64,000 nucleotides of DNA from Yoonia sp. GPGPB17 (lineage in GTDB: Bacteria; Pseudomonadota; Alphaproteobacteria; Rhodobacterales; Rhodobacteraceae), in the NCBI RefSeq assembly GCF_037892195.1, contig NZ_JATACI010000002.1:434001-498000 (forward strand), written 5' to 3'. The position numbers were made by a program, and so were the translations under genes. Under the pieces are notes generated by a model. That model was not told the origin of the DNA, did no database searches, and saw only the letters and a program-made list of their open reading frames with translations. Shown one piece after another: positions 1 through 64,000 of the stretch; within the stretch, counting starts at the first letter, position 1, and each line of letters opens with the position of its first letter.

Positions 1-714
1 CGCTCGAAATGCAAGACGCAGGGGCCGACATCATTGATGTGGGTGGCGAAAGCACGCGACCGGGGGCCGCAGAGGTTCATGTGACTGATGAGATTGCCCG
101 CACAGCCCCTGTGATTGCTGCGATCCGCGCCGAAAGCGGCGTGCCGATCTCGATTGATACACGCAAATCGCAGGTGGGTATGGCAGCCTTGGAAGCCGGG
201 GCAACGCTCGTCAATGACGTTGCTGCGTTTACTTTTGACCCTGAACTGGCAAGTGTCGCGGCCAAATCCAATGCGCCTGTCTGCATGATGCATGCGCAAG
301 GCTCACCCGAGACGATGCAAGATGACCCCAGCTATGAAGACGTGCTGCTGGATGTTTATGATTTTCTGAGCGAGCGGGTGGATGCGGCGGTGGCCATGCG
401 GCATCCCACGCAATCAAATCGTGGTCGACCCCGGTATCGGCTTTGGCAAAACGCTGGAGCACAACCTGGCCCTGTTGCGTGGTATCGCGATTTTTCATGC
501 ACTGGGTTGTCCCGTCCTGCTTGGTGCGTCGCGCAAGCGGTTCATCGGCACCCTGGGTGGGGGCAATGATGCCAGCGACCGGGTCGGCGGATCTGTGGCA
601 GTCGCGCTTTTTGCGGCAAGGCAGGGCGTGCAAATCCTGCGGGTTCACGATATATTCGCCACCAAACAAGCATTAGACTTGGAATGGGCCATTGGCGGGG
701 CAGCAATGACATGA
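1..714 (+). CDS. folP: Dihydropteroate synthase, 5'-partial, frameshifted
   Basis: This enzyme condenses p-aminobenzoate with hydroxymethyl-dihydropterin diphosphate in cytosolic folate synthesis. The gene enters from the left edge of the window, so its N-terminus is missing. Family motifs appear in order: [20 protein letters not shown], then [17 protein letters not shown] and a final VHDI. The first three and the last three lie in different frames. Joining them needs removal of one base near 394-399, giving a DAAVA-CGIPRNQ junction. The stop overlaps the glmM start in an ATGA, so the two genes are translationally coupled, a common folP-glmM arrangement. Because folP is normally essential, the frameshift is probably a sequence error. 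Identity is certain; the integrity of the reading frame is not. Confidence 0.93.
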
Positions 715-2054
715 CACGAAAATTCTTTGGGACTGACGGTGTACGCGGCAAGGCAAACACCTATCCGATGACGGCTGATATGGCGCTTAAGATTGGCGCG
801 GCAGCGGGACGTTACTTTCGCAACGACGGGTCTAACGGGCACCGGGTTGTGATCGGGAAAGACACCCGGTTGTCTGGCTATATGTTTGAGAACGCTTTGA
901 CTGCTGGCCTGACAAGCACGGGCATGAATGTTCTGTTGTTTGGACCAATCCCGACACCGGCAGTTGGATTGCTAACGACATCAATGCGGGCCGATCTCGG
1001 CATTATGATCTCGGCCAGCCATAACCCGCACCATGACAATGGGATCAAATTCTTCGGCCCGGACGGCTTTAAGCTGTCAGATGAGGCTGAGGCGGAAATC
1101 GAAACGCTGATCGCTGGTGAGATTGAGCCAGCGCAGGCGCAAAACATTGGCCGTGCCAAACGTATTGACGACGGCAGGTTCCGCTATGCTGAACGGATCA
1201 AGGCGACCTTTCCGGCAGGCATGCGCCTTGATGGTCTGAAAGTTGTGATTGATTGCGCCAATGGCGCGGCCCACCGCGTCGCACCAGAGGTGCTTTGGGA
1301 ATTGGGCGCGACTGTGATCCCGGTAGGGGTCAGCCCGGATGGGTTCAACATCAATGACGGGTGTGGGTCAACGAACCCCTCAGCCGCTGCCGAAACCATC
1401 CTGCGCGAAGGTGCGCATGTGGGCATCTGCCTTGATGGCGATGCCGACAGGGTGATGATCTTGGATGAAAACGGACAGGTTGCTGACGGTGACCAGTTGA
1501 TGGCCTTGATGGCGGGCCGTTGGGCCGATCAAGAGCGGTTGAAAGGCGGGACCTTGGTGGCAACTGTCATGTCCAATCTTGGGCTCGAACGCTATCTGGA
1601 CCAGCGCGGCCTGCATCTTGAGCGTACCGCCGTTGGTGACCGCTACGTGGTTGAGGCGATGCGTGCAAATGGCTGGAACCTGGGAGGAGAGCAGTCGGGC
1701 CATATCGTGATGACCGACTATGCGACAACCGGTGATGGTCTGCTGGCTGGTCTGCAGTTCCTCGCTGCGATGATCGAGACAGATAAGCCTGCCAGTGCGC
1801 TCACCAGAAGCTTTGAGACTGTGCCGCAAATGCTTAAGAATGTGCGCTATGCGGCGGGGCGCGATCCGCTGGGTGTTGAACTGGTCAAGAAATCGATCGC
1901 TGATGCCGAAAACAAGCTTATGGGCAAGGGGCGCCTGTTGATCCGCAAGTCTGGCACAGAGCCGCTGATCCGGGTCATGGCCGAATGCGAAGACGACGAC
2001 CTGCTCGCACAGGTCGTCGATGGGATCGTCGCAGAGGTTGAGGCGGCGGTTTAA
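711..2054 (+). CDS. glmM: Phosphoglucosamine mutase
   Basis: GlmM converts glucosamine-6-phosphate to glucosamine-1-phosphate in the cytosol, feeding UDP-GlcNAc for peptidoglycan and lipid A. The 447-residue product matches the family length. It begins [13 protein letters not shown], carries the phosphoserine loop ISASHNP (active Ser at about residue 103), the metal-binding DGDADR, the sugar-binding GEQSGH and the C-terminal phosphate-binding RKSGTEP. The start at 711 was chosen over an in-frame ATG at 684 because the protein family begins there and because it overlaps the folP stop by ATGA. The gene converges with the TerB-like gene with only a few bases between stops, so there is no room for a separate terminator. 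Confidence 0.97.
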
Positions 2055-2058
2055 CGGT

Positions 2059-2913
2059 TTACGCTGGTGCGGGTTGGCCCGCACCGCCACCGACGACTTC
2101 TTGCAGAAGCGCGGATACCGTGCCGCCATCCATCCTCATGGCCTGCGCCAATCCTCCCACAAAGGCTTTTTCCTTGCCATCCAAGCGACCGTCTGCGGCG
2201 ACCACCATCAAGACCGCCCGCATCATATCCAGTTGCTCAAGCTTGCTGCGATTTTTGACCAGGCGCGCGAACCCTTTGGCCTCAAGTTTTTCTTCGGCCA
2301 GTTGCGCCATCTGCTTGACCAAGTCCAGCGAGAATGCTTCACCTGTAATTTCCTGGGCGGTACGTTGGATCATTTCGACCTCTGAGGGGGCGATGTACCC
2401 ATCTGCTTTGGCTGCATGGCACATAGCATCCAGAATGGATTGAGCCGCCGGTGAGGCATGCGACACCATGCTCATCCGCTGTTTCCGGCGCTTTTGGACC
2501 TGCAAAGCTTTCACACCTGCAAAGGCGAGAAGGGCGGCCAATGCACCAAGCCCCCAAAACCCTTCGGCAAGTTTACCCAGGGCCAGTTTGGGTGTTGCTG
2601 GAATCCCTTTGGGGATCATGCCAGCGGCTTGTGCCGAGAGCAGGTCTTCGCTGCTCATGGCATAATATTGGTCAGTCTGACAGTTATCTTCTGCAAGGGC
2701 ATAGCCTTCCAGCGTACGCCAGACATTCACAAAAATAACCGCGCGTGTAGTCACCAGATGGCACAATGCCAGCGGCGCGCCATTATCGTCCATTTCGGTT
2801 GCACTGACGAAAAGCATACTCTGTGTGGTGCTATAGCTTCCACGCGCTTCAGCTTGGGTGGCTGCTGCCGCGGTAAGAAAGGCGGCAAACAAGCCGATGA
2901 ACAGGTGACGCAT
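2059..2913 (-). CDS. Exported membrane protein with TerB-like C-terminal domain
   Basis: The 284-residue product has an N-terminal signal peptide (about residues 1-23, ending in an Ala-rich AEA region). An extracytoplasmic segment of about 90 residues with two cysteines follows, then a single transmembrane helix near residues 118-138, a basic KRRKQR stop-transfer motif, and a C-terminal helical domain. That last part (about 150-270) contains paired acidic helices, with ADGYIAPSEVEMI and ADGRLDGKEKAF, typical of the TerB/DUF533-like fold. TerB-type domains are associated with membrane stress and metal-linked systems, but no specific role can be assigned. No other ter genes are present. The next gene upstream on the same strand is separate, so it is probably monocistronic. 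Confidence 0.7.
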   Translation of the reverse strand: MRHLFIGLFAAFLTAAAATQAEARGSYSTTQSMLFVSATEMDDNGAPLALCHLVTTRAVIFVNVWRTLEGYALAEDNCQTDQYYAMSSEDLLSAQAAGMIPKGIPATPKLALGKLAEGFWGLGALAALLAFAGVKALQVQKRRKQRMSMVSHASPAAQSILDAMCHAAKADGYIAPSEVEMIQRTAQEITGEAFSLDLVKQMAQLAEEKLEAKGFARLVKNRSKLEQLDMMRAVLMVVAADGRLDGKEKAFVGGLAQAMRMDGGTVSALLQEVVGGGAGQPAPA

Positions 2914-2990
2914 GAAGAACTCCTAAAGTTGTATTTATTCAGGAGTGATCGTGCAATGTGGTCACTTTATGATCAAAAGGGTATTTAACG

Positions 2991-3890
2991 CTAGGTGAAC
3001 AAAAGCTTTTTCAGCCCCAGCCATTGGCTGATCGCAAGCCCAACCAGAATGAGGCCGAGTGCCACGAAAAAGCGCAAAGGCAGGCCTTCGCTTAACACCA
3101 ACGCTCCGAATACCATGGACCACAGTGGCACCTGATAGTTCACCAACGTCATAAAGATCGCGCCCGCTGATCGTATGGTTGCCACGCGGATCAGGGCGGC
3201 CAGCGCTGTCGGGATGAACCCCAGCACAATGATTGCGATGGTCGGGCGTGTGTCACCCGCGCTTGGGACACCTTCAAAGATCAGCATTGCCGGGATCAAT
3301 GCAGCCGCACCAACTGTCAGCAAAAGGGCCGCCATCGTGATCGGGTCAATCGGCGGGCAGCGCCGTGTCATGATGCTGGACACCGCATAAGAAATGGATG
3401 CTGCAATACAGGCTAGCTGGCCCAGCGGCTCCCACCCCGTTCCGAGCCGCAACACACCGGGGCCGATCAAAAAGATTGCACCAGTAAATCCTAGCATGAC
3501 ACCGAGCGTGTTCCGCAGGCTCATCTTTTCGTCAGTAAAGATATGTGCAAGTGGCAGCACGAATAGTGGAAGTGCCGCCATTGAGATACCGGCAAAGGCG
3601 GATGGTACGTATTGCTGCCCCCAACTGAGCAGTGCGAAGGGCAGGGCGGTGTTCAGCAGCCCAATGGCGATCAGATAGCGGCGCATGGTTGGTGTGAAAT
3701 CCGGCAATGGACGCTTGAGAATTACCATCAAAGCGAGCAACGCGACCGCGCCCAAAGTCGTGCGCGCGCAGGCAACCGTCAATGGGCCGTAGCCTTCCAA
3801 CGCAATTGCAACGACCATGAAAGTCGCACCCCAGATCAATCCAAGCGCTGCGATGGAAAGCCAGTTTGCCGGGGTTGGTTGCGACGTCAT
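2991..3890 (-). CDS. EamA/DMT-family inner-membrane permease
   Basis: The 299-residue hydrophobic protein has about ten transmembrane helices arranged as two EamA repeats. The first repeat begins LGLIWGATFMVVAIAL and the second starts around residue 150 (LGQLACIAASISYAVSS). It ends with a short basic tail. Members of the drug/metabolite transporter superfamily export amino acids or other small metabolites, and the substrate cannot be predicted from sequence. It lies just downstream of ilvC on the same strand, but the strong hairpin at 3910-3937 separates the two. A branched-chain amino-acid link is therefore only a guess. Confidence 0.85.
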   Translation of the reverse strand: MTSQPTPANWLSIAALGLIWGATFMVVAIALEGYGPLTVACARTTLGAVALLALMVILKRPLPDFTPTMRRYLIAIGLLNTALPFALLSWGQQYVPSAFAGISMAALPLFVLPLAHIFTDEKMSLRNTLGVMLGFTGAIFLIGPGVLRLGTGWEPLGQLACIAASISYAVSSIMTRRCPPIDPITMAALLLTVGAAALIPAMLIFEGVPSAGDTRPTIAIIVLGFIPTALAALIRVATIRSAGAIFMTLVNYQVPLWSMVFGALVLSEGLPLRFFVALGLILVGLAISQWLGLKKLLFT

Positions 3891-3909
3891 GATATGTCCT
3901 TTGAGGCAA

Positions 3910-3937
3910 GAAGGCCCGGGATGTGTCCCGGGCCTTC
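3910..3937 (-). terminator. GC-rich hairpin downstream of ilvC
   Basis: Perfect 12-base arms GAAGGCCCGGGA and TCCCGGGCCTTC enclose a four-base loop (TGTG). The hairpin lies between the ilvC stop and the EamA gene start, followed on the minus strand by a short, weak T-tract. It probably ends most ilvC transcripts and may allow some read-through. Confidence 0.7.
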
Positions 3938-3946
3938 TTTGGCGTA

Positions 3947-3966
3947 TGGTGGATCATGATCCACCA
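3947..3966. repeat. Perfect palindrome with GGTGGATC core
   Basis: A perfect 20-base palindrome (half-site TGGTGGATCA) lies between the ilvC stop and its terminator hairpin. The same GGTGGATC...GATCCACC core recurs at 59772-59797, also at a gene end. It could be a transcription-end structure or a dispersed palindromic repeat. Confidence 0.6.
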
Positions 3967-3976
3967 CATATGTCGA

Positions 3977-5032
<1,056 letters not shown>

Positions 5033-5097
5033 TTATAGCGTTTAGGGTGTAATTTTGAGTTTTGATATCTATTTAATTTGCATTTTATGAGGATTGT

Positions 5098-5118
5098 TAT
5101 TCTCTAAAATAAAGAATA
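5098..5118. promoter_or_regulatory. Candidate Lrp-type operator
   Basis: TATTCT and AGAATA form an exact 6-base inverted repeat with nine A/T-rich bases between them. It sits 11 bases before the chosen start of the first Lrp/AsnC gene, in the ilvC-lrp divergent region. Size and A/T-rich centre fit Lrp-family boxes; autoregulation is inferred. Confidence 0.45.
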
Positions 5119-5129
5119 CTAGTGTTTCT

Positions 5130-5585
5130 ATGCTTGATGACGTTGATCGCCGCCTTTTGCGCCTTTTGCAGGCAGACCCCGCAAGGGGCGCGCCTGATTT
5201 GGCGGATGAAACGGGGCTGACCGCTGCGCGGGTGACCCGCCGCATGGATCGCATGCGTGAAGCCCGGATTGTCCAAGGCAGCTATGCCATCATCAATTGG
5301 TCGGCTCTGGGCTATGCTGTGTCGGTGAGCTTACGGATCACATTGGACAAAACGGTGTCTCGCGCTTTTGACGATTTCATCGCCGCCGCGCGACAGGTGC
5401 CAGAGGTGATTGAGATACAGACCTTTCTGGGCCGCGTCGATGTGCGGCTTTCGCTGATCGCCAAGGACTTGCCGGACTATCAGCGCATTTACCGCGAGCA
5501 GGTTCTAACGCTGCCACATATCGCTGATATCGAAGCTCTGATGACGGTTGCGACCGTGAAATCCGATGAAAGCCTGCCGCTATGA
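5130..5585 (+). CDS. Lrp/AsnC-family transcriptional regulator (first of pair)
   Basis: This 151-residue protein has the standard Lrp/AsnC layout. An N-terminal winged helix-turn-helix (LDDVDRRLLRLLQADPARG to about residue 60) is joined to a C-terminal RAM/ligand-sensing domain, where VPEVIEIQTFLGRVDVRL is a typical strand-helix region. These regulators bind amino acids and act as dimers or octamers. The ATG at 5130 was preferred to an in-frame TTG at 5094 because family members begin with LDDxDRxLL. The gene overlaps the next Lrp/AsnC gene by ATGA, so the two are co-translated and could form hetero-oligomers. It is divergent from ilvC, its most likely target. Confidence 0.9.
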   Translation: MLDDVDRRLLRLLQADPARGAPDLADETGLTAARVTRRMDRMREARIVQGSYAIINWSALGYAVSVSLRITLDKTVSRAFDDFIAAARQVPEVIEIQTFLGRVDVRLSLIAKDLPDYQRIYREQVLTLPHIADIEALMTVATVKSDESLPL

Positions 5586-6034
5586 CGCTGGATCAGCTGG
5601 ATTTCGCGATTTTGCGAGCGTTGTCAGTCAGCGCGGATCAGTCGACGAAACAGCTTGGGCAAAAGCTAGGTTTGAGCCAGCCAGCGACGTGGCGGCGTGT
5701 GAAGCGGCTGCAAGATGCAGGTATCATTGCGGGGCGTAGACTGGCGTTGGACGCCGAAAAGGTGGGTTTTGGCGTTACGGTGTTTCTGGGCGTTAAGCTG
5801 GCGACAAAGGGTCGGGTGAGCCTTGAGGATTTTGAGCGCGCCATTGGCGCAATTCCTGAAGTGCAAACGGTTGATCATGTTCTGGGGCTTTATGACTATC
5901 GCCTCCGTGTCGTTGCGCGTGATCTGGCCGATTTCGAACGGGTTCTGCGCCGCCGTATCATGACAATGCCGGGGGTCGGAGATGTTGAGGCCAATGTGCT
6001 GTTATCCGAGGAGCGCAGGCCAGGGCCGATTTAG
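5582..6034 (+). CDS. Lrp/AsnC-family transcriptional regulator (second of pair)
   Basis: This 150-residue Lrp/AsnC protein has an N-terminal HTH (LDFAILRALSVSADQSTKQLGQ, with a recognition helix near LSQPATWRRVKRL). A RAM-like domain follows from about residue 70 (IGAIPEVQTVDHVLGLYDYRL). It begins inside the stop codon of the preceding Lrp gene (ATGA overlap), indicating tight coupling. It differs clearly from its partner in sequence, so this is an old pair rather than a recent duplication. Tandem AsnC-like proteins can work together, and here the neighbour ilvC suggests sensing of a branched-chain amino acid. The ligand is unknown. Confidence 0.9.
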   Translation: MTLDQLDFAILRALSVSADQSTKQLGQKLGLSQPATWRRVKRLQDAGIIAGRRLALDAEKVGFGVTVFLGVKLATKGRVSLEDFERAIGAIPEVQTVDHVLGLYDYRLRVVARDLADFERVLRRRIMTMPGVGDVEANVLLSEERRPGPI

Positions 6035-6165
6035 TCACCACTCTGACGCCTATCGGAAATTCAGCCGCAGAAAATTGGCCGATCGCTGCGACGGTATACC
6101 AAGATAGGCTTTGCCTTCGGCGGCGCGCCCCATTAGCCATCAGGTCAAAGACGGAGGATTTTCCT

Positions 6166-7293
6166 ATGGACGGCGCACATTCACCAGTTGACCCAGATGA
6201 GCTGCTTGAGTTTTCGGTGGTCTTTACGGACCGCTCTTTGAATCACATGTCAAAGGCATTTCAGAATGTGATGACCGATATTTCTGAGATGCTTTGTGAG
6301 GTCTATAACGCCGATCACGTTGCATTGATCCCCGGTGGCGGCACCTACGGGATGGAGGCCGTCGCCCGCCAGTTTGGTGCAGATTCTCACGCTTTTGTCG
6401 TTCGCAACGGGTGGTTTTCCTATCGTTGGAGCCAGATTTTTGAGGCGGGCGACTTCACCGCGAAAACGACCGTGATGAAGGCCCGACAAGCCGGAAATGA
6501 CACCCGCGCCCCCTTCGCCCCGGCACCCATCGAAGATGTGATAGCGGCGATCAGAGAGACGAAACCTGACGTCGTCTTTGCGCCCCATGTTGAAACCTCT
6601 GCCGGGATCATCCTGCCAGACGACTATATTAAGGAACTGGCCGATGCCGCCCGTGAGGTCGGTGCGCTGATGGTGCTGGATTGCATCGCATCGGGCTGCG
6701 CCTGGGTTGATATGAAGGCAACCGGCGTTGATGTCCTGATCTCGGCCCCGCAAAAGGGCTGGTCTTCGACGCCCTGCGCCGGGCTGGTCATGATGTCTGA
6801 ACGCGCCGTGGCACGTATGGCTGAGACGACATCGAACTCATTCTCTGTCGACCTCAAAAAATGGCACAGCATCATGCAGGCCTACCTGAACGGCGGCCAT
6901 GCCTATCACGCAACGATGCCAACGGACGGGTTACGTGCCTTCCGTGACACGATGTTGGAAACCCGCGCTTTTGGCTTTGAACGGCTGAAAGCGGCGCAAT
7001 GGGCTTTGGGCAACGGCGTCCGCAAGGTGTTAGCGGAAAAAGGGATACGCTCTGTCGCTGCTGAAGGCTATGGCGCGCCGGGTGTTGTTGTCAGCTACAC
7101 GGATGATCCGGATATTCAGAACGGATCAAAGTTTGCCGCCGAAGGTATGCAGATTGCCGCCGGTGTCCCGCTGCAGTGTGATGAGCCCGATGACTTCCGC
7201 ACATTCCGCCTGGGGCTGTTTGGGCTGGATAAGCTGTATGATGTGGATGCGACGCTGGGCCGGTTGGTTCCGGTCCTGAACAAAGTGCTCTAG
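6166..7293 (+). CDS. Class V aminotransferase (alanine/serine-glyoxylate type)
   Basis: The 375-residue PLP enzyme has the class V fold. It shows the PLP phosphate-binding GGGTYGMEAVARQF near residue 57, the cofactor aspartate in VLDCIASG (about 172) and the Schiff-base lysine in SAPQKGWSS (Lys at about 197). This subgroup moves amino groups between alanine, serine or a related amino acid and glyoxylate or pyruvate in the cytosol. The ATG at 6166 follows a purine-rich GGAGGA stretch at a suitable distance. The neighbouring genes do not narrow the substrate, and phosphonate aminotransferases share the same fold. It converges with the ubiH-like gene, the stops overlapping by a few bases. Confidence 0.85.
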   Translation: MDGAHSPVDPDELLEFSVVFTDRSLNHMSKAFQNVMTDISEMLCEVYNADHVALIPGGGTYGMEAVARQFGADSHAFVVRNGWFSYRWSQIFEAGDFTAKTTVMKARQAGNDTRAPFAPAPIEDVIAAIRETKPDVVFAPHVETSAGIILPDDYIKELADAAREVGALMVLDCIASGCAWVDMKATGVDVLISAPQKGWSSTPCAGLVMMSERAVARMAETTSNSFSVDLKKWHSIMQAYLNGGHAYHATMPTDGLRAFRDTMLETRAFGFERLKAAQWALGNGVRKVLAEKGIRSVAAEGYGAPGVVVSYTDDPDIQNGSKFAAEGMQIAAGVPLQCDEPDDFRTFRLGLFGLDKLYDVDATLGRLVPVLNKVL

Positions 7294-8479
7294 CTGGCAC
7301 CCAGCCCCATCTGCATCAGCGTGCGGCGCATTGGGGCAATCCCGTAAAGCGCCTCGATCCCTTTGGTGCGCAGTGCTTGCATTGTGGGGTCGCCTGCGAT
7401 GGATGCCCTGTTCAGGGCATCAATGCCGGTCACCCGCAATTTAACATCCGGATGTCGTTTGCGCGCATAGGCGTCCAGCATTGCTGGCGCGCCCAAGTCG
7501 GCGGGATGGGCAACGGCCAGATCAAGCAGGCATGACAGATCGCGCAGTGACATGTTCAAACCCTGTGCGCCAATGGGCGGCACGACATGCGCTGCCTCGG
7601 CCACCAACGCGATGCGGGGGGCGGTTAGCGCATCTGCGATCTGGCTGATGATTGGCCAGACACTGCGGCGGCTGGCGAGTTTGAGTGGGCCATAAAGAAA
7701 AGCAGAGCGGTCGTTGGCCGCGGTCTCAAATGCATCCGCATCAAGTGCGGCAAGCCGATTGGCTTCGGCCCCATGTTCCATCCATACCACGGCAGAGCAC
7801 GGCTTACCTTCATGATCGGGCAGTGGCACGAGGGTGAAAGGCCCGCCGGAACGATGAATTTCGGTTGAAACATTGCCGTGCGGCGCATCATGGGTCACCG
7901 CAAAGGTCACTGCCTTCTGTCCGTAGCGCATTGTTTTGACGCCGATTCCGGCGGCCTGGCGTACCGCAGAGTCGCGCCCGTCAGCCCCGATCACGAGCTT
8001 TGCCACCAGTTGGGTGTTATCCGTCAGCGTGACGATGGCCTCGTGGCTGCGCGCCAACATAAGCTTGAAACCAACACCAGTTCGAAAGTCGACATTGGGC
8101 AAGTCGGCCAGCCGCGCCACCATCTCGCGGCGCAAGAGCCAGTTCGGCAGGTTCCAGCCAAAGGGTAGGTCCGAGATATCGGCGGCGTTGAAGTCGCGGG
8201 TGACATGAGCTTTGGTCCCAATGTCCACGATGCGCATGACCTGCAGTGGCGCCGCATGCGGTTCAAGGCGGGTCCAAAGGCCCGCAGCCTCAAGAAATTG
8301 TTGTGCAGGTTGCAGAAATGCGGTGGTGCGCAGGTCAGATCCTGCGGCATCACTTGTTGTGATTGGGGGGTAGGGTCGATGATGGTGACGTTGAATCCAG
8401 CCGTTCCGAATGCCGCCGCAGCGGTCAGCCCTGCGACCCCGCCATCAGCAATCACGATATCAGTTGAACTGCGTTCCAT
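7290..8479 (-). CDS. UbiH/UbiF-family FAD hydroxylase, frameshifted
   Basis: This flavin monooxygenase family hydroxylates the ubiquinone ring at the inner membrane. The N-terminal FAD region DIVIADGGVAGLTAAAAFG, the middle GADGRDSAVRQAAGI motif and the C-terminal PPIGAQGLNMSLRDLS motif together define the family over about 396 residues. The first part lies in another frame from the rest. A seventh C in the run at 8365-8370 (G on the plus strand) would restore a continuous protein, so one base has probably been lost from a homopolymer. The first glycine of the FAD GxGxxG motif reads as aspartate (ADGGVAG), which could be a second base error or a real change. Which ring position it hydroxylates is not clear. 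Confidence 0.85.
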
Positions 8480-8517
8480 AGGGAAGACATATGCCTCTGG
8501 GCGCTGGGCGGAAAGGG

Positions 8518-9165
8518 CTAGCGGACCAGCTGCGACAAGAAATCCGTCAGGTGATCTGTGTGATGGTGAATGTGATCGGCGTCGTGCGGGTCTTCATGCA
8601 CATGAACGGTTCGCATCCCCAAGGCATGCGGCACGGCGAGGTTACGTGCTTCATCCTCGAACATGGCGGATTTTTTCGGTGTGATTCCATCTTTGGTAAA
8701 GACGGCTGAAAAAGCGTCATGTGTGGGTTTCGGTTTAAAGTCAGCGTGTTCGACGCCGTACACCGCATCAAACTGACGGGTGAGACCACGGGCCGATAGC
8801 ACGCGTTTGGCGTGATTGTGTGATCCGTTTGTGAACACGATCTTGCGTCCGGGCAGGTTCTGGATTGCTGTCCCTAGCGCTTCATCCTCTTCCAGGTGAG
8901 AGATATCGATATCATGCACATCAGCGAGAAAGTGATGTGGATCGACATCGTGATGTTCGATAAGCCCAGTCAGAGTCGATCCATACTCGGTCCAATAGTC
9001 CGCACACAGCTTGAGGGCGCGGGTCGGATCAAGCCCTGTCAATCGGGTTACATATGCCGAGAACCGCACGTCCATCAGACCGAACAGATCGGCAGACGGC
9101 GGGTAAAGCGTGTTGTCGAGATCGAAAACCCATGTGTCCACATGGGCAAAATGCCTGGCTACCAT
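8518..9165 (-). CDS. HAD-family pyrimidine 5'-nucleotidase-like phosphatase
   Basis: The 215-residue protein is a HAD-superfamily hydrolase. Motif I is VFDLDNTLYPP, with the nucleophile and acid aspartates near residues 16-18. Motif II is VFTNGSHNHAKRVL near residue 110, and the acidic motif near residue 165 is SAMFEDEARNLAVP. This combination and length are those of the pyrimidine 5'-nucleotidase subfamily, which dephosphorylates nucleoside monophosphates in the cytosol; other small phosphoesters are possible. It is separated from the ubiH-like gene by a short gap on the same strand and is divergent from the GntR gene, so the shared 100-bp region at 9166-9266 holds both promoters. Confidence 0.8.
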   Translation of the reverse strand: MVARHFAHVDTWVFDLDNTLYPPSADLFGLMDVRFSAYVTRLTGLDPTRALKLCADYWTEYGSTLTGLIEHHDVDPHHFLADVHDIDISHLEEDEALGTAIQNLPGRKIVFTNGSHNHAKRVLSARGLTRQFDAVYGVEHADFKPKPTHDAFSAVFTKDGITPKKSAMFEDEARNLAVPHALGMRTVHVHEDPHDADHIHHHTDHLTDFLSQLVR

Positions 9166-9266
9166 GCGCGCAGATTACGGGCTGTGCCGGTTGGGCGCAA
9201 TCGCTTTGGCTTGATTGCGGGGCACGCGGGGGCGTATGGTTAGCCAAGCACGAAAGGTACCATCCA

Positions 9267-9920
9267 ATGCAAGACCAACGCGCGTCCCAGAAAGACGCTT
9301 ATGCCCTAATCCTGGAAGCGATTGATAGTCACGTCTACAAACCCGGTGACCGGTTGGTGGAAAGTGAGTTGGCTGAGAGGTTCGGCGTCTCGCGCACCCC
9401 GATCCGCGAAGCATTGCAGCGGCTTGAGACACAATCATTACTGACGCGCGATGGGCGGTCGTTGATTGTGGCGTCACTGGATCATTCGCAGTTGTCCGAG
9501 CTTTACGTGGTGCGTGGTGAGCTGGAAGGGCTGGCCGCCCGGCTCGCCGCACGTCATGCCGCCCCGGAAGAGGTGAAGGTACTGCGCGACATGCTGGATG
9601 CTGATCTGCAACTGGTTGGTGATCCCAAGGCATTGAGCCGTGCGAACCGTCGCTTTCACAAGCAAATCCATCTTGCGTCGCACAATCGCTTTCTGGTGCA
9701 GCAGCTGGATTTGGTACACCGGTCCATGGCGCTTTTGGCGACAACATCAATTGCGGCTGAGGGGCGCGGAAATGAGACGTTGCAGGAACATGCGGCCATC
9801 GTTTCCGCGATTGAAGCAGGCGATGGCGATGCCGCATATCAAGCATTGCGCGACCACATCTCAAAGGCCTTTGTCACCCGCCTGAAATTGGACGCCGAAG
9901 CGGTGGAAGCTGCAGAATAG
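9267..9920 (+). CDS. GntR/FadR-family (FCD) transcriptional regulator
   Basis: The 217-residue protein has an N-terminal GntR winged helix (residues about 8-70, with GDRLVESELAERFGVSRTPIREALQRLE). A C-terminal all-helical FCD ligand-binding domain begins near residue 80. Its metal or ligand histidines are visible in NRRFHKQIHLASHN and in LQEHAAIVSAIEAGD. The ATG at 9267 follows AAAGG and starts at the usual point before the HTH; the frame is open further upstream but without family similarity. FCD-type regulators normally sense organic acids. No obvious target operon is adjacent, as the flanks are a phosphatase gene and carA, so its regulon is unknown. Confidence 0.88.
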   Translation: MQDQRASQKDAYALILEAIDSHVYKPGDRLVESELAERFGVSRTPIREALQRLETQSLLTRDGRSLIVASLDHSQLSELYVVRGELEGLAARLAARHAAPEEVKVLRDMLDADLQLVGDPKALSRANRRFHKQIHLASHNRFLVQQLDLVHRSMALLATTSIAAEGRGNETLQEHAAIVSAIEAGDGDAAYQALRDHISKAFVTRLKLDAEAVEAAE

Positions 9921-10028
9921 CCCAACTGCAGCCCACTTAACCAAAAGTGCACGGAACCAACCTTAACACGTCAACTCACAACCGACGGTTCCGTAGCTGC
10001 AATTTGATACAAATAGGTTAAATGACCG

Positions 10029-11165
10029 TTAAGCGCTCATCGCGTCAGCGAATCTTTCGAACAGATAATAGCTGTCCTGTGGGCCGGGGCTGGCCTCTGG
10101 ATGGTATTGCACGCTGAAGACCGGGCGGTTCGCGATCCGAATCCCGCAGTTGCTGCCATCAAACAAAGACACATGGGTTTCTTCCACGCCGTCTGGCAGG
10201 GTCTGGCTGTCGACGGTGAAGCCGTGGTTCATCGACGTGATCTCGACCTTGCCGGTTTCCATGTCCTTGACGGGATGGTTCGCCCCGTGGTGCCCGTGGT
10301 TCATTTTGATCGTTTTCGCGCCAACCGCGAGCGCCAGCATCTGGTGGCCAAGGCAAATCCCAAACACGGGCAGATCAGCGTCCAGAACACCTTTGATCAT
10401 CGGCACCGCATATTCACCTGTTGCGGCCGGATCGCCGGGGCCATTGGATAGAAATACGCCGTCTGGGTTCAGCGCCAGCACGTCTTTGGCCGTTGCTGTG
10501 GCGGGCAGCACGGTGACATCGCATCCTGCACTGGCAAGGCAACGCAGAATGTTGCGTTTGGCGCCAAAATCAATCGCCACGACTTTGTGTTTTGGGTCTG
10601 TTTGAGGTTTGTACCCTTCGGGCCATGCCCACCGCATTTCATTCCAGCTGTAGGACTGCGCGCAAGTCACGTCCTTTGCCAGATCAAGGCCCTCAAGCCC
10701 CTGAAATTCACGCGCTTTCTGAACCAGCGCCTCGATATCAAACTTACCGTCTGGGTCATGTGCTAACGCCACATGCGGCGCACCTTGCTGCCGGATCGCT
10801 CTGGTCAACCGACGCGTGTCGACGCCGCCCATACCAATGCGATTGCGCTTGGCCAGCCATGCGGTTAGCTCTTCGGTCGCGCGCCAGTTTGACGACTGTG
10901 TTGGGTCCCACTTGACGACCATACCCTCAGCGACAGGGTCCGCTGTTTCATCGTCTTCGGGGTTCACGCCGGTGTTGCCGATATGGGGGAAGGTAAAGGT
11001 CACGACCTGGCCTGCGTAGGACGGGTCTGTCATGATTTCCTGATACCCGGTCATTGCGGTGTTAAAGCAAAGCTCGGCTACCGTTTCGCCGGTTGCGCCA
11101 AAACCCATGCCATAGAAGATCGTTCCATCCGCAAGGGCCAGACAGGCCGTCGGTTTCTGCGCCAT
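10029..11165 (-). CDS. carA: Carbamoyl-phosphate synthase small subunit
   Basis: CarA is the glutaminase subunit that delivers ammonia to CarB for carbamoyl phosphate, used in arginine and pyrimidine synthesis. The 378-residue product has the N-terminal CPSase domain (GTIFYGMGFGATGETVAELCFNTAMTGYQEI). Its C-terminal class I amidotransferase carries the nucleophile in FGICLGHQMLAL, a strictly placed NHG, and the catalytic HPEASPGP near the end. The start was set at the ATG at 11165 because a GGGGAG ribosome-binding site precedes it; a TTG six bases upstream is less likely. carB is not in the window. The gene is divergent from the YqeY-like gene. Confidence 0.97.
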   Translation of the reverse strand: MAQKPTACLALADGTIFYGMGFGATGETVAELCFNTAMTGYQEIMTDPSYAGQVVTFTFPHIGNTGVNPEDDETADPVAEGMVVKWDPTQSSNWRATEELTAWLAKRNRIGMGGVDTRRLTRAIRQQGAPHVALAHDPDGKFDIEALVQKAREFQGLEGLDLAKDVTCAQSYSWNEMRWAWPEGYKPQTDPKHKVVAIDFGAKRNILRCLASAGCDVTVLPATATAKDVLALNPDGVFLSNGPGDPAATGEYAVPMIKGVLDADLPVFGICLGHQMLALAVGAKTIKMNHGHHGANHPVKDMETGKVEITSMNHGFTVDSQTLPDGVEETHVSLFDGSNCGIRIANRPVFSVQYHPEASPGPQDSYYLFERFADAMSA

Positions 11166-11340
11166 GATCAATCTCCCCAGATGTCAAATTGTGCTGGGTG
11201 TACGCACGGCAGGGGCCGTGGTCAAGGCCGGATCGCACCCTTGCAAACAAGGGGTGACGTCGCGACGAGGGTGCTTGTCACTTGGACGCGGACACACTAT
11301 GTTGCCCATTCGTTTGACAGCAAATGTACGGGACACATTT

Positions 11341-11802
11341 ATGGACATGCGCGACCGGGTCAATGCGGCCCTTAAGGATGCGATGCGTTCGAAAGAAGCA
11401 GACCGCCTTTCGACGTTGCGGCTGATCAATGCAGCGATCAAAGATAAGGACATCGCAGCGCGCGGGTCCGGCGATGATGATGCCGGGGTGAGCAACGGTG
11501 ATATCCTTGCGATCATGGGCCGGATGGTCAAACAACGTCAGGAAAGTGCGCGCGCCTATGAAGAAGGTGGGCGGCTGGAACTGGCCGAGAAGGAACTGTC
11601 AGAGATCAAGATCATTGAAGAATTTCTGCCCAAGCAACTCAGCGAAGACGAGGCTGCGAAAGCGATTGACGCGGCCATCGCGGAGGTCGGTGCAGACAGC
11701 ATCCGCGACATGGGCAAAGTCATGGGTGTACTGAAAGGCAAATTCACGGGGCGCATGGATTTTGGCAAAGCAGGACCAATGGTGAAAGACCGCCTCGGCT
11801 AG
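11341..11802 (+). CDS. GatB/YqeY domain protein
   Basis: The 153-residue protein is a stand-alone YqeY-type protein. It starts with an N-terminal helical part (DRVNAALKDAMRSKEADRLSTLRLINAAIKD), then the conserved KQRQESARAYEEGGRLELAEKE and the EFLPKQLSEDE region. The C-terminal half resembles the tRNA-binding tail domain of GatB. YqeY proteins are proposed to interact with tRNA or glutamyl-tRNA amidotransferase, but no enzymatic role is established. The ATG at 11341 is used; a second ATG two codons on is equally possible. In many bacteria it lies near rpsU and dnaG, but here it faces carA divergently. Confidence 0.85.
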   Translation: MDMRDRVNAALKDAMRSKEADRLSTLRLINAAIKDKDIAARGSGDDDAGVSNGDILAIMGRMVKQRQESARAYEEGGRLELAEKELSEIKIIEEFLPKQLSEDEAAKAIDAAIAEVGADSIRDMGKVMGVLKGKFTGRMDFGKAGPMVKDRLG

Positions 11803-11804
11803 TC

Positions 11805-12293
11805 TCAGGTGCGTAATGCGCGCTTCAGGTCATCATAAAGCGCCAGGCGTTCTTCGGCATCCAAAAACGCCCCGATCTCAACCTCGCGGTCACCGCCGCG
11901 CAGGGTGATGTAGTTTTCAACCGGCCCGCCCTTGGGGTGCAAGTGGATTGTCACCCAATAGCGGTTCGCTTCCCATTCTTGTACATCGCCTTTGGGATTG
12001 TGACGGGTGAGATGGGCGTGTGACTCATCAACGGTCAATTCTTCCAGTACCTCGCCGCGCCGGTAACTGACATGCAGCGCATACCAGACACCTGCGATCA
12101 TAAGCACGAGGAATGGCAGTAACCCCCAAAGCACCGGTTGGCCCAAAAGTGTTAAGAGTGGGAGTGCCACCAATGCCGCCGTGGCCCCAATGAAGATCAC
12201 AAAGTCCTTTCTCAGAAGCGAGCGATAGGGCCAGAGGCTCAGTTGCCATTCTGGGTGATCATGGGGTGGTTCTGGTGTCCATTCGTAGGGCAT
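11805..12293 (-). CDS. DUF2244 membrane protein
   Basis: This 162-residue protein begins with a hydrophilic MPYEWTPEPP stretch. Two transmembrane helices follow (about residues 32-50 and 56-73), then a C-terminal cytosolic beta-rich domain containing the conserved WEANRYWVTIHLHPKGGPVENYITLRGG region (split here between residues about 105 and 135). These are the features of DUF2244, a family found in alphaproteobacteria and often located near cytochrome oxidase genes. ctaD lies about 1 kb further on. The molecular role is unknown. It converges with the YqeY-like gene, leaving two bases between stops. Confidence 0.75.
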   Translation of the reverse strand: MPYEWTPEPPHDHPEWQLSLWPYRSLLRKDFVIFIGATAALVALPLLTLLGQPVLWGLLPFLVLMIAGVWYALHVSYRRGEVLEELTVDESHAHLTRHNPKGDVQEWEANRYWVTIHLHPKGGPVENYITLRGGDREVEIGAFLDAEERLALYDDLKRALRT

Positions 12294-12422
12294 GGTGTGT
12301 TCTTAATTCGCGCGAAGAGATGATCAACCTTACGAAGTCGTCGCAATTAGGCATATTGCTATCCTATCTGTGATGCAACACAGTTCGTCTATGCAGATCA
12401 TCCCGCAGAGAAGGGTTTCGAA

Positions 12423-13211
12423 ATGACCAAAATAATCTGGATGTCTGACCCGCACTTTCAAAACAGCGGTACAATTGATGGGTTGGACCCGCGCGCGCGC
12501 TTGGATGCGGCCGTAATCTATCTCAATGCCAACTACGCAGATGCAGATTTTGCTGTGTTGTCCGGCGATTTGGTCGGTGACGATATCGCAGGGGACTACG
12601 CGGCTATCGCGCCCTATCTGGCGAAGTCAAAAGTACCAGTCTATCCGCTGATCGGGAACAATGACGATAGAGCAGGGTTTCGTCAGCATTTGGCGTTACC
12701 CGCAAATGCAATGCCCGATTTTGTCCAATACACCGTCGAAACACCGCGAGAGATTTTCATCTGCCTTGATACGCATAAAATCGGGTCACATGCCGGTCAG
12801 TTCTGTGCAACCCGCCAAGCTTGGCTCGATGCTACGCTGAAAGAAAATGCGACAAAACCGGCCTATATCTTCATGCATCATCCCCCTTTGGCGCTGGGCT
12901 TGCCACCACAAGATGAAATCATGCTGGATGAAGGCGAAGTATTTCTTGATTTGATCGGTCGACACGCAAACGTCAAACACCTCTTTATGGGGCATGTGCA
13001 TCGTCCGACGGCGGGTACGGCTCGGGGCGTTCCGTTTGCCACAATTGGCGCACTTTCGTTTCAGGCGCCAGCGCCACGACCATCGTGGAATTGGGACAGC
13101 TTTCAGCCAGCCGCTGAGGCACCCCAGCTTGGTATTTTACTGATTGAGGGTGGAAATGTCGTCCTGCAGTATACGCAATTTTGCGACTATAAGATCGGAA
13201 TAGAAATCTAG
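12423..13211 (+). CDS. Calcineurin-like metallophosphoesterase, CpdA-like
   Basis: The 262-residue protein carries the full binuclear metallophosphoesterase signature. SDPHF (D-x-H) is near residue 8, VLSGDLVGDD near 46, IGNNDDR near 78, MHHPP near 160, and GHVHRP near 195. This layout matches class III cyclic-nucleotide phosphodiesterases such as CpdA, which hydrolyse cAMP, but the substrate could also be another phosphodiester. It has no signal peptide, so it should be cytosolic. Base use seems slightly more A/T-rich than that of its neighbours. It converges with ctaD and shares with it the hairpin at 13223-13249. Confidence 0.82.
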   Translation: MTKIIWMSDPHFQNSGTIDGLDPRARLDAAVIYLNANYADADFAVLSGDLVGDDIAGDYAAIAPYLAKSKVPVYPLIGNNDDRAGFRQHLALPANAMPDFVQYTVETPREIFICLDTHKIGSHAGQFCATRQAWLDATLKENATKPAYIFMHHPPLALGLPPQDEIMLDEGEVFLDLIGRHANVKHLFMGHVHRPTAGTARGVPFATIGALSFQAPAPRPSWNWDSFQPAAEAPQLGILLIEGGNVVLQYTQFCDYKIGIEI

Positions 13212-13222
13212 GCAGGCAAAAA

Positions 13223-13249
13223 AAGGCCCCGTCAATGTGACGGGGCCTT
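13223..13249 (-). terminator. Rho-independent terminator, mainly for ctaD
   Basis: Arms AAGGCCCCGTC and GACGGGGCCTT (11 bases) flank an AATGT loop. On the minus strand the hairpin runs directly into seven T residues, a strong terminator for ctaD. It may also stop transcripts of the phosphoesterase gene from the plus strand. Confidence 0.88.
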
Positions 13250-13271
13250 CTTCAGTATCTCAGATCATACG

Positions 13272-14945
13272 CTAATGCGCATGCCCTTTGTCCCAATCAG
13301 ACTGCTTTGGCAGCGTCTCGAATGTGTGCTCAGGTGGTGGGGACGGCAGTGTCCACTCCAACGTATCTGCATACTCATTCCAGGGGTTGTTCTCGGTCAC
13401 GACCTTGCCGCGCATCAGGGTCCAAACCAGAACACCGATGAAGAACAGGAACGATGCGAACGACAAGAATGCACCCCAGCTTGAGACATAGTTCCAGAAG
13501 GCAAAGGCCTCTGGGTAGTCGATGTAGCGGCGTGGCATGCCCTGACGACCCAAGAAGTGCTGGGGGAAGAAGGTCAGGTTGGCGCCGATGAACATCGCCC
13601 AGAAGTGTAGCTTGCCCGCCCATTCAGGATACATGCGCCCGGCCATCTTTGGCAGATAGAAGTAAATCCCCGCAAAGATCGCAAAGACGGCACCCAAGCT
13701 CATCACATAGTGGAAGTGTGCTACGACGTAGTATGTGTCATGATAGACACGGTCCACACCAGCCTGTGACAGAACAATCCCAGTTACACCACCCACGGTG
13801 AAGAGGAAGAGGAAGCCAAAGGCCCAGAGCATCGGTGTCTTGAACTCAACCGAACCGCCCCACATTGTCGCGATCCAGCTGAAGATTTTTACACCTGTCG
13901 GTACCGCAATGACCATCGTCGCCAGCATGAAGTAGGACTGCTGCGTCAGCGACATACCCACCGTGTACATGTGGTGCGCCCAGACGACAGATCCCAGAAC
14001 ACCAATCGCAACCATCGCGTATACCATTGGCAGGTAGCCAAAGATCGGCTTGCGGCTGAATGTTGCGATGACGTGGCTGATGATACCAAAGCCTGGAATA
14101 ATGATGATGTACACTTCCGGGTGCCCAAAGAACCACAGGATGTGCTGATACAGGATCGGGTCACCACCGCCTTCCGGCTGAAAGAAGGTTGTGCCAAAGT
14201 TCCGGTCCGTCAGAAGCATTGTGATCGCGCCAGCCAGAACCGGCAGGGCGAGAAGGATCAGCCATGCAGTTACAAAGATCGACCACGCAAAGAGCGGCAC
14301 CTTGTGCAGTGTCATGCCCGGTGCGCGCATGTTCAGGAAGGTGGTGATTATGTTGATCGCGCCAAGGATCGAAGATGCGCCCGAGAGGTGGACCGCAAAG
14401 ATCGCAAGGTCCATCGACATGCCGCCCTCAGACGTCGATAGCGGCGCATACATGACCCAGCCAACGCCCGAGCCTGCTTGCCCGTTACCGCCCGGTGCCA
14501 GCATCGACGCCACACCAAGCGATGCACCAGCCACAAACATCCAGTAAGACAGGTTGTTCAGGCGCGGGAAAGCCATGTCCGGCGCGCCGATCTGTAGCGG
14601 CATGAAGTAGTTGCCAAAGCCACCGAAGAGGGCCGGAATAACCACGAAGAACATCATCAAGATACCGTGGTAGGTGATCAAAACGTTCCAAAGGTGGCCA
14701 TTTGGGGTACAATCACCTGCCGCCGCCGCCGTTAGTCGTGCACCCTCAAGGCACATGTACTGTACACCCGGTTCCATCAACTCCAAGCGCATGTAGACGG
14801 TGAAGGCAACAGAGACAAAGCCAAGGATACCAGCTGTGAACAGGTACAAAATGCCGATATCTTTGTGGTTTGTGGACATAAACCAGCGTGTAAAGAAACC
14901 ACGCTCGTCTTCGTGTGCGTCGCCGTGGATGGCTGCGTCTGCCAT
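13272..14945 (-). CDS. ctaD: Cytochrome c oxidase (aa3-type) subunit I
   Basis: CtaD is the catalytic subunit of the aa3-type heme-copper oxidase in the inner membrane. It reduces oxygen to water and pumps protons. The 557-residue product has 12 transmembrane helices. It shows the low-spin heme ligand region [10 protein letters not shown], the CuB site and cross-linked Tyr motif [21 protein letters not shown], and the heme a3 ligand region [11 protein letters not shown]. The ATG at 14945 follows an AGGAGAG ribosome-binding site; the frame is open upstream but without similarity. The other cox genes are not adjacent, as usual in Rhodobacterales, where ctaD stands alone and the ctaCBGE genes lie elsewhere. 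Confidence 0.98.
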
Positions 14946-15156
14946 TTGGCTCTCCTCGTATTGGCTACTTTCTAACACCGCCGGATTCGTTGAACGGCGG
15001 GCATTTGGCACGGTTCTAATGTGTTGATGCTTAAGGAGCAACAAAGGATGCGCCTATCTGGCTGGGTTAATTTGGCGCAGGGGGCTTGTTTGATCTGAAA
15101 CGCTGACAGGTGCCTGAAATGTCGTTAGGCTGTCTGAAACGTGCAGGGGGCGCGCG

Positions 15157-16290
15157 ATGGGACAAGACACACCACCGTTCACGATTGGGATCGAAGAAGA
15201 GTATTTACTGGTTGATCAGGAAACACTCGCCCTTGCCCATGCGCCCGACAGCCTGATCGAGGCATGTACGAAAGATCTGGCCGGAAAGGTCAGTCCGGAA
15301 TTTTTACAATGCCAGATCGAGATCGGGACGGGCGTGTGTCAGACCATCGGTGAGGCCCGCGAAGATCTGGTCCATTTGCGCCGGACAGTGGCCCGCCATG
15401 CTGCTGACTATGGTTTGGCCCCGATTGCGGCCTCTTGTCATCCCTTTGCCGATTGGAAGGATCAACACCACACTGACAAAGAACGCTACAACAAACTGCG
15501 CCGCGATCTGGCAGGGGTCGCGCGGCGTATGTTGATCTGCGGTATGCACGTTCATGTCGGCATCCCTGACAAAGAGATGAGGATCAATTTAGTAAACCAA
15601 CTCAAATACTTTCTGCCCCATCTTCATGCGCTTTCCGCGTCATCGCCCTATTGGCAGGGTGACGATACCGGCATGAGTTCCTATCGTCTCACGGTCTTCG
15701 ACAATCTGCCGCGCACTGGCCTGCCGCCCTATATGAAAGACTGGGCGCAGTTTGCGTCCACCGTCGACACGCTAATTGACTTGGAACTGATTGAGGACGC
15801 CTCAAAGATCTGGTGGGATTTGCGACCGTCTTCCAAGTTCCCGACTATTGAATCGCGGATTTGCGACGTAGCCCCGCGGATGGACGTGACCTTGACACTG
15901 GCGGCCCTGACCCAATGCCTCACCCGGATGCTTTGGCGCAAGTCGACATCGGGGGAAGGCTGGCATGTGGTGCAAAACTTCATGGTGGGCGAAAACCGGT
16001 GGCGAGCACAACGTTACGGCGTGTCGGAGGGATTGATCGACTTTGGGCGCAAATCCCTGATCCCATTTTCACAGGCGGTTGATGAGATCATTGCTTTGGT
16101 AGCGGAGGATGCCGAAACCCTTGATTGCGTGGCCGAGGTGATCGCCGCCCGGGACATTGTGGCAAAGGGAACAAGCTCTGACCAACAACGTAAGGTCTAT
16201 ACGGCGTCTATGAATGCCGGAGCGAGCAGGAAAGAAGCGCTGCAAGCGGTCGTCGCGTCATTGGTGGCAGATTTCGGGGCGGATTTGTAG
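15157..16290 (+). CDS. Carboxylate-amine ligase of the YbdK/GCS2 family
   Basis: The 377-residue protein belongs to the glutamate-cysteine ligase 2 (GCS2/YbdK) group. It begins [14 protein letters not shown], the conserved ATP/metal-binding acidic motif. [11 protein letters not shown] and the later [15 protein letters not shown] motif form the rest of the ATP-grasp-like active site. YbdK from E. coli has weak gamma-glutamylcysteine synthetase activity, and the physiological substrates of most members are unknown, so a role in glutathione synthesis cannot be assumed. It is divergent from ctaD with a 210-bp promoter interval and appears monocistronic. Confidence 0.88.
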
Positions 16291-16453
16291 ATACCAGAGC
16301 GTCTGACCTCATATCGCCCAAGCAATGACCACCAGCGGTTTGTTCCAAAGGGGGTACATACCGTATTAGGTACAGTCGAAATGAAGGTGCAACGATAGCA
16401 TATTTAGCTTTTCATTCAGGGGTTTAGGAGGGGATAGACCTTGAAGTCTGATT

Positions 16454-16540
16454 TGGTGCGGTCGGGGGGACTCGAACCCCCACGAGTGTTACCTCACAGC
16501 GACCTCAACGCTGCGCGTCTACCAATTCCGCCACGACCGC
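16454..16540 (-). tRNA. tRNA-Leu (anticodon GAG)
   Basis: On the minus strand the RNA begins GCGGTCGTGGCGGAATTGG and ends with the T-arm GGGGGTTCGAGTCCCCC, the acceptor pair CGACCGC and discriminator A, then a genomically encoded CCA (16454-16456). The anticodon loop TTGAGGT gives GAG, reading CUC and CUU leucine codons. A long variable arm confirms a class II tRNA. The acceptor stem is a perfect 7-bp match. It is a single tRNA gene, opposite in direction to lipB. Confidence 0.97.
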
Positions 16541-16646
16541 AAGACCACTAGCTTGGTAAGTGCGGCACTCATAGACGAGCGGATTTGCGATGCCAAGAGG
16601 GAAATCACCCCCTTTTCATTGCGTGGGCGGGCGGGTACGCCAAGGT

Positions 16647-17291
16647 ATGGTGGAGTGGATCACAACAAACGGGCTGACCGACTATGATGCGGCACTGACG
16701 TTCATGGAGAACCGCGTTGCCGGCATCATTTGTGGGACGGCGGAGGAATGCATCTGGCTGCTTGAGCATCCACCCCTCTATACCGCTGGTACATCTGCCA
16801 AGCCGAACGATTTGGTCGATCCTGACCGGTTCCCGGTCTATACGGCCCGCCGCGGAGGCGAGTACACCTATCACGGGCCGGGGCAGCGGGTGGTTTATGT
16901 TATGCTAGACGTTGGCAAGCGCGGACGTGACGTGCGCCAATTTGTCAAAGACCTTGAAACCTGGGTGATTGCGACGCTCGACAGTTTTAACGTGAAGGGC
17001 GAAATTCGGGAGGGCCGTGTGGGTGTCTGGGTGGAACGGCCCGATAAACCGCTGAATGCCGACGGTTCGGTGGCCGAAGACAAGATCGCGGCGCTTGGCA
17101 TTCGGTTGCGCAAATGGGTGTCGTTTCATGGGCTGTCCATCAATGTTGAGCCCGACCTGAGCCATTTCGAGGGCATCGTGCCTTGCGGGATCCGCGAGCA
17201 TGGGGTGACATCTTTGGTAGATTTAGGATTGCCCGTGACGATTGATGATCTGGATGTGGCACTGAAAGCGTCATTTGACGTCACAATGTAG
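16647..17291 (+). CDS. lipB: Lipoyl(octanoyl) transferase
   Basis: LipB moves octanoate from acyl carrier protein to the lipoyl domains of 2-oxoacid dehydrogenases and the glycine cleavage H protein. The 214-residue product shows the [19 protein letters not shown] region near residue 70. It also has the catalytic lysine segment [14 protein letters not shown] and the catalytic cysteine in [15 protein letters not shown] near residue 175. The start at 16647 fits the family N-terminus ([16 protein letters not shown]); an in-frame ATG at 16590 would add 19 residues without similarity. A small insert ([18 protein letters not shown]) lies before the lysine motif and is common in alphaproteobacterial LipB. 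Confidence 0.95.
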
Positions 17292-17849
17292 GCAGAGATG
17301 ATAATCTGTTCGCTTTCGGGATCATCTGATTCACTTCAGTTATACGGCTTCTGAGGTGAAAACGTTCAAGGCTCGAATGGAGCTGTGACAACTGACGATA
17401 TAAACTTGTTCACGCGAGACCAGTATCGAAATTGAACTGTCTTGAAGCAAGGTATCATGAGAAACATCAGTTTAGGATCATGCACCGATCGAATGTTCAT
17501 GGTGTGGATAGCGCAGTGTCCGGCCCGATGCAGTTCCGGGAGCGGTGCACAGTGCTTTGAAGTCAAAAACTACGATCATGCCGGGCTCAGATCCCTTTGA
17601 TTTTCGGTTGTGGTAAGACACACGATTTAAGAAAGGGCAGTGAACATGTTTGATCACTTTTGGCCAGCGGATGTGCACACCTAAACCGAAATCAATGCGT
17701 CCTGAGCCTAAGCCGCGATTGCACTAAGAAGATCAGCAAAGGATTGCTACGTCTGGTCAAACCAAGAAGTACCAGCGAAAAAGGTAGCCCGATCTAGGCC
17801 GTTTGCGAATGGTGGGTCCGAGTTGTGATTGTTGCGTGGGTATGTGCCA
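17292..17849. other. 558-bp stretch with no recognisable gene
   Basis: No open frame here has recognisable family motifs, a ribosome-binding site or Rhodobacterales-like codon use. The only structure seen is a weak 7-base inverted repeat (AGATGAT/ATCATCT, 17296-17327) just after lipB. The stretch could be decayed DNA left by a past insertion. Confidence 0.5.
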
Positions 17850-18392
17850 TCAGCTCTCTATCCATGTCCCATTTCCAATCCCGTCCAATGTCCAGTTTCC
17901 AACGCGCCACCGCACCAGCCTGAGCGTTGGGAACCCGATATGCGCCGTCATCCGGCGCACCTGTCGGTTGCGCCCCTCGCTGATCGTGATTTCGAGCCAT
18001 GCGTCCGGCACTGATTTGCGGAATCTAACGGGTGGGTCGCGTTCCCAAAGATCTGGCGGTGCAATCAGCCGCACTTTTGCTGGTCGGGTGAGGCCGTCTT
18101 TCAGTGTGACACCATCACGGAGTGGGGTGAGGTCTTTGTCTGTGGGTGCCCCTTCAACCTGCACCAGGTAGGTTTTGCTCATCTTGTTTTTTGGGTCAGC
18201 GATGCGCGCCTGTAGTTTTCCATTGTCGGTCAGCACCAAAAGTCCCTCGCTGTCCCGATCCAGCCGCCCGGCAGGATAAACACCGGGCATGTCAATAAAG
18301 GCCGAAAGAGTCGGCCGTGGTGTCGGGCTTTTGGCGTCGGTGAACTGTGACAGGACACCAAAGGGTTTGTTGAATAGGATCAAACGAGACAT
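17850..18392 (-). CDS. rluE: 23S rRNA pseudouridine synthase, RluE type
   Basis: The 180-residue enzyme belongs to the RsuA/RluB/E/F family of pseudouridine synthases. The catalytic aspartate is in [14 protein letters not shown] near residue 44. [12 protein letters not shown] and the C-terminal [23 protein letters not shown] motif complete the fold. It lacks an N-terminal S4 RNA-binding domain, starting directly at [13 protein letters not shown], which is the RluE arrangement. RluE modifies U2457 of 23S rRNA in E. coli. The stop is next to the 558-bp empty region, and the gene is divergent from the DUF3422 gene. Confidence 0.88.
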
Positions 18393-18566
18393 GCGCTTGC
18401 CTAACGCAGCGGCATATGCGGCGTCCAGACCGTCTTTATGCTACCGGTGTAGCAGCACGGTATACCGTTGTACTCTATTAAGTATCTAATAATTAAAGAA
18501 TTTTTTGTTTACACGTGATGGAACACCGCTAGTTTAGCAGCTAAGTTTTTAACAAAGGTGCGGGCC

Positions 18567-19848
18567 ATGCCGCCGATCAAAGATCATCCTCTGCGCTATG
18601 CGATGGCAAATGAATTGCATGCGCGCCCGTTTCCTGCTGTCGATGCGCCCAGTCGTGCGGCTTATCTTGCCATTAAGCTTTACCAGCAACGCAGCTGGAC
18701 GTGATCGTGATGCGGATCGTGCGCATCTGATTGATTTACTGGACCGTTTCGGCGCACAACATCCGCAGCCCGACGCGACACATTACTTTGGTCAAGTCGG
18801 CAAGCATCGGCTGAAATGGGAAAGCCACACAGAGTTTGTCACCTATACGATCTTCGGTGAGGGGTTGGCTGAGCGTCCGTTTGACGCCGCCACCTTTGGG
18901 GTATTCCCGCAAGACTGGCTGGAGGCGGCGCCGGGTACGCGTGTGACCTCGGCCTTGATCCGTATCGAAGTTGTTGATGGTGACGATGGTATTATTGAAA
19001 AGGCACGTGATTGGTTCGTTCCCGAAAGTCTCGCCATCAGTCGCGTGATTGAAGATGATCTTGTCGTTGCTGGGGATTTCCGCATTGATCCTGCTGGGCA
19101 TATGCGGTTTGCCGTTTTTGCACGCTCTCATGTAGGGCAGCGCCGGGTTGGCCGCGTGGTCCAGAGGTTGTGCGAAATCGAGACATATAAGGCGATGTCA
19201 ATGCTGGGCCTGTCCCGTGCGCGTGCGTTGGGTAGCAAGATGGGTGAATTTGACCGACGCCTGACCAGCCTGTTGGAGGACATGCGCGGTGCCGATGCTG
19301 ACCCTGCCAAAGTGCTGCAGGCGCTACTTGAGGTATCCGCAGAGATCGAAAATACGATTGCGCAGTCGTCTTTTCGGTTCGGTGCAACAGGGGCCTATGA
19401 GACGATCGTAAACCAGCGCATCGCTGTTTTGCGCGAAGAACGTTTTACCGGGCGTCAGACATTTGGCGAATTCATGATGCGGCGTTTTGATCCCGCGATG
19501 CGGACGGTCAAATCCACCCAGGACCGGTTGCAGGCGATGTCAGATCGTGCGCTGCGTGCAGGCGACCTGTTGCGCACGCGGGTCGATGTTGAACGATCTG
19601 CCCAGAATCAGGAACTGCTGACCAGCATGGATAAACGCGCTGATCTGCAACTGCGGTTGCAACGCACGGTCGAGGGTCTATCGGTTGTCGCAATCAGTTA
19701 CTATGCGGTGAATCTGGTGCTGAATATGACCGGGCCGTTGAACGAAGCTTTAGGTGTCAGCAAAACCGGGATGGCCGCAATTGCCACGCCAGTTGTCTTG
19801 GGTTTTGTTTGGTTCATGGTCAACCGCATTCGCAAACACATGGAGTAA
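18567..19848 (+). CDS. DUF3422 membrane protein, frameshifted
   Basis: The first 38 codons from ATG 18567 (MPPIKDHPLRYAMANELHAR...) and the long frame that follows (SNAAGRDRDADRAHL onward) together match the DUF3422 family layout over about 426 residues. The frames differ by one base. Removing one T from the TTT at about 18676-18678 restores LAIKLTSNAAGRD, so a homopolymer insertion is likely. The protein has a large soluble N-terminal part and a helical middle, then two C-terminal transmembrane helices (LSVVAISYYAVNLVL and IATPVVLGFVWFMV). DUF3422 has no established function. An AAAGGTG ribosome-binding site precedes the start. The gene is divergent from rluE. Confidence 0.8.
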
Positions 19849-19913
19849 TCCATCGCACTTGTGCGCCCCCAATTCCATGTTAACCATTGCCAAAGGCAAG
19901 GGGCAGGAAAGTG

Positions 19914-21227
19914 ATGCGGTCAGTTCTTAGTATAGTGGCAATGGTCTGTGCGGGCATTGCATCCGCCGAAAGCATCCCGGCACCCCTGACAGATGCCGAC
20001 TTCGCCCCCGTTGATGAGGCGGAAGCCCGATTAGGCCAATTGCTGTTTTATGATCCGATATTGTCTGGCAACCGCAATGTGTCTTGTGCGACGTGCCACC
20101 ATCCTGCGTTTGGCACGGGCGATGGGTTGTCGCTTGGGATCGGTGATGGCGGCGTTGGGCTGGGGCCAAAACGGCTCGCTGATCCTGATAACATGCCCGA
20201 GCAGCGCATCCCGCGAAATGCGCCAGCACTGTTCAATCTTGGCGCCCATGAATTCACCGTCCTGTTCCACGATGGCCGGATTGAGGTTGATCCTGATCGT
20301 CCCGGCGGGCTGCGCACGCCATTGGATGTGGATATGGTGACGGGTTTTGCTTCGCTGTTATCCGCGCAAACCATGTTTCCCGTGCTCAGTCCCGATGAAA
20401 TGGCTGGGCACTATAGCGAAAATGACGTCTCTCAAGCTGTGCGACGTGGCGTGATCACAGGGCAGGGCGGCGCGTGGGATATCATTGCAAGACGGGTTGG
20501 TGACATTCCCGCCTATGCTGCGTCATTCAGAACGGTGTATGACCATATCGAGACACCTGATCAGATCACTTTCGCTGATATCTCGAACGCTGTAGCGGCG
20601 TTTATGGCGTTCGAGTGGCGTTCTGACACGGCACCTTTTGACGCGGTCTTGCGCGGTGAGGCGGTGCTATCCGAGGTCGCCGCTGATGGTATGGCACTGT
20701 TTTACGATGGCGCGGGCTGTGCCAGCTGTCATAGCGGTCCGTTCCTGACCGATCACGCATTTCACGCAATGGGCGCGCCCCAAATCGGGCCCGGCAAAGC
20801 CGCCCGCTTTGAAAGCCATGCCCGTGATGAAGGACGGTTCCGGGTAACGGGTGATCCATCGGATCTCTATGCGTTCCGCACGCCGTCGCTGCGCAATGTG
20901 GCCATCACCGGACCCTACGGGCATGCTGGCGCACATCGTGACTTGCGTCGTTTCATCGTTGCGCATCTTGATCCAGTGGCGGCGTTGGAGAGCTATGATG
21001 TGAAAGCGGCGCTGTTGCCTGAGCTTCCGGTTGACGATACGCGCGGGCTGGCTGACAACGCTACCATCGCACAAGCGGTCACCCATGCGCCGCGCAGGAT
21101 CAGCGACGCCAATGTGACTGCACTGATTGCGTTTCTGAATACGCTCACTGATCCCGCGGCCAAGGACGGGCGTTTGGGCATTCCAGACACCGTGCCAAGT
21201 GGCTTGCCCGTGGAGCGCCCGCGTTAG
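19914..21227 (+). CDS. Diheme cytochrome c peroxidase / MauG-like protein (copy 1)
   Basis: The 437-residue product starts with a signal peptide (MRSVLSIVAMVCAGIASAES). Two c-type heme sites follow: CATCHH near residue 60 and CASCHSG near residue 265. The second domain continues to FRTPSLRNVAITGPYGHAG, a hallmark of the bacterial diheme peroxidase/MauG superfamily. Such periplasmic enzymes reduce peroxide or oxidise protein side chains. The extra GDGLSLGIGDGGVGLGP stretch after the first heme and the C-terminal GLPV tail are shared with the copy at 35333-36634. AGGAAA precedes the ATG at 19914. It stands alone, with no obvious electron donor nearby. Confidence 0.9.
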   Translation: MRSVLSIVAMVCAGIASAESIPAPLTDADFAPVDEAEARLGQLLFYDPILSGNRNVSCATCHHPAFGTGDGLSLGIGDGGVGLGPKRLADPDNMPEQRIPRNAPALFNLGAHEFTVLFHDGRIEVDPDRPGGLRTPLDVDMVTGFASLLSAQTMFPVLSPDEMAGHYSENDVSQAVRRGVITGQGGAWDIIARRVGDIPAYAASFRTVYDHIETPDQITFADISNAVAAFMAFEWRSDTAPFDAVLRGEAVLSEVAADGMALFYDGAGCASCHSGPFLTDHAFHAMGAPQIGPGKAARFESHARDEGRFRVTGDPSDLYAFRTPSLRNVAITGPYGHAGAHRDLRRFIVAHLDPVAALESYDVKAALLPELPVDDTRGLADNATIAQAVTHAPRRISDANVTALIAFLNTLTDPAAKDGRLGIPDTVPSGLPVERPR

Positions 21228-21354
21228 TCTAGAATGTCAGACCACATGGCGCTTTATGCCACACGCCCTGTCGATGACAAAATGCAGCAAAGCTGCCGAC
21301 GAAATGCTGGGAAGTGAACGTTTGCCACTTCAATCTACATCGTCATTTATCAAA

Positions 21355-22808
21355 CTAGCAGCCCAAAGGGCTGTAAAGGCACTCACCTGTCCCCTCACGC
21401 GTGACGCCCGATCCACGCGGTGACCCATGTGTTGGCATATCAACACCAGTTGCCAGAACAAAATCCTCGGAAAACGCGCCTTCAAATCCAGCAGGCCACC
21501 GCACGAATTGGCGCTCGATACGATAAAGCCCGTCAGCTGTTAGGGTGATGAAACCATCTTGTTTCAACTGCAACAGGCCCGCATGGCGCGGCATCACATC
21601 GTATGATACAACAGGTTCAAGACTGATCACCTGATCGACGTCCATCGAGACAACACCATAGGGATAATGCCGGTAAAGGTCCCGTCTTACCAATTCTAGC
21701 GCAAACTCCCTGTGATCTTCGATGTTTTTGACTTTCTCAGCGTCTTCCTGGCGCACGACAACAGATGATCTGCCAAAATCAACGACTGCAATTCGCCCTG
21801 TTTCCGGTTCTTGCTGACCATCATGCAAGACAGTATTCGAGGGAATGCCGACAAATGGCATCTCGAAATGGCTGATGACATGGTCCGCATCACGCCCAAG
21901 ACGCGTGGCAATATAATCCGAAGACGTCCGGCTTGTACGGCTACCAGTTCCCGCAGCAATGCAACGGCCGGTTGTCGAGAAATGTACCTTATCTTCATGA
22001 ACGCTTAGGCAACGCCGGTTTGGCGGTCCTGCGCGTTGACTATTAAATTTGTTATACGGTGGGTTGCGCCAATGATGTTCAAGACGGTGGGTTCGGTGAG
22101 GCTGACAATAACGTAAAGTGGCGTGTCCCCTTCTTCTACAAGCAATTCAGCTGCGGTTGTCACGTCATCCTCGCCGACGACAGTGACATTTGACAGCGCT
22201 GCAGCGCGCGATCCCGTGACAAGAACCAATTCTGCATGATCAGGTACGGGCGGCAGTGAGCACTTCTGAGCTTCGGCTTCGACGACACGGCGAATGGTGC
22301 GTACGATTTCGCGCGCATGAACTTCGCCGTTTTTGTCGGCATCAAAATCCATGAGAATTCGCCCACTGATGTTCGGCCCGCGCTGCAGCTCAACCTCAAC
22401 ATGGTCCTTTATCTCTGCTTCAGACAGGCTCCAATCCCGGTTCTTATCTGCAGCGGCAAATGCAATTTTGATATTGAGCCACGTATCATGCGGAAACAGG
22501 TCGCGGGCTGTCACGAGTTCGACCTCGTCGACAACATAGTCGCCATTGAGATCAAATCTGAGAAGTCGCGCCAGTATTAAGGCACGGCGCGTGGACTGAG
22601 CCAGATCGTGCTCTGGCTCAATAAGCTCTTCATAAAAGACGCCCGTCGGTGAATGCTGGTACAGCAATTCGATGTAACGGGCGATCCTTCCATCAGGATC
22701 GCTCAGAATATGCTCAATTGCGTCTGGATGCAACTCTACGTCGTTCCGAGGGTGCGCGGCGTTAACTGCGCCCACAACAAAAAGAAATGCAAGAATGAAA
22801 GCTCTCAT
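21355..22808 (-). CDS. Exported EF-hand protein, probably one frameshifted gene
   Basis: The N-terminal part (22808 to about 22006) starts with a signal peptide (MRAFILAFLFVVGAVNA). It has three EF-hand loops, DLNGDYVVDEVE, DKNRDWSLSEAE and DADKNGEVHARE, suggesting extracytoplasmic calcium binding. It stops at 22005, yet a different frame continues with protein-like sequence through HEDKVHFSTTGRC, SSDYIATRLGRDADHVI and HFEMPFVGIP to a stop at 21355, with no start codon at its beginning. One added T near 22008 would join both into a protein of about 484 residues. A GGAG precedes the ATG at 22808. The C-terminal 220 residues match no family I recognise. The alternative is two genes, the second starting at 21861. 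Confidence 0.55.
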
Positions 22809-23052
22809 GTTCACTCCGATCGTTGAGGATACCAGTTGTAACGGAATGGTAGGTCCTCAACCCGATAAGCCAAGCCCTCTAGAGGTCGAAGTCACTGTTG
22901 GCGACACCAACCCCAACGAGCTACAGCGAAATCAATCCAGCCTCGCGTTTCCTTTGTACAGCTTAAGCATACGAGCGGGTCGCGCAATAGCACGCAGCCA
23001 CGGCAGCTCTTGAGAGTCCGCGCTATCAAAAAAGCTGCGCAAGATTCTACAG

Positions 23053-24517
23053 TTAGCGGCTGATCTGCAGCGTTTGGTTTGCGCTGCCTTGCTGCGTGGT
23101 GATCGTGCCATCGGGCCATGTCACCTTAATCGTAGCCGCTGATGCATCACCCAATCCAAAATGCAGGGGCAGGGATTTGCCGCTAAGCATGACCTCCTCC
23201 AACAGTCAGCTGCTGGCTTTGGTGCATCGCGTCCGTTTCAACCAAAATGGTAGCCCCCACGGCGTTTCGGTTGCGGCCCCGTTGTGTCAGACCAACCGCG
23301 AGCCAGTTGCCAGTCTCTGGCGTGACATTGCGATAGAGTTCCATCGGCGCGCGGCGGTTCATCACCACAAGATCCAAGCGACCGTCGCGGTCAAAATCAG
23401 CCAAAGCTGCGCCGCGGGATCGCTCTTTCGTGGCAACTCCGGCAGTCGCGGCCGCTTCACGAAACGTCCCATCCCGGTTTTGCATCAGCAGATTGTTGGG
23501 GTCCTTGATCGCCAAACCTGGCATCTGATCAACATTGCCTTTGGCGATAAACAGATCCGCACGCCCATCGTTGTCGACATCGGCAAATTCTGCGTGCCAT
23601 CCGGTCGAGGGCCGCCCATCATCGCCGGTGTGTGGGCGCTGCGCATATGTGCCGATGGTAAAGGGTGCGGCGGCATAAGTGCCGTCTGCACTGGCAATTT
23701 GCATCATTTGATCGCCCATCGACGTTAGCATCACCTCATCGCGCCCATCACCCGTCAGATCCCGGCTGGCGATGCCCATGCCCCAGAGCGAGACGTTCTG
23801 CCAGCCATCCTCTATGCCCAGAAACCGCTCATCTGCAATGTCCCACATCTGTTCGTACCCATCGCGCAGATAGTAGTGGCGATCATTTGAGATGCGTAAT
23901 GTGGCCCGCCCGCGCGCATCCTTGGCAGCCAGCATGGACAGGGGGCAAAAGCCCGGGGCCAGAGGTGTTTGAAGGTAGTCACCCCGACCGGGCCGTAGCA
24001 GGTAATTGTTGTCACAGGTCCCGAAAGGCCCATCGGGATTGGCGCGGTCGACATAATTGCCTACAGCCATCACAATGCGGCCATCCGAATCCCACCACGC
24101 TGAAAAGGCAGTGGTCCAATCGTCTGTGCGGGGTAAAAGACTGCCTTGTGCGAATGTGCAGGTGCCGTCGCCCATCATAAGCCGGTTCTGGCCCACGCGC
24201 ATCACAAACAGGTCCATAAACCCATCGTCATTAATGTCGAGCGGGTAGGCCCCGGTTACGCCGGTAATCTCGTCCATTGGCGCTTCGTCGAACTGAAAGT
24301 TGCCTTGATTGACCATCAGTTTGGCAGGGTTTTCACCTCCGGCGGCAAAGAGGTCTGGCAAGCTATCACCATTGCAGTCAAAGACCGCAACACCGCCGCC
24401 CACGAAATGCTCCCATCCCCCGCCATAGATGTGTTCCGGTAAGCCCGCAGAGCGATCCTCGAACAACGGGTCAGCCGCCGCCGTGGTGGCAAGAAAACAA
24501 GCAAGATAGCGGATCAT
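23053..24517 (-). CDS. CRTAC1/ASPIC-UnbV-type FG-GAP repeat protein, frameshifted
   Basis: After a signal peptide (MIRYLACFLATTAAADP) the protein contains FG-GAP/VCBS repeats with calcium-binding loops, such as DCNGDSLPD, DINDDGFMD, DLTGDGRDE, DVDNDGRAD and DFDRDGRLD, forming a beta-propeller. The C-terminus has the ASPIC/UnbV element (NWLAVGLTQRGRNRNAVGA...). The long frame stops at 23183, but removing one T from the TT at about 23187-23191 restores HASGKSLPLHFGLGDA and WPDGTITTQQG, the usual ASPIC ending, with a stop at 23053. Such proteins are extracellular or periplasmic and of uncertain role. The start overlaps the stop of the ROK regulator by ATGA, so it is translated with the xylose repressor. 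Confidence 0.82.
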
Positions 24518-25779
24518 GCGCGGGTTTCGCCCAAGGCGGCATCGGTCACAGCTTCCAGCGCCAATGCCGTCGCACCGCGCGCCCAGATCATGCCACCCCA
24601 TGCGTGGATTTCGACTTTGCATGGTGTGCGCCCGTCACTGAGGGTCAGTTTCTGCATTTCGGCCAACACCTCATCAGAGTAAAGGAAATCATATTGCATC
24701 CTTTCGCCCGACAAGATGATCAGCCCTGGGTCAAACAGCTGGATCACATTCGACAGGCCCGCCGAGAGATAGCGCCCGGCGCGGCGGAAAATCGTGCGCG
24801 CAGCCTCGTTTCCTGACTTGGCCTGGGCAAAAAGTGCATCCAGCATTTCGCTGGGGCTTTGTAGCGTGCGCGGGTTGCGGTCCAGTGCTGTTGCGGCCTC
24901 TCGTGCCAAGGCGTAGTCGGCCAGATAGGCCTCAAGGCAGCCGCGTTGTCCGCAGCGACAAAGCGCACCGTCCAGCTGTACTTTGGTGTGCCCAAGTTCC
25001 AGACCCATCCCACGTGCGCCGCGGAACAGCCGATTGTCCAACACCAGCCCCATCCCGACACCGTTTTCAATTGTGACGACGGCGAAATCGGAAATGGATC
25101 GTCCGGCGCCAAACCAAAGCTCGGCCAAGCTGAGAACATTGGTATCATTGTCGACGTGGACCGGCACGCCGAACCGCGCCAGAAAAGTGGTGCGGAGGTC
25201 TGTATCTGATGCGGTCAGGAGCGGTGACCAAGACACGGTGCCACTGTCATGGTCGATAATACCCGGCATGCCGATGCCGACAGCGGACACATCCGAGAGC
25301 GTCTTGCCCGCCTCTTTCAGGGCGAGGTCCATAAGCACATCGATCTCTTCCAGTAGCGTCTCTAGGGATTTGCGCCCGTGCGAAGACGGCAGTGTGGCGT
25401 CCGCGAGGATACGCCCCGCAAAATCAGTCAGCACCGCTGAGTGAATTTCATCGGACAGCTTGATGCCAATCACATGGCGCGCTTCAGGCACTACCTCCAG
25501 CGCGACGGGCGGGCGTCCGCGACCGGATCTGCGCGGAAGTCCTTCAACCTCGCGCAGCAAACCAGCTGAGATGAGATCGGCGGTCAATGTCGTGGCAGAG
25601 CCTGCGCTGATCCCGATTGCGCGCGTGACATCCGCCCGCGCAGCGCGTCCAGCCGCGCGCACATGTTCAAAGACCTGTTGGCGCAAGGGCTTGGCATCCG
25701 GGGTGTCTGTAGACAACAATGGCCCGCACCCCGATGGGCCGTCCGATTCGTTGTCTTGTTCCGCTATGACGTCATACAT
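24514..25779 (-). CDS. ROK-family xylose operon repressor
   Basis: The 421-residue protein has an N-terminal winged HTH (residues about 30-95; RADVTRAIGISAGSATTLTADLISAGLL). A ROK sugar-kinase-like domain follows, with the zinc motif CRCGQRGCLEAY near residue 265 and the sugar-binding region ENGVGMGLVLDNRLFRGARGMGLELGH before it. It is divergent from xylFHGBA, the standard position of XylR-type ROK repressors, which release DNA on binding D-xylose. The downstream CRTAC1-like gene begins in its stop codon. Repression of the shared 208-bp intergenic region is inferred. No xylR of the AraC type is present. Confidence 0.88.
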   Translation of the reverse strand: MYDVIAEQDNESDGPSGCGPLLSTDTPDAKPLRQQVFEHVRAAGRAARADVTRAIGISAGSATTLTADLISAGLLREVEGLPRRSGRGRPPVALEVVPEARHVIGIKLSDEIHSAVLTDFAGRILADATLPSSHGRKSLETLLEEIDVLMDLALKEAGKTLSDVSAVGIGMPGIIDHDSGTVSWSPLLTASDTDLRTTFLARFGVPVHVDNDTNVLSLAELWFGAGRSISDFAVVTIENGVGMGLVLDNRLFRGARGMGLELGHTKVQLDGALCRCGQRGCLEAYLADYALAREAATALDRNPRTLQSPSEMLDALFAQAKSGNEAARTIFRRAGRYLSAGLSNVIQLFDPGLIILSGERMQYDFLYSDEVLAEMQKLTLSDGRTPCKVEIHAWGGMIWARGATALALEAVTDAALGETRA

Positions 25780-25848
25780 AGTTCAAGCCTTGAAGTAATA
25801 TGGCGCTGCCACCTGCCTTTTTTCCTGCATTTTCGTAGACTGCCCAAT

Positions 25849-25924
25849 AATAAGTCATGTGAAAAGCCATATTTTTGCATTTTTCACCAATTTTTATTTT
25901 GACAACTGAAATTAATAAGTCATG
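25849..25924. promoter_or_regulatory. Xylose-operon control region with repeats and -35 element
   Basis: The 11-mer AATAAGTCATG occurs twice, at 25849-25859 and 25914-25924. An inverted repeat GTGAAAA...TTTTCAC (25859-25887) lies between them. A consensus TTGACA -35 element is at 25899-25904, so the second 11-mer falls on the expected -10/start region of the xylF promoter. Repressor binding there is inferred. Confidence 0.45.
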
Positions 25925-25987
25925 CTCAACGACGTAGGGTCAAAAGGCCCCCGCCCCGATGCATGGGGCACACTATGGGAGGAAAAT

Positions 25988-27016
25988 ATGCATAAATCCG
26001 TTATAGCGGCGGCCATCGTGGCAGCAAGCTTCAGCACAACTGCATTTGCAGATGGTCACAGCGTCACCGTTGGTGTGAGCTGGTCTGATTTTCAGGAAGA
26101 GCGTTGGAAAACTGACGAAGCTGCGATGCTTGGCGCACTTGAGGCTGCCGGAGCAGAGTATCTGTCTGCTGATGCGCAGTCTTCTGCGACCAAGCAGTTG
26201 GCCGATGTTGAAAGCCTGATCACACAGGGTGTTGATGCGCTGATAATTCTCGCTCAGGATGGCGCGTCCATCGGCCCCGCACTTGATGCAGCCGAAGCTG
26301 CTGGCATTCCGGTCATCGGCTATGACCGTCTGATCGAAGACCCGCGCGCGTTCTACCTGACATTCGACAACGTCGAAGTTGGCCGGATGCAGGCCGCCGC
26401 CGTGTTTGCCGCCCAGCCTGAAGGCAACTACGTGATGATCAAAGGCTCGCCAACCGATCCGAACTCTGACTTCCTGCGCGGCGGTCAGCAAGAGGTGCTT
26501 CAGGCCGCCATTGATTCTGGTGCAATCACAATTGTGGGCGAAGCCTATACAGACGGTTGGCAACCCGCTAACGCGCAGCGCAACATGGAGCAGATTCTGA
26601 CACAGACCAACAACGAAGTTGATGCGGTTGTTGCATCGAACGACGGTACGGCTGGTGGTGTTGTCGCGGCGCTTGCATCGCAGGGCATGGACGGTCTGCC
26701 AGTGTCTGGGCAGGACGGTGACCACGCTGCGTTGAACCGTGTGGCCCTTGGCACACAGACTGTGTCTGTCTGGAAAGACAGTCGCGAGTTGGGCCGCAAT
26801 GCAGGCGAAATCGCCGTCGCATTGGCTGGTGGTTCCATGATGAAAGAAGTTGCAGGCGCAGGTGAATTCACATCACCCGGTGGTGTCACTGTGAACTCGA
26901 TGCTGCTGGCCCCGCAGCCAATCACACAGGACAACCTGAACCTTGTTTTGGATGCGGGCTGGATCGAAAAAGACGTCCTTTGCCAGGGTGTCTCGGGTCT
27001 CGCCGTTTGCGAATAA
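25988..27016 (+). CDS. xylF: D-xylose ABC transporter, periplasmic binding protein
   Basis: The 342-residue protein has a signal peptide (MHKSVIAAAIVAASFSTTAFADG). It continues with a periplasmic sugar-binding fold of the ribose/xylose class: VGVSWSDFQEERWKTDEAAM, QGVDALIILAQDGASIGPA, IPVIGYDRLI and VVASNDGTAGGVVAAL. It delivers xylose to XylH and XylG. The ATG at 25988 is preceded by GGGAGG at ideal spacing; an upstream in-frame ATG at 25922 lacks a ribosome-binding site. A hairpin follows the stop, before xylH, a usual way to give more binding protein than permease. Confidence 0.96.
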   Translation: MHKSVIAAAIVAASFSTTAFADGHSVTVGVSWSDFQEERWKTDEAAMLGALEAAGAEYLSADAQSSATKQLADVESLITQGVDALIILAQDGASIGPALDAAEAAGIPVIGYDRLIEDPRAFYLTFDNVEVGRMQAAAVFAAQPEGNYVMIKGSPTDPNSDFLRGGQQEVLQAAIDSGAITIVGEAYTDGWQPANAQRNMEQILTQTNNEVDAVVASNDGTAGGVVAALASQGMDGLPVSGQDGDHAALNRVALGTQTVSVWKDSRELGRNAGEIAVALAGGSMMKEVAGAGEFTSPGGVTVNSMLLAPQPITQDNLNLVLDAGWIEKDVLCQGVSGLAVCE

Positions 27017-27032
27017 TCTGAACAACGACAAA

Positions 27033-27064
27033 AAGGCCCCATCCGCGTTGGCGGGTGGGGCCTT
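27033..27064 (+). terminator. Intra-operon hairpin between xylF and xylH
   Basis: Arms AAGGCCCCATCCGC and GCGGGTGGGGCCTT pair over 14 positions (one G-T) around GTTG, followed by a short T-rich CTTT. It lies 16 bases after the xylF stop. It probably works as a partial terminator or a 3' mRNA stabiliser that raises XylF relative to the membrane components. Confidence 0.75.
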
Positions 27065-27105
27065 CTTTAAGGCGACCCTGCCAGGGGTTGAAGGGGAGGG
27101 AACCA

Positions 27106-28369
27106 ATGTCGGGCGGACTTGGGAATTTAATCAAAACACTACAGATCGACACGCGACTTCTGGGCATGATCGGTGCCTTCATCGTGATCTCTTTGGTGTT
27201 TCATGTCGCAACGGGGGGACGTTTTTAACGCCTCGCAACCTGTTTACGCTGACATTGCAGACAGCCTCGGTGGCGGTGATGGCAACCGGGATGGTTTTTG
27301 TGATCGTGACCCGGAACATCGACCTGTCGATTGGCTCATTGCTCGGCATCATCGGGATGCTGATGGGTGTTATTCAGGTGCAAATCCTGCCGGATATCTT
27401 AGGTTTTGGCAGCCCCGCGATTTGGGTCATCACGGTATTTATCGGCCTGCTGCTCGGGGCTGCTATCGGGGGGTTCCAAGGCTGGTTGATTGGCTATCTG
27501 ACGATCCCGTCCTTCATTGTCACACTTGGTGGTCTGCTGATCTGGCGTGGCGGCGCTTGGTGGGTGTCCAAGGGAACAACGATCTCGCCGCTCGACCCGA
27601 CCTTTGTCAAACTGGGCGGCGCCAGCGGTACCATTGGTGTCACGGCAAGTTGGGCTTTGGCCATTGTCGGTTCAGTCTTGACCATCCTTTTCCTGATCAA
27701 CACACGGCGCAAGCACATCAGCCACGACTTTGCGGTCAAACCGCTCTGGGCGGAATATGCGCTGGGTGCGATCCTCGTCGCGGCGATCTGCGGGATCACA
27801 GCAATCATGAACGCTTATCTGGTCCCAACTCGTATTCTGGAACGTCGCTTTGCGGCGGAAGGGCTGGAAATGCCAGAGGGTTATACAGAAGCCTACGGTT
27901 TCCCGATCTCGGTTCTGATAGTTCTGTTCGTAACAATCGCAATGACAGTGGTTGCCAAAAAAACCCGCTTTGGCCGCTATATCTTTGCAATGGGTGGCAA
28001 CCCGGATGCGGCTGAACTGTCCGGCATCAACACGCGCATGCTGACAGTCAAGGTCTTTGCCCTGATGGGCGCGCTGACGGCCATCGCAGCGGTGATTGCT
28101 TCGGCCCGTCTTGGTTCTGCCGGATCTTCACTGGGTGAATTGGACGAACTTCGCGTCATTGCTGCGGCTGTTATTGGCGGCACCGCGTTGGCGGGGGTGT
28201 CGGTACGATCTATGGCGCCATCCTTGGTGCGTTGATCATGCAGGCGCTGGTGTCCGGCATGGGCATGGTGGGTGTCGACTCGCCCTTGCAAAACATGATC
28301 GTCGGTGGCGTGCTGATCCTCGCTGTCTGGATCGACATTATCTACCGCCGCAGAACAGGAGACGCATAA
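27106..28369 (+). CDS. xylH: D-xylose ABC transporter, permease (two frameshifts)
   Basis: XylH forms the inner-membrane channel for xylose. The ATG at 27106 follows GGGGAGGG and encodes MSGGLGNLIKTLQ. One T is missing from the run at 27222-27226, and one G from the run at 28193-28197. With both restored, a 421-residue permease results, with RNLFTLTLQTASVAVMATG, FVIVTRNIDLSIGS, PSFIVTLGGLLIWRG, GNPDAAELSGIN and the terminal GGVGTIYGAILGA. All are family landmarks over about ten transmembrane helices. The stop overlaps the xylG start (TAATG). Two homopolymer losses in an intact operon point to sequence error rather than a dead gene. Confidence 0.93.
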
Positions 28370-29118
28370 TGAGCACCCCACTTTTGGAAATGCGCAATAT
28401 CTCGATTCATTTTGGCGGGATTAAAGCGGTTGACGATGTGTCCATTGACGTGATGCCGGGCGAAGTTGTGGGCCTTCTGGGCCACAATGGCGCCGGGAAA
28501 TCGACGCTGATCAAAATCTTGTCGGGCGCTTATAAAAAGGACGCAGGCGAAATTTTCGTGGATGGTAAGAAGGTGGAGATCAACAGCCCGATTGACGCCC
28601 GCGCGCATAATATCGAAACGATTTATCAGACGCTTGCGCTGTCAGATAACCTCGATGCTGCGTCAAACCTGTTCCTGGGCCGTGAGATCACAACCAAATT
28701 CGGTCTGGTCGATGACACTGCAATGGAAGCGGAATCGCGCAAGATCATGGCGCGGCTGAACCCCAACTTTCAACGCTTCTCGGAACCTGTGCGTTCGCTG
28801 TCAGGTGGTCAACGCCAGTCGGTCGCGATTGCGCGTGCGGTCTATTTTAACGCCCGCATCCTGATCATGGACGAACCGACTGCCGCTTTAGGTGTGCACG
28901 AAACCGCGATGGTGGCTGATCTGATCAAAGAGCTGAAAGCGCAAGGCCTTGGTATTTTCCTGATCAGTCATGACACCCGTGAAATGATGGAGCTATGTGA
29001 TCGTGTATCTGTCATGAAGAACGGGCAGTTGATCGGGACCGAGCGGGTCGAGGACGTCACCGAAGATGACATCCTGTCGATGATCATCATGGGTAAGAAT
29101 CCTAAAAAGGCAGCGTAA
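28369..29118 (+). CDS. xylG: D-xylose ABC transporter, ATP-binding subunit
   Basis: The 249-residue ATPase has Walker [10 protein letters not shown] near residue 38, signature [14 protein letters not shown] near 143, and Walker [13 protein letters not shown] near 163, with a downstream H-loop (ISHDTREM). It contains only one ABC domain, whereas E. coli XylG fuses two. Single-domain versions are common in alphaproteobacterial sugar ABC systems of the fructose/xylose group and must work as homodimers. It overlaps both the xylH stop and the xylB start in TAATG junctions, so the operon is tightly coupled. Confidence 0.94.
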
Positions 29119-30558
29119 TGTATATCGGTCTTGATCTGGGAACCTCCGGTCTCAAGGCTGTTTTGATCAACGACGCACAGGCGATTGTCGCGGAAGCGAC
29201 AGCGCCGCCAGAGGCTATGCGCCCCGCGTCCGGTTGGTCAGAACAAGCCCCTGCGGATTGGGTGGATGCGGCAGATGCTGCGATGCAGGCGCTGGCGGCA
29301 CAAACCTCGCTGGCGTCGGTGCGTGGCGTTGGCTTGTCGGGCCAGATGCATGGGGCGACCCTGTTGGGTGCCGATGATCAGGTGCTGCGGCCTTGTATCC
29401 TTTGGAATGATACACGCTCTGCCGTGGAAGCCGCCGAGTTGGATGGCGACCCGCAGTTTCGACGGTTGACGGGCAACATCGTCTTTCCGGGCTTCACCGC
29501 CCCCAAACTTGTCTGGGTCGCGCGACATGAGCCCCAGATCTTTGCCAAGGTTGCGCGCGTTCTTTTGCCGAAAGACTACCTACGCCACTGGCTGACAGGC
29601 GAGGCCGTGGCCGAAATGTCAGATGCTGCCGGGACAAGCTGGCTCGATGTGGGCAAACGCGATTGGTCGGATGATTTGCTGACTGAGACGGGGATGACCC
29701 GGGCGCAGATGCCACGGCTGGTTGAGGGGTCAGAAGTTTCCGGCCAAATCCGCGATGAACTGGCTGCGCGCTGGGGCTTGCCCAAGGGTGTCGTCGTAGC
29801 GGGTGGTGGTGGCGACAATGCCGCGAGTGCGATTGGCGTCGGCGTCGTCAAAGCGGGCGATGCCTTTGTATCGCTGGGCACCTCGGGCGTTTTGTTTGCC
29901 GCATCAGACGCCTATCAGCCGGACGCCGCGACCGCTGTGCACACGTTTTGCCACGCCTTGCCAGACACATGGCACCAGATGGGCGTGATCCTGGCCGCTG
30001 CCGATGCGCTGAACTGGTTCGGGCAAGTCACGGACAAGCCCTCGGCCACCCTGACGGGTGTTCTCGGGTCACTGCAAGCACCCGGACGAACACTGTTCTT
30101 GCCGTATCTGGGCGGCGAACGGACTCCGCATAATGACGCCGATATCCGCGGCTGTTTCCTGCACCTTGATCACGCGACCGATCAAGCTGCGATGACCCGT
30201 GCGGTGCTGGAGGGCGTCACCCATGCCATTCGTGACAGTTTTGATGCGCTCTCAGCCACCGGCACCCAGATCAACCGGCTGATCGCGGTCGGCGGCGGGT
30301 CAAAATCCGACTACTGGGTACAGGCGATTGCGACCTCACTGAACCTGCCGATTGAAATTCCCGTTGTTAAGCGATTTTGGCGGCGCATTCGGGGCGGCGC
30401 GCCTGGGTATGATGGCCGCAACCGGGGCAGGGGTTGAGATTGCGACCGCGCCTCAGATCGCCCCCACGATTGAACCCGATACCTCACTCACCAGCGCCTT
30501 TGCCGAGGCGCACGCAAGATACCGCGCCAGCTACGGCGCGTTGAAAGGACTGACATGA
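29118..30558 (+). CDS. xylB: Xylulokinase, frameshifted
   Basis: XylB phosphorylates D-xylulose for entry to the pentose phosphate pathway. The FGGY-kinase N-terminus [15 protein letters not shown], the [11 protein letters not shown] motif, the WNDTRS motif and the C-terminal [14 protein letters not shown] are present. Near 30368 the frame breaks; removing one A from GTTAAGCG restores [21 protein letters not shown] and the remaining tail, giving about 479 residues. Start and stop overlap xylG (TAATG) and xylA (ATGA). The missing frame is most likely a homopolymer error, since the operon is otherwise complete. Confidence 0.94.
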
Positions 30559-31859
30559 CCGATTTCTTCAAAGGTATTCCCGCCGTCACCTACGAAGGCC
30601 CCGACAGCGATAACGATTTTGCCTTCCGCCACTACAACCCCGATGAAATGGTCATGGGTAAGGTGATGAAAGATCATTTGCGCTTTGCCGCCGCCTATTG
30701 GCACTCGTTAGCGTGGCCCGGTGGCGACCCCTTTGGTGGTCAGACCTTTGATCGTCCGTGGTTCAGCGAAAGTATGGATGCGGCTCGGCTGAAGGCCGAT
30801 GTGGCGTTTGAGATGTTCCAGATTTTGGATGTGCCGTACTTTTGTTTCCACGATGCTGATGTGCGTCCCGAAGGGGCGACGTTTGCCGAAAGCACCAAGA
30901 ACCTTGAGGCGATTGTCGATTACTTCGCCGAGAAGATGGATGCCACCGGTATGAAATTGCTGTGGGGCACGGCGAACCTGTTTTCGCACAAACGTTTTAT
31001 GGCCGGTGCCGCGACCAACCCGGACCCCGATGTGTTCGCCTATTCTGCCGCGACCATCAAAACCTGCATGGATGCGACGATGAAACTGGGCGGCGAAAAC
31101 TATGTCCTGTGGGGTGGGCGCGAGGGGTATGAAACCCTGCTGAACACGGACATGGGCCGTGAACGCCAACAGGCGGGCCGGATGTTACAGATGGTTGTCG
31201 ATTACAAACACAAGATGGGGTTCAAAGGGGCGATCCTGATCGAGCCAAAGCCACAGGAACCGACCAAGCATCAGTACGATTATGATGTCGCGACGGTTTA
31301 TGGCTTCCTCAAGGACTTTGGTCTTGAAGGTGAGGTGAAGATGAACATCGAGCAAGGCCATGCGATCTTAGCAGGGCATTCGTTCGAGCATGAGCTGGCG
31401 CTGACGCGCGAGTTGGGCATCTTTGGGTCCATCGACATGAACCGCAATGATTATCAATCTGGCTGGGACACTGATCAGTTTCCCAACAACGTGCCAGAGA
31501 TGGCGCTGGCATATTATGAGGTGCTGCGCGCAGGTGGGTTTACCACCGGCGGCACAAACTTTGACGCCAAACTGCGCCGCCAGTCGCTTGATCCAGAGGA
31601 TCTGATCCTCGCGCATGTGGGTGGCATGGATGCCTGTGCTGCTGGTCTGAAAGCGGCCGCTGCGATGCTGGAAGATGGCAGATTAGAGGCGGCGCGGAAT
31701 GCGCGCTACGCCGGATGGGAGACGCCAGACGCGCAAGGTCTGTTAACCCAAGCCACGCTGGATCAGTGCTTTGATTGCGTTGTGCGCGACAACATCAACC
31801 CTGAACCCCGCTCTGGCCGTCAGGAACGGTTGGAAAATCTGGTGAACCGCTACCTCTGA
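30555..31859 (+). CDS. xylA: Xylose isomerase
   Basis: XylA converts D-xylose to D-xylulose. The 434-residue length is that of class II enzymes. The active-site histidine motif [11 protein letters not shown] lies near residue 97, the [14 protein letters not shown] metal and substrate motif near 185, and the later [18 protein letters not shown] and SIDMNRND region completes the divalent-metal site. An AAAGGA ribosome-binding site precedes the ATG, which overlaps the xylB stop. It is the last gene of the xylFHGBA operon. A small GC-rich hairpin (GCCGCA/TGCGGC, about 31874-31889) follows, without a T-tract. Confidence 0.98.
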
Positions 31860-31925
31860 CCCGCCGTACTTGTGCCGCATCCCTGCGGCCCCTAACGTGG
31901 GCGCGGTAGGGATAGGCATAGCACT

Positions 31926-32879
31926 TTGATCGGCACCGTTTTCAAGACCTTCGGGCGCAAATACATGGACGTGACCCTGCGCACCGAGGCCGACTATCTG
32001 GTGCGTATTGTTGAGCGCCCGGGACTATGGATGGACGATACGTCCCTTGCTGCATTGAGTGCGGATCTGCGGACTGTTGCCGCGCGTACGCTGGATGCGG
32101 GTGGCCTGACTTATGGTGTTTTTTCTGGCGACAAAGAACGCATGGGCAGCGTCGTTGTCACGCTTGTGTCGCGCCGCGATGGCTCACCGATCGCTTTTAA
32201 TGCCTTGGCGGTGATGTCGTTGAATACAGCCCCGTATCCCACCGACGTACTGCACCTTGGCCTCGTGATGGTGGACCCGGATGAACGGTCCAAGAATCTG
32301 TCCTGGGTGCTTTATGGTCTGACCTGTTTTCTGATCTTCTTTCGCCGCCAGTTCCGCCCGGTCTGGGTGTCAAATGTGACCCAGGTGCCCGCGGTTGTCG
32401 GCATGGTGAGCGAGATGTTTTCGGACATTTGGCCCAGTCCCCAGCACGGGCGGCGCACGCTGAGCCACCTGTTACTGGCGCGCGAGATCATGACGACACA
32501 ACGGCATGTGTTCGGCGTGGGGGATGAGGCGGGCTTTGATGAAGAGCGGTTCGTAATCACCGATGCCTACACGGGCGGTTCCGATGACCTGAAGAAGACA
32601 TGGGAAATGGCGCCGAAACATCGCGATGATCGTTACAATGTGTTTTGTAAAGATGCATTGGACTACACCCGCGGCGACGATGTGCTGCAATTGGGCCTGA
32701 TGGATCTTACAGCGATGCGGACCTATCTGACCCGCGAGGTGCCAAAGTCGGCGGTTCTGGGGTTGCTCCTGACCGGTGGTCTGGTAGCGCTGCGGCGTGT
32801 TGTTCTGCCAGCGGTTCACTGGGCGGACACCTCACGCACGTGGTCCATTCTGCGACCCTACAAGGTACGCAACGAATGA
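31926..32879 (+). CDS. Uncharacterised protein, possibly acyltransferase-like
   Basis: I do not recognise this 317-residue protein with confidence. The middle contains VLHLGLVMVDPDERSKNLSWVLYG, which recalls the strand and acceptor loop of GNAT-type acyltransferases. The C-terminal third carries a moderately hydrophobic helix (VLGLLLTGGLVALRRVVLPAV) that could be membrane-associated. There is no signal peptide. The start is either TTG 31926 or ATG 31965; neither has a clear ribosome-binding site. The stop overlaps the start of the next gene (ATGA), and that gene overlaps the glycerate kinase, so the three genes are co-translated. It lies downstream of xylA, with a 66-bp gap. Confidence 0.5.
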   Translation: MIGTVFKTFGRKYMDVTLRTEADYLVRIVERPGLWMDDTSLAALSADLRTVAARTLDAGGLTYGVFSGDKERMGSVVVTLVSRRDGSPIAFNALAVMSLNTAPYPTDVLHLGLVMVDPDERSKNLSWVLYGLTCFLIFFRRQFRPVWVSNVTQVPAVVGMVSEMFSDIWPSPQHGRRTLSHLLLAREIMTTQRHVFGVGDEAGFDEERFVITDAYTGGSDDLKKTWEMAPKHRDDRYNVFCKDALDYTRGDDVLQLGLMDLTAMRTYLTREVPKSAVLGLLLTGGLVALRRVVLPAVHWADTSRTWSILRPYKVRNE

Positions 32880-34084
32880 TTGCTGCGGCGACAATTATTA
32901 CGCAATTGTTTTTGTCCTGTGCGGCACTCTTGGGCTTGTTCACCTTGCAAACGGTTTTGGTGCGCCGCGATCCTTGGGACCCGATTAACCGGCGATTCCT
33001 TTTTGGTTTGCGCATGACGATGGTGCTCTTTGCCGGACGAGTCCTGATGATCCTGACAGGGATTGAGGCGTTTCGGATACTGATCCTCTTTGCCGCTGCC
33101 ATTATCCCGCTGGCCGTGCTGATCCTGACCGAAGGGCTGCTGCGCCGCCATGCCCCGCCGCTGATCAAGGCGGTGATTGGGGGTGGAGCAGTACTCTTTG
33201 CGGCGTCGTCGCTGTGGTATTCTGACAGTATTGATCCCGCACGTTTGTTTGCCCTGCTGGGGTTCCAGCTGTTGGGGTTTGTGTTGTCGGGCTGGCTGAT
33301 TATCACGCGTAACCGGGCCTCGCTGTCATCGAATGAAAACGCGATGGTCGTGCGGCTTGGGCTGTCATTGATCCTGTTTATCCCTTTGGCAGCGGGCGAC
33401 TTTTTGCTGCTCTACATTGACTTGCCAATACAGTTTTCGGCCCTCGGCGTTCTGATCCTGTGTTGGTTGGCCATCGGGTTGGGGCGCACGCATCTGGGGC
33501 ATCGCGCGACTTTGGTGAACCTTGGGGTGATGATCATTGCCGCCTTTGTTGTTGGTGGGATGATCAGCATGTTCGCCGCACTCGGGCGAGATGGGTATCT
33601 GCTGACTATTGCCGCGATCATGACGACGCTTTTTGTTGTGGCAATCCTGAACGACGCGCGCGCATTGCGGCTGGAAGAACAGAGCTTGGGTCTGTTGCAC
33701 CACCTCGCGCATGCGAAAATGGACGACCCCATGGGTTTTCTGCGTGACCTGCAGGATCACCCGCTTGTGGAGGGGGCCGTCGTTGTCAGCAACGAGAGCC
33801 TCAAGGATTTGCAAGACGATGTATTGGATCAGATTTTTGCCACCGCTCCTGTTTTGCGCCGCATTGATCCGCCGCTGCTGGGCGCGGTCGCGGACGACCA
33901 TATCGCGTATCTGTTTGAGCGCTATTCGGCGACCCATGTGATGCTCGCGATGCCACGACCACGGGTGCTCGTCGCTTTGTCGATGCCTTCCCTGAGCGCA
34001 TCGCCGTCGGCAGAATTGGAGTTACGCGTAGTACAGCGCATGGCGGCATTGATGGCGGCACGGGAGGACGGACATAATGGGTGA
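32876..34084 (+). CDS. Polytopic membrane protein with cytosolic C-terminal domain, unknown
   Basis: The 402-residue protein has seven or eight transmembrane helices within residues 1-265, beginning MIAAATIITQLFLSCAALLG. A soluble tail of about 135 residues follows (EEQSLGLLHHLAHAKMDDPM to the end). The layout resembles a membrane sensor with a cytosolic output part, but no GGDEF, kinase, or other catalytic motif is visible. The start at 32876 overlaps the previous stop (ATGA) and its stop overlaps the glycerate kinase start by eight bases. Co-translation with both neighbours suggests a shared task. I cannot assign a function. Confidence 0.6.
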   Translation: MIAAATIITQLFLSCAALLGLFTLQTVLVRRDPWDPINRRFLFGLRMTMVLFAGRVLMILTGIEAFRILILFAAAIIPLAVLILTEGLLRRHAPPLIKAVIGGGAVLFAASSLWYSDSIDPARLFALLGFQLLGFVLSGWLIITRNRASLSSNENAMVVRLGLSLILFIPLAAGDFLLLYIDLPIQFSALGVLILCWLAIGLGRTHLGHRATLVNLGVMIIAAFVVGGMISMFAALGRDGYLLTIAAIMTTLFVVAILNDARALRLEEQSLGLLHHLAHAKMDDPMGFLRDLQDHPLVEGAVVVSNESLKDLQDDVLDQIFATAPVLRRIDPPLLGAVADDHIAYLFERYSATHVMLAMPRPRVLVALSMPSLSASPSAELELRVVQRMAALMAAREDGHNG

Positions 34085-35264
34085 TGATCGCGCAGAGGTT
34101 TTGCGGATTTTTGAGGCGGGGGTGAATGCGGCTGATCCCTATGCGGCTGTCGCAGGGGCATTGGCTGATATGCCTGATCCGGCTTTGATTGTTGCTGTCG
34201 GCAAAGCGGCGTGCCTGATGGCGAAGGCGGCACTGGAACGCTTTGCCGGGGTGAAGTGCCTTGTGGTAACGAATTATGAGAATGCGACGCCTTTAACTGG
34301 TGCCACGGTCATGGCCGCCGGGCATCCTGTGCCGGATGCGAATGGGGCCGCTGCCGCGCAGGCTGTTATTGCGGCTTTGAACGTGGCAAATGGCCCGGTA
34401 CTGGCGCTGATCTCGGGTGGTGGCTCGGCGTTGTTGCCGACACCTGCGGGCGCACTGACATTGGAAGACAAGGCACAGGTCAACGATCTGCTGTTGGGCG
34501 CGGGCCTGGATATTGCGGCGATGAACCTGATCCGGCAGCAGTTGTCGGACCTTAAGGGTGGCGGTTTCTTGCGGCATGCGACGCCACAGCATGTAACCGC
34601 GCTGATCCTTTCGGATGTCATTGGCGATGATCTTTCGGCGATTGCCAGTGGGCCTACGGTGGGGCCGATTGGCACCGCGCAAGAGGCGGTTGCGCTCCTG
34701 AAGCAATCAGGATTGTGGAACAAGGTGCCAGAGGCCGTGCGCGTGCATTTGAAAGAGACGCACAAGCCGCCACCTTTGCCACAGGTGAGCAACAGGTTGG
34801 TGGGATCGAACGGCAAAAGCGTCGCAGCGATGAAAGCGGCGGCAACCGATGCGCATGTGATCTCGACGCCAATTGTTGGGGATGTGGCAGAGGCCGCCCA
34901 GATGATCTGCAATCAGGCCGTGATAGGCACGACCGTATGGGGTGGCGAAACAACTGTGATTTTGCATGGCAATGGCCGCGGCGGGCGCAATCAGGAACTC
35001 GCGCTGAGAATTGCACAAGAGGCCGCCCGAAGGGGTTGGACACAGTGGACCTGTCTGCAAGGCGGCAGTGACGGACGTGACGGTCCGACGGATGCGGCGG
35101 GCGGTATCGTTGATCAGAATACGCTGGGCAAGATCGGCGATTTAGATGGGCTTCTGGCCAACAACGACAGTTATGCGGCCCTGAAAGAAGCGGGCGATTT
35201 GTTGATCACCAAGGCGACGGGGACGAATGTGGCAGACTTGGGGGTGATGATCCGGACGGCATAG
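34077..35264 (+). CDS. Glycerate 2-kinase (MOFRL family)
   Basis: The 395-residue protein belongs to the GckA/TtuD group. It shows ALISGGGSALLPTPAG near residue 115, the internal GGFLRHATPQHVTALILSDV region, and the C-terminal MOFRL domain (GRNQELALRIA and LQGGSDGRDGPTDAAGG). These cytosolic enzymes phosphorylate D-glycerate to 2-phosphoglycerate in glyoxylate, tartrate or serine-cycle metabolism. The start overlaps the preceding membrane protein gene. Older annotations call such proteins hydroxypyruvate reductase; the kinase is the better-supported activity. A class V aminotransferase that could serve the same pathway lies far away at 6166. Confidence 0.88.
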   Translation: MGDDRAEVLRIFEAGVNAADPYAAVAGALADMPDPALIVAVGKAACLMAKAALERFAGVKCLVVTNYENATPLTGATVMAAGHPVPDANGAAAAQAVIAALNVANGPVLALISGGGSALLPTPAGALTLEDKAQVNDLLLGAGLDIAAMNLIRQQLSDLKGGGFLRHATPQHVTALILSDVIGDDLSAIASGPTVGPIGTAQEAVALLKQSGLWNKVPEAVRVHLKETHKPPPLPQVSNRLVGSNGKSVAAMKAAATDAHVISTPIVGDVAEAAQMICNQAVIGTTVWGGETTVILHGNGRGGRNQELALRIAQEAARRGWTQWTCLQGGSDGRDGPTDAAGGIVDQNTLGKIGDLDGLLANNDSYAALKEAGDLLITKATGTNVADLGVMIRTA

Positions 35265-35332
35265 GCCCGATGATGGTGCTGAAGCCTCCGGCGGGATACT
35301 TCCAGGCCAACCGTAACTTGGCTTTCCGTTTC

Positions 35333-36634
35333 CTAGTCGACAGGTAGACCGCTGGGGACGGTTTCGGGACGACCAAGTGGCCGCGTGAGGGCTGTTTCAC
35401 CAGTAAGCGCGTGGAGGAAGGCGACAAGATCTGCGATCTCGGTCTCGCTTAGCGCGATGGGCCGCATGTTGATCGCCTCTCGTTGCCGCGCCGTTTCGCG
35501 GGCGTCTTGCCGGATCGCAAAGTCCACCGTGGCGAGCCAAGGGACATCTGGCAGGTTCGCCTGATCGGGTGTCCAAGCATCGCGCGCGCCCTGTGGGTCA
35601 GCATGATGGCGGATCATATCGGGTAGTGTCGGATAAGCCCCGTTGTGGCCGTAGGGCGCTGTCAGAGCGACATTCCGTAGCGAGGGCGTTCTGAATTTAT
35701 AGGCATCTTCCAACAGGTTGGTTTCAGCCATGCGCCCCACGTCCCGCGAGATTTGATCCCATTGCCGGGTACGCCCCGGTCCGAAAGCGGGCAGGCCGAG
35801 GGCGTGAAAGCTTTGATCGGTAAAAAGATCGCCTGCGTGGCACAATGCGCAGCGACCTGTAAAGAAAAGGTCGCGGCCCCGTTCGGCGTCGTCGGGCAGC
35901 GGCGTGCCGGTCAGCCATTTGTCGTAGGGGCTGTCGTATGATTGCCATTCGCTGATGATGAAAGCGCCAAGCGCATTGCCAATTTCGACGATGGTCACAT
36001 CGGCGGGTTCCTCAATATTATCAAAGGCTTGCACGAACATCTGCCCGTATGCCGGGATTGTTCGGACCCGTTTTGCGATGATCGGCCAGGCCACATCAAT
36101 CCGGTCATGGGTGGCGCCTGCGATCTCGTTTTCGCGCGGGTTTCCTGCCATCTCAAATTGCGCGATCATTGGAAAGAGGGCCTGGGCCGCGACAAGGTTA
36201 TCGAGCCCCTTGGGCAGCCATTCTTCGGCAGGGCTGTCGAAGCCGTTGCCATAGATGTCAGAGCGTGTCAGGCGGCCATCATGGAAGAGCAGCTCAATGT
36301 CACGGTGCCCAAGATTCCAAAGGCTTGGAGCATTCCGCGGGATGCGTTTGCGGATCGCATCAGCGCCCGTGCCCGCTGTACGCTCGGGGCCCACCCCGAC
36401 ACCGCCTTCGCCGATCCCTAGCGACAGCCCATCGCCGCCCGCGTGGTCGTGGTGATGGCAAGTTCCGCAGGAGATATTTTTGTTACCTGACAGGATCTTA
36501 TCGTAAAACAAGAGCTGCCCGATACGGGCTTGATCCGGGTCGGTGGGGATGTAATCATCTGGTGATATCCCCTGTGCGATCGCAAGATTTGCACTCAGAT
36601 GAAGACTGAGGACGGCCCCATGCAACGCGTACAT
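35333..36634 (-). CDS. Diheme cytochrome c peroxidase / MauG-like protein (copy 2)
   Basis: The 433-residue product has a short signal peptide (MYALHGAVLSLHLSANLAIAQG). The heme sites are CGTCHHH and CALCHAG. It shares GDGLSLGIGEGGVGVGPE, PYGHNGAYP and the GLPVD end with the copy at 19914-21227, so the two are paralogs of one periplasmic MauG-like subfamily. Which peroxide or protein substrate they use is unknown. The start at 36634 gives a sensible signal peptide but overlaps the start of the divergent Sel1-repeat gene by 15 bases; a TTG at 36625 would shorten the overlap. A motif resembling a Rhodobacterales transcription-end sequence (GCCTCCGGCGGGATA) lies after the stop, near 35285. Confidence 0.88.
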   Translation of the reverse strand: MYALHGAVLSLHLSANLAIAQGISPDDYIPTDPDQARIGQLLFYDKILSGNKNISCGTCHHHDHAGGDGLSLGIGEGGVGVGPERTAGTGADAIRKRIPRNAPSLWNLGHRDIELLFHDGRLTRSDIYGNGFDSPAEEWLPKGLDNLVAAQALFPMIAQFEMAGNPRENEIAGATHDRIDVAWPIIAKRVRTIPAYGQMFVQAFDNIEEPADVTIVEIGNALGAFIISEWQSYDSPYDKWLTGTPLPDDAERGRDLFFTGRCALCHAGDLFTDQSFHALGLPAFGPGRTRQWDQISRDVGRMAETNLLEDAYKFRTPSLRNVALTAPYGHNGAYPTLPDMIRHHADPQGARDAWTPDQANLPDVPWLATVDFAIRQDARETARQREAINMRPIALSETEIADLVAFLHALTGETALTRPLGRPETVPSGLPVD

Positions 36635-37120
36635 AGAGCGTACAGAACCTGTACATACATCTGCGCGCTTTTGCTGTTTCTGGCCACCCCGGCGCAGGCC
36701 GATATGGAGGTCGCGCGCGATCTGATGGAGGCGGGCGAATACGTTGAAGCGCGCGAACTGTTCGAGGTTTACGCGCGCTCGGGTAACGCCGAAGCCGAAG
36801 AACTGATTGGTGTGATGTACGCCCTTGGCCTTGGCGTTGTGCGTGACGACGAACGGGCTTTTGAATGGTATCTGCGGGCATCGTTGAAAGGGCATGCGGG
36901 GGCACAATCGGGTTTGGGATGGTACTATGAAGTCGGCCGGGGCATCCCGGCACCTGATATGGTCCGAGCGTACCTGTGGTATGCTTTATCGGCAATAGGC
37001 GGGGATCCGGACGCGCTGGATTCACTAGAGCTGATCACACCAAGGCTAACGGCAGACGAACGTGCACGGGCGGAGGTTCTGGTGGACGATTATAAAGGAT
37101 GGATGTACCCATTTCGGTGA
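36620..37120 (+). CDS. Exported Sel1-repeat (TPR-like) protein
   Basis: The 166-residue protein begins with a signal peptide (CTYICALLLFLATPAQAD). Sel1-type tetratricopeptide repeats follow: NAEAEELIGVMYALGLGVVRDDERAFEWYL, then GHAGAQSGLGWYYEVGRGIPAPDMVRAYLWY, each about 36 residues (positions about 55-125). Sel1 repeats bind partner proteins, here likely in the periplasm. It overlaps head-to-head with the second diheme peroxidase gene, so the two may be co-regulated. A direct link, such as a chaperone or docking factor for the peroxidase, is a guess. Confidence 0.75.
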   Translation: MQRVHRAYRTCTYICALLLFLATPAQADMEVARDLMEAGEYVEARELFEVYARSGNAEAEELIGVMYALGLGVVRDDERAFEWYLRASLKGHAGAQSGLGWYYEVGRGIPAPDMVRAYLWYALSAIGGDPDALDSLELITPRLTADERARAEVLVDDYKGWMYPFR

Positions 37121-37434
37121 AGGGCTGGTATGCGGACAAACCTGCCGTTGGATAAATTCAACCGAATGACCGCTTTGTTCGCTTCGTCACCGCCGGAAAA
37201 AGCACCCCGGGTGGAATGCAGGCCCTTTGCCTCTGTGCAGCGACAATCCATAGAGCTCACAAAACAGACGCTAGCCACCCGGCCTAGAAATTGGGGTTGA
37301 AGTGACAAAGTCGACTCTCGTAGTTAATATGTTCAACTGCCAAGACTAAATCGAGCCGGTTGAGAACAGATTGCAGCGTGGCCTATCAAGCCCTGAAGCA
37401 ATAGAATGGGGCCACAGAAGAGTTGAGCAAAGAG
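37121..37434. other. 314-bp intergenic region, no gene seen
   Basis: This is the spacer between the Sel1-repeat gene and the first glycosyltransferase. I see no convincing coding frame or strong hairpin. It presumably holds the promoter of the polysaccharide genes, but no clear -35/-10 pair stands out. Confidence 0.5.
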
Positions 37435-38268
37435 ATGCAACAAAACCACGCAGGTCAGACAAACACGGGACGCCTGCAGGTTTCCGCATTTGCGATTTCC
37501 CTGAATGAAGCAGCAAAGATCGAAAACTGTCTCCGCAGTGTTGCCGATTGTGCCGAAATCGTTCTTGTTGATAGCGGCTCAACTGATGACACGATCATGA
37601 TTGCGCAGCGACTCCAGAAAGATGGGCTGCCTATCCAGATTTTTCATCAGCCTTGGTTGGGTTATGCCGCTCAGAAGCAGTTTGCCCTCGAAAAGTGCAC
37701 ACAACCCTGGTGCCTTAGCATCGACGCAGATGAACGGTTGGACGATGAACTGCGGTCGCAGTTGGATGAGTTGGTAAATTGTACCAAGTCTGTGGTTGGC
37801 TGGCGCATTCCACGTCGTGGCTATTTACCCGGATTTGGATTTACACCTAATGGCGTAAAAGAGCGAGCAAAACTGCGCTTGATCCGGAATGGAAAAGGGG
37901 CGTTCGATCTGACCCTTGATGTGCACGAGAAAATTATCCCTGACGGCATGGTGAAGACGGTCAAGAAAGGCAGCTTGTTGCACTTCACACCACAGATGAT
38001 AGACGATCAGATCCTGAAAGAAAACAAGTACTCCACATTGAAAGCAGATATGATTGTGCGAAAGGACAAATCCCGCAATCCTTGGCGGCTGCTGATTTCC
38101 CCGCCGTTCTACTTTTTTCGCCTCTATGTCAGGCATGGGCTTTGGCGGTGTGGCTTTCCGGGGTACATTCAGGCGGCGACCGGGGCAGTCTATTCGTTCT
38201 TGACGGAAGCGAAAGTTTATCAGCGGCGCGCGACACAAGTACGCCCATCCAAGGACGATCCACTATGA
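37435..38268 (+). CDS. Family 2 glycosyltransferase, WaaE/KdtX-like
   Basis: The 277-residue enzyme has a GT-A fold with the nucleotide-binding SLNEAAKIENCLRS, the VLVDSGSTDDT motif near residue 48, and the metal-binding SIDADERLDDEL near 105. This profile and length are those of the WaaE/KdtX group that adds a hexose to the inner core heptose of LPS; the exact sugar cannot be told. The ATG at 37435 was preferred over the TTG at 37423. The stop overlaps the start of the next glycosyltransferase (ATGA), so the two are co-translated. The hydrophobic C-terminus may sit at the inner face of the membrane. Confidence 0.87.
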   Translation: MQQNHAGQTNTGRLQVSAFAISLNEAAKIENCLRSVADCAEIVLVDSGSTDDTIMIAQRLQKDGLPIQIFHQPWLGYAAQKQFALEKCTQPWCLSIDADERLDDELRSQLDELVNCTKSVVGWRIPRRGYLPGFGFTPNGVKERAKLRLIRNGKGAFDLTLDVHEKIIPDGMVKTVKKGSLLHFTPQMIDDQILKENKYSTLKADMIVRKDKSRNPWRLLISPPFYFFRLYVRHGLWRCGFPGYIQAATGAVYSFLTEAKVYQRRATQVRPSKDDPL

Positions 38269-39374
38269 GCCACATCGACCCTTTACGGGTGATGCATTTG
38301 CACTTTGGACGCGATGGCGGAGCGGAACGGTTCTTTGTTCACTTCGCCAACAGTCTTGCAAAACACGGCGTGACACAAAAAACCGTCATGCGTCCCAATC
38401 GTATTTGGCGGCCGATGATTGAAGATGCAACCGACGTGCTAGAAAGCCACTTTCGCACAGCATCGCTGTCCCGGCTTACCCTACCAAGAAAGATTAAGCA
38501 TCTTGCCGATGACTGGCAGCCTGATGCGATGATGGCTTGGGTCCCGAAGGGATGTAAACTTATGCCTCAAATGAAAGGATGCATCCGTGTTTTGAGATTG
38601 GGAGACTACCCTCGCTCTCTCAAGAAACTTGGCAACGTCGACGTTGTCGTCGCCAATACGCCAGGCATAGTACAGCGCGTCGACGATCTTGGATGGGCTA
38701 GAGAGCGTGCGGTGATCTCAAATTTCACAGATACAACAAGGGCTATGCCAGTGCAGCGCTCTGATCACGATACGCCCGTTGATGCGACATTGCTGGTGTC
38801 GTGCGGTCGTTTCGTTCAGCGTAAAGGATTTGACAATCTGATACGCGCGACAGCCACATCGCCAAACACCTATCTTTGGTTGCTCGGTGATGGAGACGAC
38901 GCATCTGCCCTGCGCTCATTGGTGAAGGAATTGCATGTCACTGAGCGGGTGCGTTTTCTGGGATGGCGGAAAGATGTGAAACCGTTCATCGCCGCAGCTG
39001 ATGCCTTTGTCATGCCATCAAGACATGAGCCCCTAGGCAATGTGATACTTGAGGCATGGGCGCAAGGTGTGCCGGTCGTTTCCACGAGGTCAGAAGGGCC
39101 CCAATGGTTCATGAAGCATCGCGAAAACGGCCTCGTCGTCGGCGTTGAAGACGTAGAAGGTATTGCTACAGCAATTCACACACTGCGAACCGATGCAGAG
39201 CTTCGCAGTGATCTTGTCGAAGGTGGGTATGGGTCGCTCAACGACACTTTCTCAGAGCACGCTGTCATCAAGGCTTATCTGCAGTTGTTTGCGCGCCATC
39301 GCGTTGATGCTGAAAAACTCGTAGCCCAACATTTAGACCATATCAACTGCTCCGCAGTGGACTTAGTTCATTGA
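38265..39374 (+). CDS. Family 4 glycosyltransferase
   Basis: The 369-residue protein has the GT-B fold typical of GT4. The N-terminal domain starts with RVMHLHFGRDGGAERFF. The C-terminal nucleotide-sugar domain begins at LLVSCGRFVQRKGFDNLI and carries the EPLGNVILEAWAQGVPVV acidic motif (E-x7-E type) near residue 255. It acts on a lipid- or core-linked glycan at the cytosolic side of the inner membrane. It is co-translated with the WaaE-like gene. The acceptor is unknown, but the neighbouring kdkA-waaA genes suggest an LPS core. Confidence 0.87.
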   Translation: MSHIDPLRVMHLHFGRDGGAERFFVHFANSLAKHGVTQKTVMRPNRIWRPMIEDATDVLESHFRTASLSRLTLPRKIKHLADDWQPDAMMAWVPKGCKLMPQMKGCIRVLRLGDYPRSLKKLGNVDVVVANTPGIVQRVDDLGWARERAVISNFTDTTRAMPVQRSDHDTPVDATLLVSCGRFVQRKGFDNLIRATATSPNTYLWLLGDGDDASALRSLVKELHVTERVRFLGWRKDVKPFIAAADAFVMPSRHEPLGNVILEAWAQGVPVVSTRSEGPQWFMKHRENGLVVGVEDVEGIATAIHTLRTDAELRSDLVEGGYGSLNDTFSEHAVIKAYLQLFARHRVDAEKLVAQHLDHINCSAVDLVH

Positions 39375-39420
39375 TTTTATTTACAAAAATATAAGTACAG
39401 CTACAAATGACAGTGCTGAT

Positions 39421-40590
39421 TTAGGCCGCGTCAGAAATGCGCTTGGCGGTTTCACGATCAAGCACAATACGTGTAACTTTCCCCTCTCGGACAGATTCGA
39501 CGATGTGAGACCGAATATCGAACCCATAAACCGAAGATAGTGCCTGAAATGTGGTTGTTGCAGCACCAGCCCCAATGATGGCGTCAATTCGTAGCGTGGG
39601 GTTGCGCCGAAAGATTGCATTCGTGAGAGCAGAACCGTTTTCGGCCACCACATGTTCAGCGCGGGAAAATATCCACTTCTGCTCTGGTATGGTGAAATCC
39701 GCTGGATCAATTGCAAAATAGCCCTTGTCAGTCAAATGCGCCCTGAGCACGTTCATGTCTTCACAAAACCGATCGTCATGGGTCTTCTTTTCGCGGGTGA
39801 GGACGATATGCGGCCCAGGTGGATTGTCGGGCTTGTGTTCCTCGAAACTATTGGCCACCGCATCAAGATGCGGTCGATGGAACTGAGGCGGCTTGAGCCA
39901 ATAGAGTTCATTGCAGCGCAGTGTCTGATCCCACTCGTGAAAGTAAACCTTTCTTCCGCTCATGAGTGTGGTTGTCACGAAGTGTTTTCCGTAGTGGCCG
40001 CGTGCCCATTTTGCATCGACCACAATAGGTATCTCTGGGTCGATGCCCAGTTCATCAGCCCAAACGATCTTGCTCATCAAATCGTGGTAAGTGTGAAAGT
40101 AGATATGCCCAAATACGTGGCGCACCAAAAGAACACGGTCCAGTTCCAGGCAATCAGGCCTTCTTGATCGCGATTGGATGGTCCATTTTTTGATCATATG
40201 GTTGTGCGGCGGTCTTTTTTCGGCCGCGCTCGGCCTGAACAGCCGTCCATCCAGATAAACGAGGCCACGGTTGCCGCTGACGGCAATGTCACCCTGCAGT
40301 CGGTATGCCCGCTGCCAGATCGGCGCAATCAATCTTTCCTGAACGGCGCGATCAAAGATTGGGTGGCCTGACAGGGGCACTGGGCTCCCAAAGGTCTCAA
40401 TGCCAGGCAAGAACCGTTCTTCTATCAGGAACCGCCGCTCTTCAGATGCACTTAGACTACAATCGTGTAATGGGTACATCCGACGACGTGGCGGGACAAG
40501 TTCGCCACGCAATCTATAGCTATCGTTGCCGCGAACTGCCTTTGTTGAAATGGCCGCTTCATTTCGTTCTGGTAATGCATTGATTAACAT
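39421..40590 (-). CDS. Family 61 (DUF563) glycosyltransferase
   Basis: The 389-residue protein shows the GT61/DUF563 signature in its C-terminal third: IVLTREKKTHDDRF, then YFAIDPADFTIPEQKWIFSRAEHVVAENGSALTNAIF. The N-terminal 150 residues are variable. GT61 enzymes include xylosyl- and N-acetylglucosaminyl-type transferases, and in bacteria they occur in polysaccharide loci. It converges with the GT4 gene upstream and precedes the next GT4 gene on the same strand, with 28 bases between. No signal peptide is present, so it should act in the cytosol. The sugar is unknown. Confidence 0.78.
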   Translation of the reverse strand: MLINALPERNEAAISTKAVRGNDSYRLRGELVPPRRRMYPLHDCSLSASEERRFLIEERFLPGIETFGSPVPLSGHPIFDRAVQERLIAPIWQRAYRLQGDIAVSGNRGLVYLDGRLFRPSAAEKRPPHNHMIKKWTIQSRSRRPDCLELDRVLLVRHVFGHIYFHTYHDLMSKIVWADELGIDPEIPIVVDAKWARGHYGKHFVTTTLMSGRKVYFHEWDQTLRCNELYWLKPPQFHRPHLDAVANSFEEHKPDNPPGPHIVLTREKKTHDDRFCEDMNVLRAHLTDKGYFAIDPADFTIPEQKWIFSRAEHVVAENGSALTNAIFRRNPTLRIDAIIGAGAATTTFQALSSVYGFDIRSHIVESVREGKVTRIVLDRETAKRISDAA

Positions 40591-40618
40591 CTGCGAAACG
40601 GTCCTTCGGAAACATTTA

Positions 40619-41679
40619 TCAAGACGCTTTTGTCAAAAGCTCCCGGTACACTTCAGTGATGGCATGCGCCTCGCCGACAATGTCATGATTTTCAAGTACT
40701 TTGCGGCGCGCGGCAACTGACATGCGCTGTCGTAGCGCCATATCGCTCAGCAGTCGATCAGTTGCGGCAGCCATGCTCTCGGTATCGTCAGGTGCGATCA
40801 GGAAGCCTGTTTTCCCATCTGTAACCAGTTCTTCAAATGCGCCAACCCGCGTCCCCACCACTGGCACCCCGCAAGACATTGCTTCCAAGGGGGTCAAACC
40901 AAAGCCTTCCCAACGTTGGGGAGCAACGTAGATGTCCAGCGCTGCATACCAAGATGCCATCTTGGACCAGTCTTTTTCTGGAAGCATATGTAGCCGGTCT
41001 GAAAGTCCAGAAGTCTTGATTCTTGTGTGGAGGCTATCTGCAAAGGCTTGGTGTTTTCCCGTTGTTCGCCCCATGATTATGGCATGTGCTTCAGGATACT
41101 TTGGCAGCAACGAGATCATTGCTTCCAAAAAACATCCGTGCCTTTCTGCGCCCTTATGCGACCATAGCACCCGATGATAACAGCATCACGTTCCAGACCA
41201 AGACTGTCGCGCAAGCTTACCATATTCTCGACCGGGGAAAAACCCTCTGTGTCAATGCCATGCAAAATGATCGTTGTTGGCACATCAAGATAGGCCGCTG
41301 TTTTTTTTGAGGCCGCGATGACGACATCCATCTGTCTGATAAGCCACATTGAAGAGGGTTTGCGTCGCCGTTGCGCCGCAGTCGTCAGCACGAATCTGAG
41401 TTTCTTGCGGAAAACCCATTTGAGGATCAACCCTACAAGCATCTCGATGTTGCGGCGGGCATGCCACACACGGTACCCCGACGGCCCGGATCGTGACATC
41501 ACCAATAGTTTCCACAAAGGGAATTGCGGAATACCATCCCGGAGATTTGGGCCAGTTGTTGCGATTTGAATATCTTTAAATTGAAGCGGCACCAACCGCA
41601 TAACTGTAGACTTAACGCCAGACAAACGACGCTTCAAGTTTGGGGCAATCACATCGATTTTGCCGGGGTCTACTTTCAT
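40619..41679 (-). CDS. Family 4 glycosyltransferase, frameshifted
   Basis: Two frames join at the A-run 41127-41132 (T on the coding strand), where one base is missing: VIIGCYGRIRAQKGTDVF continues as LEAMISLLPKYPEAHAIIMG. The joined product of about 353 residues is a GT-B enzyme with the C-terminal ERWEGFGLTPLEAMSCGVPVVGT motif (printed from WEGF onward). The N-terminal part has no transmembrane helix. The ATG at 41679 (MKVDPGKIDVIAPNLK) follows AGCAGG. The gene is adjacent to the KdkA-like kinase, so it likely builds the same core oligosaccharide. Confidence 0.8.
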
Positions 41680-41710
41680 ATTACAATTTACCTGCTGCGA
41701 TACAGAAGCG

Positions 41711-42463
41711 TTAGGCCTGTTTCGCCGAAACATCAATCCTTCCATCATGCGATGCCTGATAGGTGGTAACAAGCTGGGACCAATCCCGATCGTCCATCCA
41801 GAATTCTGCGGCCATTCCGCGTTCCTTAAGCAAGGAACGTCTTAGACGTTCTATGTTTTGCATCATCCATCTACCCCGTTTCCGACGGTGGGACTTGTCA
41901 AAATCGATCAGCCAGACGCGATCCGCATCGTCAATCAGGACATTGCGGCAGTTCAAGTCAGCATGAAATACCCTCAGCTCGTGCATGTCTCGAATGGTTT
42001 TCCCAATGTCTGACCACATACCATTGGGCAGTGGGCCTTCTTTCAAGATATCTGCCAGGGTGCGTGCTTGCGGGATGCACTCCAAGATGATCGCTGCACG
42101 ATAGAAGAACCCGGTTGGCGCTGTCATTGCCGCAATTGGTCTTGGGACACGTAGCCCTTGAGAATTCATCCAGCGTAGCAGTTCATACTCGCGGAATGAT
42201 CTGCTCCTCTTCTCGCCGAGGCGTAGATATCGATCACGGTTTACTTTCCGCATGATCCCTCCGCGCAGAAAAAACCGTAGCACGACGTAGTGACCCGAGA
42301 ACTTCAGGATATGCGCCCCACCGCGCCCCATTCCGCTCTGATGTATGTAGCCGTTCGCCCGACTCCAATCGACATCGAATAGTCGGGGTTCGATCGGGTC
42401 GATCAATTCGCTATTGCACCGTATCAATCTGCCGTCTCCAAGGCGTCGGGAAGCGACACTCAT
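41711..42463 (-). CDS. 3-deoxy-D-manno-octulosonic acid kinase-like protein
   Basis: The 250-residue protein is a KdkA/RfaP-type small-molecule kinase that phosphorylates KDO of LPS inner core at the cytosolic membrane face. The N-terminal RRGGAHILKF-like loop reads GMGRGGAHILKFSGHYVVLR. The catalytic loop is VFHADLNCRNVLID near residue 168 and the metal motif WLIDFDKS near 188. It is divergent from waaA, the KDO transferase, as expected for KDO metabolism. A 140-bp region between them holds both promoters. Confidence 0.88.
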   Translation of the reverse strand: MSVASRRLGDGRLIRCNSELIDPIEPRLFDVDWSRANGYIHQSGMGRGGAHILKFSGHYVVLRFFLRGGIMRKVNRDRYLRLGEKRSRSFREYELLRWMNSQGLRVPRPIAAMTAPTGFFYRAAIILECIPQARTLADILKEGPLPNGMWSDIGKTIRDMHELRVFHADLNCRNVLIDDADRVWLIDFDKSHRRKRGRWMMQNIERLRRSLLKERGMAAEFWMDDRDWSQLVTTYQASHDGRIDVSAKQA

Positions 42464-42604
42464 ACATCTTGCCTCATTTAAGCGAACCTCACCGATATAC
42501 GCTAGATGACCGCCAACAGCTAAACAAGGCTAAGCAAATCGATACTTTCGCCTGTGCCAAAAGCCGTGTACCCATCGCTTTGAATAAAATGTGTAGGGCC
42601 CAGC

Positions 42605-43901
42605 ATGGCCGCAAGTTCAAAAGGTATCGGCAGAGCGCGTAGTAAACCAATCATGTTGCAGGCCGTTTTGCTTTTGACACGTTGCCTCGCACTACCCCTC
42701 CGCCTCATGGGACGACACTTGCACAACCGTATGGGTGCGCCTCCGGCACGCTATTCTGAAAGGTTGGGGCAACCAAGCCAAAGCTGCGATGGCGCAGTGA
42801 TCTGGTTTCACGCCGCAAGCTTAGGCGAGGTTGCACAGATCCGCCCGCTGGTCGAACGCCTTCAGCAGTCGCAAGACGCAACGATACTCGTCACAACCAT
42901 GAGCGCATCCGGCGCAGACTGGGTAGCGAGTAACATGCCAGATGTGATACATCAGTTTGTTCCGCTCGACATCCCGTCAGCCGTCCAACAATTTTTTTCT
43001 TCGTGGTCGATAGAGGCTAAGCATATTTGTTGAAGGAGACCTGTGGCCGCGTTTGGTACTGGCAGCACATCGGCAGGGTATTCCGTTGCTGCTGCTCAAC
43101 GCCAGACACTCAAAGACGCGTGAGCGCTTTCCATCTACGTATTTGACACTATTGAATGGATTCAAGGGCATCACATGTCGATCACAACAGGTCGCCGACG
43201 GCTTTCGAGCAATTGGCGTCGCTCCGCATGTTTTGCAGATTTTGCCAGACCTTCGAATAACTGCTTCTGGAAGAAGGCAGCCCGATAGCGAGAGTCATCT
43301 GGCAGAGCATACAACGAACCGTACCGTTTGGTTGGCCACATCAACACATCAGCAAGACGAGGAGCCCGTTCTGGCAGCTCATGAAAGGCTCTTGGCAAGC
43401 GACCCAGATGCGTTGCTAATCATTGCACCAAGGTACCCCCGCCGTGGCTCTCAACTGGTCAGCAATGCGCGCAAAAAAGCACTTGAAGTCGCTCGTCGCA
43501 GCACGCAACAAGGGTTGCTTCCAAGTACACAGGTCTACATCGCGGATACTCTAGGCGAGCTTGCGCTGTTTTTTAGCGTCGCATCACTCGCTTTCGTCGG
43601 AGGATCTTTTGGTGATCAGGGTGGCCACAACCCTTATGAGCCCGCCAGCTATGGTTTACCCGTTATTTCAGGTATCCGCGTAAGAAACTTTGACGACGCA
43701 TATGCAGCCTTAGCTCATGCCGGCGCGGCGATCTTGGTCGCAGATCAAACCGCGTTTGAGCGATATCTTCTCGACCTTCTCTCTTCTGACAAAGGCGCCC
43801 GCATGGGTGAGGCGGGGCGCAACTTTGTCGCCAACTGCGAAGAGGGCGTGACAGCGTCAGTCAAGCTGATCAAGAGTGTACAAGTTTCCGGCCAACAATA
43901 A
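42605..43901 (+). CDS. waaA: 3-deoxy-D-manno-octulosonic acid transferase, frameshifted
   Basis: WaaA attaches KDO to lipid IVA at the inner membrane. The N-terminal signal-anchor and LWFHAASLGE-type motif appear as AVIWFHAASLGEVAQIRPL. After a one-base frame change near 43020-43024 the other frame continues IFVEGDLWPRLVL, LNARHSKTRERFP, then the C-terminal FVGGSFGDQGGHNPYEPASYG. The 1-base removal gives about 431 residues, the normal length. The start is ATG 42605 or ATG 42653 (MLQAVLLLTRCLALPLRLMG). An intact waaA is usually essential, so this break is probably an error. Confidence 0.92.
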
Positions 43902-44111
43902 TGCCAGTTGATTGCATGCGTCTTCTGCCTGGATGTTCGGTTAAGCAATCCGAGTGTCAGCATGCGGCGCTGGTTAACCACTATGGCTGGCGTCGCATCA
44001 GGATTAGCTGCTCAATACTTCACGACAGAAGTTCATCTTCACCTTAGTCTGGTCGGTGGACACGCGACCACACCGCCAGCTGGTTGTCCCGAGCAGTCGG
44101 TTGCTATGGCG

Positions 44112-45152
44112 CTAGTCGCCCAACATCTCAACCATGCGGGTCTTGTTGTTTACAAAGTAACTCATCGAGTTCATCAAGGTCTCTTCAAGCCCGTATTTTG
44201 GCTTCCATCCGATTGCCGTCAGCTTCGAGATATCCGGCATACGGCGATCACAGTCCTCGTAGCCCCTTCCGTAGAAGTCCTGCGACGCAACCGACTCGAT
44301 GCTGGGATGTGCGCTTGGTTCAAATTCCTTTATGTAGAGCGCGGCCATCATCTCAGCCAAACCTTTGATCGTTGTTTCATTCGCTGGGTTTCCAACGTTG
44401 ATGATCTGGCGGTTAGTTTCATTCGGATGGTCAATAACGGCTTGAAGCGCAGACACAGCATCATCTATGTAGGTAAAGCACCGACGGTTCAGACCGCCAT
44501 CAACCAGCATCATCGGCCGATCATAGACGAGCGACGACATGAAGTTTGCAAAGACGCGCGGGTTGTCATCGCGATCCCAAGCCTTCGAGAACTTGTCCAT
44601 AAGTGGCCCGACAAAATTGAACGGGCGGATCAGCGTATAGTTCAGGCCATGCTCTACCCCATATGCGAAAATCATGCGGTCCAGCAGTTGTTTTGCACAG
44701 GAATAGATCCAACGCTGGTTCCGTATTGGGCCTAGAACAAGGTCTGTTTCGTCCTCGCGGAATGGCTCGACAGACCCTCCTGTCTTTCCATAAACTTCGG
44801 ATGTAGAAAAATGGATCAGTCGTTTCTTATGCCTTACGCAAGAGCGGATGACACCAAGACAATCGAAGAAGTTCAACTGGACCACATCAAGCGGGTTCGA
44901 AATAAACATTGCCGGGTGGACATACGCTGCGAGGTCAAAGACCAAATCAGAGTCTGCCACGATTTCGTCAACGCGATCAGTATCTGCCGAGATATCGACA
45001 GGTTCATAGTCAAACGAGCGGTTCTCAAAACGTAGCCGGAGCTTTTTATCTTCGATGTCGCACAACCGGATATCGTGTTGACCCTGTCGCTCAAGGTGAT
45101 GAGCCAGGTTGCTGCCGACAAATCCAGAAGCTCCAAAAAGTGCAATCTTCAT
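44112..45152 (-). CDS. NAD-dependent UDP-glucuronate decarboxylase-like (ArnA C-terminal type)
   Basis: The 346-residue SDR-type sugar enzyme has the N-terminal GASGFVGSNLAHHL Rossmann loop, the FSTSEVYGKTGG motif, and the catalytic IYSCAKQLLDRMI (Y-x3-K) near residue 155. RPFNFVGP, RCFTYID and INVGNPANETTI closely follow the pattern of the ArnA decarboxylase domain, which oxidatively decarboxylates UDP-glucuronate. The formyltransferase part of ArnA is absent, so a UDP-4-keto-pentose or UDP-xylose product is possible. It faces waaA tail-to-tail and lies in the core polysaccharide block. The 210-bp gap to waaA contains no clear gene. Confidence 0.82.
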   Translation of the reverse strand: MKIALFGASGFVGSNLAHHLERQGQHDIRLCDIEDKKLRLRFENRSFDYEPVDISADTDRVDEIVADSDLVFDLAAYVHPAMFISNPLDVVQLNFFDCLGVIRSCVRHKKRLIHFSTSEVYGKTGGSVEPFREDETDLVLGPIRNQRWIYSCAKQLLDRMIFAYGVEHGLNYTLIRPFNFVGPLMDKFSKAWDRDDNPRVFANFMSSLVYDRPMMLVDGGLNRRCFTYIDDAVSALQAVIDHPNETNRQIINVGNPANETTIKGLAEMMAALYIKEFEPSAHPSIESVASQDFYGRGYEDCDRRMPDISKLTAIGWKPKYGLEETLMNSMSYFVNNKTRMVEMLGD

Positions 45153-45207
45153 ATATGCTTACTCCTGCTCCTTCTATAGGCTACGGTCGCCCGCATCACA
45201 GACGGCG

Positions 45208-45535
45208 CTACGTAAACCCTTTGATTTTTGGAATGCCTGAGATGCGTGCATATGTCAAAACCATTGACGGATATCCGAGCATCGTTGTGCCCGCGACCGG
45301 CCGCTCAGCAACTATAATCCCTTGATTGTGAGTATTGCGCCCAAGTGGTCAGCGTCGTCGCAATTTTTTCAGCCGGTTCACCGACGCGGACAAAGTGCGC
45401 AGCACAGCCCATCATCGGCCAAGGAGTTGGACAAATTGCACTTTGCTCCCTAGCATTCCAAGCAATCCTTGGGTTCGCGTTGACATAAGAAACACGACAT
45501 CCAAGCCACACGCTGTGAACAAGAGCATCAAAAAA
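45208..45535 (-). pseudogene. Remnant of a gene, C-terminal fragment
   Basis: A protein-like minus-strand segment (FFDALVHSVWLGCRVSYVN..., WNAREQSAICPTPWPMMG, RVGEPAEKIATTLTTWAQ) continues after a one-base shift near 45317 as VAERPVAGTTMLGYPSMVL and TYARISGIPKIKGFT, with a stop at 45208. No N-terminal part exists: the upstream DNA is the start of the FkbM gene. I do not recognise the family, though VNANPR and the sugar-gene neighbours suggest a polysaccharide enzyme. It looks like a fragment left by recombination. Confidence 0.35.
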
Positions 45536-45549
45536 AGAGTAACACTGAC

Positions 45550-46365
45550 ATGCTGGGTCTCGCCCCCGAAACGAAACGAGGCATTTACATCGCAAACTTG
45601 AAGTCAGCCATAAGAGGCCGACCGGCTCGTTTCAGTTACGATGAAGCCACCGAACTTTTCCACGTCAAAGAAGGCGAAAATTGGCACGCTTTTGGTGACT
45701 TCAGAAGAGGCAAAGGGCTATACAAACGCGGCTTGGACTACAGGGCCGAGACCCTCTGGAAATCATACACGCTTCAGAACATCGAGTTTTCCGAAGAAGA
45801 CGTCGTTATTGATTGTGGCGCGAACTATGCAGATTTATGGCTGACGCTAAAGCACGTCATCGCGCCAGAGAACTACATAACATTCGAGCCTGGACAGAGG
45901 GAGCATGCGGCGATCGTCCAGAATGCGCCTGAGGCAAGAGCCAACAACTGCGGACTAGGCTCAAAAAACGAGACGTTGACCTTCTACTTGAACGAAATAG
46001 ACGCAGACTCAAGCTTTGTCGAACCGGCTTCATATAGTGAAACTCTGGAGGCTCAGACCTTTTCGCTCGAAAGTTATTTGCACATGAACGCAATTGAGCG
46101 CGTCAAGCTTTTCAAACTTGAGGCCGAAGGGTTTGAGCCAGAGATCCTGCAAGGTGCGCTCGGCGTTCTAGACCGAATTCAGTACATCGCCATTGATGGT
46201 GGATACGAGCGTGGCGTGAATTGTGAGCAAACATTCACGCATCAGACCAACCTTTTGACAGAGCATGGATTCAAAATGTTGGACATCAACCTGAAATGGG
46301 GGCGTGCACTGTTTGAGAGAATTGGTGGAATGACCGGAAAGCGGGCTGCGACTGCAGCATATTGA
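45550..46365 (+). CDS. FkbM-family methyltransferase
   Basis: The 271-residue protein has the FkbM SAM-binding core: VIDCGANYADLWLTLK near residue 88, FEPGQRE near 115, and the SLESYLHMNAIERVKLFKLEAEGFEPEILQGA region near 175 (split here at the middle). FkbM enzymes O-methylate sugars or related hydroxyls and often occur in polysaccharide loci. The N-terminal IRGRPARFSYDEATELFHV extension is common in the Rhodobacterales members. It is the last gene of the LPS block and may decorate a sugar on the core or O-chain. Confidence 0.85.
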   Translation: MLGLAPETKRGIYIANLKSAIRGRPARFSYDEATELFHVKEGENWHAFGDFRRGKGLYKRGLDYRAETLWKSYTLQNIEFSEEDVVIDCGANYADLWLTLKHVIAPENYITFEPGQREHAAIVQNAPEARANNCGLGSKNETLTFYLNEIDADSSFVEPASYSETLEAQTFSLESYLHMNAIERVKLFKLEAEGFEPEILQGALGVLDRIQYIAIDGGYERGVNCEQTFTHQTNLLTEHGFKMLDINLKWGRALFERIGGMTGKRAATAAY

Positions 46366-46562
46366 CCAGTCGATCAAAGTCCGGTTTGGGTTGTAATTTT
46401 GGGGCACGACGTCGGCTTTTGGCGTATCGCATCCGTTTGTTCAAAGTGCAGCATTGGTCAAAGTGGGCTCAAACTTGACATTCTCCGCCCCGTAGAATTT
46501 GGCGTGGGATCGGGCGCCGTTTACATAGCGTGGTAGCGTGTTTCGACATCGCGCTGGACCAA

Positions 46563-46588
46563 AAAGGCCGCCCTATTGGGCGGCCTTT
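46563..46588 (-). terminator. Terminator of the TRAP/monooxygenase operon
   Basis: Arms AAAGGCCGCCC and GGGCGGCCTTT (11 bases) with a TATT loop, followed on the minus strand by a run of five T. It lies 22 bases after the solute-binding protein stop and ends the six-gene operon. Confidence 0.9.
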
Positions 46589-46610
46589 CCTGTCATCAAA
46601 TCTTGAATGC

Positions 46611-47666
46611 TTAGTTCAGATCACTCGCATAGGCCTCGGCCAGCTCGGCCTCTACCTCGGCCACGGCGGCTTGCAGCGCGTCCAGCATTTCGCCGCCGCC
46701 GTCCACGTTTTCGCGGAACCATGCGTTCACCGGCGCAGCGGCTGCCGCGAATGCGGCTTTCTCTTCTGGGCTAGGCACATAGATGTCGCCGCCACCCTCA
46801 ACGAAGGCTTCATAGGCTTCGATCGACTTGCGCTTTGGCGATGCGAATGTCGCTTGCTGAAGGGCGGAGAAACCATCGACAACAACGCGGCGCAGGTCTT
46901 CTGGCATGGCCATGAAGTTGTCGTTGTTCATCCACCACATCGCACCCATGTAGGAATGCCCGTCCAGTGTCAGATACTGCAGGCCCGCATCAGGGAACTT
47001 CATGCCCATGATGTCGGTGATGCCGTTTGCCGTGCCTTCCACAACGCCGGTTTGCAGCGATGTGAACAGCTCTGGCCATGGGATCGGTGTCGCAGAGGCG
47101 CCCATGGCTTCGACCAGTTGTACCGGCAGATCAGCCACAACAGTCCGCATCTTCAGGCCACCCATATCATCCGGGCCCGTCACACGGCGTTCGGTGTTGG
47201 CAAAGTTGCGCCAGCCGCCGGTGTTGCCGATGGTCATCAGGCGGATCGTGTTGCCGCTGTCCTCAAGCGCTTTGGCGCGCATCGTGCGCACGAAGTCGCC
47301 GGACAACACAGCCTCGGCCACACGGTCGGATGACATCAGGTAGGGCAGGTCGAGTACCTGTACATATGGGAAGATGCCTGCGGCGCCGCCGGATGTGGAG
47401 ATATAGACGTCGATGGAGCCTTCAGAGACCCCTTCAAGGCATTCCGCGCCGGTTGCGCAAAGCTGCGTGCCGATGAAAAGCTCAACCGCGATACGGCCGT
47501 TCGAGGCCGCTTCGACGTAGTTCTTGAACACAACCAGACCGTCGTAGTCTTCGTCGTTCTCGTTTGAGTTTGCTGTGGCGCGGATCGTGAAATCCTGTGC
47601 CCAGGCGGCCAACGGCGTCGCCAGCAGTGCGGCTGTTGCCGCGATTTTGGTAAACTGTTTCAGCAT
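46611..47666 (-). CDS. TRAP transporter solute-binding protein (DctP family)
   Basis: The 351-residue periplasmic protein has a signal peptide (MLKQFTKIAATAALLATPLAAWAQ). The DctP fold follows, with the substrate-anchoring GGWRNFANTERRVTGPDDMGGLKMRT region near residue 145; its arginine normally holds the ligand carboxylate. It captures an anionic substrate for the DctQM membrane parts. The ATG at 47666 follows GGGAGAG. It is the last gene of the operon that also encodes a flavin monooxygenase system, so the ligand is likely the sulfonate or acid that the enzymes degrade. The exact ligand is unknown. Confidence 0.93.
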   Translation of the reverse strand: MLKQFTKIAATAALLATPLAAWAQDFTIRATANSNENDEDYDGLVVFKNYVEAASNGRIAVELFIGTQLCATGAECLEGVSEGSIDVYISTSGGAAGIFPYVQVLDLPYLMSSDRVAEAVLSGDFVRTMRAKALEDSGNTIRLMTIGNTGGWRNFANTERRVTGPDDMGGLKMRTVVADLPVQLVEAMGASATPIPWPELFTSLQTGVVEGTANGITDIMGMKFPDAGLQYLTLDGHSYMGAMWWMNNDNFMAMPEDLRRVVVDGFSALQQATFASPKRKSIEAYEAFVEGGGDIYVPSPEEKAAFAAAAAPVNAWFRENVDGGGEMLDALQAAVAEVEAELAEAYASDLN

Positions 47667-47688
47667 TATTCTCTCCCTATTGATGCTG

Positions 47689-49260
47689 TTAGTTGATGCC
47701 CGGTGCTGGGCTAATGCAAGCGCTAAACCCGATTTCCGGCGCGCAGCCGAGGAAACCTGCAAGGTAAGGCACTGTCATGGAAATGGCGGGAATATAGGTG
47801 ATCAGGAAGATCACCAGAACCTCCACCGCGAGGAATGGCAGGATGGCTTTTGAGATCGTCTCGACCTTCTCGCCCGACACGGTACTGGCCACGAAGAGGA
47901 CAAGCCCCATGGGTGGCGTTGCCAGCCCCACTGTCAGGTTCACGCTCATGATGATCGCGAAATGCACGGGGTGCACACCAAGATCCACGAAGATCGGGCC
48001 GAGGATGGGGCCAAGGATGATGATCGCCGGGCCTGCATCAAGAAACATGCCTACGATGAACAGCAGGATGTTGATAAGGAACAGAAGCATCAGCGGGTTT
48101 TCCGAGAGCGATAGGATATACTCGCTAAGGATCTGCGGCGCGTAGGATAGGCTAACGACCGTTTTGAAGGCGACTGCAGCGCCGACCAGCAGCAGCACGG
48201 CTGATGTGGCGAGGGCGGATTTGGTCAGCACTTCACCCAAGTCGCGCAGGTTCATGGACCGCAGTACAAAAAAGCTGACGATCAAGGCGTAGGCCACCGC
48301 AATGGCTGAAGCCTCTGTTGGGGTGAAGACACCGACGAGGATACCACCAAGGATAATGATCGGCGTTTGCAGGGGCGCGATGGCCTTTTTGCAGATCATG
48401 CGGAAATCATGGCTGACGCGGCCCCGATAGCTCATCAGCAGGAAATGCGCGATGACGAGAAGACCCGCGAAGACGATCCAAAGGTTCAGACTGTGCACTT
48501 TATCGCCAGCCTCGTTGAAGCTGGCCAGACCCACTGTTGTGGACAGCCCGCTATAGATCGCCATCAACAGGCCTGCGACGTTGATCCGTAGCAGTACGAA
48601 GCTGACCCAGTACTCCACCTGCGTGATGTCCTGGTTTTTCGTGACGATCCGTTCGGCCTTGGGCAGGTCATAACGATCGGCCATCAGACGCACCATGATC
48701 ATCAGACCACCGCCCACCATGATGCCCGGAACAATGCCTGCAAGGAACAAGGACGCCACGCTTTCGCCCATGACATAGGCATAGATGATCATGATACCGG
48801 AAGGCGGAATAATCGGGCCAATGACAGAAGAGGCGGCGGTAATCGCTGCGGCGAATTTCCGGGTGTAGCCGTTCTTTTCCATCGCGGGGATCAGGGTGGA
48901 CCCCAGTGCAGAGGTATCTGCGACGGCGGAGCCCGATAAGCCCGCGAAGAGCATAGAGGACAGGATGTTCACATGCGCCAAACCACCGCGCAGGTGGCCC
49001 ATGAAGGCCTGGGAAAACTCGACAAGGCGCAGGGTGATGCCGCCGCGGTTCATGATTTCACCGGCCAGCATAAAGAAGGGCAGCGCCATCAGCGGAAAGC
49101 TGTCCATACCATTGTAAAGGTTGCGATAAAGACCTGCGACAACATTACGGTTATCGCCTTCGAGCATGATCAGCGCGAAGGGTGATGCCAGCAGTGCAAA
49201 GACCACCGGCAAGCCGATCATGATCAGGATAAGGAAAAGGGGAAGGAACCATAACAGCAT
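47689..49260 (-). CDS. TRAP transporter large permease (DctM family)
   Basis: The 523-residue protein is very hydrophobic, with about 12-14 transmembrane helices. The DctM marks are PLMALPFFMLAGEIMNRGGIT near residue 55, LSGSAVADTSALGSTLIPAM near 110 and IGPIIPPSGIMIIYAYV near 145. It is about 100 residues longer than the usual 425-residue DctM because of an extended middle (about residues 200-290) containing extra helices. It drives sodium-coupled uptake. Its start overlaps the stop of the small subunit by one base (TGATG), so the two are co-translated. Confidence 0.92.
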   Translation of the reverse strand: MLLWFLPLFLILIMIGLPVVFALLASPFALIMLEGDNRNVVAGLYRNLYNGMDSFPLMALPFFMLAGEIMNRGGITLRLVEFSQAFMGHLRGGLAHVNILSSMLFAGLSGSAVADTSALGSTLIPAMEKNGYTRKFAAAITAASSVIGPIIPPSGIMIIYAYVMGESVASLFLAGIVPGIMVGGGLMIMVRLMADRYDLPKAERIVTKNQDITQVEYWVSFVLLRINVAGLLMAIYSGLSTTVGLASFNEAGDKVHSLNLWIVFAGLLVIAHFLLMSYRGRVSHDFRMICKKAIAPLQTPIIILGGILVGVFTPTEASAIAVAYALIVSFFVLRSMNLRDLGEVLTKSALATSAVLLLVGAAVAFKTVVSLSYAPQILSEYILSLSENPLMLLFLINILLFIVGMFLDAGPAIIILGPILGPIFVDLGVHPVHFAIIMSVNLTVGLATPPMGLVLFVASTVSGEKVETISKAILPFLAVEVLVIFLITYIPAISMTVPYLAGFLGCAPEIGFSACISPAPGIN

Positions 49261-49856
49261 CAGTCGGCCCCCTGAAAATCTTCCGCGCTCAGCGGTTTTA
49301 ACTCGTCACCACGTCCCATCAATTTGATGATCTGGCGTATAATCAACTCAAGGTTCACAAGGATCATCAGGTTCACGCCGACCCAGAGCGAGGCGTATTG
49401 GAAGTTGTTCTGGAACTTGTCGCCGCATTTCCCGAATTCAAAGCCGAATGGCCATTTGAGCGAGGAAGAACAGCCGCGGCCTGAGAGCGTATCAACGTGG
49501 TTATTCAGGCCGCGGTCCCATGCAACAACAAGCACCCAGAGGGCGATGCCCAACAGCAGCAGTGTGAGCAGGCCTGAGATCAATCGGGGCAGGGCGCGTT
49601 CCAACATGTCGATGGATACGAACCCACCCATGCGGAAGGCGAGCGGCGCCATCAACCCGGTCATCCAGAGCATGCCAAAGCGTGCACCTTCTTCTGTCCA
49701 GTTGGGGGCGTCGCTGAGAATATAGCGGAAGAAAACCTGCCCCAGGATCAGCGTGACCATGATCGCCAGCGCAATCACCGCGATGACTTTGCCAATGGCG
49801 AGCACCACGGTGTTAAACCGTTCTAGTGGCCACAAAAGGCCAAACAGGACCGACAT
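49260..49856 (-). CDS. TRAP transporter small permease (DctQ family)
   Basis: The 198-residue protein has four transmembrane helices: VVLAIGKVIAVIALAIMVTL, then GARFGMLWMTGLMAPLAF, ISGLLTLLLLGIALWVLVV and a last one near residue 170. Between helices three and four lies an unusually long polar loop of about 40 residues with two cysteines (GRGCSSSLKW and EFGKCGDKF). The ATG at 49856 follows GGGAGGAG. It overlaps DctM by one base and sits about 105 bases after the flavin reductase gene. A GGGGGC/GCCCCC hairpin near 49900-49915 lies in that gap and may tune expression. Confidence 0.85.
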   Translation of the reverse strand: MSVLFGLLWPLERFNTVVLAIGKVIAVIALAIMVTLILGQVFFRYILSDAPNWTEEGARFGMLWMTGLMAPLAFRMGGFVSIDMLERALPRLISGLLTLLLLGIALWVLVVAWDRGLNNHVDTLSGRGCSSSLKWPFGFEFGKCGDKFQNNFQYASLWVGVNLMILVNLELIIRQIIKLMGRGDELKPLSAEDFQGAD

Positions 49857-49961
49857 CGGCTCCTCCCCTGTTATATGCGGGCTTTTAGCCCTTGTTGTTG
49901 GGGGCTTTGCCCCCACCGCTTGCTGCGGCTTGGCCAGATTGTTTCTGGCAAATTGATCGCA

Positions 49962-50465
49962 CTAGCTTGCGCTAAACTGTCCGTATTTCCCTGCATGAAA
50001 GACGAGCGGATCGCCACCACGGTGATGAGCTTTGGTCACGAGGCCTACGACGATCACGTGGTCTCCCGCGTCATGGGTTGCTTCGAGGTTGCATTCGAAT
50101 GTCGCGAGCGCGCCCTCAATAATCGGCATGCCACAATGGGACATATGTGTTGGCACGTCACTGATGGCTGTTTTTGATTTTATGATCGCCGCACAGACGT
50201 CGCGTTGGTCCGCTCCCAGGACATGCACCGCGAAACGGCGTGAGCCCGCAAAGTGTTCGAACCGTTTGGATGATTTGGCCGGTGACCAAAGGACCAATGG
50301 TGGATCAAGGGACACGCTGGCAAAGCTGTTGGCGACGATGGCCACCGGGCCTTCAGGGCTGTCAGTCGTCACGACGGTGACGCCAGTGACGAATGTCCCC
50401 AATGCACCGCGAAAGCTGTCGCTGTCGGTGCTGGGGTCGAATGTCGCGATGGTACCTGCGTCCAT
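49962..50465 (-). CDS. NAD(P)H:flavin reductase, partner of the LLM monooxygenase
   Basis: The 167-residue protein has the flavin reductase-like (split-barrel) fold of the two-component monooxygenase partners. RGALGTFVTGVTVVTT lies near residue 18, ANSFASVSLDPPLVLWSP near 43 and RFAVHVLGADQRDV near 75. It supplies reduced FMN to a monooxygenase in the same operon, here the LLM protein at 51352-52509. Its start overlaps the stop of the aldo/keto reductase gene (TAATG). In the sulfo-SMO pathway the equivalent subunit is SmoA, so this may be its counterpart; that is inferred from the gene set. Confidence 0.88.
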   Translation of the reverse strand: MDAGTIATFDPSTDSDSFRGALGTFVTGVTVVTTDSPEGPVAIVANSFASVSLDPPLVLWSPAKSSKRFEHFAGSRRFAVHVLGADQRDVCAAIIKSKTAISDVPTHMSHCGMPIIEGALATFECNLEATHDAGDHVIVVGLVTKAHHRGGDPLVFHAGKYGQFSAS

Positions 50466-51355
50466 TATGGGACCTCCGTGCCGAGTGCGGCGGTGTAGAG
50501 CTCGAACCATGTTTCGCGGTCCATATTAACTTTCAAAGCGTCCGATAGGGCCTTGATACGGCTCAGATTATTTGTGCCCATGACCGGCATGATATTGGCG
50601 GGATGAGCCAGCAGCCATGCAACAGCCACGGCACTGTTGTCCACACCGTTGTCTGCCGCGACTTTGGCCAGCGCGTCTTGCGCAGCGCCTGTGCCGGTCA
50701 TCAGGCTGCCGCCACCAAGGGGGGACCATGCCATGATCGGCACGTTGCGTTCTTGCAGATAGGCGACATCGCCGTTGGTGAAACCTTGGTGCGCCGTCAA
50801 AGACAGTTCGATCTGGTTGGTGATCAGCGGTGTCTTCATCGCCGATTGCAGTAGTGTCCAGTCGTGCAATTTGAAGTTGGACACGCCGACAGACCGGACC
50901 TTGCCGGAGGCGACGACTTCATCCAGCGCGGCCCCTGTTTCATAATGGTCCATCATCGGGTCGGGCCGGTGGATCAAGAGCGTGTCAATCTTGTCGATAT
51001 TCATCAGACGCAACGAATGGTCCACCGAGGCAAGGATGTGACTGCGGCTGGTGTCGTAGTATTTGACGCGCGCATCGCTGTAGCGCCCCATCGGAGCCAC
51101 GATATCACATTTGGTGACGACCTCGATTTGATCTTTCAGGGCAGGGGCGGCTTTGAGCGCGTTGCCCAAGACCTCTTCGGCTGCATAACCGCCGTAGATG
51201 TCGGCCTGATCCATAGTTGTGATGCCTTGTTCGAGGCAGGCTTCAATCTTGGCTTGCACATGCGCGACAGAGGTATCTGTGTCGTCGCTCAGTCGCCACA
51301 TGCCATAGACGATGCGGCTGAAAGAAAGGTCGTTGGTGATTGTGATGCGGTTCAA
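50465..51355 (-). CDS. Aldo/keto reductase (YdhF-like), TTG start
   Basis: The 296-residue protein has the AKR barrel features. TTMDQADIYGGYAAEE (catalytic Asp and Tyr) is near residue 48, VVTKCDI (Lys) near 80, LLIHRPDPMMDHYET (His) near 123 and SVGVSNF near 155. It closely resembles the E. coli YdhF group. The TTG start at 51355 is chosen because it overlaps the LLM stop as TTGA, which mimics the ATGA coupling elsewhere in the operon; no good ATG exists in this position. In the sulfo-SMO pathway an AKR (SmoB) reduces 6-oxo-glucose to glucose, a plausible role here. Confidence 0.88.
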   Translation of the reverse strand: MNRITITNDLSFSRIVYGMWRLSDDTDTSVAHVQAKIEACLEQGITTMDQADIYGGYAAEEVLGNALKAAPALKDQIEVVTKCDIVAPMGRYSDARVKYYDTSRSHILASVDHSLRLMNIDKIDTLLIHRPDPMMDHYETGAALDEVVASGKVRSVGVSNFKLHDWTLLQSAMKTPLITNQIELSLTAHQGFTNGDVAYLQERNVPIMAWSPLGGGSLMTGTGAAQDALAKVAADNGVDNSAVAVAWLLAHPANIMPVMGTNNLSRIKALSDALKVNMDRETWFELYTAALGTEVP

Positions 51356-52509
51356 CGGCGTGGTCCTGTGCCCAATGGGGTCGCTGGTGTTTCGGATGGC
51401 ACGCGCCCGTATGCGTGGGGCAGCGAGCATGTTTTCAGATGCGGCATAACGCGCGCGCCGAAGTGTTCTGCTTCGTCAATGTGCGGGTAGCCTGAGAAGA
51501 TGAAAGCACGGATACCCATCTTTTGATAGGCCTCGATTTTGCTCATCACTTGATCGGTGGAACCAACCAAAGCGGCGCCACAGCCGGAACGGGCGCGCCC
51601 GACGCCGGTCCAAAGGCCGGGTTCGACATAGCCGAATTTATCGGCCAGTTCGCGGGCTTTGGCTTGGTGGGCTACGCCCAGTGAAATGCTGTCATGGGCG
51701 CGGTCGCGGATCAGTTTGCCGTATTCATCATCGAGCTTGGAGGCAATGCAATCGGCGTATTCTTTGGCTTCTGCTTCCGTGTCGCGGACGATCATGTGGA
51801 CGCGCAGGCCATAGTCCAGCGTACGGTTATGGGCTTCGGCCCGGGCATTCACGTCTTTCATGCGCTGTTCAAGCTGCTCTAAGGGCTCTGGCCACATCAG
51901 ATAGACGTCGCATTGCGCACCGCAGAGTTCGAGTGCTGCGGGCGAGTAGCCGCCAAAGTAGAGCAGCGGACCGCCATTTTGCTGGTAAGGCCGGGCAGGG
52001 TCGGTCGAAAGCTTGGAGATTTGATAGATGTCGCCGTCGTAGCTGACCTCATCTTGCGTCCAGCATTTGCGCAGAATCTCGACCACTTCGTGCGACCGCT
52101 TGTAGCGGAAGGCGCTTTCGGCCACTTCGCCGGGGAAGTCAGAGCTGATGACGTTGAGCGTCAGTCGCCCCTTGAGCATGTGATCCAGCGTTGCAATGGT
52201 GCGGGCCAGCATGATCGGTTGCACCTCACCACAGCGGATGGCGGCCAGGAAATTGATCTTTTCGGTGAGCGGCGCCATGCCTGAGACGAAGGAAAGGGTG
52301 TCTTGGCCAACCTGATAGGACGAGGGCGCGAGAATGTTGCGGAACCCTTGCTTCTCTGCGGTCAAAGCGATGTCGCGGCAGTGTTCCCAAGAGGAACGCA
52401 AGTCGCCATCGGGCACACCAAGGAACTGATAATCGTCAGAGCAAAGGGCGGAAAACCAGGAGACTTCGGCCGCATCAAGATCGGCGCTGGTGACCGGAAC
52501 GATGGTCAT
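51352..52509 (-). CDS. LLM-class FMN-dependent monooxygenase (SsuD/SmoC-like)
   Basis: The 385-residue protein belongs to the bacterial luciferase-like group of alkanesulfonate-type monooxygenases. It shows RNILAPSSYQVGQDTLSF near residue 55, TLDHMLKGRLTLNVISSDFPGE near 108, PLLYFGGYSPAALELC near 190 and GSTDQVMSKIEAYQKMGI near 320. It uses FMNH2 and oxygen to cleave a C-S bond of a sulfonate, or a related substrate. It is the first gene of the operon and begins with a GGGGGAGGAG ribosome-binding site at ATG 52509. Together with the adjacent reductases it looks like a complete two-component oxygenase pathway. Confidence 0.86.
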   Translation of the reverse strand: MTIVPVTSADLDAAEVSWFSALCSDDYQFLGVPDGDLRSSWEHCRDIALTAEKQGFRNILAPSSYQVGQDTLSFVSGMAPLTEKINFLAAIRCGEVQPIMLARTIATLDHMLKGRLTLNVISSDFPGEVAESAFRYKRSHEVVEILRKCWTQDEVSYDGDIYQISKLSTDPARPYQQNGGPLLYFGGYSPAALELCGAQCDVYLMWPEPLEQLEQRMKDVNARAEAHNRTLDYGLRVHMIVRDTEAEAKEYADCIASKLDDEYGKLIRDRAHDSISLGVAHQAKARELADKFGYVEPGLWTGVGRARSGCGAALVGSTDQVMSKIEAYQKMGIRAFIFSGYPHIDEAEHFGARVMPHLKTCSLPHAYGRVPSETPATPLGTGPRR

Positions 52510-52549
52510 TGATTCTCCTCCCCCAGAGTTATGTCTTTCCACTTGCCTA

Positions 52550-52592
52550 GCATGCAAAATTCTATGTAACAATAGTGTATCAATTTTCATGC
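52550..52592. promoter_or_regulatory. Candidate GntR operator between the divergent genes
   Basis: GCATG(C)AAAATT and AATTTTCATGC are near-perfect inverted arms (one extra base in the left arm) around an A/T-rich centre of 20 bases that itself has CTAT...ATAG. It occupies the middle of the 105-bp gap between the LLM and GntR/UTRA genes. Binding by the local GntR protein is inferred. Confidence 0.5.
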
Positions 52593-52614
52593 GCAGGCTC
52601 GGGGAGGTGCCGCC

Positions 52615-53322
52615 ATGGCGACAACCTCTGCTTTGCCGAAATTCATTCAGCTGAGTGAAATGCTGATCCGCGAGATTGCTGCGGGGCATCTGGCAGATGG
52701 CGCACGACTGCCGCCCGAACGTGATATGGCGGATGATCTGGGCGTTGCCGTGGGCACATTACGTAAGGCATTGGCGGACGTTGAAGCCAAAGGGCTGCTG
52801 GACCGCGTGCAAGGGTCTGGCAACTATGTGCGACACCGGCCCGCGGTCGATTCCGTCTATGCGTTCTTTCGGTTGGAATTGCTGAAAGGTGGTGGGTTGC
52901 CGACCGCGGAGGTATTGTCGGTGGATCGCTTGACCAAGCCTGACGGCTTTGCGCGCTTGGGTGGTCATACCGAGGGGCACCGTATTCGACGCGTGCGATC
53001 TCTGGACGGTATTGTGATTGCTTTGGAAGAGATCTGGCTGGATGGGGCGCAGCGTGCCACGGTCGCCGTGTCAGATCTATCGGACTCACTTTATCACTTC
53101 TATCGTCATGAATTGGGCCTCGTGATCGGCTCGGTCGAGGATCGTATCGGGGTTGACACAATGCCAGACTGGACACCGGAGGTATTTCACCTCAATGCAG
53201 GCGCGGCGGTGGGGTACATCGAGCGGGTCAGTTGGACGGCGACCAAACAGCCCGCAGAATTTTCGCGCACTTGGTATGATGCCAAGCGCGCCAACTACAT
53301 CTCTCGTATGGGAAAAGGTTAA
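52615..53322 (+). CDS. GntR/UTRA (HutC-type) transcriptional regulator
   Basis: The 235-residue protein has an N-terminal GntR winged helix (FIQLSEMLIREIAAGHLADGARLPPERDMADDLGVAVGTLRKAL; split at the dimension of about residues 10-55). A C-terminal UTRA domain from about residue 85 binds effectors. The end LNAGAAVGYIERVSWTATKQPAEFSRTWYD is the usual UTRA strand region. It is divergent from the LLM operon and five bases upstream of the Gfo/Idh gene, so it likely controls both. The effector could be the pathway substrate or an intermediate, and an inverted repeat lies at 52550-52592. Confidence 0.88.
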   Translation: MATTSALPKFIQLSEMLIREIAAGHLADGARLPPERDMADDLGVAVGTLRKALADVEAKGLLDRVQGSGNYVRHRPAVDSVYAFFRLELLKGGGLPTAEVLSVDRLTKPDGFARLGGHTEGHRIRRVRSLDGIVIALEEIWLDGAQRATVAVSDLSDSLYHFYRHELGLVIGSVEDRIGVDTMPDWTPEVFHLNAGAAVGYIERVSWTATKQPAEFSRTWYDAKRANYISRMGKG

Positions 53323-53327
53323 GCGAC

Positions 53328-54417
53328 TTGAAGACGGTAAACTATGGCCTGATTGGCTGCGGCATGATGGGTCGCGAACATATTCAGAATATCAACCTTT
53401 TGCCGCAGGGGCGTGTGTCAGTCGTTTATGATCCAGTCAGCGAGCTAGCTGAAGCGGGCGCGACCTTGGCCGAAAACGCCCATGTGGCAGGTTCGCTGGA
53501 GGAATTGCTGGGTTTTGAGGACCTTGATGCGGTTGTCGTTGTCAGCCCGAACTACTTGCATGTCCCGCAGTTGCAGCAGATCGTGGCGACCCGTCCGATG
53601 CCGATTCTATGCGAAAAGCCGCTATATACGGACCCTGCAGATGCCGCGGTGCTGGACAAGCTGTTTGCGGGCTATGCGCACCCGGTTTGGGTCGCGATGG
53701 AGTATCGCTATATGCCGCCGGTTGCGGCCTTGATTGCGCAGGCCGAGCAGGCAACGGGCGGCATCAAGATGCTGACGATCCGCGAGCACCGCTTTCCGTT
53801 CTTGCCGAAGATTGGCGATTGGAACCGTTTTAATGCCAAGACGGGTGGCACTTTGGTTGAAAAATGTTGCCACTTCTTTGATCTGATGCGTCTGATCCTG
53901 GATGATGAACCTATCCGCGTCATGGCCAGTCTTAGGCCAGTCGCTGAACCATATTGATGAGCGCTACGACGGTGAAGCCCCTGACATTTGGGACAATGGC
54001 TATGTCATTCTGGATTTCGCGAAAGGCACACGCGCGATGCTGGAACTGTGCATGTTTGCTGAAGGGTCCAAGTATCAGGAAGAAATCAGTGCGGTTGGAC
54101 CCAAGGGCAAGATTGAGGCGCTGGTGCCGGGCCCGGGGCGGTTTTGGCCAAAGCTGTTGGGTGATCCGCCCGTGCCGCAGATGATCATCAGTCCGCGCGC
54201 ACCCAAGGGTCCGTATGTCTCGGAGATTCCGGTTGATCCAAGGCTGCTGGACGCGGGCGACCACAATGGATCGACCTTCTATCAGCATCAGCGCTTCAAT
54301 GCGGTTGTGCGTGGGGAAGGCGATGTCGAGGTCACACTGGTCGATGGGGCCAAGGCGATTGCGATGGGATTGGCCGCGCAGGAAAGCGCGCGGACCGGGC
54401 AGGCGGTGCTGCTCTAA
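53328..54417 (+). CDS. Gfo/Idh/MocA-family protein, possible NAD-dependent glycosidase, frameshifted
   Basis: The product of about 362 residues has an N-terminal Rossmann fold (NYGLIGCGMMGREHIQNI), the CEKPLYTDP motif near residue 100 and the REHRFPFLPKIGDWNRF and GGTLVEKCCHFFDLMRL segments of the central domain. An extra base near 53932-53938 splits it; the tail continues with NHIDERYDGEAPDIW and DLAMFAEGS-like ELCMFAEGSKYQEE. The TTG at 53328 is the apparent start. Family members are dehydrogenases, but some (GH188) are NAD-dependent sulfoquinovosidases. The neighbouring monooxygenase operon makes that role worth testing; it is not shown by the sequence alone. Confidence 0.8.
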
Positions 54418-54671
54418 CCTTCGGCCAAGATGCTGCTGGGATGACGAAATGCAGTCAACGCCGCCGTAAGTGTCCATATTCAACGGAATGAGGGCCCTCG
54501 CCCCATCTCGCTGATGTCGTGGCCGACGGAACGTATTGTAAGCAAGCAACTGGAGCGGTTATGGTTGCCCCGTTGCCCAGACAAAATGCGCTCGGTGGGC
54601 GTAAGCCCTCTGTGCCGTCGGACCGATTTGCGTTATGTTCAGGTCTTGTCTGACAAAGAGCCTTGCAAGAA

Positions 54672-55658
54672 ATGAAACTGGATCAACATGCGCGTCTCTC
54701 GGTGGCCCCGATGATGGACTGGACAGATCGGCATTGCCGGTATCTGCATCGTCTGATGTCGCACCATACCTTACTGTCTACCGAAATGGTCACTGCACCG
54801 GCCATCATCCATGGTGACCGGGATCGGCTTTTGGGGTTTTGTGCGGATGAGTACCCCGTTGCCTTGCAACTGGGCGGTTCGGACCCGGCCCAACTGGCAG
54901 AAGCAGCGCGTATTGCAGAAGGCTATGGGTATGCTGAGATTAACCTGAACTGCGGATGTCCGTCGGATCGTGTGCAATCAGGCAGCTTCGGCGCAATACT
55001 GATGGAAAACCCAAGTTTGGTGGCAGCCTGTGTCGCGGCGATGATCGCTGCTGTGCGTATTCCGGTCACGGTCAAATGCCGCATTGGTGTTGATGATCAA
55101 GATCCGCATATCGTGCTGCCCGACTTTCTAGCCCAAGTGTCGGCTGCCGGGGTTGACCGGTTTTCCGTGCATGCGCGCAAGGCGTGGTTGCAGGGGTTGT
55201 CCCCGAAAGAGAACCGCGACGTACCTCCACTTGATTACGATTTAGTCATGGAAATGAAGGGTTTGTTTCCTCATCTTCATCTTTCAATCAATGGCGGTAT
55301 TGCGACGTTGGATCAGGCTGAGGGTTTTTTGTCACGAGGTCTGGATGGCGTGATGATTGGCCGTGCGGCCTATCATACGCCTGCCGAAATATTGCTGAAC
55401 GCTGATGCGCAGATTTATGGTGATCCGTTGGGACGGACGGCGGAAGAGGTCGTGCATCTGATGCTGCCTTACATTGCGGATCACCTTGCGCAGGGTGGGC
55501 GATTGGGTCAGGTAAGCCGCCACATGCTGGGCTTGTTTCAGGGGCGTCCCGGCGCACGCGGTTGGCGCAGGCATTTGTCTGAAAACGCCCATGCGGACGG
55601 GGCAGGTCCGGCGGTGGTGCTGGCGGCTTTGGACCACGTGACAAGATTGGCAGCTTAG
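54672..55658 (+). CDS. dusA: tRNA-dihydrouridine synthase A
   Basis: DusA reduces uridines 20 and 20a in the D-loop of tRNA using FMN and NADPH. The 328-residue product has SVAPMMDWTDRHCRYLHRL near residue 9, EINLNCGCPSDRVQSGSFGA with the catalytic cysteine near 93, KCRIGVDD near 138, and SVHARKAWLQGLSPKENR near 165, which is the DusA-type active-site lysine region. The length and C-terminal helical domain fit the DusA subfamily. The ATG at 54672 is used; no strong ribosome-binding site is visible. The upstream 254-bp gap after the Gfo/Idh gene contains no gene. Confidence 0.94.
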   Translation: MKLDQHARLSVAPMMDWTDRHCRYLHRLMSHHTLLSTEMVTAPAIIHGDRDRLLGFCADEYPVALQLGGSDPAQLAEAARIAEGYGYAEINLNCGCPSDRVQSGSFGAILMENPSLVAACVAAMIAAVRIPVTVKCRIGVDDQDPHIVLPDFLAQVSAAGVDRFSVHARKAWLQGLSPKENRDVPPLDYDLVMEMKGLFPHLHLSINGGIATLDQAEGFLSRGLDGVMIGRAAYHTPAEILLNADAQIYGDPLGRTAEEVVHLMLPYIADHLAQGGRLGQVSRHMLGLFQGRPGARGWRRHLSENAHADGAGPAVVLAALDHVTRLAA

Positions 55659-55667
55659 GCGCGCGAG

Positions 55668-56408
55668 ATGGAGGCGCGAGACCTGTCACAGGATGGCTAT
55701 GCCATATTCCCCTATGATCGGGCTGTGGCGGCCTGGGCAAACGCGGCCCATCGTGTTGGTAAGGCGGTTTTGGATAAAGGCGGCGACCTGCGCCACGTGG
55801 GCACGTGGTTTGTCGGCGTGGACGCCTTGCCGAATGGCCCTGATGGTAGCGTGGATGGTGTTCCGCTTGCCGGTGCTTGGCGGAACCATGTTACGCCGCC
55901 ATCCACGTGGCATGCAGCACAGCTATCGATTGTTTTTCCCGGCTACCCGCAGCAGGACGTCAATGAAAGCGATGCAGCGCATCGGTTCCGCCATAGCCGG
56001 GACGCTGCACATGTGGACGGGCTTTTGCCAGAAGGGCCACAGAAACGTCGGCATTTGCGGGAACCGCATGGTTTTATTCTGGGCTTTCCCTTGGATGATG
56101 TCCGCGCCAGCCCATTGGTGGTCTGGCGCGGCAGTCACCGGATGATGCGCGCGGCATTTCGCACTGCGTATACCGGTTTGGCGCCAGAGGACTGGGGCGA
56201 TGTCGACGTAACAGAAATCTATCAGGAAAACCGCCGCACCGTGTTCGAAACCTGTGAACGGGTTGAGGTAACAGCCGCGCCGGGGCAAGCGATCTTGCTT
56301 GACCGGCATATCTTGCATGGGGTGGCACCCTGGGGCGCGAATGCGCAGGGCGAGATGCGCATGATGGCCTACTTCCGTCCCATAGTCGCACCAGCAGCGT
56401 GGCTTTAG
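55668..56408 (+). CDS. PhyH-like Fe(II)/2-oxoglutarate dioxygenase
   Basis: The 246-residue protein looks like a small member of the phytanoyl-CoA dioxygenase family. AAHVDGLLPEG supplies the H-x-D iron ligands near residue 113. The distal histidine lies in LDRHILHGVAPWG near residue 215, and an arginine follows in EMRMMAYFRP for the 2-oxoglutarate carboxylate. It is 9 bases downstream of dusA, probably on the same transcript. The substrate is unknown; such enzymes hydroxylate lipids or small metabolites in the cytosol. Its stop overlaps the convergent YafY-like gene stop by four bases. Confidence 0.75.
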   Translation: MEARDLSQDGYAIFPYDRAVAAWANAAHRVGKAVLDKGGDLRHVGTWFVGVDALPNGPDGSVDGVPLAGAWRNHVTPPSTWHAAQLSIVFPGYPQQDVNESDAAHRFRHSRDAAHVDGLLPEGPQKRRHLREPHGFILGFPLDDVRASPLVVWRGSHRMMRAAFRTAYTGLAPEDWGDVDVTEIYQENRRTVFETCERVEVTAAPGQAILLDRHILHGVAPWGANAQGEMRMMAYFRPIVAPAAWL

Positions 56409-57064
56409 GTCTTGAGGCGATTGTAGTCGGCCAGACCCTTTCCGGCTTCATCCACAAAAAGACTAGGCAGGATTCGCTGGCTGGTGATCTGATCGACACG
56501 GATTTCATCGAATTGATTGGTCGTCTCGCACCAGACCACACAGGTCCATAAGCGCCCCCAGTAATCCAATCGCAGGGGGCGAACTGTGCGGGTCTTGTCT
56601 TGGAGCACAACTTCCAACTTTTGGCGGGTCCGCACGGCCTGTCTTAGCATTGGGAGATGCTGAAACCCACGCGCGGCATCCGCAAAAGGGTATATTGCAA
56701 AGCCCGAGCCATTGGGTGCGCGGCTGCGATCCTCTGGTATGACAGCATCAAGTTTGTCGGAAAGCGCGCGGGCCGCTGCTGAAAGCTCTGCATCGTCACT
56801 GTGTCTGACGGCGTTGAGGCCAAGATGCAAAGCTTCCATCTCGGTCATGGTCAGGTTCAGCGGCGGCAGAGTGATGGCCGCGGTGACACGATATCCGATC
56901 CCGCGTTCGCCTTCGATTGGCACGCCTGACGCGGCCAAGGTTTCCATATCGCGATAGATCGTGCGGAGAGAGACATCGGTGGCACGCGCAAGATCAGATG
57001 CGCGATGAAGCGACCCATCCCGCAGGATCTGAACAAGCTGCATCAGGCGGTCGGCACGGCGCAT
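56405..57064 (-). CDS. YafY-type HTH regulator with divergent WYL domain
   Basis: The 219-residue protein starts with an HTH_11-type DNA-binding domain (RRADRLMQLVQILRDG and DLARATDVSLRTIYRDMETL; residues 1-60). A C-terminal part follows in which the WYL motif is replaced by DYWGRLWTCVVWCE near residue 165. WYL-like domains sense nucleotides or other ligands. The ATG at 57064 was chosen because the HTH starts right after it; an in-frame start further upstream adds a short basic tail. It faces tatA with a 207-bp gap, which contains both promoters. Confidence 0.8.
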   Translation of the reverse strand: MRRADRLMQLVQILRDGSLHRASDLARATDVSLRTIYRDMETLAASGVPIEGERGIGYRVTAAITLPPLNLTMTEMEALHLGLNAVRHSDDAELSAAARALSDKLDAVIPEDRSRAPNGSGFAIYPFADAARGFQHLPMLRQAVRTRQKLEVVLQDKTRTVRPLRLDYWGRLWTCVVWCETTNQFDEIRVDQITSQRILPSLFVDEAGKGLADYNRLKT

Positions 57065-57271
57065 GGGTTTCCCTTTGATTCGTGCCAGTTTTGCCATTTT
57101 TCTGGCAACTGACAAGTTTTTGTCACTAATTTCTTAAAACCCTTACAAAAAAGGGCGTTAGGGCGGCAAAAATGGGCAGTTCGCGCTTCCCTTGGCGGGC
57201 GTTGAGCCCTATCTGTCAGAGCGAAGAGACTAATCGATGCGGCGCCGTTCGCCCGCTATAGGAGAAAAGAT

Positions 57272-57484
57272 ATGCTTAACAATATTGGCCTTCCCGGTCT
57301 TCTGCTGATTGCCGTTGTCGTTCTGGTCCTGTTTGGCCGCGGCAAGATTTCCAGCCTGATGGGCGAAGTCGGCAAAGGTATCACCGCTTTCAAAAAGGGT
57401 GTTGATGACGGCAAGCAGGAAATCGAAGACAGCATGGCCGAAGCCAAAGACGTGACCCCTGAAGAAGAAAAAGACAAAGTCTGA
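57272..57484 (+). CDS. tatA: Sec-independent translocase subunit TatA
   Basis: TatA forms the pore of the twin-arginine translocase in the inner membrane. The 70-residue protein has the short N-terminal transmembrane helix ([17 protein letters not shown]), the FGRGKIS hinge, an amphipathic helix ([18 protein letters not shown]) and an acidic tail. An AGGAGA ribosome-binding site precedes the ATG at 57272. It is the first gene of a tatABC-DUF815 operon. The gap to tatB is 31 bases. Confidence 0.97.
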
Positions 57485-57515
57485 TCGCTTTGCCTGACGG
57501 AAAGGACCGCGCCTG

Positions 57516-57944
57516 ATGTTTGGCCTTGGTTGGAGCGAAATGCTGGTTGTCGGCATTGTGGCGCTGATTGTGATCGGCCCCAAAGACCTGCCCGGTCTGT
57601 TCCGCACAATGGGGCAGTTTACCGGCAAAGCGCGTATGATGGCGCGTGAGTTCTCGAACGCGATGAATCAAGCCGCCGATCAGGCAGGCGTGAAAGAGGT
57701 GTCCAAGACGCTCAACGCTGCGGCCAACCCTACAAAGTTCGGCGCCGATAAGCTGAAAGAAGCGACAGGCATGACCAAGGGGCCAGCAACGGCAGAGCTT
57801 TCCGCCGAACGTCAAGCGGCAAAAGAAAAGATGAGCAAGGCGATGGGCGATGCCGCGATTGCACGCAAGGCGAAGGAAGCTGAAGAAGCAGCAGCGGCTG
57901 CTGTTGAGGCGCCTGAAAGCCCCGCACCTGAGGCAAAATCATGA
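57516..57944 (+). CDS. tatB: Sec-independent translocase subunit TatB
   Basis: TatB, with TatC, forms the receptor for twin-arginine signal peptides. The 142-residue protein has the N-terminal helix [22 protein letters not shown], the [13 protein letters not shown] amphipathic segment and a long Ala/Glu/Lys-rich C-terminal tail. The stop overlaps the start of tatC by ATGA. Its length matches family members. Confidence 0.96.
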
Positions 57945-58936
57945 GCACCCAAGACGACATCGAAGACAGCTCTGCCCCGCTGCTCGAGCACCTTGCTGAG
58001 CTGCGCTCGCGTCTGATCTATTCCGTCATGGCGTTCCTTGTCGGCATGATCATTTGTTTCTCGTTTGGCGGTATGCTGCTTGATTTTCTGCTGGGCCCAA
58101 TTGAACGGACCATGCGGGATCTTGGCAACCCGAACCCTGTGATGCAGTACACTGCGCCGCAGGAGTACTTCTTTACCTTGATCCGGATTTCGGTTGTTGG
58201 TGGTTTGACGATTTCATTCCCTGTCATTGCCTATCAGTTGTGGCGCTTTGTAGCGCCCGGTTTGTACCGCAATGAAAAGAATGCGTTTTTGCCGTTCCTT
58301 GTCGCCTCACCGGTTCTGTTCGTGATTGGCGCGGCTTTCGCGCATTACATTGTTGTGCCGTTGGCCATGGCGTTTTTTCTGGGTTTTGCTGATCTGCCGT
58401 CCTTTGTGTCGGCGATCATGGTCGGTGCCGTCCCGCCGCCACCAGGGACCGAACTTTTGCCCGGTGCCGCCGGTGGTCTGAGCCTGCCTAGCGTTGCGCC
58501 ATCGACCTCGGAAGGGGTCGATATTGTCTTTAACGGTAAGGTGAACGAGACGCTTGATATCACGCTCAAGATGATCGTGGCATTTGGTGTATGTTTTCAG
58601 TTGCCTGTGTTGCTGACGTTGATGGGTTCTGCCGGATTGGCCAGTTCGCGCGGTTTGCGTGGCACACGGAAATATGCCGTGGTTGGTATCCTGATTGTGG
58701 CCGCCCTTGTGACGCCACCGGATGTCACAACGCAGCTGATCCTTTTTGTGGTGGTCTATGGGCTTTATGAGATTTCCATCCACCTTGTAGCGGCGGTTGA
58801 GCGCAAGAAAGATCGGGTTGCCCGCGCAGAAGGGATCATTGGCGAAGATGAGAGCCTCTTTGACATCGACGATGATGATCTCAGTGAGGGTGAAGCCGCA
58901 GCGGATGCTGCTGAGAATGCGGATCCCAAGACGTGA
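57941..58936 (+). CDS. tatC: Sec-independent translocase subunit TatC, with periplasmic insert
   Basis: TatC is the multi-spanning receptor of the Tat system. The 331-residue product keeps the family core: [55 protein letters not shown] and [15 protein letters not shown], with six transmembrane helices. It is about 70 residues longer than E. coli TatC. One extra part is a proline- and glycine-rich periplasmic stretch of about 40 residues near 160-200 ([15 protein letters not shown]...), and the other is an acidic C-terminal tail. The stop overlaps the GTG of the DUF815 gene. Confidence 0.96.
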
Positions 58937-59775
58937 GCAAGAAGACCTTGAAGCGGATTGCAGCGGCGCTTGAGAGGATCAGCCCCGCGCCAGAGGCGGC
59001 ACCTGATTTCGCCGCTGCTTCCGCCTTTGTGTGGCACCCCGACCCAGATCGGCTTGAGCCTGTTGGCCGTGTGAACCGCGTGGGGGTGGAATTGTTGGTT
59101 GGGGTGGATCGGTCGCGGGACACATTGATCACGAACACCGTCCAGTTTGCATCAGGCTTGCCTGCTAACAACGCCCTGCTTTGGGGCGCACGCGGCATGG
59201 GAAAATCCAGCCTTGTCAAAGCAGTGCATGGCGCCGTTCATGCAGACCATCCAAGCTTGAAGATCGTTGAAGTGCAGCGCGAAGACCTGCCAACCATCGG
59301 GCGTTGTCTGAACCTTTTGCGTGGCGCAGACGCGCGGTTCATCTTGTTCTGCGATGATCTGTCCTTTGGCCATGATGATGCCCACTACAAGTCATTGAAA
59401 GCGGTACTTGATGGTGGCATCGAAGGACGCCCCGAGAATGTCGTTCTTTATGCGACATCCAACCGCCGCCACTTGATGCCGCGTGATATGATCGAGAATG
59501 AGCGGTCCACGGCGATTTCCCCGTCAGAGGCCGTGGAAGAGAAAGTGTCTCTGTCAGATCGTTTTGGGCTTTGGCTGGGTTTTCACCCGTGCGATCAGGA
59601 TGAATACCTTGCGATGATCCGAGGATATTGCGATGCCTATGGGGTCATGATTGATGATGTGACCTTGCGGGCCGAAGCCATTGAATGGCAGGCGACGCGC
59701 GGCAGCCGGTCCGGCCGGGTTGCATGGCAGTATTTCACTGATCTGGCGGGCAGGCAGGGTGTGTCATTGGCGTAA
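58933..59775 (+). CDS. DUF815 AAA+-type ATPase
   Basis: The 280-residue protein is a DUF815-family P-loop ATPase. Walker A is GARGMGKSSLVKAV near residue 84, Walker B is RFILFCDDLSFGHDD near 137, and sensor regions follow as VVLYATSNRRHL and ERSTAISPSEAVEEKV. Such ATPases are cytosolic and of unknown target. The start is a GTG that overlaps the tatC stop (GTGA), so the ATPase is co-translated with the Tat proteins. It is adjacent to the convergent nlpD gene, with a palindrome between. Confidence 0.9.
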   Translation: MSKKTLKRIAAALERISPAPEAAPDFAAASAFVWHPDPDRLEPVGRVNRVGVELLVGVDRSRDTLITNTVQFASGLPANNALLWGARGMGKSSLVKAVHGAVHADHPSLKIVEVQREDLPTIGRCLNLLRGADARFILFCDDLSFGHDDAHYKSLKAVLDGGIEGRPENVVLYATSNRRHLMPRDMIENERSTAISPSEAVEEKVSLSDRFGLWLGFHPCDQDEYLAMIRGYCDAYGVMIDDVTLRAEAIEWQATRGSRSGRVAWQYFTDLAGRQGVSLA

Positions 59776-59797
59776 GGTGGATCTCGATCCACCTTAC
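59772..59797. repeat. Palindrome with GGTGGATC core at convergent gene ends
   Basis: Perfect 12-base arms (GTAAGGTGGATC and its complement) flank a two-base centre. It includes the DUF815 stop codon and lies before the nlpD stop. It shares the GGTGGATC...GATCCACC core with 3947-3966, and both occurrences are next to gene ends. Confidence 0.65.
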
Positions 59798-59808
59798 ATG
59801 ACATACGC

Positions 59809-61008
59809 TTAGGGCAAAAAATCACCCGGATCGAGGCTTTGCAGACCGCGCCGCACTTCGAAATGCAGGTAGCTGGGGTCGTTTGCACGTACTTTACCAA
59901 TCGTTTGGCCGCGCGAGACGCTTTCGTTCTTGTCGACCGTCAGCGCTTCCATCTGAGTGTAGACCGTTAGCAACCCGTCACTGTGCTTGATCACGACAAT
60001 CGCACCACCGCTGGTGTCTGTCGTGACCGCCGCAACCGTGCCAGAGCCCGCAGCCTGCACATCAGTGCCCGCTGGCGCACCGATATCGATGCCCTCGTTG
60101 GTCCCTGGCGCGTAGGCGCGGATGATGGACCCCTGAATGGGCATCAGGAAGCGTGCGCCACTGCTTGCAGGCTGCGCAGAGGAAGTGCCAAGATCAGGTG
60201 TTGCAGGTACGTCAGCTGCCGCCACAGGGGTTGATGGAGTTTCAGTAAGCAAGGGAAGTGCGGCACTGGGCGGGATGGGCGTTGCCGTACCATCGCCCGG
60301 TGCCGTCACATCGGCCGCCGTTGCCGACGCTGGGGCGGCACCGCCTTGCGGTACCAACAGGAATTGACCTTCACGAATGGTGAATGCCGTATCAAGCCCG
60401 TTCCATTCCGCGATACTGGCGACAGGGACGTTGTAAAGGCGCGAGATCGAGAACGCGGTTTCGCCGCGTTTGACCTGATGGCGGATCGGTTCATTGCCAC
60501 GCACAATAGGTGTTGCAGGGGCAGGGGTTGCCACCGGTTCAATTGGCGTCTCCGTCACCGCAGTGCCGGAAGCATCCGCCCTGTCAAGTGCTGTCGTGGC
60601 AACGGCTGTCACGTCAAGCGGCTGGATCGGTCCGGTGCCAATTGCACCCGTCGCAGGCGAGGGTTCTGTCACACGCGAGGGCAGGGCGATGATTTCATCC
60701 CGGCGCAGGATGACATCCGGTTCGATGCCATTGTATTCGGCCAGTTCATTCGCATCGAGACCAAGGCGGATCGCAATGCCGCGAATGGTGTCATCGCGAC
60801 GTGCGACAACCACCTGATAATTGGGATAAGAGATCACGCCGCGGTCATCTGGTCGGGGGCGTCCTGGCAGTGATTGTACCGCAGAGGTCGTGTCAAACCC
60901 ATTGCCGACATCGCGCAAGTCGAAATCAAAATCTTCGCATGCCGCGAGGGCGACCATTGCCACACCCGTCATCACTACGCGCCTTACTGGGATATGCCCG
61001 TTCGCCAT
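59809..61008 (-). CDS. nlpD: LysM/M23 lipoprotein of the NlpD family
   Basis: The 399-residue protein has a lipoprotein signal (VALAAC lipobox near residue 24). Two LysM repeats follow (YQVVVARRDDTIRGIAIRLGL near 65 and HQVKRGETAFSISRLYNVP near 178), then Ala/Pro-rich linkers, then a C-terminal LytM-like M23 domain (RFLMPIQGSIIRAYAPGTNEGIDI to the end). The first zinc ligand histidine of active M23 enzymes is asparagine here (NEGIDIGAPAG), and the usual H-x-H reads LHFEV. It is therefore probably a non-catalytic activator of amidases, as is NlpD in E. coli. It lies in the surE-pcm-nlpD order, a classic arrangement. Confidence 0.87.
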   Translation of the reverse strand: MANGHIPVRRVVMTGVAMVALAACEDFDFDLRDVGNGFDTTSAVQSLPGRPRPDDRGVISYPNYQVVVARRDDTIRGIAIRLGLDANELAEYNGIEPDVILRRDEIIALPSRVTEPSPATGAIGTGPIQPLDVTAVATTALDRADASGTAVTETPIEPVATPAPATPIVRGNEPIRHQVKRGETAFSISRLYNVPVASIAEWNGLDTAFTIREGQFLLVPQGGAAPASATAADVTAPGDGTATPIPPSAALPLLTETPSTPVAAADVPATPDLGTSSAQPASSGARFLMPIQGSIIRAYAPGTNEGIDIGAPAGTDVQAAGSGTVAAVTTDTSGGAIVVIKHSDGLLTVYTQMEALTVDKNESVSRGQTIGKVRANDPSYLHFEVRRGLQSLDPGDFLP

Positions 61009-61069
61009 CCTACCGCTCCTTTGTCAAGTCGCCCCTTATCTATGGGGTCGTACTATATTTTGGGGTAGT

Positions 61070-61711
61070 TTACTCTTGTCCGAGCCCTTCTAGCAAGGGG
61101 ACAAAGCGTACAGCGCGTAATTCATCGTATTCAAAGCCGGTTTCGGTGCGTGTCACGCGGATCAGACTTTGCACGGCATCGGACTGTCCGACTGGTAACA
61201 CCATGATCCCGCCGACGCGCAGCTGCGCCAGTAGCGGGCCGGGTGGGTCCTCGGCGGCCGCCGTCACCAGGATGCGGTCAAAAGGGGCCTGTTCTTCGAA
61301 ACCCCGGCTACCGTCGGCCGTGAATGTGGTGATGTTTGTGATGTCGTTGGCCTCAAACACTGCGCGCGCGGTATGGACCAGCTTGCGATACCGATCAACA
61401 GTATAGACCCGGCGCGCCAGCTTGCTCAGGATACCGGCTTGATAGCCAGAGCCAGTGCCGATTTCGAGCACCTTATCCCGTGGGTTGATTTGCAATGCCT
61501 GCGTCATCAGACCGACAACAGAGGGCTGGCTGATTGTCTGTCCGCAGGCGATGGGCAATGGCATATCTTCATAGGCACGGTCGGCGAAAGTACCTTTGAC
61601 ATAGTCGGCGCGATCAACCTGTTCCATCGCCGTCAGAACGCGCGTGTCCGTCACGCCTTTACTGCGCAAAGCATAAAGAAACTGCATCTTGGTGGCCGCA
61701 TCAAACGTCAC
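61070..61711 (-). CDS. pcm: Protein-L-isoaspartate O-methyltransferase
   Basis: PCM repairs L-isoaspartyl residues using S-adenosylmethionine. The 213-residue product shows [17 protein letters not shown] near residue 57, the SAM motif [19 protein letters not shown] near 80, and the end motifs [13 protein letters not shown] and LPVGQ. The start is GTG at 61711, overlapping the surE stop as GTGA. This surE-pcm pairing is widespread. A gap of about 60 bases separates it from nlpD. Confidence 0.95.
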
Positions 61712-62493
61712 TTGAGTGCGTCCTTGAGCGTATCGACCAGTGCATAGTCGGTTAGGTCTGCCCGCATCGGCGTGATCGAGATATATCCATCAAGGTTTGC
61801 CGCCGCATCCGTGCCCGGCGCCGTGGGTTCATGTTGCGGGCCGCCGCGTACCCATAGAAACTTGCGCCCGGTGGGCGATGTTTGCGCTTCGGCGCGGAAC
61901 CTTGTGTTTAAACGGAACCCTTGGGTCGTGGCGGCCATGCCTTTGACGGCTGATGCCGGGGCGGGCGGGAAGTTGACGTTGTAGAACACCTTATAGTCCG
62001 CATCATCCCACAGTGTTTCATTGAGCAATGCACGCACAGTAGCCGCACCATGTACCGCGGCTGCCCCAAACGGATTTTCGAGGTTTGCGTTGTCAGGGCC
62101 ATAGAACTGGGACAAGGCGATGGATCGCACACCCTGCAGTGCCCCTTCGATGCAAGCCCCGATCGTGCCTGAGTAAAGCGTATTCTCGGCGGCGTTATTG
62201 CCCCGGTTCACGCCCGAGAGGATCAGATCCGGCGGATTGTCTTTGAGCACATCATAGAGCCCCGCAATCACGCAATCCGCCGGTGATCCCTCAGCGGCAA
62301 ATCGGCGTGGGCCCAATTCGGCAATCATGGTGGGGTGGGTATAGCTGATGCAGTGTCCGACACCCGACTGTTCAAAGGCTGGGGCGACGGTCCAGACCTC
62401 ACCGTCAGGACCTGCGATCTCTTGCGCTATGTCGGTCAGGACGCGCAGACCGGGGGCGTTGATGCCGTCGTCATTGGTGATCAGAATACGCAT
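61708..62493 (-). CDS. surE: 5'/3'-nucleotidase SurE
   Basis: SurE is a metal-dependent nucleotidase and exopolyphosphatase linked to stationary-phase survival. The 261-residue product starts [16 protein letters not shown], supplying the paired Asp metal ligands. It continues with TYHP-like [27 protein letters not shown] near residue 96, and SQFYG. It overlaps pcm in a GTGA junction and is divergent from nothing: the SDR gene lies upstream on the same strand, 86 bases away. Cytosolic. Confidence 0.96.
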
Positions 62494-62579
62494 GCCGCTG
62501 CCCCTTTATCCATAGGTTGTTCCTATGCGCTGACGCGATGGGCGGCAAGTCGGACGGTGCTACGTGCAATCAGACGGCG

Positions 62580-63221
62580 CTAGCCGAGGATCATTGGCAA
62601 CAGTCGTGCCGCTTCCGCTTCAGGTGCGGCCAGTGCGGCGCGGTCTTCCCCAGGGTAGAAACGGGCCCGTGTGGCCGTGGGCATCGGCAGCGGCGTCAGG
62701 ATTTGCACTTTTGGTCCGGTTTTAGCACTTTCTGCGGCCCAGCTGCGGGCCAAAGCGATTTGCGCAGCTTTCGTGGCCCCGTATGCGCCAAAGAACTGAT
62801 CACCGCCGCGTGGATCATCAAAAAAGACTGCTTTGCCGCTTTGGCCCAGTAGTGGGCTGACATAGGCGATCAGGCGTGATGTGGCCTCAATGTTTACTTC
62901 CATGGATTTGGCAAGGTCCTTGGACCCGATGTGTCCTGCGGGTGCAAGGGGTGCTGTGTGGATCGCCGTGTGCAACCACAGATCAAGGCTGCCCCACCGG
63001 TCATAAATGCCCCGGCATAATTGCTGCATTGCCTCATCCACGCTGATGTCCATGGGGGCAAGCGTGGCTTGCCCGCCAGCCGCTTTGATGGCGTCGTCCA
63101 GCTCTTCCAATGCGCCAACGGTTTTGCTGACAGCAATGATGTGGTGGGTTGGGGCCAGTGCATTGGCCAATGCCGCGCCAAGGCCGCGGGATGCGCCGGT
63201 GATGAGTGCAGTCTTTGTCAT
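62580..63221 (-). CDS. Short-chain dehydrogenase/reductase
   Basis: The 213-residue protein is an SDR with TALITGASRGLGAALANAL (cofactor glycine motif) at its start, LAPMDISVDEA, and FGAYGATKAAQIALARSW with the catalytic Y-x3-K near residue 147. The usual NAG motif is replaced by TAIHTAP, and a serine before the Tyr is not obvious, so its substrate range may be unusual. The ATG at 63221 fits the family start. It lies between surE and the small PilP-like gene, all on the minus strand, and may share a transcript with them. Confidence 0.85.
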   Translation of the reverse strand: MTKTALITGASRGLGAALANALAPTHHIIAVSKTVGALEELDDAIKAAGGQATLAPMDISVDEAMQQLCRGIYDRWGSLDLWLHTAIHTAPLAPAGHIGSKDLAKSMEVNIEATSRLIAYVSPLLGQSGKAVFFDDPRGGDQFFGAYGATKAAQIALARSWAAESAKTGPKVQILTPLPMPTATRARFYPGEDRAALAAPEAEAARLLPMILG

Positions 63222-63260
63222 GGGCTGGGTGATGTGCCGAACAGCGCCCAAGGTCAAGCG

Positions 63261-63527
63261 CTAGCTGTGTGGCAACGCCAAGGATTGCGTGCGGCCCCAA
63301 CGATCGGTCAATAAGATCTGCGCGTCGCCAATGGCCGTGACCTGCACACCAAAGGCCGTATCGCCCACCTGCACCCGCGCAATCTGCCCACGCGACGAGC
63401 GCAGTAGGGCGGCGGTGCCATCATGGGCGTCCATCAATCCGATGACCGCGAGGCTGTTCAATTCCAGCGCATCCGACATCGTGGCATTGGTCCCGGCAAG
63501 CGCCGCGCTTTGAATCTGGTCTGACAT
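63261..63527 (-). CDS. Small PilP/GspC-like domain protein
   Basis: The 88-residue protein has a short polar N-terminus (MSDQIQSAALAGTNATMSD). A beta-rich part follows, with LNSLAVIGLMDAHDGTAALLRSSRG and ARVQVGDTAFGVQVTAIGDAQILLTD, similar in style to the HR/PilP-like domains of pilus and type II secretion proteins. No transmembrane helix or signal peptide is seen, so it should be cytosolic unless the start is wrong. It lies between purF and an SDR gene; the two could be one transcript. I cannot name its function. Confidence 0.55.
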   Translation of the reverse strand: MSDQIQSAALAGTNATMSDALELNSLAVIGLMDAHDGTAALLRSSRGQIARVQVGDTAFGVQVTAIGDAQILLTDRWGRTQSLALPHS

Positions 63528-63670
63528 TTTGAAAACTGCGCCGATTTTATCGTTTGCGCGGTCTTGGCAGAGAATGCGGCAAGGCAAAAGGGGTGCGCCA
63601 TCTCTGACGCGGCGTTGCACCTCTAATTGGGCGCAATCGCGTTCACATTGGCGTCAGAATGCGCGGCAGG

Positions 63671-64000
63671 TTACTCCGCAGCCGTTTTTGCCTGAAACCC
63701 CTGATCGATCATATCGGATGGCGCGACGGGGTATTCGCCCGAGAAACAGGCATCGCAATAGGCAGGTGCGTTGGGGTCGCGCCCAGATGCTTCGCCCACG
63801 GCACGATAGAGCCCGTTGAGCGAGATGAACTTGAGGCTATCAACGCCCAAGTGATCGCGCATCTGTTCCTCGGTCATGGTCGCGGCAAGCAGTTTTTCGC
63901 GCTGCGGCGTATCGACACCATAGAAGCAGGGCCATGAGGTTGGTGGGGAGGCGATGCGGAAATGTACCTCGGCTGCACCGGCATCAAGGATCATCTCCTT
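63671..64000 (-). CDS. purF: Amidophosphoribosyltransferase, 3' end only
   Basis: PurF makes phosphoribosylamine from PRPP and glutamine, the first committed step of purine synthesis. Only the last 109 residues are in the window; the 5' part lies to the right. The visible part contains EVHFRIASPPTSWPCFYGVDTP, the FISLNGLY segment and a short AAE tail. CDACFSGEYPV follows the usual C-terminal PurF pattern. It is read leftward, with the small PilP-like gene 143 bases beyond its stop. Confidence 0.93.
   Translation of the reverse strand, partial: KEMILDAGAAEVHFRIASPPTSWPCFYGVDTPQREKLLAATMTEEQMRDHLGVDSLKFISLNGLYRAVGEASGRDPNAPAYCDACFSGEYPVAPSDMIDQGFQAKTAAE

Follow-up and report, generated by a model that had tools for sequence, protein, structure and literature searches.

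Which sulfonate is broken down by the proteins encoded in this locus, and is the corresponding glycosidase really missing? The locus is part of the window, i.e., the whole stretch of 64,000 nucleotides of Yoonia sp. GPGPB17 that was analyzed. The original prediction had proposed that a monooxygenase, an aldo/keto reductase (AKR) and a flavin reductase represent the SmoC, SmoB and SmoA set of the sulfo-SMO pathway for sulfoquinovose (SQ). As a TRAP importer and no GH31 glycosidase were seen, a new variant or a pathway for another sulfonate had also been considered. The features are as follows (Pfam domains with E values in brackets):

46611 to 47666, minus strand: TRAP substrate-binding protein DctP (DctP, 5.5e-51)
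47689 to 49260, minus strand: TRAP large permease DctM (DctM, 9.7e-111)
49260 to 49856, minus strand: TRAP small permease DctQ; a GTG at 49916 is an alternative start (DctQ, 1.6e-16)
49962 to 50465, minus strand: flavin reductase, putative SmoA role, 167 aa (Flavin_Reduct, 1.9e-37)
about 50465 to 51357, minus strand: SmoB-type AKR, putative 6-oxo-glucose reductase (Aldo_ket_red, 1.4e-52)
51352 to 52509, minus strand: predicted SmoC-type FMNH2-dependent SQ monooxygenase, LLM class, 385 aa (Bac_luciferase, 1.4e-52)
52510 to 52614, no strand: divergent intergenic region between the monooxygenase and GntR genes, putative promoter site (from the gene coordinates)
52615 to 53322, plus strand: GntR/UTRA regulator, divergent from the operon (GntR, 1.4e-13; UTRA, 4.5e-22)
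53328 to 53957, plus strand: N-terminal piece of a predicted NAD+-dependent sulfoquinovosidase of the GH188 type, with homology ending near 53930 (GFO_IDH_MocA, 8.7e-18, for the Gfo/Idh/MocA gene)
53902 to 54417, plus strand: C-terminal piece of the predicted GH188-type sulfoquinovosidase, read in a different frame, with homology starting near 53935 (94% identity to an unbroken relative)

All six genes of the proposed coupled operon are located on the minus strand and encode the named domains. The three enzyme genes abut or overlap, and the AKR gene probably starts with a TTG that overlaps the monooxygenase stop codon. Tight coupling of all six genes was not found, because about 105 bases separate the flavin reductase gene from dctQ. 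Both divergent genes are present on the plus strand, but the Gfo/Idh/MocA gene is not a single open frame. All eight genes lie inside the predicted borders, the lower of which (46563) is 48 bases past the dctP stop at 46611. The promoters for the divergent genes are expected between 52510 and 52614.

The monooxygenase was compared with all PDB chains. The best matches were 7olf (731 bits) and 7oh2 (711 bits), both over the full length, and MsuD and SsuD were next with 202 and 192 bits. The titles of the two best entries name the oxidative desulfurization of sulfoquinovose, and their molecule names ("methanesulfonate sulfonatase", "alkanesulfonate monooxygenase") are misleading. The identity was 310/384 residues (81%) to 7olf and 298/384 (78%) to 7oh2, in contrast to 32% to SsuD. 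The alkanesulfonate monooxygenases SsuD and MsuD use FMNH2 chemistry and have the LLM fold in common with the window protein, but the identity to them is only about 30-33%, and the score with the SsuD model TIGR03565 was 246.7 and 247.5 bits, below the cut-off of 518.2 bits, which no protein of the whole genome reached. An SsuD-type enzyme was thus ruled out by the identities and by the cut-off. A structure-based comparison, as had been suggested, was also performed, and entries titled SQ monooxygenases occupied the top rows; the structure model was weak (pLDDT 61.6), and little was gained over the sequence. The proposed identity as SmoC was thus borne out at the sequence level, i.e., the protein is a predicted ortholog of the solved SQ monooxygenases.

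The AKR matched the solved proteins 7bby/7bbz, which we take to be SmoB of A. tumefaciens, with 425 bits, compared to 207 bits for the next match. The identity to 7bby was 66%, in line with a SmoB-type AKR. The best solved relative of the flavin reductase was 4xhy (142 bits). The protein encoded in the operon is a typical flavin reductase, and the SmoA role is assigned at the family level. The Agrobacterium sulfo-SMO cluster contains an ABC importer and the GH31 sulfoquinovosidase SmoI; the gene roles are the same as in the window cluster, which differs in having a TRAP importer and a GH188-type gene. The pathway of Agrobacterium tumefaciens (SmoA, SmoB, SmoC) was reportedly described by Sharma et al. 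in 2022.

Based on the high identity of the monooxygenase to SQ monooxygenases and the identity of the AKR to 7bby, the locus is very probably a sulfo-SMO cluster of the Roseobacter-clade kind for the oxidative desulfonation of SQ and its glycosides, and SQ is the likely substrate. SQ and/or SQ-glycerol would enter the cell via the TRAP importer. As judged from solved and assayed homologs, a GH188 NAD+-dependent glycosidase, the gene of which is frame-broken here, would free SQ from SQ-glycerol by transient C3 oxidation. The flavin reductase would, like its family, supply FMNH2, and SmoC would use it together with O2 to split the C-S bond of SQ, yielding sulfite and 6-oxo-glucose, as its homologs do. 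The SmoB-type AKR would then reduce 6-oxo-glucose to glucose, and the GntR/UTRA protein may control the divergent genes.

It is very unlikely that another sulfonate, i.e., an alkanesulfonate or another sulfosugar, is desulfonated and that SQ is not the main substrate. Such a substrate would be in line with the TRAP importer, which is unlike the ABC importer of Agrobacterium, and with an isethionate-binding protein, which is the fourth-best solved relative of DctP. The identities of the monooxygenase, its TIGR03565 score of 247, far under the cut-off of 518, and the adjacent sulfoquinovosidase-type gene, which has sulfonate-binding residues in relatives, argue against it. A close sulfosugar such as sulfofucose may be a substrate.

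As judged from its sequence, the Gfo/Idh/MocA gene is the apparently missing glycosidase, a GH188-type sulfoquinovosidase. The best solved relatives of the protein are NAD+-dependent sulfoquinovosidases, and the N-terminal piece alone reached 271 bits with 8zn9 and 206 bits with 8qc3. The GH188 NAD+-dependent sulfoquinovosidases (8qc2, 8qc3, 8qc5, 8qc6, 8qc8) and 8zn9 share the fold and 50-63% identity with the unbroken relative L002, in contrast to the window copy, which is split over two frames. Lys97, Tyr126, Arg155, Leu159, Lys161, Glu178 and His182 of the N-terminal piece match SQ-contacting residues of ArSqgA, and the His equivalent to ArSqgA His321 is present in the C-terminal piece. 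Accordingly, 8/8 SQ-contacting residues are kept, with the window pieces compared separately and the fold taken on L002. A search for GH31 (PF01055) gave no match in the own genome, which is 96.23% complete, and a control search matched 6/14 genomes. The absence of GH31 thus holds for the whole genome at this completeness. The conclusion drawn from it, another sulfonate or a new pathway, did not stand, because the GH188-type glycosidase is the very Gfo/Idh/MocA protein that had been listed, and GH188 in Roseobacter sulfo-SMO clusters was already published. A generic Gfo/Idh/MocA name can hide a known glycosidase that seems to be missing.

Roseobacters are reported users of SQ, a plant and algal sulfosugar, and sulfo-SMO clusters with a GH188 sulfoquinovosidase were reportedly described for this clade by Liu et al. 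in 2023. According to the accessible part of Kaur et al. 2023 (PMC10755693), about 10 billion tons of SQ are produced a year, and GH188 is near-universal in Roseobacter sulfo-SMO clusters. The clusters described in that part are from the same clade and have a SmoC-type gene and GH188 in one cluster and no GH31, like the window, which differs by having GH188 in two frames. The accessible part of a 2026 review (PMC12890257, citing Ma et al. 2025) describes SmoC/SquD, SmoA and SmoB and calls GH188 widespread in marine Roseobacteraceae; Ma et al. 2025 is probably the 8zn9 paper. The pathway, the clade and the glycosidase are already known, and the locus adds a further Roseobacter cluster with sulfo-SMO and GH188 genes.

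SmoC orthologs were present in 165/394 family genomes sampled (E at most 1e-100). GH188 was searched in 60 of these 165 genomes (taken in listing order, plus the same-genus genome G294) and in 60 of the 229 SmoC-negative genomes. A GH188-type match (E 1e-80) was found in 59/60 SmoC-positive genomes, 57 of them with 57-88% and two with 43-47% identity, and in 9/60 SmoC-negative genomes, one with 65% and eight with 45-55% identity. The two genes were within 3 kb of each other in 46/50 genomes compared; they were 8 kb apart in G037 and on different contigs in G022, G112 and G146. The SmoC-positive genome lacking a match, the separated pairs and the SmoC-negative genomes with a match count against the reading of the window locus, as does the lack of a sulfite exporter gene in its cluster. 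SmoC together with GH188, as markers of SQ use, are now seen in one more genome.

Is the GH188 gene really broken in this strain? The break is located near 53930. The C-terminal piece aligns with residues 202-362 of the unbroken relative at 94% identity, and the identity is 93-94% on both sides of the break. Among 80 relative loci, the gene is in one frame in 79/79 that are readable (L017 is incomplete there). A second GH188 copy was not found in the own genome, where the next match had 54 bits. No homopolymer run longer than 2 occurs in the 50 bases around 53930, so a homopolymer slip was rejected as the cause of the break. A frame survey of 212 kb of the own genome, with open reading frames from a single genome of the same genus and from 11 loci as reference, gave about 49 whole and four split targets, including the GH188 gene (targets were binned by position, and the counts are rough). 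The GH188 split was backed by 13 queries, and the other three splits (at about 395, 28196 and 30377 of the window) by one query each; the longest runs around these are 3, 5 and 4. In addition, a dctP gene elsewhere in the genome (contig C2:1126755-1127581) is split over two frames.

That the break is real, and that the strain lost the use of SQ-glycosides and lives on free SQ, is a serious possibility with a somewhat less than even chance. It would agree with the two frames, the position outside of a homopolymer and the lack of a second copy and of GH31, and a real break would leave only free SQ to the strain, because neither a second GH188 copy nor GH31 is there. However, the high identity on both sides indicates that the break is either recent or artificial, all readable relatives are unbroken, and the further apparent splits in the survey and in the distant dctP hint at indel errors in the assembly. 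This hint is weak, because each of the other three splits in the survey rests on the open reading frame of one relative. We lean slightly towards an assembly error as the cause of the break, and the four further split genes may be assembly indel errors as well.

The best 80 of 380 relative loci, in which the monooxygenase is 82-97% identical, were used to analyze the conservation of the layout. The closest ones bear the names Yoonia, Loktanella or uncultured Rhodobacteraceae. All nine query pieces (with Gfo counted as two) were found in the same order and on the same strands in 59/80 loci, and thus the layout is not due to chance. GntR and the N-terminal part of Gfo were matched in 80/80 of these loci. 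DctQ was colinear in 63/80, the contig ended before it in three (L022, L064, L073), and 14 had no TRAP genes downstream. In one of these, L054, ABC sugar importer genes (12623-17126), convergent with the smo operon, were in the place of the TRAP genes. They were seen only there among 20 neighbor proteins from 8 of the 14 TRAP-less loci (L021, L028, L047, L048, L057 and L072 were left out). L057 and L054 share one layout of open reading frames; in L048, the only matches to DctM and DctP are distant (26-30%) and lie upstream on the other strand. A DUF4147/MOFRL gene, presumably glycerate-kinase-like, is convergent to the operon in three TRAP-less loci (L014:12554-13753, L030:12551-13750, L035:13063-14259).

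The TRAP importer in place of an ABC importer is real, as DctQ, DctM and DctP occur together in the cluster by Pfam, yet it is the common arrangement among the relatives examined. Arg174 (in GGLKMR) and Trp152 of DctP were identical in 60/60 aligned sequences, including that of the window. Arg174 occupies the position of the Arg with which TRAP binding proteins hold acid anions, and it would suit a sulfonate. A prediction of the DctP substrate from solved relatives was given up, as the PDB comparison revealed no close one (best score 116 bits).

Plasmids were also searched. SmoC matched 25 records, and the 11 with at least 72% identity were all inspected; two of them, both from Roseivivax, are almost the same and do not count as independent. 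TRAP genes adjoin the cluster in 10/11 records; in the remaining one, from Marinovum algicola, genes for an ABC sugar importer take their place. Nine of the 11 records include a Gfo/Idh/MocA gene in divergent orientation. In Marinovum a "putative dehydrogenase" shares the strand of SmoC, and no entry for Gfo, AKR or flavin reductase was seen for Qingshengfaniella, whose gene table is known to have gaps.

It is very unlikely that the TRAP genes are chance neighbors with a cargo unrelated to SQ. The gap of about 105 bases to the flavin reductase gene, the 14/80 loci without linked TRAP genes (best 80 of 380) and the ABC sugar importer genes in L054 and Marinovum algicola would fit chance neighbors, but the conserved order and strand of DctQ downstream in 63 of these 80 loci and the adjoining TRAP genes in 10 plasmid records, one of them from a Rhizobium, speak against it. 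A dedicated SQ or SQ-glycerol importer, which would be the first TRAP family known for a sulfosugar and would, in most Roseobacter sulfo-SMO clusters, take the place of the ABC importer, is a tentative and, in this full form, rather unlikely reading; in this strain glycoside use may be lost, and the TRAP importer and SmoCBA would serve free SQ only. No report of SQ uptake by a TRAP importer was found in the literature searched, and this absence does not prove that there is none. The words "transporter" and "TRAP" are absent from the main text of Kaur et al. 2023 (PMC10755693). PMC11659671 was rejected as a link between SQ and TRAP, because the word there refers to an ion-trap detector. The locus points to a conserved TRAP importer, tests of the cargo of which were not found in the literature searched.

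The plasmids and the genome yielded some further observations. In 4/11 plasmid records, the start of a "putative sulfate exporter" gene is no more than about 2.3 kb away from dctP; the window's cluster contains no sulfite exporter gene, and one PF03601 gene is present elsewhere in the genome. In the Marinovum algicola plasmid (L129:7104-18249), the same enzyme set and the ABC sugar importer genes are joined by an additional dehydrogenase gene and by one resembling an acetyl-esterase; our guess is that this esterase might delipidate sulfolipid. A Spirosoma oryzicola plasmid (L126:444-11417) encodes a SmoC-like monooxygenase (51%) next to genes for SusC/SusD uptake, a permease, an amidohydrolase, a cytochrome c and the sulfite dehydrogenase SoxC, and this is possibly a Bacteroidota desulfonation locus. 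In Sphingomonas paeninsulae (plasmid L127:3792-10548), a SmoC-like monooxygenase (54%) is accompanied by an AKR, a LacI regulator, a Gfo/Idh/MocA protein and a second LLM monooxygenase. The SmoC-like group with 50-54% identity may be of the SquD type, which is placed in Novosphingobium in the accessible part of the review (PMC12890257).
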